Below the pieces are notes generated by a model that was not told the DNA's origin, searched no databases, and saw nothing but the letters and a program-made list of their open reading frames with translations. A program made the position numbers and the translations under genes. From Bacillota bacterium (lineage in GTDB: Bacteria > Bacillota > UBA4882 > UBA10575): a DNA stretch of 46,979 bases. The stretch covers positions 1-46,979 of the forward strand of contig JAAYHY010000089.1 in NCBI GenBank assembly GCA_012735135.1, written 5' to 3'. Positions 1-46,979 of the stretch are shown one piece after another (position 1 is the stretch's first letter; each line of letters begins with the position of its first letter).

Positions 1-34
1 AACGTAGCGCTCTAACCAACTGGGCTACCCCCCC
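1..34 (-). tRNA. tRNA, 5' half only (cut by window edge)
   Basis: Read on the minus strand from base 34, the sequence gives a seven-base acceptor strand of G residues, then T8-A9. A D-arm with the invariant AGTTGGTTA loop follows, then GAGC, then the 5' side of an anticodon stem (CTACG) and T32-T33. The anticodon lies just outside the window, so the isotype cannot be read. The D-stem has one C-A mismatch (position 12-23). Confidence 0.85.
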
Positions 35-188
35 AAAGCAAAAATAATTATAACCTATAATTATGAACAAGTCAATAGGATTTCGTTTTTTTAGGGGAAT
101 ATCTTTCCCCTTTCTAAATCAAAAAAGTAAATCAGAGGAGGGTATTTCCGCTTCCTTGGGCAACGGCCACCGGTTTGCCTGCGCCCCC

Positions 189-2024
189 TTAGCCACCGGC
201 GGCGATCCGGTACTTTTCGGCTTGGAGGTTAAACATCTCGGCGTATTTTCCGTTTAAAGCCATCAACTGTTCATGGGTGCCCGCTTCGATGATCCGGCCC
301 TCCTCCAGCATATAGATGCGATCGGCCATCCGCGTAGTGGAGAGACGGTGAGAGATGAAGATGACGGTTTTGTCCTTGGCCGCCTCGAACATGGTTTTAT
401 TTAGGTTATACTCACTGATCGGATCCAGAGCGCTGGACGGCTCATCCAAGATGATATACTGGCACGGCTTATAAAAAACCCGGCCAATTACCAGTTTCTG
501 CGCTTCTCCACCCGAAAGGTTGACCCCCTCTTCTGCGAATTCTCTGGTCAAGGGGGTGTCGATCCCGTGGGCCAGAGTGGCCAGCCTGGTGTGGAACCCG
601 CTCTTGACCAATGCGGAGACCACTGCTTCTCTTTTTCCCTCCGGGACAGGGCTCATCGTCACATTCTCCCCCACCGTGCCGGCGAAGATTTGAAAATCCT
701 GAAAGACCGTGCCAAAACTACCCCTGTACTCCTCCAGCTTATAATCTTTGATGTTCTTCCCGTTCAGTAGGATCTCGCCGGCTGAAGGGTCGTACAACCG
801 CATCAGCAGTTTCATCAAGGTAGTCTTCCCGGCCCCGTTATAGCCGACAAAAGCCACTTTCTCCCGGGGTTTAATCGTTAATGAGATGTCGGTCAGAACA
901 TTTCCCTTGCTTTGATCGTAGGCGAAGGAGACGTTTTTTAACTCCAAAACCCCCGGCGCTTTAGGGGTAGAATACCCGTCCTCCCGCGCCACGACCGACG
1001 GTTTCTGGTTGAGAAAGCGCCGCAGCTTCTCAATATACAAACTGTTTTCCTGCAAGTTTGGCAAGAGCCCGCTCAGTTGCTGAAGATTGGCTTTCAGCCG
1101 CCAGGTGGCGTTCATTAAAACAATGGCGCTTCCATAGCTGATTGCCCCTTTGACCATGGTGGTATATAAAATATAGAGGACATAAAGGCCGTCCAGGATA
1201 AAGCTGTTACAGAGATAATTTTGGATAAAACCTAAGAGAACCTGTTTTTTACCAAAGGTCTGATAGATCCGGTTTATCTCCCGGTTGGCCTTGGCAAAGT
1301 CCTTTTTTAACTTGGCGGCAATAGGGTTTAACCGGATTTCCTTGGCATAGTCCGGCAAGTAAAAAACGCGATGGATATAAGCCCTTTCCCTGGCCCGGGC
1401 ATTCAACTCCAGGTCCTGAATGAACTTGACCTTATTCATCCGGAAGGTGACCAGGATAGAAGCGACGACGGAGGCTATGACAAAGAGTAACCCGAGGGGG
1501 TCGAAGACCAAGATAAAGGTGCCGGTGGTGAAAACGACGGCGACAGCCCCACAGAACTGGCCCGCATAATCAGTGGTTTTATCCATCCGGTTGGCTGCCT
1601 CATTCAGGCTGAAGACAAACTCATTATAGTAGCCGGGCTCGTCATAACAAGCCAAATCCATCTTGGTCGCCTTCTCATAAAGCAGCATCCGCAGGTTTTT
1701 ATGGAGCTTCTCCCGGCCTTTCAACTGTATGGACTGGTAATAAACGCCTTCGACCACAAAAGTAGCGGCGATAAAAATGGTCACCCAGATGATATAGGTG
1801 AGGGCTTTGGAGAAGGGTTCGCCGAACTGAATAAGATCGGTGATATATTTGATCCCGACGGTATGCTCAATAAAAACCTCCACCCGGTTAACGACCGGAT
1901 AGAAACAGGACATAAAAAAGTAGAGGGGAGTCTGGCGGAGCGCAAACTTCACCAAAAAAAGGTTATTCTCGATTATCCGACGGAGACTTTGCCTGTTTTC
2001 CGTTGGTTTACTGATCATCCTCAC
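189..2024 (-). CDS. ABC exporter, fused membrane and ATPase domains (second of a pair)
   Basis: ATP-driven exporter half-transporter. Residues 1-340 hold the hydrophobic six-helix membrane region. The ATPase domain follows: Walker A GYNGAGKTT (about 394-402), signature LSGGE (503-507), Walker B IILDE (524-528) and switch histidine 559. The catalytic glutamate is present, so this is not the degenerate half of an asymmetric pair. It lies 110 bases downstream of a similar gene (2135-4000), and the two probably form one heterodimeric pump. The start at 2024 is GTG; an ATG two codons in (2018) is an alternative. The substrate is unknown. A drug, peptide or lipid is possible given the MarR gene upstream. 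Confidence 0.88.
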   Translation of the reverse strand: MRMISKPTENRQSLRRIIENNLFLVKFALRQTPLYFFMSCFYPVVNRVEVFIEHTVGIKYITDLIQFGEPFSKALTYIIWVTIFIAATFVVEGVYYQSIQLKGREKLHKNLRMLLYEKATKMDLACYDEPGYYNEFVFSLNEAANRMDKTTDYAGQFCGAVAVVFTTGTFILVFDPLGLLFVIASVVASILVTFRMNKVKFIQDLELNARARERAYIHRVFYLPDYAKEIRLNPIAAKLKKDFAKANREINRIYQTFGKKQVLLGFIQNYLCNSFILDGLYVLYILYTTMVKGAISYGSAIVLMNATWRLKANLQQLSGLLPNLQENSLYIEKLRRFLNQKPSVVAREDGYSTPKAPGVLELKNVSFAYDQSKGNVLTDISLTIKPREKVAFVGYNGAGKTTLMKLLMRLYDPSAGEILLNGKNIKDYKLEEYRGSFGTVFQDFQIFAGTVGENVTMSPVPEGKREAVVSALVKSGFHTRLATLAHGIDTPLTREFAEEGVNLSGGEAQKLVIGRVFYKPCQYIILDEPSSALDPISEYNLNKTMFEAAKDKTVIFISHRLSTTRMADRIYMLEEGRIIEAGTHEQLMALNGKYAEMFNLQAEKYRIAAGG

Positions 2025-2134
2025 CTATCCTTTATATGCTCTACGCAAGTATTCAGTAAACAGCATTGAAGATGCCTGATCCGCAACCGGTGTAAAGAGC
2101 GGCGCCTTCATTTTCCGGCTGCCGGCTTTTAAAT

Positions 2135-4000
2135 TCAGATTTCAATGCGTCCGGCGCTGACCGGGCCGGCAAGATACTTCTCGGCCTGTTTGCGGAAGAT
2201 CTCCGCATATTTACCGTTTTGCGCCATCAGTTCCTGGTGAGAACCCTGTTCCACCACTTTGCCCTCCTCCAACAGATAGACGGTGTCGGCCAGAACGGCG
2301 GAGGACAAACGATGCGAGATGAAGATGACGATCTTATTGCGACAGGCGGCCATCATACTTTCAAAGAGCTGGTATTCGGCGACCGGGTCCAAGGCGCTGG
2401 AAGGCTCATCCAAGATAATGATTTCAAAATCCTTACAGAAAGCCCGCGCCACGGCAATTTTTTGAAGTTCGCCGCCGGAAAGGACCACCCCGCTGTCGTC
2501 AAATTCCCGGGTTAACATGGTATGGATCCCCCGGGGCAGGGTGTCGATCTTCTTGTAGATGCCGGCTCTTTCGAGAGCCGACCGGATCTGCTCTTCTTCC
2601 TCCGCCCGTGTGACTTCTTTCATCAAGACATTTTCCGCCACCGGCAGCGCAAAGACCTGATAATCCTGGAAGGCTGTTCCGAAAAGCGCGCGGTACTGCT
2701 GGAGATCATATTCTTTAATATTAACGCCGTTGAGGCGAATCTCCCCGGCGGAGGGGTCATATAACCTCATTAACAGCTTGACCAGGGTCGTTTTGCCTGC
2801 GCCGTTATGACCCACCAAAGCAATCTTCTCGTTCTTCCGGATTTTAATATTGATTCCGTTCAAGACCGGACGGGACGCACCCAAATAAGTAAAAGAGAGG
2901 TTGGTGATCTCAAGGGAAGAGATCGCCCGGCCGGGACTGAGCTTCCCAACCTGTTTGGTCATTTCCGACTCGTAATTTAAAAATTTATGCAAGTTTTCAA
3001 CATAAAGCCCGTTTTTGTATGTGTCCACCAACTTCTCGGAGAGATGGATTAAGATCCAAGCGCCGCTCACCATGGCACTGCCCAGAACCGCAAAGTCCGC
3101 CAGGGTGATGGTCTTGGTGACCAGCGCCCGGTAAGCCCCATAACAAAGAACACCCTCAAAAATCAGGGTAAATGTCGTCAGGTACTGCCAGAAGGTGACC
3201 GTCCCCACTTTCAACCGGTATTGATTGACGATCTCGATAATCCCTCGAAATCCTTGCTCATATTGGTTTCTCAAAACCGCAAAGATATTGGAAAGCCGGA
3301 TCTCTTTGGCATAATCCTGCAGGTACAAGACGCGATTCACATAATCCATCCGCCGCCGGTAAGGAACACCGTCCAGATCCCGGGCATAGGTCAGCTGATT
3401 CCGGATCCTTCCAAACACAAAATTACCAATGATCGGGAATAAAGCAAAAAATATCACATACCGGTCGATGGAATACATGGTCAAAAAGACGACTGCGGCC
3501 GCCACCACCGAAAAGAAGATGCCGCCGAGATTATCTAAAACCGCAGTTGCCCTGCTATCGGCCTCTTTCATGGCTATGGTATAAGTATTATAGAAATTGG
3601 TATCCTCATAACAGGATAGATCCACTTCGGTGGCTTTATTAAACAGGCTCGCATAGAGTTTTTCATAGATCCCGGTATCACTGACGGGCTTATAGTAGAA
3701 TTCATACCACTTTGCAAAATAGTCGAGAAGCATCACTACGACTATGGTCGCAACCACAAAAACCGCCACTTCCCGGAATTCTTTCCCCCGTTCGATCGCA
3801 TTGAAGATATAGCGGACAAAGACCACACTATAAAAGACCCATGAAAAATAGGCGAAGCCATTCTTAATAAACTCAATAAAGACCCGTTTCGGTTCGATGG
3901 ACCAGACCAGCTTGATGATGTATATGTTGTTCTGCAACGCCTTTGCTTTACCCAGCTTTGGTTCTTTTTTCCTTTTTTCCTCGTTATTGGTGGCGCTCAT
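2135..4000 (-). CDS. ABC exporter, fused membrane and ATPase domains (first of a pair)
   Basis: Paralogue of the next gene downstream, sharing the stretch NGAGKTT, the LMRLYDPSAGEI region and LDEPSSALDP. Residues 1-345 are membrane-spanning. The ATPase domain has Walker A near residue 400, LSGGE and an intact Walker B glutamate. An in-frame GTG lies four codons upstream (4012), but GTGAGGT sits about six bases before the ATG at 4000, so that ATG is taken as the start (621 residues). A clear promoter lies at 4031-4059. The gene probably forms an operon with the downstream transporter. The MarR regulator 560 bases upstream is a plausible controller (inference). Substrate unknown. Confidence 0.88.
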   Translation of the reverse strand: MSATNNEEKRKKEPKLGKAKALQNNIYIIKLVWSIEPKRVFIEFIKNGFAYFSWVFYSVVFVRYIFNAIERGKEFREVAVFVVATIVVVMLLDYFAKWYEFYYKPVSDTGIYEKLYASLFNKATEVDLSCYEDTNFYNTYTIAMKEADSRATAVLDNLGGIFFSVVAAAVVFLTMYSIDRYVIFFALFPIIGNFVFGRIRNQLTYARDLDGVPYRRRMDYVNRVLYLQDYAKEIRLSNIFAVLRNQYEQGFRGIIEIVNQYRLKVGTVTFWQYLTTFTLIFEGVLCYGAYRALVTKTITLADFAVLGSAMVSGAWILIHLSEKLVDTYKNGLYVENLHKFLNYESEMTKQVGKLSPGRAISSLEITNLSFTYLGASRPVLNGINIKIRKNEKIALVGHNGAGKTTLVKLLMRLYDPSAGEIRLNGVNIKEYDLQQYRALFGTAFQDYQVFALPVAENVLMKEVTRAEEEEQIRSALERAGIYKKIDTLPRGIHTMLTREFDDSGVVLSGGELQKIAVARAFCKDFEIIILDEPSSALDPVAEYQLFESMMAACRNKIVIFISHRLSSAVLADTVYLLEEGKVVEQGSHQELMAQNGKYAEIFRKQAEKYLAGPVSAGRIEI

Positions 4001-4030
4001 CCCTGACCTCACTTTTGGATATTTTCACCA

Positions 4031-4059
4031 ATTGTAACATAAAAGGATTGGAGACTCAA
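4031..4059 (-). promoter_or_regulatory. sigma-A type promoter of the ABC exporter pair
   Basis: On the minus strand TTGAGT and TACAAT are separated by exactly 17 bases, about 31 bases before the ATG at 4000. The match is good and the position is right for the two transporter genes, which could therefore be transcribed apart from the marR pair. Confidence 0.6.
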
Positions 4060-4126
4060 AATATTTTTGTAACATATGTAGTCATTTTGTGGTAATTGAG
4101 GGGCGTGAAAACATGAAATCTTCGTT

Positions 4127-4567
4127 TCAAGCTTTCACATGGTTAAATTCCTCCATTGAAAATGAATGATTTGCCAGGTTGTGATAGTAATTGCCGCCTG
4201 TGGCCGTAAATTTTAAGACGCAATAATCCTCGTCGGTGACGCCTTTTGGGTAATACATCTCGAACCCTTCACGCCATAATAATTCCTTATGATAACGATC
4301 GGTACAAACTTCGATAGTACCGGTCAGCATCAGGCCTTTAATTTCTCTTTCATCACAAAAATAGAGGCATGCTTTGGGGTTTTGCCTGAACTGAGCGGCT
4401 CGCTTGGATGATAGGTTGGTTGAGAAATAATGGGTCACAATTCCATCATGTTCCAAGGCGAACATTGCTTTGACGTTAGGAAAACCATCGCTGTTTATCG
4501 AAGCCACATAAACGGTCTTCGCCCTTTCGATCAGATCACACACTTCTTTAATTAACTCCTCTGTCAT
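4127..4567 (-). CDS. pyridoxamine 5'-phosphate oxidase-like FMN-binding protein
   Basis: 146 residues. It matches the small split-barrel flavoproteins of the general-stress/PNPOx-like group in length and in the stretches VYVASINSDGFPNVKAMF, HYFSTNLSSKRAAQF and KACLYF. These proteins bind FMN or a related cofactor as dimers, and most have no proven substrate. It overlaps the marR stop by four bases (ATGA), and GGAGGAG lies seven bases before its ATG, so the two genes are translationally coupled. A role in redox or detoxification under MarR control is an inference. Confidence 0.82.
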   Translation of the reverse strand: MTEELIKEVCDLIERAKTVYVASINSDGFPNVKAMFALEHDGIVTHYFSTNLSSKRAAQFRQNPKACLYFCDEREIKGLMLTGTIEVCTDRYHKELLWREGFEMYYPKGVTDEDYCVLKFTATGGNYYHNLANHSFSMEEFNHVKA

Positions 4568-5007
4568 TTCTGGTTCTCCTCCTCTTCATATAGGTTATTA
4601 AGAATTTTTTCCAGATTTGCTTCAAACCGGGTGATTTCCGACGGGGTAAAGCCTTTGTAAAAGATCGTATTCATCCGGTCGGACACCTGGTTGTATTTGT
4701 CTTCCAGTGAGCGGGCCAGATCGGTCAGGATGATCCGGATTTGGCGGCGGTCCGCTTTGTCGATCACCCGGGACAGAAATCCGCGGACTTCCAGCCGGTC
4801 AAGCATACTTGTTAAGGTAGTCTTGGCCAGTCCTGTGCGTTTTGACAATTCAACAATGGGGATGTTGTCTTCTTGCCAGAGAACATATAAGATCCGCCCC
4901 TGGGCGCCGTTGAACTCTTCTATACCGGCTTTGGTCAGCAACTTTTCAAACACCCGTCCTTGTACCTGTTTAATCAGGGAGATTAAAAAACCGCCTCTTG
5001 TCTTAAT
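4564..5007 (-). CDS. MarR-family regulator, probable ATT start
   Basis: Winged-helix repressor, with the recognition region in PIVELSKRTGLAKTTLTSMLDRLEVRGFLSR followed by the wing DKADRRQIRI. The first conventional start is a GTG at 4953, but it lacks a good ribosome site and would cut the family N-terminus. The same frame extends 18 codons upstream as KTRGGFLISLIKQVQGR, which is typical of this MarR subgroup. The only plausible initiator for that form is ATT at 5007, six bases after GAGAGGTGA; an in-frame TGA lies two codons further up. The protein would be 147 residues. Palindromes and a promoter directly upstream suggest autoregulation. It is coupled to the flavoprotein gene. Confidence 0.85.
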   Translation of the reverse strand: MKTRGGFLISLIKQVQGRVFEKLLTKAGIEEFNGAQGRILYVLWQEDNIPIVELSKRTGLAKTTLTSMLDRLEVRGFLSRVIDKADRRQIRIILTDLARSLEDKYNQVSDRMNTIFYKGFTPSEITRFEANLEKILNNLYEEEENQK

Positions 5008-5021
5008 CGGGAATCACCTCT

Positions 5022-5044
5022 CTATATAGGATAGTACTATATAG
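5022..5044. promoter_or_regulatory. probable MarR operator (two CTATATAG palindromes)
   Basis: Two copies of the self-complementary octamer CTATATAG flank GATAGTA, with centres 15 bases apart, and a third perfect palindrome, ATAGTACTAT, spans 5031-5040. The block overlaps the -10 element and lies 15 bases upstream of the marR initiation codon. That is the usual place for an autoregulatory MarR site. Binding is inferred. Confidence 0.6.
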
Positions 5045-5059
5045 AACTGAAAAAATCAA
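5031..5059 (-). promoter_or_regulatory. promoter of marR and the flavoprotein gene
   Basis: TTGATT (5059-5054) and TACTAT (5036-5031) on the minus strand are separated by 17 bases. The -10 box lies inside the palindromic operator, so a bound repressor would block RNA polymerase. Confidence 0.55.
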
Positions 5060-5133
5060 GAATTAATTTCCATTTTAAAATCTGGATGATGGGAATTCCT
5101 CGTCTAGGATTGACAAGGCGATATTTTTGATCA

Positions 5134-5171
5134 AAAATCCCCGGTTGTCACTGGAACAACCGGGGATTTTT
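5134..5171 (-). terminator. terminator of the hydrogenase operon
   Basis: A perfect 15-base-pair stem (5134-5148 with 5156-5170) and a seven-base loop lie 11 bases past the hydrogenase stop codon. T-runs on both sides mean it could act in both directions. Confidence 0.9.
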
Positions 5172-5181
5172 TAGATCCGGA

Positions 5182-6927
5182 TTAACCGACTGATTTTTCG
5201 GGATATTTGCCTCGCTTTGTATAATGAGTGTGGAGCAGTTGATGACTCTTCTCCCCTAACGGTTTACCCAAGTATTCCTCGTAAAGGGTTTTAACCGCCG
5301 GATTTTCGTGGGATTTCCGCAACGGCAGACCGGCATCGGCCTTATAAATGGCTTCAATCCGTTTCTTCCGGATCTCGTTGGTGGTTGGGATTGGTTGTCC
5401 GCCACCACCGATACACCCGCCGGGACAACACATAATCTCAATGAATTGGTAATCGGCCTTGCCTTCTTTAATCAGATCCATCAGTTTACGGGCGTTGCCT
5501 AACCCGTTGGCGACGGCTACCTTTACCTTTGTTCCTTTTAGGTCAACTTCTGCTTCTTTAATCCCCTCAATACCCCGGACGGCGTTAAAGTCGACGGAGG
5601 GAAGGGTTTCTTTCGTTACCACTTCGTAAACGGTCCGGAGGGCGGCTTCCATCACACCACCGCTGGCGCCGAAGATCACCCCGGCACCGGTGGTAATCCC
5701 AAAGGGATCATCATATTCTTCTTCGGGCAGTTCGCTAAAGACGATTCCGGCTTGGCGGAGCATCTTTCCGAGCTCACGGGTGGTGAGCACGGCATCCACA
5801 TCGGGATAGCCGGAAGCCGACATCTCCGGACGCCCGCACTCGAATTTCTTGGCGGTGCAAGGCATGATCGAAACTACATAAATATTCTTGGGATCGATCC
5901 CCGCTTTTTCGGCGTAATAGGTCTTCGCCAGCGCGCCAAACATCTGTTGCGGCGATTTACAGGTGGAAAGATGATCCAGATACTCGGGGTAAAAATGCTC
6001 AATAAACTTAATCCAGCCCGGGCTACAGGAGGTAATCATCGGTAAAACACCGCCGTTGGTCAAACGGTCAATGAACTCATGTCCTTCTTCAATGATCGTT
6101 AAATCGGCGGTAAAATCCGTATCAAATACCCGGTCGAAACCTAAGCGCCTTAAAGCGGCGACCAGTTGACCGGTGGTAACCTGACCCGGTTCCATCCCAA
6201 ATTCTTCGCCGATGGAGACCCGGATGGCCGGGGCGGTTTGCACCACGACATGTTTTTCGGGGTCAGCCAGGGCAGCCCAAACCCGTTCGGTATGATCCTG
6301 CTCATAGATGGCGGCGACGGGACAGACTAAAGAGCATTGGCCGCATTGTACACAGGCCACATCATTCAGGTCGACGCCGCCGGCCGGTAGGATTTGGGTA
6401 TTAATTCCACGGTTACCCGGGGCAATGGCGCCTACGCTTTGCACTTCATGGCAGACTTCCACACAGCGCCGGCAGAGGATGCATTTGTCCGGATCCCGGA
6501 CTAAAGCGGCGGTTGATTCATCTTTTGGGGATTCCGGCCTTGTTTTGGTGTGGAAACGTTGCTGCTGGACACCTAACTGATCGGCCAGGGCCTGTAATTC
6601 ACAGCGCTGGTTCCGCACACAGTTTAAACAGTCTTGCGGGTGATTGGATAATAAAAGTTCCAAATTTATCTTTCTGGCTTGGCGCACGGCCGGGGAATTG
6701 GTGATGATCACCATGCCATCACTGACCGGTTGGGAACAAGCTGCTTGCAGCGTCCGGGCACCGACCACTTCCACCACACAGATTCGGCACATTGCTTTGA
6801 CATTAAAATCTTCGTGGTAACAGAGGGTTGGGATCTTGATGCCGGCTTTTTTGGCCGCCGCCAAGATCGTGCTTCCATTTGGAACTTCGACGGTTTGACC
6901 ATCTACGGTCACTTTAACCATTTCCAT
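5182..6927 (-). CDS. hndD: [FeFe] hydrogenase catalytic subunit (HndD/HydA type)
   Basis: Reduces protons to H2 or the reverse, taking electrons through a chain of iron-sulfur clusters. Domains in order: plant-type [2Fe-2S] (C36, C47, C50, C64); His-Cys3 [4Fe-4S] (H96, C100, C103, C109); two ferredoxin clusters (C149-C159 and C192-C202); H-cluster domain with TSCSPGW (299-305), MPCTAKKFE (355-363) and IMCCPGGC (498-505). The 581-residue length fits the NADH-linked group. The first motif reads TSCS rather than the commoner TSCC. It is the last gene of the hnd operon, beside the diaphorase subunits, so an NAD(P)-linked and perhaps electron-bifurcating enzyme is likely. Start ATG at 6927; a second ATG two codons in is possible. 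Confidence 0.96.
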   Translation of the reverse strand: MEMVKVTVDGQTVEVPNGSTILAAAKKAGIKIPTLCYHEDFNVKAMCRICVVEVVGARTLQAACSQPVSDGMVIITNSPAVRQARKINLELLLSNHPQDCLNCVRNQRCELQALADQLGVQQQRFHTKTRPESPKDESTAALVRDPDKCILCRRCVEVCHEVQSVGAIAPGNRGINTQILPAGGVDLNDVACVQCGQCSLVCPVAAIYEQDHTERVWAALADPEKHVVVQTAPAIRVSIGEEFGMEPGQVTTGQLVAALRRLGFDRVFDTDFTADLTIIEEGHEFIDRLTNGGVLPMITSCSPGWIKFIEHFYPEYLDHLSTCKSPQQMFGALAKTYYAEKAGIDPKNIYVVSIMPCTAKKFECGRPEMSASGYPDVDAVLTTRELGKMLRQAGIVFSELPEEEYDDPFGITTGAGVIFGASGGVMEAALRTVYEVVTKETLPSVDFNAVRGIEGIKEAEVDLKGTKVKVAVANGLGNARKLMDLIKEGKADYQFIEIMCCPGGCIGGGGQPIPTTNEIRKKRIEAIYKADAGLPLRKSHENPAVKTLYEEYLGKPLGEKSHQLLHTHYTKRGKYPEKSVG

Positions 6928-6954
6928 GGTTCTTCACTTCCTTTCGGCAATTAT

Positions 6955-8607
6955 CTAAACCGCTTCAGATTTTGTAGCTAAACTCTTGCATACTCCGGTC
7001 GGACATTCCCCATTTAAATGTTCTGCAATTTCATCGGCATAAAATCGTAAACAGGTCATCAGCGAATTGGGAGCCGATTGTCCCAACCCACAAAGGGCGG
7101 TTAGTTGCATTGTTCTGGCCAAATCCTTCATCAACTGGATCTGGGCTTGGGTGGCAGTCCCTGCGGATAAGGCGGTCAGTATTTCGTATAAACGGGGGTT
7201 TCCTTCCCGGCAGGGGGTACATTTGCCACAGGATTCGTGACAGAAAAAGCGCATGAAATTCTTTAAGACGTCGACAATACAATGGGTATCATCGATGATT
7301 AACATCGCGCCGGACCCTAAAGCAGAACCGGCTTTCGCCAGGGTATCATAGTCCATGGGCAGGTCAAGATATTCCATGGGCAGACAGCCACCGGAAGTTC
7401 CTCCGGTTTGCGCCATTTTAAAACCTTTTCCGCCCGGAATGCCCCCTCCTATTTCATAGACAATCTCCCGGAGGGTTATGCCCATGGGCACCTCGATTAA
7501 GCCTTGATTATTGATATCACCGAGCATGGTGAAGACCTTGGTTCCAGGGCAGGATTCGGTGCCGATGCTCCGGAACCATGCGGGTCCGTTTAGAATAATC
7601 GGCGCAATATTGGCTAGGGTCTCCACGTTGTTCACGACCGTCGGTTTTCCCCATAACCCGGCTACCCCCGGATAGGGTGGTTTTACCCGGGGTTCTCCCC
7701 GGTTACCCTCTAAAGACTCAAGCAGCGCGGTCTCTTCACCGCAGATATAGGCGCCGGCCCCGGACCGGATTTGGATTTGAAAGTTAAATCCCGAACCGAA
7801 AATATCCTTTCCCAATAAGCCATATTGGTTTGCTTGCCGAATGGCCCTGGCCATTCGTTCGATGGAAAGTTGGTATTCCCCCCGGATATAAATGATGCCT
7901 TCTTCGGCGCCGACGGCATAACCGGCGATGGCCATTCCTTCGATTATGCTATGGGGATCACCTTCCATAATTAAGCGGTCTTTAAAGGTGCCGGGTTCAC
8001 CCTCGTCGGCGTTGCAAACAATATACTTCCGATCGGCTTGGGTTTTAGCGGTAAAGGACCATTTTAGTCCAGTAGGAAAGCCGGCGCCTCCTCTCCCCTG
8101 CAATTTTGAATCGATCACCATTTGGACAACTTCCTCGGGGCGGAGCTCCGTCAGGGCTTTCCCCAACGCCTTATAGCCATGGTTGGCGATGTATTCTTCG
8201 ATCGAATCAGGGTTGATCCGTCCGCAATTACGTAAGACCACCCGCTTTTGCCGGTCCAGATATTTTTCTCCTTCAAGGGTCACCCCGGGAGGACCGCTCT
8301 GCTCCCTACCAGCTTTTCCTTCTTTATAAATCAGTTCTTCCACAACCCGGCCTTTGTAGAGATGATTCTCGACAATTTTAGGGACATCGGCCGGTTGTAA
8401 ACGGCTATACATTACCCCTTCGGGATAGATGATTACCACCGGACCTTCGTCGCATGGTCCCAGGCAACCGGTTTCCACCACACGGATCTCATCGGTCATT
8501 TGGTAGCGGTCAATCTCTTGCTGGAAAAGATCCCGTATGGTTCGAGCGCCTTTAAGCAGACAAGGAGTTCCGCCGCAAACCAAAACATGAGACCGGTAAA
8601 TTGCCAC
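6955..8607 (-). CDS. hndC: NADH-oxidising hydrogenase subunit (HndC/HydB, NuoF-like)
   Basis: Flavoprotein that exchanges electrons with NAD(H). The N-terminal ~120 residues form a thioredoxin-like [2Fe-2S] domain (CGGTPC, then CLGPC). The NuoF core follows: GRGGAGFPTGLKW for NADH and FMN, NADEGEPGTFKDR, GAGAYICGEETALLESLEG, and the [4Fe-4S] motif ESCGKCTPCREG with a later cysteine in ALCGLGQ. The protein stops at CPTGVCKSLATKSEAV. Many HydB proteins, such as that of Thermotoga, continue into a two-cluster ferredoxin domain, which is absent here; only 27 bases separate this gene from hndD. It starts with GTG, seven bases after AGGAGGG. Confidence 0.95.
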   Translation of the reverse strand: MAIYRSHVLVCGGTPCLLKGARTIRDLFQQEIDRYQMTDEIRVVETGCLGPCDEGPVVIIYPEGVMYSRLQPADVPKIVENHLYKGRVVEELIYKEGKAGREQSGPPGVTLEGEKYLDRQKRVVLRNCGRINPDSIEEYIANHGYKALGKALTELRPEEVVQMVIDSKLQGRGGAGFPTGLKWSFTAKTQADRKYIVCNADEGEPGTFKDRLIMEGDPHSIIEGMAIAGYAVGAEEGIIYIRGEYQLSIERMARAIRQANQYGLLGKDIFGSGFNFQIQIRSGAGAYICGEETALLESLEGNRGEPRVKPPYPGVAGLWGKPTVVNNVETLANIAPIILNGPAWFRSIGTESCPGTKVFTMLGDINNQGLIEVPMGITLREIVYEIGGGIPGGKGFKMAQTGGTSGGCLPMEYLDLPMDYDTLAKAGSALGSGAMLIIDDTHCIVDVLKNFMRFFCHESCGKCTPCREGNPRLYEILTALSAGTATQAQIQLMKDLARTMQLTALCGLGQSAPNSLMTCLRFYADEIAEHLNGECPTGVCKSLATKSEAV

Positions 8608-8652
8608 TTAAGCACCCTCCTTTTATCCATTCTTTTCGGAGTGGGTCGTGCC

Positions 8653-9126
8653 TTAGAAGCTGTTGATAATTTCCCGGACCCGGTCGCCGGTGAGATTGCC
8701 GAATACTTGGTCGTTAATCATCATTGCGGGAGCTACCCCGCACAAGCCAAGACAACTGGTGAATTCCAACGTAAATTTACCGTCCGGGGTTGTTTCGCCG
8801 GGTTTAATGGCCAGAGTTTTTTCGATGGCCGCCAAAACATCTTGCGCTCCGCGAATATGACAAGGAGCGCTTTCACAGATGCGGATAATATACCGCCCGG
8901 TTGGGGCTGTTTTGAAAAGGGAATAAAAAGTAGCGACACCGTAAACTTTACTCTCGGGCACTCCTACCTCTTCGGCAATCAACTGTAAGATTTCCCGCGA
9001 AAGGTAACCGTTTATTGCTTGCGCTTCCCTCAGGATCTCCAGTAAAGATCCGGGCGATTTCTTATATTTGTCGAGAATTGCAGATAATTTCGGAGTAGGG
9101 AGAGAGCAGTCCGTTTTTGCCAACAC
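8653..9126 (-). CDS. hndA: hydrogenase [2Fe-2S] subunit (HndA/HydC, NuoE-like)
   Basis: 157 residues. Thioredoxin-like ferredoxin subunit that pairs with the NuoF-like subunit and carries one [2Fe-2S] cluster. The four ligands are visible in CESAPC (C-x4-C) and SCLGLCG (C-x3-C). The helical N-terminus with GYLSREILQLIAEEVGVPESKVYGVATFYSLF is typical of NuoE. GTG start, six bases after GGAGG. It sits between hndB and hndC in the operon. Confidence 0.95.
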   Translation of the reverse strand: MLAKTDCSLPTPKLSAILDKYKKSPGSLLEILREAQAINGYLSREILQLIAEEVGVPESKVYGVATFYSLFKTAPTGRYIIRICESAPCHIRGAQDVLAAIEKTLAIKPGETTPDGKFTLEFTSCLGLCGVAPAMMINDQVFGNLTGDRVREIINSF

Positions 9127-9153
9127 TGTTCACCTCCTCTTCTCTTTTCTTCT

Positions 9154-9519
9154 CTATTTCCGTCCGATTACCCATTCACCGATGATGTTATTGTTCACGA
9201 TATGTTTGGCTACGATCTGCCGGGCTTTTTCCGGGGTAACCTTTCCGTAAATGATCCGGGGTTGACCCGGAATATCCACTTCGACAATGGGTTCTTGCTC
9301 GCAAAGGCCCAGGCATCCGGTAGGCGTAAGCGTGACCCCGGTGAGGTTTCGTTTATTTATCTCCTCAAGGATGGCTTTCATCGTTTCACGGGCGCCGGCG
9401 GCAATCCCGCAGGTCCCCATGCCGATGATGACCTTGGTTTGCTCCTTTTCTTCCCGTAATTCAGTCATCCGTCGGGCCTCTTCCCGAATTTTCTCTAAAT
9501 CGGCCAACGATTTCATCAT
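9154..9519 (-). CDS. hndB: hydrogenase-associated thioredoxin-like ferredoxin (HndB type)
   Basis: 121 residues. Small [2Fe-2S] protein with ligand cysteines in MGTCGIAAGA and TGCLGLCEQEP, resembling HndB of the Desulfovibrio NADP-reducing hydrogenase. It is the first gene after the promoter at 9576-9605. Two tandem ATG codons occur: AAAGGAGGT is four bases before the first and seven before the second (9516), so the second may be the one used. The gene order B-A-C-D differs from the A-B-C-D order of the Desulfovibrio cluster. Confidence 0.9.
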   Translation of the reverse strand: MMKSLADLEKIREEARRMTELREEKEQTKVIIGMGTCGIAAGARETMKAILEEINKRNLTGVTLTPTGCLGLCEQEPIVEVDIPGQPRIIYGKVTPEKARQIVAKHIVNNNIIGEWVIGRK

Positions 9520-9575
9520 ATGACCTCCTTTTGGTTAGTTTGTTCCGATTTTCACAAACTCTCTGGTTCATACAA

Positions 9576-9605
9576 ATTATATCGCGCTCTTATAAAATAT
9601 GTCAA
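9576..9605 (-). promoter_or_regulatory. consensus sigma-A promoter of the hnd operon
   Basis: Perfect TTGACA (9605-9600) and perfect TATAAT (9581-9576) with an 18-base spacer, about 57 bases upstream of hndB. Both boxes match the full consensus, which suggests high constitutive expression of the hydrogenase. No operator is evident in the leader. Confidence 0.8.
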
Positions 9606-9621
9606 TCCTTTATCAATTATA

Positions 9622-10668
9622 TCAAAAATGGTTTACGCCTTTGACAACTTGATTAATATTGTTAATGGCTCTTTTGATTTGGTCCTCCGTAACGTCTTTA
9701 TGGGTGACAAAACGAATCTCCGTCGGCGAAGTGGGGTTGGCCAAAATGCCGTGCCGGGCCAAGAGGGTAGAAAAATGTTGGGCGCTGATCCCAAGTTTGG
9801 CGACGGAACAAATCAGAATGTTGGTCGGAAACGCCGCGGGATCAATCGTCAGCCCCGGGATGTTGGCGAGGTTTTCCGCCAGCAACCGGGCCCGGTAATG
9901 ATCTTCCGCCAAACGGCCGACCATCTTTTCCAGGGCGATAATTCCGGCGGCGGCCAAGATTCCGGCCTGGCGCAATCCCCCGCCAAGGACCTTCCGGTTT
10001 TTCCGTGCTTTTTCAATAAATTCTTTCCTGCCGGCCAGCATGGAACCGACGGGAGCGCCTAACCCTTTGGAGAGACAGAACATAACCGAATCGACGGGCG
10101 CCGTTAACTCCCGGACATCAATCCCTAAAGCGGTGGCGGCATTAAAGATCCGGGCCCCGTCTAGATGAACCGGGATTCCCCGGTCGTGTGCAACCTGGGC
10201 CATTGCGCTAATTTGCTCCGGGGTCAGAACGGTTCCTCCCGCCCGGTTATGGGTATTTTCCAAACAAAGCAGGCCCGTGCGGGGAAAATGAATGTTCTCC
10301 TCCCGGATGGCTTGGGCGATGAGCTCCGGTGGCATAAAACCTTTTTCTCCCTGGATTGTCCTGGTCTGAGCCCCGGCTAATAAGGCTAACCCGCCCACCT
10401 CATAATAGAACATGTGGGATTCGGCCTCTAAAATGACTTCCTCACCCCGGGCCAGATGGGTCATGGCGGCTACTTGATTGCCCATGGTTCCGCTGGTGAC
10501 AAAGAGGGCGGCTTCTTTTCCGACCATTTCCGCGGCGATGGTCTCCAATTTACGCACGGTCGGATCTTCTCCGTAAACATCATCCCCCACTTCGGCCGCA
10601 GCCATAGCCTTGCGCATTTCGTCCGTGGGTTTGGTCACCGTGTCACTGCGTAAATCAATTACTTCCAT
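9622..10668 (-). CDS. ltaE: low-specificity L-threonine aldolase
   Basis: PLP enzyme that cleaves L-threonine and L-allo-threonine to glycine and acetaldehyde. It opens with IDLRSDTVTKPTDEMRKAM and has GDDVYGEDPTV. The PLP-binding lysine is K201 in SKGLGAPVGS, and HLDGARIFNA provides the aspartate. The length of 348 is normal. It follows folK after a 63-base gap, so it may share that transcript; glycine and one-carbon metabolism would link them loosely. SD AAAGGAG lies 12 bases before ATG, slightly far. Confidence 0.93.
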   Translation of the reverse strand: MEVIDLRSDTVTKPTDEMRKAMAAAEVGDDVYGEDPTVRKLETIAAEMVGKEAALFVTSGTMGNQVAAMTHLARGEEVILEAESHMFYYEVGGLALLAGAQTRTIQGEKGFMPPELIAQAIREENIHFPRTGLLCLENTHNRAGGTVLTPEQISAMAQVAHDRGIPVHLDGARIFNAATALGIDVRELTAPVDSVMFCLSKGLGAPVGSMLAGRKEFIEKARKNRKVLGGGLRQAGILAAAGIIALEKMVGRLAEDHYRARLLAENLANIPGLTIDPAAFPTNILICSVAKLGISAQHFSTLLARHGILANPTSPTEIRFVTHKDVTEDQIKRAINNINQVVKGVNHF

Positions 10669-10731
10669 AGATCAAGAAGACTCCTTTCATTCGTGCTCCG
10701 GTTTTTAAAGGGAATCGTGACCCGCCGGTTC

Positions 10732-11214
10732 CTAAGTCTTCGGAAAACAACGGGAGAGTTGATCTTTTGTCGCGACCCAAACCTCCTCCAGCCTTTTTCC
10801 GCTCCGCGGATCTGTCCACGCGGGGACGAGTTCGAGTAAAGGCGCGATCACAAAGGATCTTTCCAATAAACGGGGATGGGGAATGGTCAAAAGAGCCGAG
10901 TTCATCACCCATTGGTCATAAAATAAAATATCTAAGTCAAGGGGACGGGGGCCAAACCGGGGTCCGGGGGTCCGTCCTCTTGCTTTCTCCAATTGCTTAA
11001 ACTTTGAAAGGAGGGCTAACGGCAACTCTTGGGTTTCGCCCAGACAGACCTGGTTTAAAAACCAGGGTTGATCCGGGTAACCAACGGGTTCGCTTTCATA
11101 GACCCGGGAAAAAACCACATTTTTAAGGAGGGAGGTCAAGGTGGTGGCCGCTGCCTGCAAATGGCCTTCCCGGTCACCCAGATTTGTCCCTAAGGCTACA
11201 GCAATAATCGGCAA
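10732..11214 (-). CDS. folK: 2-amino-4-hydroxy-6-hydroxymethyldihydropteridine pyrophosphokinase
   Basis: Transfers pyrophosphate from ATP to 6-hydroxymethyl-dihydropterin, the step before dihydropteroate synthase. Hallmarks: VALGTNLGDREGHL at the start, FLNQVCLGE, RTPGPRFGPRPLDLDILFYD and IPHPRLLERSFVIAPLLEL. 160 residues. It starts with TTG, six bases after GGAG. It follows folP by 44 bases. No folB lies between or beside them, so dihydroneopterin aldolase must be encoded elsewhere. Confidence 0.95.
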   Translation of the reverse strand: MPIIAVALGTNLGDREGHLQAAATTLTSLLKNVVFSRVYESEPVGYPDQPWFLNQVCLGETQELPLALLSKFKQLEKARGRTPGPRFGPRPLDLDILFYDQWVMNSALLTIPHPRLLERSFVIAPLLELVPAWTDPRSGKRLEEVWVATKDQLSRCFPKT

Positions 11215-11258
11215 AGCACTCTCCGGTCCTTTCTTTCCTTCATTATATATATAATTAA

Positions 11259-12446
11259 TTAGCGGCGGACGATCGCGTCGGTCATTCGGGCCACACGGAC
11301 CATTTCCTTCACGTCGTGTACCCGGACGAGATCGGCACCGCGGCTGATCCCGATGGCAACCGTGGCGGCGGTCCCTTCACGGCGTTGGTCCACAGGTAGA
11401 TCTAAGACATGGCCAATTACGGATTTTCTGGATGTGCCCAGGAGAATCGGCGCCCCCAAACTTTTTAGTTCGTCTAAGCGGTCGATGATGGTGAGGTTAT
11501 CCGCTGGTGTCTTGCCAAACCCGATTCCCGGGTCGATAATCACCTTTTCCCGGGGCAGGCCATGGGCTGCCGCCAGCTCAATCCCGGCACGGAGAAAGGA
11601 AGCCACTTCGGCCATTAAATCGGTATAATTTGGAGTGCTTTTGTTATGCATTATAATTGCCGGTACCTGCGCGGCGGCGACCACCTTTACCATTTCCGGA
11701 TCTTTTTGCAACCCCCAGATATCATTTATTAAGTCGGCGCCGGCCGCTAAGGCCGCTTTGGCGACCGCCGGTTTATACGTGTCAACCGAGATTGGAAGGG
11801 GGGATTTTTGGGCCAACACTTCCAGGACAGGAAGCAGGCGTTGTTTCTCTTCTTCCTCACCCACCGGGGTCGCGCCCGGCCGGGTTGATTCGGCGCCGAG
11901 GTCCAACAAATCGGCCCCGGCGGCTAAAAACTCCTCCGCTTGGTGGAGAACTTTGGTAATTAATTGATCTTGTCCGTAAAGGCCGTCTCCGGAGAAAGAG
12001 TCGGGGGTGATGTTGATGATCCCCATGATATAAGTTCTTTTCCCCCATTCGAAGCAGTGGTTTTTAATGGTCAAGGGGGACGGTCGTTGGTTAAGGGCCA
12101 GCAATAAGCGGTTTAATTCTTCCGCCAAAGCGGAAAGGCCGAAGGGCTGCCGGGGTAGTAAGGTTAATAAACGCTGGTATTGGGTCCGGGTGCCCATAAT
12201 GATGGCTTCTCCCTTCTCCGGCCCCAGATAAGCCAGATGCGCGCCGAGGGCAACTTCTCCTCCTTTGGCGAGCATCTCCTGTTTTAAAATATTCGCTGCT
12301 TGGGCGGGGATATTCCCGACTTTGACGATGATGAATTCACCTTTACCAAGCATTAACTCTATTCCTTCCGGGGAGACGCCAATCCGGGTGAACTCTTTCC
12401 GGATTTCCCCCGGATCGCTTGCGGTAATTAGCCGTAAAGAAAACAT
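11259..12446 (-). CDS. folP: dihydropteroate synthase with N-terminal extension
   Basis: Condenses the pterin pyrophosphate with p-aminobenzoate. The TIM-barrel catalytic domain begins near residue 139 with IMGIINITPDSFSGDG; it contains DLGAESTRPGA, PISVDTYKPAVA, DPGIGFGKT and the end motif GADLVRVHDVKEMVRVARM. About 135 residues precede it and do not belong to the core enzyme. Similar long FolP forms occur in clostridia; the role of the extra domain is unknown. The leader contains the structured element described at 12497-12670, but that element looks plus-strand. AAGGAG lies 12 bases before the ATG. Confidence 0.94.
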   Translation of the reverse strand: MFSLRLITASDPGEIRKEFTRIGVSPEGIELMLGKGEFIIVKVGNIPAQAANILKQEMLAKGGEVALGAHLAYLGPEKGEAIIMGTRTQYQRLLTLLPRQPFGLSALAEELNRLLLALNQRPSPLTIKNHCFEWGKRTYIMGIINITPDSFSGDGLYGQDQLITKVLHQAEEFLAAGADLLDLGAESTRPGATPVGEEEEKQRLLPVLEVLAQKSPLPISVDTYKPAVAKAALAAGADLINDIWGLQKDPEMVKVVAAAQVPAIIMHNKSTPNYTDLMAEVASFLRAGIELAAAHGLPREKVIIDPGIGFGKTPADNLTIIDRLDELKSLGAPILLGTSRKSVIGHVLDLPVDQRREGTAATVAIGISRGADLVRVHDVKEMVRVARMTDAIVRR

Positions 12447-12496
12447 CTGTGGTCTCTTCTCCTTCTACCTAGAAATGCCGTCGATCTTGGCGACTT

Positions 12497-12670
12497 GAAT
12501 TTCTTCATAAGTATGCTTAGCGAGGCTAAAAGCGGGTCGCGTGACAGGGAGGTCGTGCGCCGCTTTTGGTTCACGAGAAACCATAAAGCGGCTGCCCGCT
12601 TTTGACCGGGGCTGAGCTGCAGAATACTCGAAGAAATTCACTGGAGCAAGAAAACACCATTCTGCCCCGG
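12497..12670 (+). ncRNA. candidate structured RNA of unknown family
   Basis: No gene covers 12447-12790. Nested helices on the plus strand: 12497-12506 with 12630-12639 (10 perfect pairs); 12510-12514 with 12624-12628; 12515-12521 with 12611-12617 (one G.U); 12528-12536 with 12595-12603 (9 perfect pairs). Inside the last helix are two hairpins: 12539-12545/12552-12558 (two G.U) and 12560-12571/12579-12591 (7+5 pairs, one bulge, loop CACGAGA). CCGGGGC (12606-12612) can pair with GCCCCGG (12664-12670) outside the rod. The three G.U pairs become A-C mismatches on the minus strand, so the plus strand is favoured. I see no promoter or terminator for it and do not recognise the family. A MITE-like DNA element is the main alternative. 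Confidence 0.55.
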
Positions 12671-12673
12671 CGG
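12653..12673 (+). repeat. intergenic motif, copy A
   Basis: AACACCATTCTG followed by CCCCGGCGG. The same core appears on the minus strand at 14484-14505 and at 43732-43752. It lies 13 bases after the closing helix of the structured element and includes its potential pseudoknot strand. Confidence 0.5.
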
Positions 12674-12751
12674 AGATTCTAACTTGGATTTGAATTTACT
12701 ACTTCCTTTTTCAACTTCGTCGTTACCGGGGTAATTCCTTTCTGAACCGCG

Positions 12752-12781
12752 TAAAAAGAAGAAAATGGCCTTCCGGCCATT
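12752..12781 (-). terminator. terminator of the spoIIA operon
   Basis: On the minus strand AATGGCC-GGAA-GGCCATT forms a seven-pair hairpin with a tetraloop, followed by TTCTTCTTTTTAC. It begins about ten bases past the sigF stop. Confidence 0.75.
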
Positions 12782-12790
12782 AAATTTTAC

Positions 12791-13555
12791 CTACGTTTGG
12801 TCGTGCAGGAGCTCACGCAGACGGCCTAGGGCGGCCTTCTCCAAGCGGCTGATTTGGACCTGTGAGACCCCGAATCTGGTGGCAAGCTCACTTTGGGTTT
12901 TTTCACCGAAGAACCGTTCTTCGATAATCATTCGTAACCTGGGGTCCAATTGTTGGAGGGCCTGGCGGAGGGCAAAATCTTCAACCAGTTCTTCTTCCAT
13001 CCCGGTACCGACTTGATCTTCAAAGGTTAATGGTGTCCCTTCTTCCTCATAAACAACCTCTTGTAGCGAAAAAAGGGGTTTGCTCACTTCTAAGGCGGTG
13101 GCGATCTCTTCCCGGCTGAACTTGGTAAGGGCGGCCAGATCGGTTAAGGTCGGTTCTCTTCCGTTTTCCGCCAAGTAGGCATTACGCGCGTGCATCACCT
13201 TTTGGGCTACTTCTTTTATCCCCCGGCTTACTTTAAGCGTGCCATCGGTCCGCAGGTACTGTTTGATCTCGCCAATAATCAGCGGGACGGCGTAAGTGGA
13301 AAACTTAACATTCAAATCGGGGTTAAAACGCTCAACCGCCTTGAGCAGACCAAGGGCGCCGATTTGGACCAAATCATCATATTCCACGCCCCGTCCGGTA
13401 AACCGCCCGACAATACTCTTGACCAGGCGAAGGTTGCGCTCGATCAGAATGGCTTTTGCCTCTTGGTTCCCGGCGGCAACCTGCTTTATTAGGAGGATAG
13501 TTTCCTCTTCGGAGAGGAGATGGGGATCGGTTTGCCCCTCAAGGTTGATCGCCAT
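12791..13555 (-). CDS. sigF: sporulation sigma factor sigma-F
   Basis: First forespore-specific sigma factor. Region 2 shows EYDDLVQIGALGLLKAVERF and FSTYAVPLIIGEIKQYLR; region 3 follows GREPTLTDLAALT; region 4 has the helix-turn-helix TQSELATRFGVSQVQISRLEKAALGRLREL. 254 residues, full length. Its ATG lies inside the last codons of spoIIAB (17-base overlap), so the two are probably translationally coupled. Held inactive by SpoIIAB until released by SpoIIAA. The operon is dacF, spoIIAA, spoIIAB, sigF as in Bacillus. Confidence 0.97.
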   Translation of the reverse strand: MAINLEGQTDPHLLSEEETILLIKQVAAGNQEAKAILIERNLRLVKSIVGRFTGRGVEYDDLVQIGALGLLKAVERFNPDLNVKFSTYAVPLIIGEIKQYLRTDGTLKVSRGIKEVAQKVMHARNAYLAENGREPTLTDLAALTKFSREEIATALEVSKPLFSLQEVVYEEEGTPLTFEDQVGTGMEEELVEDFALRQALQQLDPRLRMIIEERFFGEKTQSELATRFGVSQVQISRLEKAALGRLRELLHDQT

Positions 13556-13982
13556 TACTATTTTTACTCCGTTCGGGTTTCTTAATCATCAGAACTTGGG
13601 TTCCTTGGTTTGGTTGGGATTCAATGGTCATTTCATCCATGAAGGATTCCATAAAAACAAGTCCCAACCCCATTCTCTCCGGAGCGGTGGAATATGCGGG
13701 CGTCTTTGCCAAGTCCAAATCCTGAATTCCGCAACCCTCGTCGCTTACTTTAATGCTCAAGGTCCCGTTCTCGATTTTGAGCTCCAGTTGAATCTCCCCG
13801 CTGTGTTCACGGTAGGCATGGATCACACAATTGGAAACTGCTTCCGAGGTTGCGACTCTTATTTCCTCCAGTTCATTCAGGGTAAAATCAAGCTGGGCGG
13901 CGAAAGCAGCGACAATCACCCGGGAAAGACTGACATTCTCGGGCAGACTGGGAAAGGAGATCTTCAAATAGTTTTCCTTCAT
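13539..13982 (-). CDS. spoIIAB: anti-sigma-F factor and serine kinase SpoIIAB
   Basis: GHKL-fold kinase that binds sigma-F and phosphorylates SpoIIAA. The N-box is VATSEAVSNCVIHAY (E47, N51), the G1 box SDEGCGIQDLD and the G2 box ERMGLGLVFMESFMD. The frame is open back to 14024, but those 14 codons overlap spoIIAA and are unlike the family. The ATG at 13982, 11 bases after AAGGAGG, gives 147 residues and the expected MKENYLKISF start. Confidence 0.96.
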   Translation of the reverse strand: MKENYLKISFPSLPENVSLSRVIVAAFAAQLDFTLNELEEIRVATSEAVSNCVIHAYREHSGEIQLELKIENGTLSIKVSDEGCGIQDLDLAKTPAYSTAPERMGLGLVFMESFMDEMTIESQPNQGTQVLMIKKPERSKNSNGDQP

Positions 13983-14004
13983 GCCCTGGCCGGCCTCCTT
14001 AATC

Positions 14005-14337
14005 TTATTTCTGTGCTTCCTCAAGGGAAGGATGGATCGTCATCACCTTTAATAAACCGGAAAGTTCAAAAAGGCGTTGGAGATGAGGGGGAACATTCAC
14101 CGCGCTGATTTTGCCGTTCCGCTGGGCAATGGATTTATAACGGCCAAGAATGGCACCCAAACCAGAACTATCAATAAAACTGGTCTCTTTAAAGTCGAAA
14201 ATTAAATGTTGGATCTCCTGGTTTTGACCGAGTTCCGCTTCAATGCGGTTCCGAAAGGTTGGTGAGGTCGAAAGGTCAAGTTCCCCGGCAATTTGGACGG
14301 TTAAAACCCGGCCGTTTCGCTCCAAGCTCAAATTCAA
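14005..14337 (-). CDS. spoIIAA: anti-sigma-F antagonist SpoIIAA
   Basis: STAS-domain protein that displaces sigma-F from SpoIIAB when unphosphorylated. The phosphorylated serine is S58 in FIDSSGLGAILGRY. 110 residues, normal. It starts with TTG, eight bases after GGGGGT, and lies 36 bases downstream of a sigma-H-like promoter. It is dephosphorylated by SpoIIE, which is not in this window. Confidence 0.96.
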   Translation of the reverse strand: MNLSLERNGRVLTVQIAGELDLSTSPTFRNRIEAELGQNQEIQHLIFDFKETSFIDSSGLGAILGRYKSIAQRNGKISAVNVPPHLQRLFELSGLLKVMTIHPSLEEAQK

Positions 14338-14372
14338 ACCGGATACCCCCTCTGCAAATGCTCTCCTGCCAT

Positions 14373-14401
14373 TTTTTCGGCATTTAACTAAATTTTCCTG
14401 C
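14373..14401 (-). promoter_or_regulatory. sigma-H promoter of the spoIIA operon
   Basis: On the minus strand GCAGGAAAA (14401-14393) is followed after 11 bases by GCCGAAAAA (14381-14373). These fit the sigma-H pattern RnAGGAwWW and RnnGAATWW, apart from one base (A for T). The position, just upstream of spoIIAA and downstream of a dacF terminator, is what the family predicts for entry into sporulation. Confidence 0.65.
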
Positions 14402-14411
14402 TGTCAACAAC

Positions 14412-14436
14412 AAAGAAAAACCGCCGGTTTGGCGGT
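14412..14436 (-). terminator. terminator between dacF and spoIIAA
   Basis: On the minus strand ACCGCC-AAACC-GGCGGT is followed by TTTTCTTTG. It separates dacF transcription from the sigma-H promoter just downstream. Longer arms GCTGTCAA/TTGACAGC (around 14400 and 14470) flank it. Confidence 0.75.
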
Positions 14437-14483
14437 CTGGAGAGAATCAGGTTTGGGTCAATAACTTTTTTGACAGCATTTAC

Positions 14484-14505
14484 GCAGCTGGGTCAGAATG
14501 GTGTT
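14484..14505 (-). repeat. intergenic motif, copy B
   Basis: On the minus strand AACACCATTCTGACCCAGC, sharing the AACACCATTCTG core with copy A. On that strand it is preceded by two hairpins: TTCACCCC/GGGGTGAA near 14549-14571 and GGATGAAAA/TTTTCATCC near 14508-14540. It lies between dacF and its terminator, so it would be transcribed as the dacF 3' region. Confidence 0.5.
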
Positions 14506-14594
14506 CCCGGATGAAAATTGTGAGTTGGATCGGTTTTCATCCTTTCGTTCACCCCAGCGTATCGGGGTGAAGACTATTCAGCCATGGCCTGTCT

Positions 14595-15758
14595 TTAGCG
14601 GAAAAATCCTTCCAGAATGTTCTTGGTGATTTGCCAGAGAAACCGGAAAAAACCACTTTCTTCCACTGCGTTTTCGGTTACCAAAGGGGCGGTGACTTTC
14701 GTTTCCCCGTCGATCTTGACGATTACTTCCCCCACCGGAGTTCCTTTGGCCAGAGGGGCGCGGACCTTCGGCGGGATTTTAGCCAGGACCTCCGGGGCGC
14801 TTTGCACCTCCCGCTTTAAAACCACCAAAAGGTCTTCGGGGACAATGAGATTAACCTCACTAGCCCGGCCTTTCATTACTTTTGTTCTCCCGATTACCTG
14901 GCCGGCGTTTAAGACCTTAAGGGCTTTGTATTGGCTGAAACCATAATTAAATAACTTGGTAATCTCGTTATTCCGCACTGGGGAAGTGGGCGCTTTCATC
15001 ACGACCGCAATCAGGCGGACCCCATTCCGTTTCGCGGTGGCCACCAGACAATAGCCGGCCTCGCTGGTATACCCGGTCTTGAGGCCATCGCAACCATCAT
15101 AAAAACGGACTAAATTGTTGGTGTTCCGGAGAAAGGATTCGCCACCCCGGAGACTATCGATCCAGGTGCCGGTCCACTTTAGCACCGTAGGGTGTTTCAG
15201 AAGTTCCCGGGCTAGAATGGCCTGGTCGTAGGCGGAGGTCACATTACCCGGTCCACCGCCGTCCGGCGCCAAACCGGTGGCATTAACGTAAGTCGTATTT
15301 TTTAGACCCAGTTCCTGGGCGCGTTTATTCATTAACTTCACAAACTCTTCGTGAGAACCGGAGATATATTCGGCCAATGCGACACTGGCATCATTGGCGG
15401 AGACAATCCCCACAGCCTTCATTAAATCTTCGACGGTCATTTCTTCCTCCGGCTCCAGCCAGATTTGGGAGCCGCCCATCCGGCAGGCTTCCGGACTGGC
15501 GACCACCTTGTCGGTGAGTTTAATCTCCCCGTTCTCTACCGCTTCCATGACCAGAAGCATTACCATCATCTTGGTGACACTGGCCGGGGGTAACGGTTTA
15601 TTACTGTTCTTCTCAACGAGGATCTCCCCGCTACTGGCCTCCATGAGCACCGCAGATTCGGACTGGATATTAAAGGGAAGGGCTGCTCGAGTGCTTTGCA
15701 CACTCAGCATAAAAAGGAACAAGAGAACAATAACTACACTGTGGCCTTTCTTCCGCAT
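14595..15758 (-). CDS. dacF: D-alanyl-D-alanine carboxypeptidase (DacF/PBP5 family)
   Basis: Trims the terminal D-alanine from peptidoglycan stem peptides. An N-terminal signal peptide precedes the serine-peptidase core: S60-V-T-K63, S120-A-N122 and K227-T-G229. A beta-rich domain and a C-terminal amphipathic helix (FFRFLWQITKNILEGFF) for membrane attachment follow. 387 residues. ATG with AAGGAGG seven bases upstream. Its place just before spoIIAA is as in Bacillus, where dacF is expressed in the forespore and affects cortex cross-linking. Confidence 0.95.
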   Translation of the reverse strand: MRKKGHSVVIVLLFLFMLSVQSTRAALPFNIQSESAVLMEASSGEILVEKNSNKPLPPASVTKMMVMLLVMEAVENGEIKLTDKVVASPEACRMGGSQIWLEPEEEMTVEDLMKAVGIVSANDASVALAEYISGSHEEFVKLMNKRAQELGLKNTTYVNATGLAPDGGGPGNVTSAYDQAILARELLKHPTVLKWTGTWIDSLRGGESFLRNTNNLVRFYDGCDGLKTGYTSEAGYCLVATAKRNGVRLIAVVMKAPTSPVRNNEITKLFNYGFSQYKALKVLNAGQVIGRTKVMKGRASEVNLIVPEDLLVVLKREVQSAPEVLAKIPPKVRAPLAKGTPVGEVIVKIDGETKVTAPLVTENAVEESGFFRFLWQITKNILEGFFR

Positions 15759-15922
15759 CCTGCTTCCTCCTTAGTTTCCGGTCCTTAAGAGTTTTTACCA
15801 AAGGAAGAAGCATTATACGTGGAAACAGTAGGTTAAAAAAAAGGGAACGCAAGCGGGAATGCGAATATAAAAGAGGAAGAAAGCATCAAGCTAATTGAAG
15901 AGGATCGGAAAGTGGGATTGGC

Positions 15923-16756
15923 ATGGAAGATGTGCAAAACCGTTTTGATGAACGGGGGATTGAGATTCAGCGGGTCGGGGTCAAAGAGGTCCACCTTCCC
16001 TTTTTGATCGCCACAAAGGGCGGGGGTTACCAGCAGATTTTAGGGAAAATCACGGCTGCGGTCAACCTTCCGGAACAATATAAAGGAACCCACCTCAGCC
16101 GTTTCCTTGAGATTATGGCCGGTTGGGGCGACAAACCCATCTCCGGCCGGGAATTAAAACAGATCTTAATGGAATTGCGAACAAAACTCAAGGCCTCCTC
16201 CGCCGATTTATCGTTGGATTTTCGTTATTTTATGCCGGTTACGGCTCCGGTCAGCGGTCTCGTTGCCCCTTTGGACTTTCCCTGTCAGTTTTGGGGGCGG
16301 TTGACCGCCGCCGGTTATGAATTCCGTTTATCCGTTCAGGTGCCCGTGGTCTCTCTTTGTCCCTGCAGTAAAGCCATCTCCCGGTACGGGGCCCATAACC
16401 AACGGGCAGTGATCAAAGCTTGTGTCCAGTGCCGCCCCGGCTATTATCTTTGGATTGAAGATCTGATTCTGCTCCTCCGCGCCCAAGGCAGTTCTTGTGT
16501 CTATCCGGTTTTAAAACGGGAAGATGAAAAATACGTGACGGAAGAGGCTTATGATCACCCGAAGTTTGTCGAAGATATCCTCCGCGATTCGGTGCTGGCT
16601 TTACGGCAGGAGCCGAAGGTTTGTTGGTTTCGTCTGGAAGTGGAGAGCTTTGAATCCATCCATAACCATAGCGCCTTAGCCTACTGTGAAGAAGAGACCG
16701 TCTCCTTGCACCATGGAGTAAAGGGGCAGAATTCACAGTCGGCGCCGGGGGGGTAA
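15923..16756 (+). CDS. folE2: GTP cyclohydrolase I, FolE2 type
   Basis: Converts GTP to dihydroneopterin triphosphate, the first folate step, using a metal other than obligate zinc. Family marks: MEDVQNRFDERGIEIQRVGV at the start, KGTHLSRFLEI, SLCPCSKAISRYGAHNQR (C146, C148) and ESFESIHNHSALAYC near the end. 277 residues, with about 20 after the usual end. Those last codons lie antisense to the end of addA (76-base convergent overlap). The ribosome site is weak. It completes a local folate set with folK and folP on the opposite strand. Confidence 0.94.
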   Translation: MEDVQNRFDERGIEIQRVGVKEVHLPFLIATKGGGYQQILGKITAAVNLPEQYKGTHLSRFLEIMAGWGDKPISGRELKQILMELRTKLKASSADLSLDFRYFMPVTAPVSGLVAPLDFPCQFWGRLTAAGYEFRLSVQVPVVSLCPCSKAISRYGAHNQRAVIKACVQCRPGYYLWIEDLILLLRAQGSSCVYPVLKREDEKYVTEEAYDHPKFVEDILRDSVLALRQEPKVCWFRLEVESFESIHNHSALAYCEEETVSLHHGVKGQNSQSAPGG

Positions 16757-19700
16757 TCCTCCGGGTGGTCATGGGTGGTAATATACTCAACGCTTTTGAT
16801 GATCTCTTCCTCGGTGGCGCCGAGGTTTTTTTCTGTCAAAGGACAGGGCAGTTGAATATTGGGTGAGACAAAATAGATCCAGCCTTCCGCCGGTAAACGC
16901 CCATAAATGGCGCGTAGGGCCAAGGCGTAAAGGTAAACCTGGAAGTAATAACGATTCCGGATTTTTCCGGGCGGGGGCAGACGTCGGTTGGTTTTGAAAT
17001 CAACCACCACCATCCGCCCGTCAGGATAAAAAAGCACCCGGTCGATGATGCCCTTGATGATGACTCCTTTTAAAGCCAGGACAAAAGGAAGTTCGTTTTC
17101 TACCCGGACCCCGGGTTGGGGCACAAAGGGACTGGCCAGGTAGTTTTGGTACATCGCCTGTAACTGGGTTGTCGCTTCCTGTTGTTCCGCGGGGGTTAAC
17201 CCCTGGAACCAGTCGGCAAAGGCCGGTTCCGCATTTCCTTGGCTGGCCGCGGGGGCGGCGATGAGGCGGTGGAAAACATCCCCCAGCAGCAGGCTGTAGT
17301 TGGCGGAGAATCCTCCGGCCGGTGATTTTTCGCCCATGGCTACCGCTGCCGGATCACTCCCTAACCGGTGTTGCCAGTAAAAACGGCGCGGACATTCCTG
17401 GAAGGTTAAGAGGGGGGTTAGGGAAAGGCGTCTGGTCGTAATTTTTCCGGCCGGGAGCGGCTGCTCAAGGGCGGCGGCGATCTCCTCGCCCACTGATTGC
17501 TTCTCAGTCACTACCGGGCTGGTTTTGGGCAGCGGCGGTACCGACCGGGTGAATTTCAACGGATAACCGTCGAGGGTCAATTTTCCTTCCTCCCCGGTCT
17601 TGAGCTCCGGGATGGTCAACATCAGCCAATCCAGCCAGGAATGGCTTTCATCAACCGTGGTCGTTTTGACCTCTTTTGCCGTCCCGGAGAACAGCAGGTA
17701 ATCACGGGCGCGGGGCATCCCGACATAAAATAACCGTTTCAACTCGGAGATTTCCGCCCGTTTCTCACGTTCGTTGAATTTCCTCGTTTCTTCAGTCTCT
17801 AACCAACGGCCATCGGGGGCTTTTACTTTGTGGATGACACCCCGGTTTTTATCATAAAAAACCGTGGTCCGGGCCGCCAGTTTAAATTCGGCGTCCATTT
17901 CCGGGAGGACGACGACGGGAAATTCCAACCCCTTGGCCGCATGAATCGTCATCATTTGGACGAAGTTTCCTGTCTCCGGAGCGATAGAGGCTTCTCCTTC
18001 CCGCACTTCCAGGGTGGAGAGGTGACGGAGGAAAGCGACAAAATCCCCCACATCAGAGAAACCTTGAGCGGCAAATTCTTCCGCCCGCTGGATTAATTTT
18101 TCCAAATTGGCTAAATAACGTTGGCCTTCCGGGAGAGCGGCGATGGTCTCTAAATAACCGGTTTCACTCCACGCCCACCGCAGGAGCGCCGGGATCGAAA
18201 GTAAGTGGGCATTTTGGTTAAGAGAAAGAAGAAGATGTTGCAGACGGGCGAGACGGCTCCTTTCCGGCCCGGAGATTTTGGACGGATAGTCGTCGGCCTT
18301 CTTACTCCCATAGAAACCACGGGTTAAGCCATGGGGATACGCCAACCAGAAGAGGGCGGCATCGGAAACCTGACAAAAGGGGGAGCGCAAGACTCCGGCC
18401 AGCGCCAAGCCATCCTCCGGGCATTCCACTAAACGGAGGAAGTTCAGTTGGTCCTGGATCTCTTGACGGGCGTAAAAACCAACCCCCGCGGTGACCTGGT
18501 AAGGAATCCCGGCGGCCCGGAAAGCATCTTCAAAGGCTTTCAGAGGGGTTTTGGTGCGGAAGAGGACCGCCACATCACCAAACTGGACGGCCCTTGACGT
18601 TTTTCCGGTACGGACCTGCACCTCTCCCCTCTCTACCAAGTGGTAGAGGCGGGCGGCAAGGATTCTTGGTTCATTTTCAGGAGCCAGGAGGACTTCCACC
18701 CCGGTCTCCTCCTCCTTTTCCCCATTGGTTTTTTCCGTTTCCGCCGGGATTAAAGGTTGGTAGGGAAAGGCTTCGGAGGCGAAGATGGAACGGCAAAGAC
18801 CGTTGATCACCTCCGCCACCGCCGGTTTGGTCCGGTAGTTCTTGGCCAACACCAGGACTTGTCCCCTCTGCTCCAACCGGGAAGCCGCCAATTTGGTCAT
18901 AATCTCTACTTCCGCCCCGCGAAAACGGTAGATTGATTGTTTTAGATCGCCCACCAGAAAGAGGCGGCCTTCTTTTCCGTGGTCACCGCGTAAAAACCGG
19001 ATGATCTCCCACTGCAAACTGTTGGTGTCCTGAAACTCATCGACCATAAAGTAGGCAAAGCGCCGCCGGTATTCGTCGGCCACCGCCGGGTGGTCGCGGA
19101 GGAGCTTCCAGACTAAGTACTGCTGATCGGTAAAGTCCAATTTACTTTCCATTCGCTTAAGGCGGTTATATTCCCGGTCAAAATAACCGAGAAAACTCAG
19201 GAGGACCGGCTTTTGGTGTTCCGCTTCCCGGGTAACAAGGGCTGTTTGCAGCTGGTCAACCAGGGTATGGACCTCATCAATCGCCGGACGCAGTTGCTTG
19301 TTGAGATTTTTCGGCAAAAAGGCCAAGAGATCGGCCATGATTTTGAGGCCGTCTTCGGTTAGACGCTCCAGCTTTTGCAGTTCTTTCTGGAAATCCGGCC
19401 ATTGGGCGAAAAGAGCAGTGAGCATTTCCCGGGCGCGGGGAGTCAACTTCACCCCCGACACTTCCTGCTGGAGGCGGAAAAGGGCGCTTCCCAACTGTTG
19501 TTTGGTTTTTTCCAGATTCACCCCGGCCACCGGAAGGGGCCCGGCCGGGGTCAAACTTTCAATCTCCGCCCCGGCTTCCCGTAAAACATTGTACAAGGCG
19601 GGCAGTTGCTCCAGGAAGAACTGAGAGCCTAGGGCGAGGACCACCGGAAGGTTCGTCCCCTTTTCATCTTCCGCCAGGAAGGCGCTTAACGCTCTTTTGG

Positions 19701-20112
19701 CCGCTTTGGCTTTAAAGAGGTACTCTTCGCCTTCATCGACGATGGTGGCTTGAGGATCAATACCGGCTTCCACCGGATATTGTCTTAACAGGGCAAAACA
19801 AAGGCCGTGGATAGTTGTGATCTTAGCCGCCACTTCTAACAATTCCAGTTGGCGCAGCCAGTAAGCGGCTTCCGGACCGTGGCTGTTCCGGTAGGCGGTC
19901 TCCAATTCTTGCCGGATCCGGGCCCGCATCTCGTCGGCGGCTTTGTTGGTGAAAGTAACGGCTACAATTTGGGGAACCTCACATTTTCTTGACTTCAGTA
20001 AGGAGAGATACTTTTGGGTCAAGACCCTTGTTTTTCCGGTCCCAGCGCCGGCCATCACCAGCAGATCCGTGGAAAACTCCTCGACGGCCCTTTTTTGCTC
20101 CTCATTCAGCAT
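16681..20112 (-). CDS. addA: AddA: helicase-nuclease subunit of the AddAB recombination complex
   Basis: UvrD-like superfamily 1A helicase with a C-terminal RecB-type nuclease, for double-strand break processing. Walker A is MAGAGTGKT near residue 20. Later motifs include FMVDEFQDTNSLQWEII, GDLKQSIYRFRGAE, MMTIHAAKGLEFPVVVLPE and RLFYVGMPRA (helicase motif VI). The nuclease core has GIIDRVLFYPDGRMVVVDFKT. The frame is open to 20253, but the family start is MLNEEQKRAVEEF at 20112, with AAGGTGA five bases before it, overlapping addB by 11 bases: 1143 residues. Cysteines in QECPRRFYW and CEFCPFTPWC resemble an iron-sulfur nuclease clasp, best known from AddB. Confidence 0.93.
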   Translation of the reverse strand: MLNEEQKRAVEEFSTDLLVMAGAGTGKTRVLTQKYLSLLKSRKCEVPQIVAVTFTNKAADEMRARIRQELETAYRNSHGPEAAYWLRQLELLEVAAKITTIHGLCFALLRQYPVEAGIDPQATIVDEGEEYLFKAKAAKRALSAFLAEDEKGTNLPVVLALGSQFFLEQLPALYNVLREAGAEIESLTPAGPLPVAGVNLEKTKQQLGSALFRLQQEVSGVKLTPRAREMLTALFAQWPDFQKELQKLERLTEDGLKIMADLLAFLPKNLNKQLRPAIDEVHTLVDQLQTALVTREAEHQKPVLLSFLGYFDREYNRLKRMESKLDFTDQQYLVWKLLRDHPAVADEYRRRFAYFMVDEFQDTNSLQWEIIRFLRGDHGKEGRLFLVGDLKQSIYRFRGAEVEIMTKLAASRLEQRGQVLVLAKNYRTKPAVAEVINGLCRSIFASEAFPYQPLIPAETEKTNGEKEEETGVEVLLAPENEPRILAARLYHLVERGEVQVRTGKTSRAVQFGDVAVLFRTKTPLKAFEDAFRAAGIPYQVTAGVGFYARQEIQDQLNFLRLVECPEDGLALAGVLRSPFCQVSDAALFWLAYPHGLTRGFYGSKKADDYPSKISGPERSRLARLQHLLLSLNQNAHLLSIPALLRWAWSETGYLETIAALPEGQRYLANLEKLIQRAEEFAAQGFSDVGDFVAFLRHLSTLEVREGEASIAPETGNFVQMMTIHAAKGLEFPVVVLPEMDAEFKLAARTTVFYDKNRGVIHKVKAPDGRWLETEETRKFNEREKRAEISELKRLFYVGMPRARDYLLFSGTAKEVKTTTVDESHSWLDWLMLTIPELKTGEEGKLTLDGYPLKFTRSVPPLPKTSPVVTEKQSVGEEIAAALEQPLPAGKITTRRLSLTPLLTFQECPRRFYWQHRLGSDPAAVAMGEKSPAGGFSANYSLLLGDVFHRLIAAPAASQGNAEPAFADWFQGLTPAEQQEATTQLQAMYQNYLASPFVPQPGVRVENELPFVLALKGVIIKGIIDRVLFYPDGRMVVVDFKTNRRLPPPGKIRNRYYFQVYLYALALRAIYGRLPAEGWIYFVSPNIQLPCPLTEKNLGATEEEIIKSVEYITTHDHPEDYPPGADCEFCPFTPWCKETVSSSQ

Positions 20113-23100
20113 GGGTTTCACCTTCCCTTCCCCAGATTTGCTGCCGGCAGACAGTTCGGAACTCGCAATAGGAGGGGCATTCTCCGGGCGGGGCAAAGGG
20201 GAAATGGCCCCGGCGGATTCCGTCAAAAAGGCCGACCGCGCTCTGGACCGCATTGTCCAGTACTTTCACCCATTCCTCTTCCGTACAGGCCCCTTTGACC
20301 TTAACCCCGAAATCTAAAGCTTCCTGCCGCCAAATTCCCCCTAAACGGTGGGTTTGTCGTAAACTGTAATAGCTGGCGCCCACCGGGTGCCCCGCCGGGA
20401 GGAAAAGACGGCTCACCGCCAATAGATAGAGGGGGAGCTGTAGATCTTTACCTTTCATAATCCCCGTTTTTGTTGGCGGCGTTCCGGATTTGTAATCGTA
20501 AACGATGAAATTACCGGCGCTGGCGGTATCGACCCGGTCGATCTTCCCCCACAGCCGGAGCAAAGGCCGGTCGGGGGACGGATCTTCCGTCTCTAGTGTC
20601 AAGGGGTCGGGGGTTGAGGCGCCATCGGCTTCCTTTTGCATGCCCCCAAAACCCAACTCCAGATACCGGGGGGTAAACCGGCCTCCGGTCTGTTCCTGCC
20701 AGGAGATCTCTTCTTTAATTACCCGGGTTAAGATCGCGGTTAAGTTTTCCCGCCCCAAAGCCAACAGGTTTTGTTGAACCTGGTTGGGGGATGCCGGCGC
20801 CGCCGGATAGAGGCGCTCTACCAAAGCCGCAATTTCATTGGCGTATTCATGGAAGTGGTTCCGGGACAAGACTTTACCCCGGTGACGCTTGAAGAATTGA
20901 TTGAGAATCCCATGGGCAATACTGCCTTCCTCTAACCGGGAGGGTACGGGCTCCGGGACGGTAAGGGGTTTCAGCCTTAACCACCGCCGGCAGAAATAAG
21001 CGAAGGGACAAGTCGCGTACTCTTCCAGGGCGGAAATACTGATCGGCGCTTCCCCCAGTTTGGCCTGGATTAGTTGGGCTTCCCCGGGACCTAGAAATCC
21101 GTTCCGGCTCCGGCCGGCCCGCCGGCGGACTTCTTCGGCTTGGATCTTTTGACTGATTTCGTTTCTTATCTCCTCCCAACTGTGCCGCGTTTTCTTGGTG
21201 TTTATTCCCACCGGTGGTTTGGGGGGAAGCAACAACTGCATCCTTTGGCCTTCCGGTTCTTCCTGGCTAACACAACCGGGTGGGAGCAGCCTTTCCACGT
21301 CATGCCAGAAGGAACAGGGGTTGACCGGTCTCCCCTCTTCATCGGTGCGGCAACAAGAAAGGATCAGTTTTTCCCGGGCGGTTTTGATCATGTAGTAGAA
21401 GAGCAAGCGTTCTCTTGACAACTGCTGGAGATTGGTGGGAAAAACATTGGCGAGCGGCCAGTTTTGAGTGGTCTCTTCCCGTAAAAGCCAGCGCTCCGCG
21501 GTCAGATGGGGAAACAAGCCTTCGTTTAACCCCACTATACAGGTAATCCGGAAATTGACGCCCCGAGCTTCCGCCGGGGTGAGGAGCCGGATTCCGTTGA
21601 CCCAGGAGGTTGGTCTTGGACATAGCTCGCGGGCAAGGATTGCTTCTAACGTAAAATAGAAATCTTCCAGCTTTACCTCTTGTGGGGCGAGAGCGGCCGT
21701 TAAGGTCAGGTTTTTTTGGAGCAAAATCCGTAGCCTACCCAGTAAGGAGGTTTGAAAAAACCTGGCGTGGAGTGCGGGTTCCGCGGCCTTCGGTTGCGGG
21801 AGGAAGTTTCTTAATAAGTATGGTTGGTTAAGCCAGGCCAGCCCCAATTGGAAATATTGTGCATAACTCCCCTGGGCTGGAATTTGGGTCAAAAAGTCGA
21901 CGAGTGTTTGGCAAAGCTTCTTCTTTTCTTCATCCGCCGCATAGAGGTTAGTCAATTTTGCTTGCCATTCCGGTAAGGAGGCTGCCGGCTCAAGCTGGTA
22001 CAGTTGGGGTTCTAAGATGAGTCCTCCCCAGCGCAGGAATTTGGTCATTTCTCCCCACTCAAAGTCAGAGAGGATGACACGGAAGGGTTGTAATAAGGCT
22101 TGGGCGGATGGTTCCTCCAATAAAGGGGTGCTCATTTGGGCGGATAAGGGTAAGCCGGCCGCGGAAAGGATTTGGTAGACCTGGTCGAGCGGATAAGGGG
22201 TCACCACCCCGATTTGGTCCGGGGTGAGGCCGGGATCGGCCGCCAATAAACGTTGGAGCGTTCTGGCCAGCGCAGCCAGTTCCCAGCGGTATCCTCCTTT
22301 GACGGTGCTCAGTTTTATACTGGCATCAGCCCGGACCGGCGCCGGCGCCGGCTCCTTCGCCCATAACGCTCCTTGGAGGTAGGCCAAGGTTGTCCTAGTC
22401 TCCGTTTTTTTCGGTGGGTGGAGACCGGCCACTTCTTCTTTTAATGCCCCTCGGCGCCAGGTGGGAAGGGGCAGCCCTTGCCGGCCGGCGCCACTATGGT
22501 CAAAAACAATGGTTACCTTAACCAGTTGGCTGATTTGATGAAAAAAATTTTCCTGTTGCGGGGTGAAATCGGTAAAGCCGATCACCCATAAGTGCCCGAT
22601 TTTTTGCCAGCAAGAAGCATTGACGATCTCCATGGTCGCCAGGCGCAGTTTTTCTTCGGTGTCGGCCAGGTGTTGCCGCTTTAAAGTTTGCTGGTACTCA
22701 GCATAAACCAAAGCCAATTCTTGCAGCGGCGGGCTGGCGCTTTGCACCAGGTTGAGGAAGGCAGAGGGTTCAAGGGCGGCCCGTTTCAGGAGCAAGATCT
22801 CCCGGCGCAGGGCCTCATAAAAGCCGGGAGTGGGAGAGGCTTGGGCTAGATAAGGTGTTTTTCCTTTCCGCGCCAAGGCGTCCGCCACCAAACGCAACAA
22901 TAATACGCTGCCGCCGGAGGTCAATTCCGCCAGACCGGTCCGGGTTTCTTCTAAAATATCCCGGACCAAGGCATCGATTAATAAAAAACGGGCGCCGCCC
23001 CAACTACCAAAGGCCGGGAGGAGTTGTTCTTCCCAGTATTCTAAGAGGGTTTGGGTGGGAAAGAGAAAAACAGGTTTTTTTCCCCCGGCCTCCCTCCATT

Positions 23101-23200
23101 CGTCCCCGGCGTAATTTTCCATAAACCCCACCGGATTCCGGTAGAGATCCGGATCGCGGATTATTTGTAACAATGGACATGACCCCCTTCTTCCCACCAT
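20102..23200 (-). CDS. addB: AddB: nuclease subunit of the AddAB complex
   Basis: 1032 residues, consistent with AddB-type subunits that keep a helicase-like fold. The C-terminal nuclease shows LRLWGKIDRVDTASAGNFIVYDYKSG. A first cysteine in EYATCPFAYFCRRWLRL and the terminal set CPSYCEFRTVC match the [4Fe-4S] staple, although the terminal spacing is C-x3-C-x5-C instead of the usual C-x2-C. I see no Walker A lysine motif near the N-terminus. The start is uncertain: ATG at 23200 or an internal TTG shortly after. The gene overlaps addA by 11 bases. Confidence 0.9.
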   Translation of the reverse strand: MVGRRGSCPLLQIIRDPDLYRNPVGFMENYAGDEWREAGGKKPVFLFPTQTLLEYWEEQLLPAFGSWGGARFLLIDALVRDILEETRTGLAELTSGGSVLLLRLVADALARKGKTPYLAQASPTPGFYEALRREILLLKRAALEPSAFLNLVQSASPPLQELALVYAEYQQTLKRQHLADTEEKLRLATMEIVNASCWQKIGHLWVIGFTDFTPQQENFFHQISQLVKVTIVFDHSGAGRQGLPLPTWRRGALKEEVAGLHPPKKTETRTTLAYLQGALWAKEPAPAPVRADASIKLSTVKGGYRWELAALARTLQRLLAADPGLTPDQIGVVTPYPLDQVYQILSAAGLPLSAQMSTPLLEEPSAQALLQPFRVILSDFEWGEMTKFLRWGGLILEPQLYQLEPAASLPEWQAKLTNLYAADEEKKKLCQTLVDFLTQIPAQGSYAQYFQLGLAWLNQPYLLRNFLPQPKAAEPALHARFFQTSLLGRLRILLQKNLTLTAALAPQEVKLEDFYFTLEAILARELCPRPTSWVNGIRLLTPAEARGVNFRITCIVGLNEGLFPHLTAERWLLREETTQNWPLANVFPTNLQQLSRERLLFYYMIKTAREKLILSCCRTDEEGRPVNPCSFWHDVERLLPPGCVSQEEPEGQRMQLLLPPKPPVGINTKKTRHSWEEIRNEISQKIQAEEVRRRAGRSRNGFLGPGEAQLIQAKLGEAPISISALEEYATCPFAYFCRRWLRLKPLTVPEPVPSRLEEGSIAHGILNQFFKRHRGKVLSRNHFHEYANEIAALVERLYPAAPASPNQVQQNLLALGRENLTAILTRVIKEEISWQEQTGGRFTPRYLELGFGGMQKEADGASTPDPLTLETEDPSPDRPLLRLWGKIDRVDTASAGNFIVYDYKSGTPPTKTGIMKGKDLQLPLYLLAVSRLFLPAGHPVGASYYSLRQTHRLGGIWRQEALDFGVKVKGACTEEEWVKVLDNAVQSAVGLFDGIRRGHFPFAPPGECPSYCEFRTVCRQQIWGREGETHAE

Positions 23201-23247
23201 CCCCTACTCTACGGGACTCCCCGGGTTATTTTCGATCATAAGATTGC

Positions 23248-23275
23248 TTGTCCCTTTAATATAGTGTAAGATAAT
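23248..23275 (+). promoter_or_regulatory. possible promoter of the PspC gene
   Basis: TTGTCC and GATAAT with a 16-base spacer, 40 bases upstream of the PspC start. A moderate match only. Confidence 0.35.
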
Positions 23276-23315
23276 CTTGGATCAAAATTCCGGGCCGTAA
23301 AAGGAGGTTTAATGG

Positions 23316-23744
23316 ATGAAACGTGGGCGTTTATACCGTTCCCGGCGAGAACGGATGATTGCCGGCGTGGCCGGCGGTTTAGCCGAATATTTTGAGGTAG
23401 ATGTGGCCGTTATCCGGCTCCTATGGATCATTGCCTTTTTTATGGGGGGCGGTTTTTTGGCCTATCTGATCGCTTGGTTTGTGATCCCGGAACGACCTGC
23501 CTTCAGCAGCGAAGAGCAAGAGACGATTGATCTTGAAGAAATGGAGGACAGTCCCGCAAGCCAGGAAGAGCGGGATCGACGGTGGCGCCTCGGTGGGCTT
23601 GTCCTCATCGTTGCCGGCTTGATCTTTCTTTGCCGGGAAATCTTCCCCTGGCCTTTTTTGCGCCGGAATTTTCTCCCTGTTTTGCTGATTATTGGCGGGT
23701 TAATTCTCCTGTTTAGCGGCTTTCAAAAGAATAGAAAAGCTTAA
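23316..23744 (+). CDS. PspC-domain membrane protein
   Basis: 142 residues. The N-terminal PspC domain is clear: LYRSRRERMIAGVAGGLAEYF, then VIRLLWIIAFFMGGGFLAYLIAWFVIP with one or two membrane helices. An acidic linker (about 70-90) leads to two further helices, LGGLVLIVAGLIFLC and FLPVLLIIGGLILLFSGF. PspC proteins act in envelope-stress responses. AAGGAGGT lies eight bases before the ATG. It stands alone on the plus strand and meets the cyclo-ligase gene tail-to-tail with a four-base overlap. Confidence 0.85.
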   Translation: MKRGRLYRSRRERMIAGVAGGLAEYFEVDVAVIRLLWIIAFFMGGGFLAYLIAWFVIPERPAFSSEEQETIDLEEMEDSPASQEERDRRWRLGGLVLIVAGLIFLCREIFPWPFLRRNFLPVLLIIGGLILLFSGFQKNRKA

Positions 23745-24310
23745 AAAATTAAACCTTCCTCCGTAAGGAGGGAATCAATCTTCACATCGGTAGCCGTTAC
23801 CGGGAGGGCTTCGGCGATTTGGAGTTGAAAAGCCAGACCCACCCGGACTGCGGGTTGGTTAACCGTCGCCAGATAACGATCGTAATAACCGGCTCCCCGC
23901 CCCAGGCGGTTCCCCTGCCGGTCAAAGGCCAAACCTGGAATGAAGAAGACCCCGATCTCATCCGGTGGACAAAGGGGCCCCTTTTGTGGTTCCAAGATGC
24001 CGAAGGGTCCGGGGGTTAAGTCTTTTAAGTTCTCGACGAGGCGAAACTCCATGGTCCGGTTTTTTTTCTTCACCACGGGAAGGGCTAAGCGAAAATCCTC
24101 TGCCAAGAGCCCGGCCAGGAGTTGATCGGTCATCACTTCGTGGTTGATGGAAGCATAAGCGGCGACCGTTGTTGTTCTTCGGAGGGCCGGCAAAGCCAGC
24201 GCATAAGTACAGATCAATTCACTCCGTCGTTTCACTTCCGAAAACGGAAGTTGTTCCAGCTTACGCTGGTAAATGGCGCGGAGTTCTTTTTTTTGCTGGG
24301 CGATTTCCAT
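23741..24310 (-). CDS. 5-formyltetrahydrofolate cyclo-ligase
   Basis: Converts 5-formyl-THF to 5,10-methenyl-THF with ATP. It starts with basic helix QQKKELRAIYQRKLEQL and has YASINHEVMTDQLL, FRLALPVVKKKNRTMEF, GPFGILEP and the family signature PGLAFDRQGNRLGRGAGYYDRYL. The frame extends to 24325, but the upstream codons contain the ribosome site itself (CGGAGGT), so the ATG at 24310 is preferred (189 residues). It lies directly downstream of a 6S RNA, a linkage well known for ssrS-ygfA in gammaproteobacteria. Confidence 0.92.
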   Translation of the reverse strand: MEIAQQKKELRAIYQRKLEQLPFSEVKRRSELICTYALALPALRRTTTVAAYASINHEVMTDQLLAGLLAEDFRLALPVVKKKNRTMEFRLVENLKDLTPGPFGILEPQKGPLCPPDEIGVFFIPGLAFDRQGNRLGRGAGYYDRYLATVNQPAVRVGLAFQLQIAEALPVTATDVKIDSLLTEEGLIF

Positions 24311-24370
24311 ACACAACCTCCGCATGTTTTTTGTAACCCATGGGCGTTATTCTTATGGTCAAGGGCATAA

Positions 24371-24556
24371 GGAAACCCCGCCATGTCGTTTACGGCTGAA
24401 GATTACCTGAACCCGCTCTCACAGGTGGGCGCCTCCCGGATGCTTTATGTGTCCTTCTCTCAGAAAGGCTTACATGCCGACAACCGAAGTACAGCTCCCC
24501 AGGTAAATGTGTTGGTTCAAAACATCAGCTTCGTCACGCGCACAGCAGGGTTTCCC
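24371..24556 (-). ncRNA. ssrS: 6S RNA
   Basis: RNA that mimics an open promoter and binds sigma-A RNA polymerase in stationary phase. About 186 nt. The closing stem pairs GGAAACCCTGC (24555-24545) with GCGGGGTTTCC near 24381-24371, with one U.G pair that exists only on the minus strand. The 3' half contains GGCGCCCACC and GGGTTCAGG, which resemble the conserved GCACCCACC...GGTTCA part of 6S RNAs. It lies between aspS and the cyclo-ligase gene; 6S neighbours both kinds of gene in other bacteria. Ends are approximate. Confidence 0.8.
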
Positions 24557-24571
24557 TTCACTTTACTATAG

Positions 24572-24601
24572 ATCATACCATAGGAAAGCTTATTCGTGCA
24601 A
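24572..24601 (-). promoter_or_regulatory. probable 6S RNA promoter
   Basis: On the minus strand TTGCAC (24601-24596) and TATGAT (24577-24572) are 18 bases apart, with the RNA beginning about ten bases later. It overlaps the last codons of aspS. A second -10-like box, TATAGT, lies at 24570-24565. Confidence 0.5.
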
Positions 24602-26395
24602 GGGTTGGCGTGCAGACTCTCCTTGCCTATAACTGGAAAGCAAATGGACCTCTTCCAGCTGCTCTTTGCTGACGGTCGAGGGAGCCATAGTCATCAAACA
24701 GGTGGCGCTGGTTGTCTTTGGAAAGGCGATTACATCGCGGAGACTGGCGGCGCCGGTCAATAACATCACTAAACGGTCTAGTCCAAGGGCAATCCCGCCA
24801 TGAGGAGGCGTACCGTATTCAAAGGCTTCCAGTAAGAAGCCGAATTTTTCTTTGGTCACCTCTGCAGTTAAGCCCAGGAGCTTAAAGATTTTCTCCTGAA
24901 GCTCCCGCTGGTGGATGCGGATGCTCCCGCCGCCCAATTCTGTTCCGTTGAGTACCAAATCATAGGAGTTGGAGCGGACCTTCAAAGGCTCCGTCTCCAA
25001 GCATTCCAGGTCTTCCGGAAGGGGCGCGGTGAAAGGATGGTGCACGGAGGTTAACCGTTGTCCGGTGACGTCGTATTCGAAGAGGGGAAAATCCACCACC
25101 CACAATAAATTATACTGGTTGTCCGGGATTAAATTCAGCCGGCGGCCAAACTCCAAGCGCAATGCGCCAAGGGCGGTCAAGGCTTGGATGGGGTTTTGGT
25201 CGGCAATGATGATCACCAAGTCACCGTCTTTGGCGTTTAATTTGGCCGTTATTTTTGCCAGTTGTTCGTCGGTGAAAAATTTGCTGATCGGTGATTTTAC
25301 CTTGCCTTCTGTCAAGGCGAAATAGGCCACCCCTTTGGCGCCGTATTTTGCGGCCAGGGGCGACAAGGCATCAAGCTCCCGCCGGGTATAGTGGCCACAT
25401 CCTGGAGCCGTGAAGGCGACCACTTTCCCTCCTTGCGCCAGGATATTCCGGAAGACCGCAAATTGACTCTCCGCCACCAAGGCCGAGATCTCCACCAGTT
25501 CCAAGCCAAACCTGGTGTCCGGTTTATCGCTGCCGTAACGGTTCATCGCTTCGGCGTAAGTCAGACGGGGAAAAGGACAGGGAAGGTCGATCCCCTTTAT
25601 TTCTTTAAAGAGCATGACCATCATCTCTTCCATTAACGAAAGGATCGTCTCCCGGTTGATAAAGGAGAGTTCCAAATCGATCTGGGTAAACTCCGGCTGA
25701 CGGTCGGCCCGGAGGTCCTCATCCCGGAAACAACGGGCGATCTGGAAATATTTTTCCACCCCGCTGACCATTAATAATTGTTTAAAGATCTGGGGTGATT
25801 GGGGTAAAGCGTAAAATTGACCGGGGTTCACCCGGCTCGGGACCAAGAAGTCCCGGGCTCCTTCCGGTGTGCTCCGGGTTAACATGGGAGTTTCAATCTC
25901 CCAAAACCCTTTTTCGTCCAGGAAATCCCGGATTAATTTGACAATCCGGTGGCGCAGGGCGAGATTCCGCTGCATCTCCGGGCGGCGCAAATCAAGATAA
26001 CGATAGCGTAAACGGAGAGTCTCCTCCTCCTCACCTGCTTCATTTACGTAAATAGGCGGTGTTTTCGCCGGATTGATAATGACCAGTTCCTCCGCGGCCA
26101 CTTCCACCGCGCCGGTCGGGACCTCCCGGTTCACCATGGCTTCCGGCCGCTTTTCCACCTTTCCTTTCACCATTAAAACGTATTCGTTCCTGATCGTGGC
26201 GGCGGTTTTAAAGAGGTCCGGGTTTTGTTCCGGGTTAAAAACAACCTGGACGATTCCCGTCCGGTCCCGAAGGTCAACAAATAATAAACCACCGAGGTTA
26301 CGGTAACGGTTCACCCAACCATTGAGACAAACAGTGGTGCCGACTTCGTTCAGACTAAGTAAACAGCAGTTATGCGTACGGATCCATGCGGACAA
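24590..26395 (-). CDS. aspS: aspartyl-tRNA synthetase
   Basis: Class II synthetase of bacterial type, 601 residues. N-terminal OB-fold anticodon domain ([28 protein letters not shown]), motif 2 with [20 protein letters not shown], the bacterial GAD insertion (about 290-410), then [17 protein letters not shown] and motif 3 GLDRLVMLL. Starts with TTG, seven bases after AAGGAGG that lies in the end of hisS, only two bases downstream, so the pair is co-translated. Whether it also charges tRNA-Asn cannot be read from the sequence. Confidence 0.97.
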
Positions 26396-26397
26396 GC

Positions 26398-27804
26398 TTA
26401 CTCCTCCTTATTGGTGCAGTTTGTCAGGGGGACGACCAAATGATTAACCATCGCAAGCTCTTTTTGCAGAGTGTCAATCAGATCGTCAACGGAAGATCGC
26501 TCTTGGCTCCCCTTCCCCATCTTGCTGGTTCCTACCGAAGGATGGACCAACTTCACAATCTCTGTCGCCAGATCGGCAACGGCGATGCGCTTTTGGCTCC
26601 CATCATCCATTTTTTTGAATGTAACTTCCCGTGCTTGCCATTCATCTTCGCCAATGATCACGGCCAGGGCAGCTCCGGATTTATGGGCGGTTTTAAGTTG
26701 GGACTTCAGACTTTTTCTCCCATTCCCCAATTCCACTATATACCCGGCCCGGCGTAAAGTGGTCGCCAGGGAAAAAGCCACGGCGGACAACTGTTCCCCC
26801 AAGGGAATAAGATAGAGATTGGGGGAATTGGAAAACTCCGGCAGTTTGCCCCTTTGTTCCAAAGTGGTCAAGACCCTTTCTATCCCCGAAGCAAAACCGA
26901 CCCCCGGCACCGCCGGGCCACCGCATTCCTCCACCAGTCCGTCATAACGGCCACCACCGCAAAGGGCATTCTGCGCGCCTAAATCCTTGTTCAGGATCTC
27001 AAAAACGGTCCGGAAGTAATAATCCAATCCCCGCACCAATCGGGGGGAAAGTTCATATTTGACGTTTACAGTTTCCAGCAGGGCAACCACCTGGTCAAAA
27101 TGGTGGCGGCAGTCGGTGCAGAGATAGTTTTGGATCGGGGGCACCCGGCTGAGTATCCCTTGGCAAGCTGCGTTTTTACAATCCAATAAGCGTAGAGGAT
27201 TACGGTCCAAACGCACACGGCAAGTCGGGCAGAGTTCTCCAGCCGCCGCCTTGAGCATAGAAGTTAGGACCCGCTTATACTCTTGCCGGCAGTGGGGACA
27301 GCCTACCGAATTGAGGTGAATCTCCAAGTCGGTTAAACCCAACCGGCGGTACAAGTCATGGGCCAGTAAGATCACTTCCGCATCGGCGACCGGACTTTCG
27401 TCCCCGATCAGTTCGACTCCAAACTGGTGAAACTGGCGAAACCGGCCGGCCTGGGGACGTTCTTGCCGGAACATCGGGCCTAAGTAATAAAGTTTTGCCA
27501 CTGGAGCCTGGCCATATAACTTATGTTCAATATAGGCCCGGACGACGGAAGCCGTTCCTTCCGGGCGCAAGGTGATACTCCGGCCTCCTTTATCCGTAAA
27601 AGTATACATCTCCTTTTCGACAATATCGGTGGTTTCACCGATCCCCCGTTGAAACAGTTCGGTATGTTCAAAGATGGGTGTCCGGATCTCACCGTAACCA
27701 TATAAAAGAAAAACTTCCCGGATATTCTTCTCCAGCCATTGCCAAGCTAAAGCTTGGTTCGGCATAATGTCGTAGGTGCCCCGCGGTGCCGTGGTCAAAG
27801 TCAT
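26398..27804 (-). CDS. hisS: histidyl-tRNA synthetase with C-terminal tail
   Basis: Class II synthetase. RGTYDI at the start, motif 2 [18 protein letters not shown], the histidine motif [14 protein letters not shown] and [33 protein letters not shown]. The insertion with [12 protein letters not shown] and CTDC is normal. The frame is open to 27867, but the family starts at [13 protein letters not shown] (27804), with GAGG eight bases before it: 468 residues. About 47 residues follow the usual end ([11 protein letters not shown]) and do not look like the anticodon domain. No T-box is visible upstream. Confidence 0.96.
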
Positions 27805-27835
27805 CCCCCGTTCCTCACGCATGCTTATTTTTGAC

Positions 27836-27869
27836 GGAAAGAAAGGGTGAAGGGGCCAGCCCTCCACCC
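27836..27869 (-). terminator. terminator between the PpiC gene and hisS
   Basis: On the minus strand a ten-pair stem (GGGTG with CACCC plus inner G-C pairs, two G.U) is followed by TTTCTTTCC. One wobble pair is only possible on this strand. It could be partial, since hisS follows 32 bases later. Confidence 0.6.
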
Positions 27870-27899
27870 GCGCTCTTTTTCAGGATTAAAAACTTATTC

Positions 27900-29417
27900 T
27901 CAATCTGCCGGGGTTTCGATGATCCCCTCCTGGAACTGTTCAGCCTGGAGTCTTTTCTGTTCTTCCTGGAGTCTTCTGTTTAACTCTTCCTGTTCCTCTC
28001 GGTTTTTCTTCTCGAGAGCGGCAATTTTCTCTTCCAGGGTTTTGCTTTCTTCGGTCAATTCGGCGTCCTTCATTTTACGTAGGATCTGGTTGAGCAAGGT
28101 AAGGTCTTCCCCGGCTTTGGCTTCGGCAGCGGATAAAGCTGCTTTGAGCCCGGCTTTATCTTCTTTTGCTTGGTAAATATCGGCCTTGGCCAGATCAACG
28201 TTGTAATTATCCTTCAGATCTTTGGGTAAACGCTCGAAAACACCAAGAGCGGCCTCATAATTCTTGTTTTCTTTATAGGCTTCCGCCAAGGAGAGGAAAG
28301 TATTTAAACTATTTTTATATCTCTTGTCTTTGAGGGCGTTTTCGTAAGCAACCGCTGCTTCCGCCCATTTTTCTTCCTGGGCCAAATGGTAACCCAAAAG
28401 GGAAGGATCTAAAATCTCAATCTTGGCGTGTTTCTGCCGTTGCTCTTGGAGCCACTCACTCTTTTTAGTGGTTAAGAACTTATTGGCCAGCAAGTCCTCT
28501 TTGATCTTTTCTTTTTCCTTTTCCCATTGCTCGCCCTGGGCTAACTTTTTCTCCAGCACGGTGATGACATGATAACCGAACTGAGTCTTGACCGGAGCGC
28601 TGTATTGACCGACCTCAAGTTGGAGGGCGGCTTCCACAAATTCGGGGACAAAAGCATTTTTAAAGTATTCAATGGGAGCGCGGCCCAGATTTCCACCTTG
28701 GTTTTTGTTGCTGATGTCATCCGAGTATTCTTTGGCCAACTCGGCAAAATTGGCGCCATCTTGTAACTTTTGATAGACCTCTTCTGCTTTCTTTAAAGCT
28801 TCCCCGTCGGAAAGGGGTTCTTCGGTTACGTCGGAACTGGTGGAAATCAAGATGTGGGCTACTTCCAGCTCTTCATAACTGGCCACCATCTCCTCTTCGG
28901 TCACCTCAAGATTGGCTTCCTTCCCCAGCACGCCGTAGAGTTTCTGTTCGGCAATGATCTCGCGGAGCATCTTTTTCAGGCCTTTCAGGTCGCCGGCGCC
29001 GGTTTGGTAGATCAGCATCTCCAGTTCCTCTTCGCTGTCAATCTGGTTGTAAACTTTAATTTCGCCCAAGAGATCCTCCACTTCCCGGTCGGAAACGCTG
29101 ATTTTTCTTTTCTCAATCTCCTGTTTGATCAGTTCCTGGCCGATCAGGTATTCCAAAGTATTCGCTTTCATCTGCTCTTCGGTTAAGAAAGAGCCGTACT
29201 GTTGCCAGAAACGCAGGAGAGCTTTGTTGAAATCCTGATCTGAAATTTTTACCCCGTTAACCCGGGCGGAAGGTCCTTTATAAAGCAACTGCTGGTTTCC
29301 CAGACTATTCCAGGGAAAAACATAAAATAAACCGACGATCAGACCGATGACTAAAATAATGACAACCGGTTTCAAAAAAGATTTGGATAACCGGCGGATA
29401 TTCATCATGCCAGCCAA
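27900..29417 (-). CDS. membrane-anchored PpiC-type peptidyl-prolyl isomerase (SurA/PrsA-like)
   Basis: Extracytoplasmic foldase. An N-terminal membrane anchor (VVIILVIGLIVGLFYVFPW) precedes a SurA-like N domain and a parvulin domain near residues 185-290 (VAHILIST, FAELAKEYSDDISNKNQGGNLG, PVKTQFGYHVITVLE). A helical region with TPR-like repeats follows (LGYHLAQEEKWAEAAVAYENAL and onward), ending in a charged coiled coil rich in E, K, Q and L. 505 residues. TTG start, seven bases after AAGGGGG. No lipobox is seen, so it is a transmembrane rather than lipid-anchored protein. Confidence 0.88.
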   Translation of the reverse strand: MAGMMNIRRLSKSFLKPVVIILVIGLIVGLFYVFPWNSLGNQQLLYKGPSARVNGVKISDQDFNKALLRFWQQYGSFLTEEQMKANTLEYLIGQELIKQEIEKRKISVSDREVEDLLGEIKVYNQIDSEEELEMLIYQTGAGDLKGLKKMLREIIAEQKLYGVLGKEANLEVTEEEMVASYEELEVAHILISTSSDVTEEPLSDGEALKKAEEVYQKLQDGANFAELAKEYSDDISNKNQGGNLGRAPIEYFKNAFVPEFVEAALQLEVGQYSAPVKTQFGYHVITVLEKKLAQGEQWEKEKEKIKEDLLANKFLTTKKSEWLQEQRQKHAKIEILDPSLLGYHLAQEEKWAEAAVAYENALKDKRYKNSLNTFLSLAEAYKENKNYEAALGVFERLPKDLKDNYNVDLAKADIYQAKEDKAGLKAALSAAEAKAGEDLTLLNQILRKMKDAELTEESKTLEEKIAALEKKNREEQEELNRRLQEEQKRLQAEQFQEGIIETPAD

Positions 29418-29521
29418 GTAAATTCCCCCTTAAATAATTGGTTTCACCTTCGGTAAAGGAAACAAACCCATCAGGTCCGTTGGAACATCTTATTCAATTG
29501 TACCTAAAGCCTCTGCTGTTG

Positions 29522-30997
29522 TCAATTCACCATCGCCAATAGCTGATTGACTTTTTCCGCCACCAATGCCTTAATGCGGCTGCGGTAAGTAGCGGGGCAT
29601 TTGGGGTTAGGTGTCCGCGTGACCTTAAAATCGGCCGGATCAAACCATTTGCTCATCCCACCTCCCCCTAAACCCAAAATCGTTGCGCGCTCTTCCATCA
29701 TCATGATGTTATAGATGTTTTCCCAACCCGGAAGGGTATAGCCACAATTTTCTTGTTCTGCCACACTCCTGCGCTGCCGGTAAAGATAATAAGGATGATA
29801 ACCTTTGCTCCGCAAGCGGGCGGCGCCCAAAGCCAGCCAATGGGCGACCCGTTCGACGGCAATCTCCTCTTTCACCCGGGTAAAATCCCAGACGGCCGCT
29901 TTTTTCGGCGCCAAAGTATGGACCGTGATATTCTCCGCGGCATAAGAAAGCAGCTTTTGCAGGGTCCCTTCCCAATCTTCTTCCTCTTCCCCCGGGAGGC
30001 CGACAATCATATCCATATTGACGCAAGGAAAATCGAGCGCCCGGACCATTTCCATGGCGGCTTCCAACTGGGCGATGGTGTGTTTCCGGCCAATCCGCCC
30101 CAAGGTTTGAGGGTTCATGGTTTGGGGGTTGACACTAATCCGGGTCACTCCGTAATTTCGGAGCAACACCAGTTTTTCGTGGGTTAAAGTATCGGGGCGA
30201 CCGGCTTCGACGGTAAATTCAAAAAGTTCCCCCGGGGGGAAGTATTGTTTGATTGTCTCAAGCAGATCCCCCAGTTGGACCAGGGTGAGGGCGGTGGGGG
30301 TACCCCCGCCGATATAGAGGGTCACCGGGCGCCAACCAATCTTGGTCAGTGCCGTGCCGATCTCCCGGATTTCATAGACCAAAGCCTCCAAAAAACCTTC
30401 GACCAGATGGGCATGGGTGGTCAAAGGATAGGAAGCAAAGGAACAATAGTGGCATTTGGTGGGACAAAAAGGAATGCCTATATAAATACAGAGCCTTTCC
30501 CCTCCGCTCTGGAAAAAAGGCCTTTGAACCTCGCCAACCTCGGTTAAGAGTTGAGCCTTCTCCGGCTGAAGCATAAAAATGGTTTCCAGTTTTTCCTTTA
30601 TTACCCCGGGTGTAAACCCTAAATCGCGAAAATAATGATAAATCTTACTGGGACGGACGCCGGGCAAAATACCCCAGGGCGGTACCGAAAAACCGGCTTC
30701 TCTCAAGAGAAGGAAGACAGCTTTCCGCACCATTTCTTTCTGGCGTTGCTCGAAAGCGGCGGCCCCGTAACGGGGATCACTAATCTCTTGATCGGTAAAG
30801 GTGACCGTTCCGCCCCGGTTACCGGTAATTCCCCCCTGGCAAGTAAGCTTTTTTCCCTCTGCCTCAACCGTAATCTCGAGCCGGTAGTCGGCTTGGCCAT
30901 TTTCGATAAAAACTGCTTCCGGGTCGAAGGCCTGCACCATGTTTTCCATATTCCGCTCATTTCCGGGTAAATTACATTTCAGCAAGTAAGAAGCCAT
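29522..30997 (-). CDS. hemZ: radical-SAM coproporphyrinogen dehydrogenase-like protein HemZ
   Basis: 491 residues. The radical-SAM cluster motif is CPTKCHYCSF, followed by LYIGGGTPTAL, FTVEAGRPDTLT and VSVNPQTMN-type sequence (RISVNPQTMNPQTLGRIGRKHT). An N-terminal domain of about 150 residues is typical of HemZ. In Bacillus it acts in anaerobic haem synthesis. No other haem gene lies here, so another radical role is possible. It begins directly after the stop codon of the metallo-hydrolase gene and is surely co-transcribed with it. Confidence 0.9.
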   Translation of the reverse strand: MASYLLKCNLPGNERNMENMVQAFDPEAVFIENGQADYRLEITVEAEGKKLTCQGGITGNRGGTVTFTDQEISDPRYGAAAFEQRQKEMVRKAVFLLLREAGFSVPPWGILPGVRPSKIYHYFRDLGFTPGVIKEKLETIFMLQPEKAQLLTEVGEVQRPFFQSGGERLCIYIGIPFCPTKCHYCSFASYPLTTHAHLVEGFLEALVYEIREIGTALTKIGWRPVTLYIGGGTPTALTLVQLGDLLETIKQYFPPGELFEFTVEAGRPDTLTHEKLVLLRNYGVTRISVNPQTMNPQTLGRIGRKHTIAQLEAAMEMVRALDFPCVNMDMIVGLPGEEEEDWEGTLQKLLSYAAENITVHTLAPKKAAVWDFTRVKEEIAVERVAHWLALGAARLRSKGYHPYYLYRQRRSVAEQENCGYTLPGWENIYNIMMMEERATILGLGGGGMSKWFDPADFKVTRTPNPKCPATYRSRIKALVAEKVNQLLAMVN

Positions 30998-31627
30998 CTA
31001 TTTCCCCACCAATTGTTTGAGAAAAGGATTATCCAGTTTTTCCCGGCCTAGCAGCGTGTCGGGGCCATGACCGGGAAAGACCCGGGTTTCCCCGGGAAGG
31101 GTCAGTAATTTCCGGAGGCTGTCCGTTAAGGCTGCCGGGTCTCCCCCCGGCAAATCGGTCCGGCCGACACTCCCGGCAAAAAGGGTATCCCCAGTAAACA
31201 ACAGTCCAGGAGCGGTAAGGGTAATTCCGCCCGGGGTATGTCCGGGGGTATGATTGACGGTTAACATCTTCGAACCTAAGGTCAGGATATCACCGTCGTT
31301 CAATAATTGATCCGCTTTCACCACCACTTCCATCCCGAAGATGGTTGATAAATTAAGCGCGGGGTTGGTTAAGAAGTTGGCATCGGCCACATGGACCGCC
31401 ACCAAAGCCCCAGTCTTTGCTTTTAATTCGTTCACACCGGCAATATGGTCGTAATGGCCATGGGTCAGGAGGATGTGCTTTAATTTTAAATTCTTTCCGG
31501 CAAGTTCCGCCAAGATCACCGCGGGCGGCCCGCCCGGATCCAAACAGACTGTTTCCAGCGTTTCTTCATCCCAAAGCAAGTAGGTATTGACGCCTAGTTC
31601 CCCGAGGACAAACTGTTGTAACTTCAT
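30998..31627 (-). CDS. MBL-fold hydrolase (glyoxalase II-like)
   Basis: 209 residues. Metallo-beta-lactamase fold with the metal motif THGHYDH, then HTPGHTPGG, LLFTGDTLF and VFPGHGPDT. Members cleave thioesters such as S-lactoylglutathione or bacillithiol analogues; the substrate cannot be told here. AAAGGAG lies eight bases before the ATG. The hydrolase-hemZ pairing recurs in clostridia near hisS-aspS. Confidence 0.92.
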   Translation of the reverse strand: MKLQQFVLGELGVNTYLLWDEETLETVCLDPGGPPAVILAELAGKNLKLKHILLTHGHYDHIAGVNELKAKTGALVAVHVADANFLTNPALNLSTIFGMEVVVKADQLLNDGDILTLGSKMLTVNHTPGHTPGGITLTAPGLLFTGDTLFAGSVGRTDLPGGDPAALTDSLRKLLTLPGETRVFPGHGPDTLLGREKLDNPFLKQLVGK

Positions 31628-31646
31628 GGGCGCAACTCCTTTTCTC

Positions 31647-32216
31647 TTAACGGATCATCCCCATCCGCTTGAGGGGCCAAAACCGCCAGAAAGCCCGTCC
31701 GACAATATTTTTCCGGGGCAGGAATCCCCAATAATGACTATCCCAGCTCTGGTTTCTATTATCCCCCAAAACGAAATATTCGTCTTCACCGACGGTGACC
31801 GGCCCGAATTCATAAATGGGACGGCGATCGGGCGAAATATACTCTTCGGCTAAGGGCACGCCGTTAATCCAGACTTTCCCTTCGCTGATCTCCACCGTCT
31901 CGCCCGGTAGCCCGATGATCCGTTTAATGAAGTCATCAAGTTTGACCGGGGCTTCTCCCCGCCGTCGCTGTTCCTCATTGGCCAGGGCATTGGCTTCAGC
32001 CGTCGGATGAAACACGACGATGTCACCGCGCTTTGGCTCACGAAAGCGGTAAGAAACTTTTTCGACCAAAAAACGATCCCATTCAATGATCGTCGGGCGC
32101 ATTGACGGGCTGGGCACATACCTGGCTTCCACGATAAAGGTCCGGAGGACCAAAAAGAGGAGTAACGCCGGGAGGACAACCTCTACAATCTCCCGGAGGA
32201 TTGCTTTTAATTTCAA
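31647..32216 (-). CDS. lepB: signal peptidase I
   Basis: Membrane serine protease that removes signal peptides. One N-terminal helix (VVLPALLLFLVLRTFIV), catalytic S38 in VPSPSMRPT and general-base lysine K98 in FIKRIIGLPGETVEI. The end motif GDNRNQSWDSHYWGFLP is intact. 189 residues, the short Gram-positive form. TTG start, eight bases after GGGAGGG. Confidence 0.96.
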   Translation of the reverse strand: MKLKAILREIVEVVLPALLLFLVLRTFIVEARYVPSPSMRPTIIEWDRFLVEKVSYRFREPKRGDIVVFHPTAEANALANEEQRRRGEAPVKLDDFIKRIIGLPGETVEISEGKVWINGVPLAEEYISPDRRPIYEFGPVTVGEDEYFVLGDNRNQSWDSHYWGFLPRKNIVGRAFWRFWPLKRMGMIR

Positions 32217-32299
32217 CCTTAATTCCCTCCCGATGTAATTGACACATATAAAAGAGAAACGAAAAAATTAACAGACAGTTCCGTCCGGTTCCAAAAATA

Positions 32300-32332
32300 T
32301 ATGAAAAGGCCCCCGAATAAAAGGAGGGCCTT
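32300..32332 (-). terminator. terminator of the HU gene
   Basis: On the minus strand AAGGCCC pairs with GGGCCTT across a 13-base loop and runs into TTCATATATTTTTGG. The T-tract is interrupted, so strength is moderate. Confidence 0.6.
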
Positions 32333-32390
32333 GTAGTAGGTAGAACGGAACTTTCTCCACGAAACAGTGAAGAGTGTTCTCTCCCGAAAA

Positions 32391-32666
32391 TTACCGGTCA
32401 ACAGCCTCTTTTAAAGCTTTTCCCGGCTTGAAGACCGGTACTTTCCTCGCTTTAATCTCGATCGTAGCTCCAGTTTGAGGGTTCCGTCCCGTCCGGGCGC
32501 TTCTTTCCTTCACCTCAAAACTGCCAAAGCCAACGAGGAGAATTTTATCACCTTTGGATAAAGCTTCAGTCATCACCGAAAAAACAGCGTCAACGGCTTT
32601 CCCCGAGTCTTTTTTGGTTAAACCACTTTTTTCCGCGACTTGATCGATTAATTCAGTCTTTGTCAC
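32391..32666 (-). CDS. hup: HU-type DNA-binding protein
   Basis: 91-residue histone-like protein that bends [59 protein letters not shown] and [15 protein letters not shown] are diagnostic. The frame is open 18 codons further up, but the GTG at 32666 with AAAGGAGGTGA five bases before it gives the exact HU length. It lies between spoIVA and lepB; the hbs-spoIVA neighbourhood is shared with Bacillus. Confidence 0.97.
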
Positions 32667-32739
32667 TAACTTCACCTCCTTTGAGCGCATTACCGGCGCA
32701 TTATGAAAAGTAGCTTTCAATACTTACCTTGGAATTGGC

Positions 32740-32760
32740 AATTATCTATTCTAGATAATT
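32740..32760. promoter_or_regulatory. 21-base palindrome upstream of the HU gene
   Basis: Arms AATTATCTA and TAGATAATT are perfect and separated by TTC. It lies 74 bases upstream of the HU start. It has no T-run, so it looks more like a protein-binding site than a terminator. Confidence 0.4.
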
Positions 32761-32832
32761 CCCCGTTCTCCTTCTGTCTAATCTAAAAAACTTTCAATTA
32801 AACCCCGTTCTTACCGTTTTTGGCGGGGAGGG

Positions 32833-32863
32833 TAAAAATTAAAGCCGTGCGTTACACGGCTTT
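32833..32863 (-). terminator. terminator of spoIVA
   Basis: AAAGCCGTG and CACGGCTTT pair perfectly around a five-base loop 20 bases past the spoIVA stop. AATTTTTA follows on the minus strand. Confidence 0.85.
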
Positions 32864-32882
32864 CCCGGTCAGAAGACTCATT

Positions 32883-34358
32883 TTAGATAATAATGCAGAT
32901 TAACCCGCCACTACCCTCGTTTAAGATTTTGGTCAAAGTCTCTTGCAGATTTTCTTGGGCATGGGCCGGCATCCGGTTCAACTTGGCTTGAATCCCTTCT
33001 TTGACCAAGTCATGAAGGGTTTTTCCAAAAAACTCCGTTTTCCAGATGCCTTCGGGGTTTTTTTCAAATTCTTCGGTCAAAAAGCGGACAAATTCCTCTC
33101 CTTGTTTCTCGGTGCCGACGACGGGGATGACTTCGGTCTGGATATTGGCCTTAATAAAATGATAAGACGGAGCGGATGCGCGAATCCGGACACCGCACCG
33201 GCTTCCTTGCTGAATAAGCTGGGGTTCGGCAAATTCTATCTCATCCATTTGCGGCATGACCAGACCATAACCCAATTCTTTTACTTGCGCCAAAGCACTG
33301 GCCACCTTCTGGTATTCCTTTTTTACGGAAACCAGTTCCTGGATACTCCGCATGAGGTCGCCATTGTTCATCAAGGAAAGACCGGTGATTTCCTGAAGAA
33401 CTTGGTAAAAGAGGGCTTCCGCCGTTTTGATGCCAATGATGACTATCCCTTTGCCCAGGTCCACCTTTTCCAGGTATACTTCTTCCATATATTCGTTGCT
33501 TTCCAGACAGACCAGGGTTTGTTCCAGATCTTTTACTTTTTCCACGTTGGCAACCGCGGCGAAGACCGTTTCTTCATAAGCCGAGCGCAGCCAATGACCG
33601 GTCGGTAGTTCTTCGATCCAATCCACAAAGTTGACTTGGACCTCCAGCACCGGGAACATCTTTAAAACATTCTGCATAATCTGGTTAACTTCGGCTTCTG
33701 TCATCTGTAAACAGTCCACCGGAAGGACCGGGACTTTATATTTCTCTTCTAGTTCTGCGACCAAGGCCAAGGTTGTTTCGGCCTCCGGATGGATGGAATT
33801 AACCAGAACGATAAAGGGTTTACCCAGGGCGGTCAGTTCGTTGACGACTTTTTCTTCGGCTGGGATGTAGTTCTCCCGCGGGATCTCCGTGATGCTCCCA
33901 TCGGTGGTGATGACCAAACCAATCGTGGAGTGATCCTGAATCACCTTTTTCGTACCCATCTCCGCCGCCGCTTGGAAAGTGACCGGGGTTGTACTCCAAG
34001 GGGTAATCACCATTCTGGGGCCGGTCTCATCCTCATAACCCCGGGCGCCGGCAACGGTATAACCGACACAATCGACCATCCGTACCTTTAGTTCGACTTG
34101 GTCGAAGGCGAGCGGGATCGCTTCATCCGGAATAAACTTCGGTTCCGTGGTCATAATTGTTTTTCCCGCACCACTTTGGGGCATCTCATCCTGGGTCCGT
34201 TCCCGGTGGTGCAGATCGCTGATGTTGGGCAAGACCATTAATTCCATAAAACGCTTAATAAAAGTGGACTTCCCTGTCCGTACCGGTCCGACAACGCCTA
34301 TATAAATGTTTCCATCCGTGCGTTCGGCGATATCTTTAAAGATATCAAACCGTTCCAA
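32883..34358 (-). CDS. spoIVA: stage IV sporulation protein A
   Basis: ATPase that polymerises on the forespore as the basal layer of the spore coat. Walker A is GPVRTGKS (24-31), and the C-terminus LNEGSGGLICIII is typical. The frame is open to 34475, but homologues begin at the residue pattern (M)ERFDIFKDIAERT. That places the start at TTG 34358, directly after a GGAGGAGGA ribosome site, giving 491 residues, the family length. Sigma-E control is expected from the family; I found no convincing sigma-E promoter. Essential for coat assembly in Bacillus. Confidence 0.97.
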   Translation of the reverse strand: MERFDIFKDIAERTDGNIYIGVVGPVRTGKSTFIKRFMELMVLPNISDLHHRERTQDEMPQSGAGKTIMTTEPKFIPDEAIPLAFDQVELKVRMVDCVGYTVAGARGYEDETGPRMVITPWSTTPVTFQAAAEMGTKKVIQDHSTIGLVITTDGSITEIPRENYIPAEEKVVNELTALGKPFIVLVNSIHPEAETTLALVAELEEKYKVPVLPVDCLQMTEAEVNQIMQNVLKMFPVLEVQVNFVDWIEELPTGHWLRSAYEETVFAAVANVEKVKDLEQTLVCLESNEYMEEVYLEKVDLGKGIVIIGIKTAEALFYQVLQEITGLSLMNNGDLMRSIQELVSVKKEYQKVASALAQVKELGYGLVMPQMDEIEFAEPQLIQQGSRCGVRIRASAPSYHFIKANIQTEVIPVVGTEKQGEEFVRFLTEEFEKNPEGIWKTEFFGKTLHDLVKEGIQAKLNRMPAHAQENLQETLTKILNEGSGGLICIII

Positions 34359-34682
34359 TCCTCCTCCCCCCTTTTCTTTTTTTTCCTTGCCTTGCTGGTC
34401 AGGGTTTTTTATCCACACACCCCCCAAACGCGAAAGTTTATCCGGTAAAGACATTACCCCATTGCTGAAACCCACAATCGTGCGGGGAATTTCAGATTAT
34501 GGGTGATCCGCTTTCTTAAGGCCCGCAGTCAAACTATGTTCATCTCAATATATACAAGAGAAGATTACCAGTTATGCCTTTTTTTCCAATTATGGACGGT
34601 GGGATGCGGCCGGGTGGGCGCCTTGATCTTTGGCGGATGTAACTATCTGCTTATCTATATGAAGGAAGAACCTAAAATAGGA
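34359..34682. other. gap upstream of spoIVA
   Basis: About 320 bases without a supported gene. A plus-strand frame here (34503-34970) runs antisense into the next gene and has no family. On the minus strand it must hold the spoIVA promoter, but no clear sigma-E boxes stand out. Confidence 0.4.
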
Positions 34683-34708
34683 CAAAAAAAAACAACCCTT
34701 CCGGGTTG
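34683..34708 (-). terminator. terminator of the secreted CBM9-like gene
   Basis: On the minus strand CAACCC-GGAA-GGGTTG is followed by nine T residues, 22 bases past the stop codon. A strong, simple intrinsic terminator. Confidence 0.85.
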
Positions 34709-34730
34709 GGCGCCACACCGGTATTCCTTG

Positions 34731-35363
34731 CTAACGGGAGAGGACGAGAGTGGCGTAATCCTGTGGTCCTGTTCCGAACAGCCAATAGGTTTTGGCCTTC
34801 CCTTCTTTGTTGACCTGGTTCACCATTATTTGCAGGGGTATTTCCCGCAGGCGGGGAGAGAGTTGGAAATTGGCCAATTCAATGGTGACCGCCAAAAAAT
34901 ACCCTTGTGGCGCGGGGAAAGAACGGACGGCCATACTTGTCTGCCGCCAAGAGGCGCCCTGGATATTTAGAAGGGGCTCCCTAATTTTACTGCTGGGTAA
35001 CAGGTACAAAGTAACCGGCGACTGCGGTCCCCCTTCGGAAAAAAAGCGAACCCGCAGATGATCGCTGCCTTGGAAATCCAAAGAAAAGTCGTCGGTAAAG
35101 GTCAAAAAGGAATCTTCAACCTGAAAACCTAAGTATAAATTGGTCTGATCATAACCGGCGTAGAAGTTTACCGCTAAATCCGGCGCCAATCGATATTGAT
35201 AGGGGGATACGGTCTGGAGCAAAGCCTCTACGGGTAAAGCTCCGTTCCCGTCGGGAACGATCCGTACCGCTTGTAAACGCTCATCGGCGGCAATTGTCAA
35301 GCTTCCAATCACCAGGAGTACCAGGAACAAAAGGAAGCTGGTGGTAACAGCTTTCTTCCTCAA
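34731..35363 (-). CDS. secreted protein, CBM9/DOMON-like fold, function unknown
   Basis: 210 residues. A signal peptide (KKAVTTSFLLFLVLLVIGSLTIAA) is followed by one beta-rich domain. VNFYAGYDQTNLYLGFQVEDSF, DFQGSDHLRVRFF, GYFLAVTIEL and LQIMVNQVNKEGKAKTYWL resemble the family 9 carbohydrate-binding fold, which sits on extracellular enzymes but here stands alone. TTG start, six bases after GGAGG. It occupies the position between gpsA and spoIVA where Bacillus has yphF/yphE. A link to the spore envelope is only suggested by position. Fold assignment is by eye. Confidence 0.6.
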   Translation of the reverse strand: MRKKAVTTSFLLFLVLLVIGSLTIAADERLQAVRIVPDGNGALPVEALLQTVSPYQYRLAPDLAVNFYAGYDQTNLYLGFQVEDSFLTFTDDFSLDFQGSDHLRVRFFSEGGPQSPVTLYLLPSSKIREPLLNIQGASWRQTSMAVRSFPAPQGYFLAVTIELANFQLSPRLREIPLQIMVNQVNKEGKAKTYWLFGTGPQDYATLVLSR

Positions 35364-35457
35364 TTCCCTCCTCCCCTTTCCGCGGTTGGTTTACATTTTA
35401 ATTCGCCAAAGGAAGATGGGATTCCTGTTACGTAATTACTGGGAACTACGGCATTGG

Positions 35458-36465
35458 TTAGTAAAGCTCTTCCATTTCCGAACGGCGTTCTCTAATCATT
35501 AAGTCCTCCACCGCTTGACGGGCAGGATAATTGGCAAACAAAACTTGATACATCTTCTCGATGATCGGGAGTTCAACCTGGAACTTCCGGCTTAAGGCAT
35601 AGGCTGCTTTGGTGGTCGGAACCCCTTCCACCACCATCGGCGTTGAGGCCAGAATTTCTTCGAGGCGGCGGCCTTTGCCAAGCTCCCGGCCGGCCCAGGC
35701 GTTCCGGCTATGACGGCTGGCCGCGGTGACAAAGAGGTCACCCAGTCCCGATAAACCGGAAAAGGTTAATGGTTCCGCCCCCATCATCACCCCTAAACGG
35801 CGCATTTCGGCCAAGGCTCTTGTGACCAGGGCGGCTTTGGTATTATCGCCGAAATTTAACCCGTCGCAGATCCCCGCGGCCATGGAAAAAATATTCTTTA
35901 ACGCGCCACCAAGTTCAACGCCTAAACGGTCCAAATTGGTATACACCCGGAAATAGGGTGAGATAAAGACTTCCTGGACAAATTCGGCCACTTTTAAATC
36001 GGGGGCGGCGACCACGGTGGCGGAGGGTTGGCGCCGGCTGACTTCTTCGGAGTGATTAGGCCCCGAAAGGGCGACAACCTCATGGTGCAGTCCGGGTAAC
36101 TCATCTTTGACGACTTGGGTTAGGGTTTTCAAGGTTTGGATTTCAATCCCCTTTCCCGCGTTGACGACGACTACTTCAGGGGAAAGATAAGCTTTGAACA
36201 GCCTTACCGTTGATCGCAACCACTGGGAAGGAACAACGAAGGTAATCAACTCAGCTTCACCGGCGATTTCTTCCGGATCGGTGCTGGCCGTTAAGGTCGA
36301 CGGCAGCGCCACTCCGGACAGAAAACGTTCATTGGTATGATCCCGGTTGATCTCCTCCATCGTTTCCTGTTCGTAAGCCCAGATTTTAACCTGATGACCG
36401 TTTTCCGTCAATAATTTGGCCAGGGCGGTGCCCCATCCCCCCGCGCCCACTACTCCAATCTTCAT
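35458..36465 (-). CDS. gpsA: NAD(P)H-dependent glycerol-3-phosphate dehydrogenase
   Basis: Makes sn-glycerol-3-phosphate for phospholipids. Rossmann motif VVGAGGWGTALAKLL at the N-terminus, VVNAGKGIE, ALSGPNHSEEV (usually GPSFA), the lysine in GGALKNIFSMAAGICDGLNFGDNTKAAL and LSGLGDLFVTAASRHSRN. 335 residues. Overlaps plsY by four bases (ATGA), so the first two steps of lipid synthesis are translated together. Confidence 0.96.
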   Translation of the reverse strand: MKIGVVGAGGWGTALAKLLTENGHQVKIWAYEQETMEEINRDHTNERFLSGVALPSTLTASTDPEEIAGEAELITFVVPSQWLRSTVRLFKAYLSPEVVVVNAGKGIEIQTLKTLTQVVKDELPGLHHEVVALSGPNHSEEVSRRQPSATVVAAPDLKVAEFVQEVFISPYFRVYTNLDRLGVELGGALKNIFSMAAGICDGLNFGDNTKAALVTRALAEMRRLGVMMGAEPLTFSGLSGLGDLFVTAASRHSRNAWAGRELGKGRRLEEILASTPMVVEGVPTTKAAYALSRKFQVELPIIEKMYQVLFANYPARQAVEDLMIRERRSEMEELY

Positions 36466-37067
36466 TCTCCATCCCCCTTCGCCTTTTTCCGAAAAAGACG
36501 GTTTTCGGTTCCATTGATGATCCGCTCAATATTACTACGATGCCGGATAATGGCCAAGGCGCCGGCCAGGGCCGTGTAGATCAACAGCTTTGGTTCGCCC
36601 GGATATAAAATAAGACAACTCCAGGGCAGAGCGAAAGCCGCCACCAGCGAAGCAAGGGAAACATATCCCGAGAGGATCAGGGTCAAAAGCCAAAGGGGGG
36701 TAATGATGTACAAAGTCTCGGGAACCAGGACGATGATCGTCCCTAGCGAAGTGGCAACCCCCTTCCCGCCCTGAAATTTGAATTGTAAAGGCCAATTATG
36801 ACCGGTAATCACCGCTAATCCGCACCAAGGAGCAAGCTCGGGCAGGCCTAGCCAGCTGCCGACCAGGGTGCCGGCAATTCCCTTCAAGGTATCACCAATT
36901 AACACTAGGATCCCGAAGACCGGCCCTAGAATCCGGTAGACATTAGTGGCCCCCGGGTTCCCACTGCCTTTTTTGCGGAGGTCCACCCGGGAAATAACCG
37001 CAATGACCTCGCCAAACAGTGTTCCGCCGATCAAATAACTAAGGATAAGTGCCAATCCTTTCCCCAT
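36462..37067 (-). CDS. plsY: glycerol-3-phosphate acyltransferase PlsY
   Basis: Membrane enzyme that acylates glycerol-3-phosphate from acyl-phosphate. Motifs GSGNPGATNVYR, GHNWPLQFKFQGGKGVAT and HRSNIERIINGTENRL, with five to seven membrane helices between. A GTG three codons further up (37076) is possible, but GGAG is spaced eight bases from the ATG at 37067. It lies 25 bases downstream of der. Confidence 0.95.
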   Translation of the reverse strand: MGKGLALILSYLIGGTLFGEVIAVISRVDLRKKGSGNPGATNVYRILGPVFGILVLIGDTLKGIAGTLVGSWLGLPELAPWCGLAVITGHNWPLQFKFQGGKGVATSLGTIIVLVPETLYIITPLWLLTLILSGYVSLASLVAAFALPWSCLILYPGEPKLLIYTALAGALAIIRHRSNIERIINGTENRLFRKKAKGDGE

Positions 37068-37092
37068 CGTGTCCACTCCCGTTCTTTTTTGG

Positions 37093-38403
37093 TCAATCCT
37101 TTGTCCTTTTTTTGACTAAAAAATGAATGGGCGACCCGGTGAACCCAAAATGCGTTCTGATTTGGTTTTCTAAAAACCGCCGAAAAGAAAAATGAAGTAA
37201 CGCCGGGTCATTAACCCACAACTGAAAAGTGGGCGGTTTGACTTTGACTTGTGTTATATAAAAAACCTTTAGTTGTTTGCCTTTATGGGTTGGTGGCTGG
37301 TGGCGAAGCAGGGCTTCCCGGAGGAGTTCGTTTAAAACCCGGGTCGGGATGCGTTTGGCAAATTCATTGGCAACCTTAAAAACTTCCGGTAAAACTTTTT
37401 GGATTCGCTGCCCCGTTTTGGCCGAAATAAAGAGGACCGGGGCATAATCTAAGAAGGAGAGTTCCCGCCGGATTCTTTCCAGATATGCTTGGGCGGTCCG
37501 GTCGTCTTTCTCCACCAAGTCCCATTTATTGACGGCCAGTACTACTGCTTTTCCCGCCTCATGAGCGATCCCGGCCACTTTTTTATCCTGTTCGGCCAGG
37601 AAATCGGTGGCATCCAGCACCACGATGGCCACGTCGGCCCGTTCGACCGCCCGGATCGCCCGGAGTACACTGTAATACTCCACCGCTTCTTCGATCCGGG
37701 CCTTTCGTCGGATGCCGGCCGTATCAACCAAGATATAGTTGGTTCCTTCGTACTGAAAAGGAGTATCAATCGCATCCCGGGTTGTACCCGGAATGGGGCT
37801 GACAATTACTCTTTCTTCACCCAGCAGGGCATTGAGGAGAGAAGACTTGCCGCTGTTCGGACGGCCGATTAACGCCACCCGGATTGCTTCCTCCGCTTCC
37901 TCCTGCCCGTCCGGGAACTCAGCCACGGTCTGATCCAGCAAGTCACCGAGGTTTAGCGCATGTTCGGCCGAGATGAGGAGGGGCGGACCGAAGCCCAACC
38001 GGTAAAAATCACTGGTGAGCGCCGGGTCATAAGTATCGGCTTTGTTTCCCACTAAAATCAGGGGTTTCTTCGTTTTGCGCAGGATCTCCGCAATCTCTTG
38101 ATCCAAAGGATGAAGACCCTCCCGGGCATCAACGACAAACCAGATGACATCGGCTTCTTCAATCGCCAATTTGGCATGGTTATATATTTTGACGGTAAAG
38201 GGATCGTGTTTGTTGCTACTAATTCCTCCGGTATCCACAAGTAAAAAAGGCCTTCCCAGCCACTCGGTTTCCCGGTAGAGGCGATCCCGGGTAATTCCGG
38301 GGGTGCCTTCCACAATGGCGACCCTTTCACCGATAATCCGGTTGAATAAAGTGGATTTACCAACATTGGGACGGCCAACGATGGCCACGATGGGTCTTGG
38401 CAT
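37093..38403 (-). CDS. der: ribosome-assembly GTPase Der (EngA)
   Basis: Two tandem GTPase domains followed by a KH-like domain, needed for 50S subunit assembly. P-loops GRPNVGKST and GRPNSGKSS, two DTAG/DTGG switches, NKAD and NKWD specificity motifs. 436 residues. Its ATG shares one base with the stop of the DUF512 gene (TAATG), so the two are coupled. Confidence 0.98.
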
Positions 38404-39749
38404 TACTCCTCCTCCAATCCAAGCAAAGTCTTGACAACTTCTTCTCCGTTTACCCCGATTACTTTAACCGGATAGGGTAGCTCCGCCCGCAACTGGTCGA
38501 TGGTCATTCCGTCTAAAAAAAGATTCTCCTGGTGGCGGAGGATCACGTTGGGGAGTAATAGGTGCGTGCCGGGTCTTAGGGGTGTTTGGCTAACCGCCTG
38601 CCGGATATCTACCCCCGTGAGCAAACCGGTCACGGTGACTTCCGGACCAAAAAAACTGTTGGTCACCGGCAAGATTTGTAACTTAAGCCAGGGCAAGATC
38701 GGTCCTGTCACACGGCGGAGCTCTTCCCAGAGTTTTGCCGCATCCGTTCCGGTAATGACGGCAAAAGATGAAGGTTTCCCTTCCGGCGGCCTTTCCCCGC
38801 GCAATTTGGCTAAAGCATGGAGAAATTGGGCTTTAAATAAGGGCCATAGGCCGATCCCGTTCTCCAACTGGAGGAGATCTTCGTATGCTTCCACCGGCGG
38901 GAACACCTCCTTGGCCTGGAGATAAAACTCATCGGCGGCGAAGACCAAACGGGTGCCGTAGGCCGCTAAAAAACGCGCTTGCGCGCGGTGCACCGTTTGT
39001 AAGACCGCTTTGGCTTCTTCCGGTTGAAATTTCCGTAATGGAGGGAGGTGGGCCCGGTGGCCGGTGAGCCCCACCGGCACGATGGCTAAGCTTCGTAAGT
39101 TTGGCCAGAAGTCGCCCAGGTCGGTAATGGTTCGCGCAAGGACGGAACCGTCATTAAGCTCGGGACAGAGGACGGCCTGGGCGTGGAAATGACATCCCCA
39201 AGCGGCCAGTTGATGGAGTTGAGCTAAAACCTCCCCCGCCCGCTCGTTCCCCAAAAGCTTTTTTCTAACCTCCGGATCGGTGGCATGGACGGAGATATAG
39301 AGGGGGCTTAAATGGAGCCGGCGGATACGTTGCCAATCGGCGGCGGTCAAATTGGTCAGCGTGATATAGCTACCCTGTAAGAAAGAGAGACGGTAATCAT
39401 CATCTTTTATGTATAAGGATGGCCTTTGCCCCCGCGGCATTTGGTCGACAAAACAGAAGAGACAACGGTTCCGGCAAGGCTTGATTCCATCAAAAACCGC
39501 GGTGGTGAAAGTTACCCCCAAACCTTCCGCCTCTTCTTTCTCCACTTCCAGCTCCCAATATTCCCCGTTTGCCTTCTCCACCTCGACCAATAAATTATCC
39601 TCCGCCTCCGCCAACTGATAAGCGATGAGATCGGGGATCTCTTTCCTGTTTAGCTTAACGATGCGGTCACCAGGTTGCAACCCAAGACGGTCGGCTAAAC
39701 TACGGGGAGCGACAGAAGCAATCACGGCCACCGGCTTTTTTTTACGCAA
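38403..39749 (-). CDS. DUF512 family protein with PDZ and radical-SAM-like domain
   Basis: 448 residues. The N-terminal PDZ-like segment (SLADRLGLQPGDRIVKLN) is followed by a cysteine cluster C-x3-C-x2-C in KPCRNRCLFCFVDQMPRG, then LYISVHATDPEVRKKLLGN and LCPELNDG. This matches the clostridial protein often found next to der. The cluster suggests an iron-sulfur protein, perhaps radical SAM; the reaction is unknown. TTG start after AAAGGA. Coupled to der. Confidence 0.9.
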   Translation of the reverse strand: MRKKKPVAVIASVAPRSLADRLGLQPGDRIVKLNRKEIPDLIAYQLAEAEDNLLVEVEKANGEYWELEVEKEEAEGLGVTFTTAVFDGIKPCRNRCLFCFVDQMPRGQRPSLYIKDDDYRLSFLQGSYITLTNLTAADWQRIRRLHLSPLYISVHATDPEVRKKLLGNERAGEVLAQLHQLAAWGCHFHAQAVLCPELNDGSVLARTITDLGDFWPNLRSLAIVPVGLTGHRAHLPPLRKFQPEEAKAVLQTVHRAQARFLAAYGTRLVFAADEFYLQAKEVFPPVEAYEDLLQLENGIGLWPLFKAQFLHALAKLRGERPPEGKPSSFAVITGTDAAKLWEELRRVTGPILPWLKLQILPVTNSFFGPEVTVTGLLTGVDIRQAVSQTPLRPGTHLLLPNVILRHQENLFLDGMTIDQLRAELPYPVKVIGVNGEEVVKTLLGLEEE

Positions 39750-39886
39750 AAGTGATCCTTTCTTTGGTAAACGAAAATAACACAGATATAGTTTCCCCCT
39801 TCCTTCATCTGGACAGATGGATATTTTTAGTTTGCGCTTTTAAAAAGAAAAATCGGAGAGAATAAGTTTGAAAGGAGGACTCGGCT

Positions 39887-40216
39887 TTGTTTTGGCGTTT
39901 TATGATCCGGATGGTCACCGTTTGCTTAGTGGTTCTGAGCCTCGGTTATCTCTTACCGATCTTTTCTGTGCTTCCGGTCTCCACCGCCGCCCTTGCCGGG
40001 GTGATCATTGCCGGTCTCGGTTATGTGGTGGAAACCTTAATTCTAAAAAAAGAGGCTTTACCTTTTACCCACGGCTTAATCAGTTTTTTTCTTTCCTTAG
40101 GCGGGCTGACCTTCATGAAAATGGGCTTACAGATGGATTTTTCTTGGTTGGGTCTAATGCTGGCCGCGTTAATCATTGGTTTGGTCGACCTTATTATTCC
40201 CTCCACCCTTAAATAA
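39887..40216 (+). CDS. small four-helix membrane protein (DUF2512/YndM-like)
   Basis: 109 residues, almost entirely hydrophobic, with four predicted helices. The pattern VIIAGLGYVVETLILK followed by HGLISFFLSLGGLTFMKMG resembles DUF2512 proteins of spore-formers, whose function is unknown. TTG start eight bases after AAAGGAGG, which sets the frame. It is divergent from the DUF512 gene and ends 18 bases before the dut stop. Confidence 0.7.
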   Translation: MFWRFMIRMVTVCLVVLSLGYLLPIFSVLPVSTAALAGVIIAGLGYVVETLILKKEALPFTHGLISFFLSLGGLTFMKMGLQMDFSWLGLMLAALIIGLVDLIIPSTLK

Positions 40217-40234
40217 AGAAGTTGAGGCCTTGGT

Positions 40235-40687
40235 TCAGCGCCGGCCGGTATGGCCAAAACCTCCTTCGCCACGTGCCGTTTCCTCCAGGTCCACAGCGGG
40301 GATCCACTCCACGCGCACGACCGGCGCCACGACCAGTTGGGCAATGCGGTCGCCCCGTTTGACTTGAAAACTGTTCTTGCCGTGGTTGACCAAGATCACC
40401 TTAATTTCACCCCGGTAATCCTGATCGATGGTTCCCGGTGTATTTAAAAGGGTAATCCCAAATTTGGCCGCCAGTCCGCTGCGTGGCCGGATCTGGGCTT
40501 CATATCCGGCCGGGAGGGCGATGGCTAACCCCGTAGGAATTACAGCAAACCCGCCGGCGGGAAGCGAAACCTCTTCGCTGACCGCAGCCAAAAGATCCAT
40601 GCCGGCGGCGCCGGCCGTCATATACTGCGGCAAGGGTAAACCGGCGGCGTGGGGCAGCTGTTTAACTTTTATTGGTAGAAGATGCAT
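40235..40687 (-). CDS. dut: deoxyuridine 5'-triphosphate nucleotidohydrolase
   Basis: Trimeric dUTPase that keeps uracil out of DNA and supplies dUMP. All five motifs appear: [47 protein letters not shown] and the C-terminal arm [12 protein letters not shown]. 150 residues. The start lies inside the end of the M16 peptidase gene (26-base overlap). Confidence 0.96.
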
Positions 40688-41951
40688 GTGGATTTTTCCA
40701 TCCTTTTAAGTAATTCTCTGCTTTCCCCTCTTTAAAAGGGCCAAGGGCGGTGAGGGTCAACAGGTCGTTTTGAAAGAGCGTCCGCGAGACGCGGATTAAA
40801 TCTTCCGCCGTCACCTTCTCGATTTCGGCCAATACTTCCTCGGGGGGGATAAACCGGCCATAAAATAATTCCGACTTTGCCAAGCGGCTCATCCGGTTAG
40901 TCGTATTTTCCAGACTAAGCCAAAGGTTACCTTTGATTTGTTCCTTCGCCCGGCTTAGTTCAGCGGCCGGCACCGGTTCTTCTTGCAGCCGGTTCAGTTC
41001 CTCCCGGATCAAGGAAAGCACCTGGGAAAAGTTTTTTAAGCTAGTTCCGGCGTAGATCGAGAAAATGCCGGTATCACGGAAAGCCGCATAGTAGGCTCCG
41101 GTCGAGTAGACCAGTCCCCTTTCTTCTCTTAACTCCTGGAACAAACGGGAGGATGAACTTCCCCCCAGGATGTTGTTGAGGACCAATAAAGGATAACGGT
41201 CTTTATGTTGCCGGTCGAAACCGGGGACCCCGACACAAAGATGAACCTGTTCCGTTTCTTTCCGCCGTAAACAGGTTGTCCCTCCCATTTGGACTGGGTA
41301 ATTAGGAACCGGCGTGAAGCTCCCGGGGAGTTTTCGCCAGAAGTTATTACATTCCTCCAGGATCTGATCGACTTCGAAATTTCCGGCAATGGCCAAGCAG
41401 GAATTATCCGGTGTATAATAACGTTCTTTATAATTAATCAAATCTTCCCGGTTGACCTTGGTGATACTTTCCGGTGTCCCCAGAATCGAGTGGCCCAAGG
41501 GGTGGTCTTTGAGCAAAGCTTCCGCCAATAAATCATAGATTAATTCATCGGGGGTGTCTTCATACATCCGGAGCTCTTCCAGAACAACATTTTTCTCTTT
41601 TTCCAATTCTTCTTCGGCGAATATAGAATTAATCACCATATCGGCCAGTAGATCCAGGCCCAGGCGTAAGTGTTGGTCCAAAATCTTCACATAGTAACAA
41701 GTATATTCTTTTGTCGTAAAGGCGTTTAAATTTCCACCAACCGCATCAATGGTTTCGGCGATTTGCCGCGCCGAACGCTTAGCTGTTCCTTTAAAGAGCA
41801 TATGCTCGATTAAGTGGGAAATCCCTTGTTCATCGGTGGTTTCGTTGCGGGAACCGCAAGCTACCCAAAAACCAATCGCTACGGAACGGACGTTTGGGAT
41901 TTGCTCACAAACCACCGTTAGCCCATTTTCCAATTTGGTCCGGTTAAGCAT
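40662..41951 (-). CDS. M16 family zinc peptidase (YmxG/PqqL-like)
   Basis: 429 residues with the inverted zinc motif H46-LIE-H50 and the distal glutamate region [14 protein letters not shown]. The second inactive half domain contains [11 protein letters not shown]. It is related to mitochondrial processing peptidase. The gene lies next to dut as ymxG does in Bacillus. The substrate is unknown. ATG with GGGGAG ten bases upstream. Confidence 0.93.
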
Positions 41952-42240
41952 CGGTTAAATACTCCCCTTCCTTTTCTTCTTTAGCTTATTTTTCTTGCTC
42001 GGTTCTTCGATCATACGCAATGGCTTTAATTTCTCGTGCGGCAGAAAGACCTTTTTTTATTCGGCTATTCGCATCCTTAACAAAAACCCCTTTCTTATCT
42101 TGGCAATTGCCTTCAAGCCAAAGACAAGTCATTTTGTAATCCTATACTTATCTGGTTTTATCTACATAAAGGTTTTCCCGGACGAAGCGCGAATGTTGGT
42201 AAAAGCAACTTAATTTATGTTAACATGAGGGATAGTCAAG

Positions 42241-43533
42241 ATGGAGCAAAACATTCTCACCACCGTGCTGGCGCTACTGGTCTACCTCTCCTCGTCGCTT
42301 TTTGGTGGCGGAAGTAAGACGGCCGATCAGCATTATCCGCCAGTACCCGGGATCAAGCAATCCCAAAATAACCAGTCCACCACACCTTTGACGGCTGTGA
42401 TCTCGGCGGAAGTGGTCAGTATGCGTTCCGAACCGGTTACGCAAGCAAATGTAATCCGGCAGTTGACAAAAGGAACCGCCGTTACTATCCAGGAAGAAAA
42501 GGAAGGTTGGTACCAAGTCACCGATGGACAAGGTACTTCCGGTTGGATTATGAAATGGGCGGCCAAACCCGGTTATGTAACCGTTCCTTCTTCCTTTCAG
42601 CAACGGGAAGTATTCGGTTATTATGCGGAAAGCTATACCGGTGATTCCAGGGCATTAAAGTCTTTTGCCCAAAATACGAAGGTTATTACCACCATTGCTC
42701 CCTTTTTATTCCGTGTTAACAAAAACGGGGAAATTAATGGTCAGCATAAACCCCAGTTGATCCAGACCGCCAAAAGTGCCGGGGTCAAGATCTTGGCGGT
42801 GGTGACGAATATTGACTCTTCTACCTTTAGTAAACAGACCGTTAGTTCCTTGTTACGAAGCAAAAACGCCCGGAGCAAGGCAGTTAGTGAAATCCTTAAT
42901 TTGTTGAAAGAAAATGGGTATTCCGGAGTGAATATCGACTTTGAAGGGGTTCCTGTCGCCGACCGGCCTTACTTGACCGCTTTCTTCCGGGAACTGGCCA
43001 CTACGCTGCATGCCAATAATTTTCTGGTGACCGCGGCGCTTCCGGCGAAAACAGCCACGGAAGAATGGTCGGCTTGGTCCGGAGCCTATGATTATCAAGC
43101 TATCGCCCCTTATCTGGATTTAGCGGTACTAATGACCTATGATCAGCATTACGCCGGTGGACCGGCCGGTCCGGTTGCTGCCCAGCCGTGGGTCGATCGC
43201 GTCCTCAGTTATGCCCTGCGTTATTTCTCCCCGCAAAAACTGGTCATGGGGATTGCCGCCTATGGGTACGTGTGGGATGATCGGGCCGGAAGAGCCCTAA
43301 ATTACAACGGGATTCAGGCGCTCATTAAGAAACACAGTGTTCTCCCCAAATGGCATGAAGAATATAAGGTTCCCTATTTTGCCTATACGGAAGCCGGCGT
43401 CAAACACGAAGTCTGGTATGAAAACCGGCGCAGTACCGCCGCCAAGATGGAATTGGTCGATAAATACAATCTCCGCGGCGTCGCGATCTGGCGTTTGGGT
43501 TATGAAGATCCTGGAATCTGGGAGATTTTTTAA
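42241..43533 (+). CDS. secreted SH3-domain and GH18 hydrolase (spore-type)
   Basis: 430 residues. N-terminal hydrophobic segment as signal or anchor, then a bacterial SH3 domain (about 52-107: VVSMRSEPVTQANVIRQL, GWYQVTDGQGTSGWI). The glycoside hydrolase 18 barrel (about 122-430) has the catalytic run NIDFEG with E235, and LAVLMTYDQHYAGG. This arrangement resembles YaaH/YdhD/SleL-like N-acetylglucosaminidases that act on cortex peptidoglycan. Usual LysM repeats are replaced by SH3. A sporulation or germination role is an inference. GAGGGA lies eight bases before the ATG. Confidence 0.88.
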   Translation: MEQNILTTVLALLVYLSSSLFGGGSKTADQHYPPVPGIKQSQNNQSTTPLTAVISAEVVSMRSEPVTQANVIRQLTKGTAVTIQEEKEGWYQVTDGQGTSGWIMKWAAKPGYVTVPSSFQQREVFGYYAESYTGDSRALKSFAQNTKVITTIAPFLFRVNKNGEINGQHKPQLIQTAKSAGVKILAVVTNIDSSTFSKQTVSSLLRSKNARSKAVSEILNLLKENGYSGVNIDFEGVPVADRPYLTAFFRELATTLHANNFLVTAALPAKTATEEWSAWSGAYDYQAIAPYLDLAVLMTYDQHYAGGPAGPVAAQPWVDRVLSYALRYFSPQKLVMGIAAYGYVWDDRAGRALNYNGIQALIKKHSVLPKWHEEYKVPYFAYTEAGVKHEVWYENRRSTAAKMELVDKYNLRGVAIWRLGYEDPGIWEIF

Positions 43534-43580
43534 AGGAGTCCCCTCAAACCAACCGTTGGACAATTTGCATTAACAACAGA

Positions 43581-43630
43581 AAGAGGAGAGCATACCCCGG
43601 CTTTGGCAGGGAAAAGCGCTCCTCTTTTTT
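43581..43630 (+). terminator. terminator of the GH18 gene
   Basis: AAGAGGAG (43581-43588) pairs with CTCCTCTT (43619-43626), extended by G-C pairs past a mismatch, with a long loop. A run of six T residues ends the stem. It lies 48 bases past the stop. Confidence 0.75.
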
Positions 43631-43714
43631 ATTCCGGTTTCTTCGGCCCGTTTATCCCGGTCCTTCTACCAAAGAAAAAACTCCTGTCGCTCTTCACATC
43701 TTGGGAATGATTGC

Positions 43715-43781
43715 CTTTGCCAGTACTTACCCAGCCGGGGCTGAATGGTGTTCTCCAGCGACTTGAATTTTCTTCGCAAAG
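43715..43781 (-). repeat. intergenic motif, copy C
   Basis: Contains the shared core AACACCATTCAGCCCCGG (minus strand) and, on the plus strand at 43758-43775, GCGACTTGAATTTTCTTC, which matches 12490-12506 of the structured element except for one extra T. Outer bases CTTTGC (43715) and GCAAAG (43776) can close the unit as a hairpin. It directly abuts the stop of the membrane protein gene. Confidence 0.55.
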
Positions 43782-43786
43782 CACGA

Positions 43787-44212
43787 CTACTTCAAAATCC
43801 GGTTGGTGACTTTGAGCAACCCAAAAACGACAAGCGCTCCCAGGAAAACCGCTACGTAAGGGATGTAAGTTTGAAGATTTGATGCCGCACTCTGATTAAA
43901 AACGTTTAAGACCCTTACTACCCCGGGAAGACGGTACTGCTCCAGCAGGGGAACGGACCCTAACACCAAACCCAAAATTAAAGCCCAAACCTGTTTTTTC
44001 TCCATGAAGAAGATCATTAAAACAAAAGTAATGAGTAAAGTCATGTAATAAACTTGGAGCCACCCAAGATTAATGTAGTATTTTTGCGTGTTTACGGTTA
44101 TTGTTTCGGTAGTCTCCGCAATGAAGGGATCCAACAGAAAAAAAACGGCGATCACGGTAAAAGCGCTAAATAAGATCGTCGCCAATAAGCCGCGGATTTC
44201 TTCTCCTTTCAT
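43787..44212 (-). CDS. orphan four-helix membrane protein
   Basis: 141 residues, not recognised. Four hydrophobic segments: GLLATILFSAFTVIAVFFLL, WLQVYYMTLLITFVLMIFF, VWALILGLVLGSVPLL and YIPYVAVFLGALVVFGLL. A polar loop between the first two (about 35-50) has ETTETITVNTQKYYINL. GGGGTG lies seven bases before the ATG. It stands alone, divergent from the polyamine operon. Composition looks like genuine coding sequence. Confidence 0.65.
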   Translation of the reverse strand: MKGEEIRGLLATILFSAFTVIAVFFLLDPFIAETTETITVNTQKYYINLGWLQVYYMTLLITFVLMIFFMEKKQVWALILGLVLGSVPLLEQYRLPGVVRVLNVFNQSAASNLQTYIPYVAVFLGALVVFGLLKVTNRILK

Positions 44213-44502
44213 TCAATTACACCCCTTTTTTCTTTTTTTTGAAGGAATTGCTTATTTTCCCCAAATAATAAAAAGCCGAACATAATTAGGATAACAGGAA
44301 CTCCATTTTATTACAACCCTAATGCAATTACCTCACTTCATAAATAATTCGTTGATGATCGAATTATACCTTCTCCCGCTTCCTCCCGCAACTCTATTTT
44401 GGTTATCATCCCCCTTTTGAGCGGAAAAACGGCTCCAAGAAAACCCGGTTTTTCCGCCTCTGTGCTTTTTCTAAATATTCTTGGAGAAAAGCAAAAAAGA
44501 CC
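44213..44502. other. gap upstream of the polyamine operon
   Basis: About 290 AT-rich bases between divergent genes, without an open frame of note. It should hold the promoter of the orphan membrane gene; none is clear by eye. The plus-strand promoter lies at its right edge. Confidence 0.4.
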
Positions 44503-44531
44503 TTGACTCTCCTTTCTGATCTGCTTATAAT
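44503..44531 (+). promoter_or_regulatory. sigma-A promoter of the polyamine operon
   Basis: TTGACT and TATAAT are separated by 17 bases, 72 bases before the regulator start. One base off consensus. Confidence 0.7.
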
Positions 44532-44558
44532 AATGTTCGTTATGGGTTTAGCTATGGT

Positions 44559-44571
44559 AAACTCAAAGTTT
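44559..44571. promoter_or_regulatory. possible operator of the polyamine operon
   Basis: AAACT-CAA-AGTTT, an inverted repeat in the leader between promoter and regulator gene. It is short and AT-rich, so it may be chance. Autoregulation by the XRE protein is the idea. Confidence 0.3.
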
Positions 44572-44603
44572 AATTAAATTAAAACACGGATAGGATGAAG
44601 GGT

Positions 44604-45143
44604 ATGAAAATCGGGGAAAAAATAAGACGGTTACGGATTAGAAACCAACTCACCCAGGAAGAACTAGCCAACCGCTGTGAGTTGTCGAAAGGCTTTATTT
44701 CCCAGGTAGAAAGGGATTTAACCTCTCCTTCCATTACGACCCTCTTGGACATTTTGGAATGTTTAGGAACAAATATAAAGGACTTTTTTAACGAAACTAT
44801 GGATGAGAAAATCGTCTTTAAGAAAGATGATATTTTCATCCGGGAGAACCCGGATCTGAAATATCAGGTCCAGTGGATCGTCCCCAATTCGCAGAAAAAC
44901 CGGATGGAACCAATTTTACTCGATTTAGAACCCGGAGGAGCCACGGAAATGGACGACCCACATGAAGGGGAAGAGTTTGGTTTTATTTTAGCCGGCAGTA
45001 TCAACCTTCATTTGGGTAACCAGGTTTTTAAAGTTAGAAAAAACGAAAGTTTTTACTTTAAAGCCGTGGTCAGTCATTATCTTTCGAATCCCGGTTCGTC
45101 AAAGGCCAAAGTTTTGTGGGTTTCAACACCACCAAGTTTCTGA
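44604..45143 (+). CDS. XRE-cupin regulator of polyamine uptake (PuuR-like)
   Basis: 179 residues. N-terminal helix-turn-helix IRRLRIRNQLTQEELANRCELSKGFISQVERD, then a C-terminal cupin (PGGATEMDDPHEGEEFGFILAGSINLHLGN) that senses a small molecule. Regulators of this shape precede potABCD in many Bacillota. An ATG three codons earlier (44595) is possible, but the family starts at MKIGEKIRRLR, with AGGA eight bases upstream. It is probably the autoregulated first gene of the operon. Confidence 0.9.
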   Translation: MKIGEKIRRLRIRNQLTQEELANRCELSKGFISQVERDLTSPSITTLLDILECLGTNIKDFFNETMDEKIVFKKDDIFIRENPDLKYQVQWIVPNSQKNRMEPILLDLEPGGATEMDDPHEGEEFGFILAGSINLHLGNQVFKVRKNESFYFKAVVSHYLSNPGSSKAKVLWVSTPPSF

Positions 45144-45173
45144 TTATTAGATTATAACGCGGGGGGTAGTGGA

Positions 45174-46217
45174 ATGCAGGGGATCATTAATCTGGTCAAT
45201 GTCTCAAAAAACTATAACGGCACAGAAGCACTGAATAACATTAACCTTTACATCCGGAAAAACGAATTTCTGACCCTCCTAGGGCCTAGCGGGTGTGGAA
45301 AAACCACGACCCTCCGGATTATTGGCGGGTTTGAAGAACCCAGTAGTGGGGAAGTCCTTTTTAACGGGGTTAAAATCAATGATCTTCCTCCCTATAAACG
45401 AAAAGTCAACACAGTTTTTCAAAAGTATGCCCTTTTTCCCCATATGAACGTCTATGAAAACGTCGCTTTCGGGCTGAAGATTAAGAAAATGGATAAAAAA
45501 GTAATTGACCAAAAAGTCCGGAACATTCTTGCCATGGTTAACCTGGCTGGTTATGAAAACCGGGAAATCGATTCCTTGAGCGGTGGACAACAACAGAGGG
45601 TTGCCATTGCCCGGGCTTTGGTCAATGAGCCGGAAGTTTTGCTCTTGGACGAACCCTTGGGCGCCCTGGATCTTAAGTTACGCCAAGAAATGCAGATTGA
45701 ACTGAAGAACATGCAGAAAAGACTGGGGATTACCTTTATCTATGTCACCCATGATCAGGAAGAAGCGCTTTCCATGTCCGACACCATCGTGGTGATGAAG
45801 GAAGGATCAATCCAACAGATCGGAACCCCCACCGATATTTATAATGAACCGAAGAACGCCTTTGTCGCTGATTTTATCGGTGAAAGCAACATCATCGACG
45901 GCCTTATGCTCCGGGATTATCTGGTCAAATTTGCCGGTTTGGAGTTTGAATGTGTTGATCGGGGTTTTACACCCCAAGAGCCGGTTGATGTTGTTATCCG
46001 TCCGGAGGATATACAAGTTGTCGGGGAAACGGATAGTCCCTTGAGGGGAGAAGTCACCGCCGTAACCTTTAAGGGGGTCCATTACGAAATGATTATCCAC
46101 GGGAACGGGATCCGGTGGAAGATCCAAAGCACAATCATGGCCCCGGTCGGCGCCAAAGTCGGGCTCAAGATTGTCCCCGATGCCATTCACATTATGAAAA
46201 AGGTGACTGCGAAATGA
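45174..46217 (+). CDS. potA: spermidine/putrescine ABC transporter ATPase
   Basis: 347 residues. Walker [10 protein letters not shown] (37-45), Q-loop [20 protein letters not shown], signature LSGGQQQR, Walker [12 protein letters not shown] and the switch histidine in [10 protein letters not shown]. The C-terminal TOBE domain ([13 protein letters not shown]) is typical of PotA/MalK-type importers. The upstream PuuR-like regulator and the following PotB point to polyamines. It overlaps potB by four bases (ATGA). Confidence 0.94.
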
Positions 46218-46979
46218 AGAGAAACTGGCTGAGTTATCCTTATCTCCTCTGGATGTTGCTCTTTATCCTCCTTCCCCTCCTCCTCGTCCTCTTTTACAGT
46301 ATTACCGTCCGGACGGAGGAAGGGATCCGGTTGACGACGGAACATTTTCGCCGGTTTATGGAACCTATTTACCTGAGTGTGCTTGCGCGTTCAGTTAAGT
46401 TGGCCTTCATCAGCACGATTCTATGCTTACTTTTGGGGTATCCGATGGCGATGATTTTGGCCGGGAATCATTTTAAAAAGAAGAACATCATGGTTTTCCT
46501 CTTTGTTGTGCCCATGTGGATGAATTTTTTGCTCCGCACTTACGCCTGGATGACCCTTTTGGAAAAGAAAGGCCTGATTAACACCGTCCTTTCCTGGCTT
46601 GGGCTTTCGCCCTTAAATCTGCTTTATACGGAAGAAGCGGTTGTTTTAGGGATGGTCTATAATTTTCTTCCTTTTATGGTTCTCCCTATTTACTCGGTTC
46701 TAAGCAAAATCGATAAAAATTTGATTGAAGCCGCCGAAGACCTGGGCGCTGACGGGTTTACGGTTTTCCGGAAAGTAATTTTCCCCTTAAGCCTGCCGGG
46801 GGTTGTCTCCGGAATCACAATGGTCTTTATGCCGGCGGTGACCACCTTTGTCATCTCCCGGCTGTTGGGAGGAGGTCAGTTTACCTTGATTGGGAACCTG
46901 ATTGAACAACAGTTTTTGGTGGTTGGCGACTGGAATTTCGGCTCGGCCATTTCCATGGTGATGATGGTGGTTATTCTAC
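46214..46979 (+). CDS. potB: spermidine/putrescine ABC transporter permease (partial)
   Basis: The first 255 codons are in the window. Start [28 protein letters not shown] gives the first membrane helix. Later [15 protein letters not shown], and the coupling EAA loop is [25 protein letters not shown], followed by more helices. No stop occurs before the window end. The frame begins with an ATGA overlap with potA. potC and potD should follow outside the window. Confidence 0.92.

Follow-up and report, generated by a model that had tools for sequence, protein, structure and literature searches.

The gene-free gap between folP (11259-12446, minus strand) and sigF (12791-13555, minus strand) in the window, by which the whole stretch of 46,979 nucleotides analysed is meant, contains a degenerate copy of a palindromic element that is dispersed in the source genome. 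To judge from the changes accumulated among its copies, the plus-strand fold of this element and the sequences of both its hairpin loops are under selection, and the loop motif, read on the plus strand, is by its sequence the recognition site of CsrA/RsmA. With somewhat better than even probability, the repeat is an amplified, TwoAYGGAY-like CsrA-binding RNA, scattered as a decoy for CsrA.

Structure of the copy in the window

The first-pass annotation of this DNA had described a highly ordered rod of stacked helices carrying two hairpins. Such stacked helices and both hairpins are present at 12496-12640, and the predicted RNA fold of 12470-12700 reaches -85.8 kcal/mol on the plus strand (z -4.5) and -78.7 kcal/mol on the minus strand (z -4.7), with none of 200 shuffled sequences as stable in either case. 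A chance hairpin was rejected on the basis of these shuffles and of the covariation among copies. The features of the window copy are:

12489 to 12690, plus strand: window copy of the element, degenerate (blastn against 30 full-length copies)
12496 to 12506, plus strand: outer stem, 5' arm TGAATTTCTTC, a perfect inverted repeat of 11 bp with 12630-12640
12516 to 12618, plus strand: Y-shaped core, a three-way junction of the basal stem and two hairpins (covariance models R1, 96.9 bits, and R2, 86.8 bits)
12528 to 12536, plus strand: junction basal stem, 5' arm AAAAGCGGG, perfect over 9 bp with 12595-12603 (helix 1 covariation)
12538 to 12559, plus strand: hairpin 1, 8-bp stem, loop AGGGAG at 12546-12551 within GACAGGGAGGUC, CsrA-type site CA(N)GGA(N)G intact
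12560 to 12591, plus strand: hairpin 2, loop UUCACGAGAAA, CsrA-type site damaged (GGA to CGA; family consensus UUCAGGAGGAA)
12595 to 12603, plus strand: junction basal stem, 3' arm CCCGCTTTT, perfect over 9 bp with 12528-12536 (helix 1 covariation)
12630 to 12640, plus strand: outer stem, 3' arm GAAGAAATTCA, a perfect inverted repeat of 11 bp with 12496-12506
12650 to 12671, plus strand: orphan 3' outer arm GAAAACACCATTCTGCCCCGGC, whose 5' partner GCCGGGGCNGAATGGTGTT is missing here (comparison with intact copies)

Perfect arms of 8 bp are also found at 12559-12566 and 12585-12592. Across 12489-12671 the window copy is 86% identical to the reference copy (blastn); its 3' tail GGAGATTCTAACTTGGATTTG is present and its 5' outer arm is missing. 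A 7-base pairing between 12606-12612 and 12664-12670, regarded earlier as a possible pseudoknot or switch, does exist (CCGGGGC/GCCCCGG), but the pseudoknot is rejected, since in intact copies GCCCCGG pairs with CCGGGGC of the 5' outer arm, which the window copy has lost, so that the pairing is best taken as the leftover of an orphan arm. The inner partner of this pairing reads CGGAGC in most copies. The window copy thus has one of two CsrA sites intact, one loop mutated and one outer arm lost, and it is probably a remnant that does little or nothing by itself.

Selection on the fold and on the loops

The alignment of 57 cores (A4) takes in genus g3, which is diverged, as well as GC-rich subfamilies. 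Of its 33 pairs, 26 carry changes on both sides, and the covariation score is 0.453, compared with 0.172 in shuffles and 0.031-0.106 for slid partners. Because A4 was fitted to the structure of the model and the copies are related, weight is put on how wide this margin is, together with the result of A1, an independent alignment of 29 cores made with plain MAFFT, where 12 of 33 pairs changed on both sides vs 4.0 in shuffles. The RNA-like plus-strand fold seen in the first pass is in this way borne out by many compensatory changes across the copies, which that annotation had named as the check to make in homologues.

The loop sequence is CA(N)GGA(N)G in both hairpins, and variation is confined to the N positions. 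Among the 57 copies, the columns of the hairpin 1 loop are C in 55, A in 57, N free or absent, G in 54, G in 56, A in 56, N free and G in 56; those of the hairpin 2 loop are C in 52, A in 55, N free or absent, G in 54, G in 55, A in 55, N free and G in 51. Column identity is 0.92 for A/GGA, 0.43 for the free N of the loops, 0.83 for stems and 0.77 for other unpaired positions. The stems directly below the loops have been rewritten several times, and hairpin 2 presents the same loop on GGTTC/GAACC, GTCC/GGAC, GAGGAC/GTCCTC, GAGTAC/GTACTC, GGGAC/GTCCC or GGGCC/GGCCC. The CsrA consensus obtained by SELEX is RUACARGGAUGU, with ACA and GGA invariant, and it usually lies in a six-base loop with AC/GU paired (PMC7652899); it is also given as (A/U)CANGGANG(U/A) (PMC6692469). 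In the repeat, this motif occurs in hairpin loops and as paired sites. Most SELEX ligands have shorter stems than the repeat, which counts against the CsrA reading.

Relation to known RNAs

The window fold has no Rfam match at gathering score, and none even at E <= 10 when trivial matches are set aside; the Rfam search agrees with the first-pass annotation, which did not recognise the structure as one of the known RNAs it considered. For good copies, the best Rfam match is TwoAYGGAY (RF01731), on the same strand, with 37.6 bits for L208 (g3), 34.6 bits for L009 (source genome), 33.5 bits for L198, 33.0 bits for L209 and 32.0 bits for L146. The gathering score of that family, 43 bits, is reached by none of the tested copies; the window copy has no match to TwoAYGGAY at E <= 10, and L172 has no match to it either. 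As the scores lie below the threshold, the repeat is named TwoAYGGAY-like and is not called a member. Both have a long stem and a three-way junction, tandem G-A pairs in a stem, and two hairpins whose loops read A(N)GGA(N). In the 57 aligned copies two such hairpins share a common stem, and the middle loop base is frequently missing or other than Y. The stem sequences differ, however, and the repeat is a high-copy palindrome with long outer arms; its repeat form and outer palindrome are what is new with respect to TwoAYGGAY. That family was listed among probable RNAs without a cis-regulatory role, with occurrences in the human gut, gamma-Proteobacteria and Clostridiales (PMC2864571), and its tandem G-A pairs were noted when it was proposed to be a CsrA-binding sRNA (PMC4333381). 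No validation of CsrA binding by TwoAYGGAY is reported in the literature searched.

With CsrB/CsrC and RsmX/Y/Z of Gammaproteobacteria, the repeat shares paired GGA hairpin loops and the proposed sequestration of CsrA. However, it has two strong sites per RNA where theirs are many, it sits at many loci and not at one to three, and FliW is present in its genomes.

CsrA and FliW in the genomes carrying the repeat

The csrA gene is encoded in 11 of the 12 genomes with blastn matches, and csrA and fliW are present through most of the family, beside flgL in G010; this genome has csrA and no element, which counts against the decoy. The CsrA of the source genome (MLVLTRK...SVHREEVY...) has the typical core and the C-terminal extension, and FliW is encoded as well. 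The flagellin leader of the source genome (L241 ~1400-1494, G000:C155) contains a hairpin, GGAACACGGAAUGUUUC, and a Shine-Dalgarno sequence, CAAGGAGG, both of CsrA type. It shows the same arrangement as the B. subtilis-type hag/FliW leader, where the motif occurs inside a hairpin and again across the Shine-Dalgarno sequence; such a leader is a cis target, whereas the repeat sits in unrelated gaps. The absence of csrA and fliW from genus g3, which would have weighed against the CsrA reading, was considered and rejected, as the contigs end in flgL-fliW (within fliW in G014, C79, and G009, C144; within flgL in G015, C111), and csrA is unassembled rather than shown to be absent. In all three of these related assemblies the break falls at almost one and the same point, flgL-fliW, just before the usual position of csrA.

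In the mechanism proposed here, the plus strand would be transcribed into an RNA that folds as a long rod topped by the two-hairpin junction, and a single CsrA dimer would find two sites on each RNA, as it does on RNAs of the RsmZ or CsrB type. Many genomic copies could jointly lower free CsrA, alongside the protein antagonist FliW, and intact copies may have been spread by some form of transposition or copying that works on their common ends (TACCCAGCCGGGGCNGAATGGTGTTCTCC ... GGAAACACCATTCNGCCCCGGC). More tentatively, a mobile-element-like repeat may have amplified a CsrA-sponge RNA to tens of copies, which would place CsrA under both FliW and the dosage of repeat RNA; we regard this as possible rather than probable. 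For a long time CsrA sponge RNAs were known from no group but the Gammaproteobacteria, TwoAYGGAY being a Clostridial case proposed in 2014, and a 2020 review described the joint action of FliW and sRNAs on CsrA as undetermined in any species (PMC7652899). With 57 aligned copies that keep the CsrA motif almost unchanged on stems that were rewritten, and with CsrA and FliW encoded in the same genomes, this question becomes testable; the element may also illustrate how a repeat can assemble and multiply a regulatory decoy.

Dispersal and the possibility of a selfish element

A sequence search of the source genome found about 40 full or partial copies. Intact copies are palindromes of ~212 bp whose outer arms are GCCGGGGCNGAATGGTGTT and AACACCATTCNGCCCCGGC, and conserved tails adjoin them; the length of the element ranges from ~210 to 290 bp, and it sits in intergenic gaps. 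The window holds a second copy:

43731 to 43782, plus strand: partial copy, 5' end only (CAGCCGGGGCTGAATGGTGTTCTCCAGCGACTTGAATTTTCTTC; pattern match at 43735-43756 and direct reading)

By blastn, the element is found in 12 of 41 related genomes, all from a single family of uncultured Bacillota. The core covariance model, built on all subfamilies, matches 88 cores; these lie in 15 of the 16 family genomes, and 13 other genomes of the class have none. Such matches, by Infernal or blast, do not in themselves establish a function. A scan of public genomes gave a single match, in an unclassified Bacillota MAG (JAKOVI010000119.1), and viral contigs, plasmids and phages gave no match to the element. 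Some copies occupy the same site in two species (L004/L078, L237/L239, L227/L229, L221/L228 and L145/L146). Ends of the element recur with different interiors, with 57 end matches against 0 in the control.

The genome carries several modular palindromic repeat families that share ends. The terminal module TACCCAGCCGGGGCNGAATGGTGTTCTCC also occurs next to other interiors, for example a second palindrome, TTGTCGACTCACCCGGCTTTGA...TAGCCGGCGTGAGCGACTA, and modules with other interiors are seen at L012 (~500), near 1501 in L045, L053 and L057, and in numerous gaps between genes of G000. Short CTCGTCGCTCGT-type repeats form clusters immediately upstream of elements, at ~1320-1420 in L146 and in the 5' flanks of L002, L048 and L054.

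The main alternative to a CsrA decoy, which we consider unlikely, is a purely selfish palindromic element of MITE or REP type, recognised as folded single-stranded DNA by a trans-acting transposase or nuclease and with no role in CsrA regulation. Its dispersal, the ends shared by differing interiors, the abundance of partial copies and the absence from orthologous sites are what such an element would give, and strand-specific folding also suits single-strand DNA transposition. In one flanking gene pair, the element lies in opposite orientations in L076 (G008) and L230 (G013), through either inversion by the palindrome arms or independent insertions, and this too fits a selfish element. Like MITEs and REPs, the repeat is short and dispersed, has inverted-repeat ends, lacks coding capacity and has left many partial copies. 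Transposon or MITE identity had been given at the outset as an observation that would speak against an RNA; of this, a dispersed element with terminal inverted repeats was indeed found, but no target-site duplication, and the interior shows an RNA-like constraint, with a Y structure, compensatory changes and invariant loops that set it apart from MITEs and REPs. No clear target-site duplication was recognised at the window site when it was compared with seven empty gaps, nor was any extended form seen whose ends enclose a transposase. A Y1/RAYT (IS200/IS605-type) transposase is missing from 14 of 16 family genomes, the source genome among them, and mobilisation of RAYT/REP type was rejected on this ground. 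A DNA-acting enzyme would, moreover, leave unexplained why the free positions of the loops are exactly those that CsrA leaves free.

Which strand is functional

The CsrA motif can be read only on the plus strand. In hairpin 1, tandem G-A pairs replace a regular stem in concert (CGAG/CGAG for CGCG/CGCG, 13 vs 8 of 29 copies); on the other strand they would be U-C mismatches, which speaks for the plus strand. Most full copies contain 5-9 GGA on the plus strand and 0-4 on the minus strand, and covariance-model scores are far higher on plus, for example 121 vs 26 bits for L003. The excess of G-U over A-C pairs (45 vs 30) leans the same way and is not significant (p=0.11).

Gene orientation is an argument against the plus-strand reading. 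Of the 42 copies that could be classified, 24 have their plus strand antisense to the genes on either side and 7 have it collinear with both (p=0.003), and the 3' end of a neighbouring gene faces the 3' end of the element at 32 of 42 sites (p=0.0009), counts in which orthologous sites are not independent and gene calls are crude. The antisense position relative to both neighbours, pointed out in the first pass for the window copy, is therefore the commonest arrangement in the family. Since it prevails at most sites, the plus strand is not simply carried in mRNAs and, if transcribed, would need its own promoter; no sigma-70-like promoter was recognised on the plus strand of the window copy. The same counts suit a functional minus strand, collinear with the flanking genes and, where the genes on both sides are collinear with each other, in mRNA sense for 24 of 31 copies; this strand could act as a hairpin at mRNA 3' ends (stability, attenuation or termination) or pair its UCC loops with Shine-Dalgarno sequences in the manner of C-rich-loop sRNAs. 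This is a rather remote alternative, as the concerted G-A pairs and GGA loops are meaningful on plus only and the covariance models favour that strand; in the minus reading of A(N)GGA, an invariant U beside a variable or deleted base is of no use for Shine-Dalgarno pairing. A Shine-Dalgarno mimic on the plus strand and an anti-Shine-Dalgarno on the minus strand were both rejected on this ground, since an A that stays constant next to a base that varies or is missing does not suit pairing.

An independent sporulation RNA tied to sigF, proposed earlier from the position next to that gene, is scarcely credible, because the element stands beside sigF in this single genome, the folP-sigF gap of all seven congeners is without it, which makes its place there a lineage-specific insertion, other copies adjoin many unrelated genes, and the local copy lacks one arm and one loop. 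The window also encodes a 6S RNA (RF00013) at 24371-24554 on the minus strand (99 bits).
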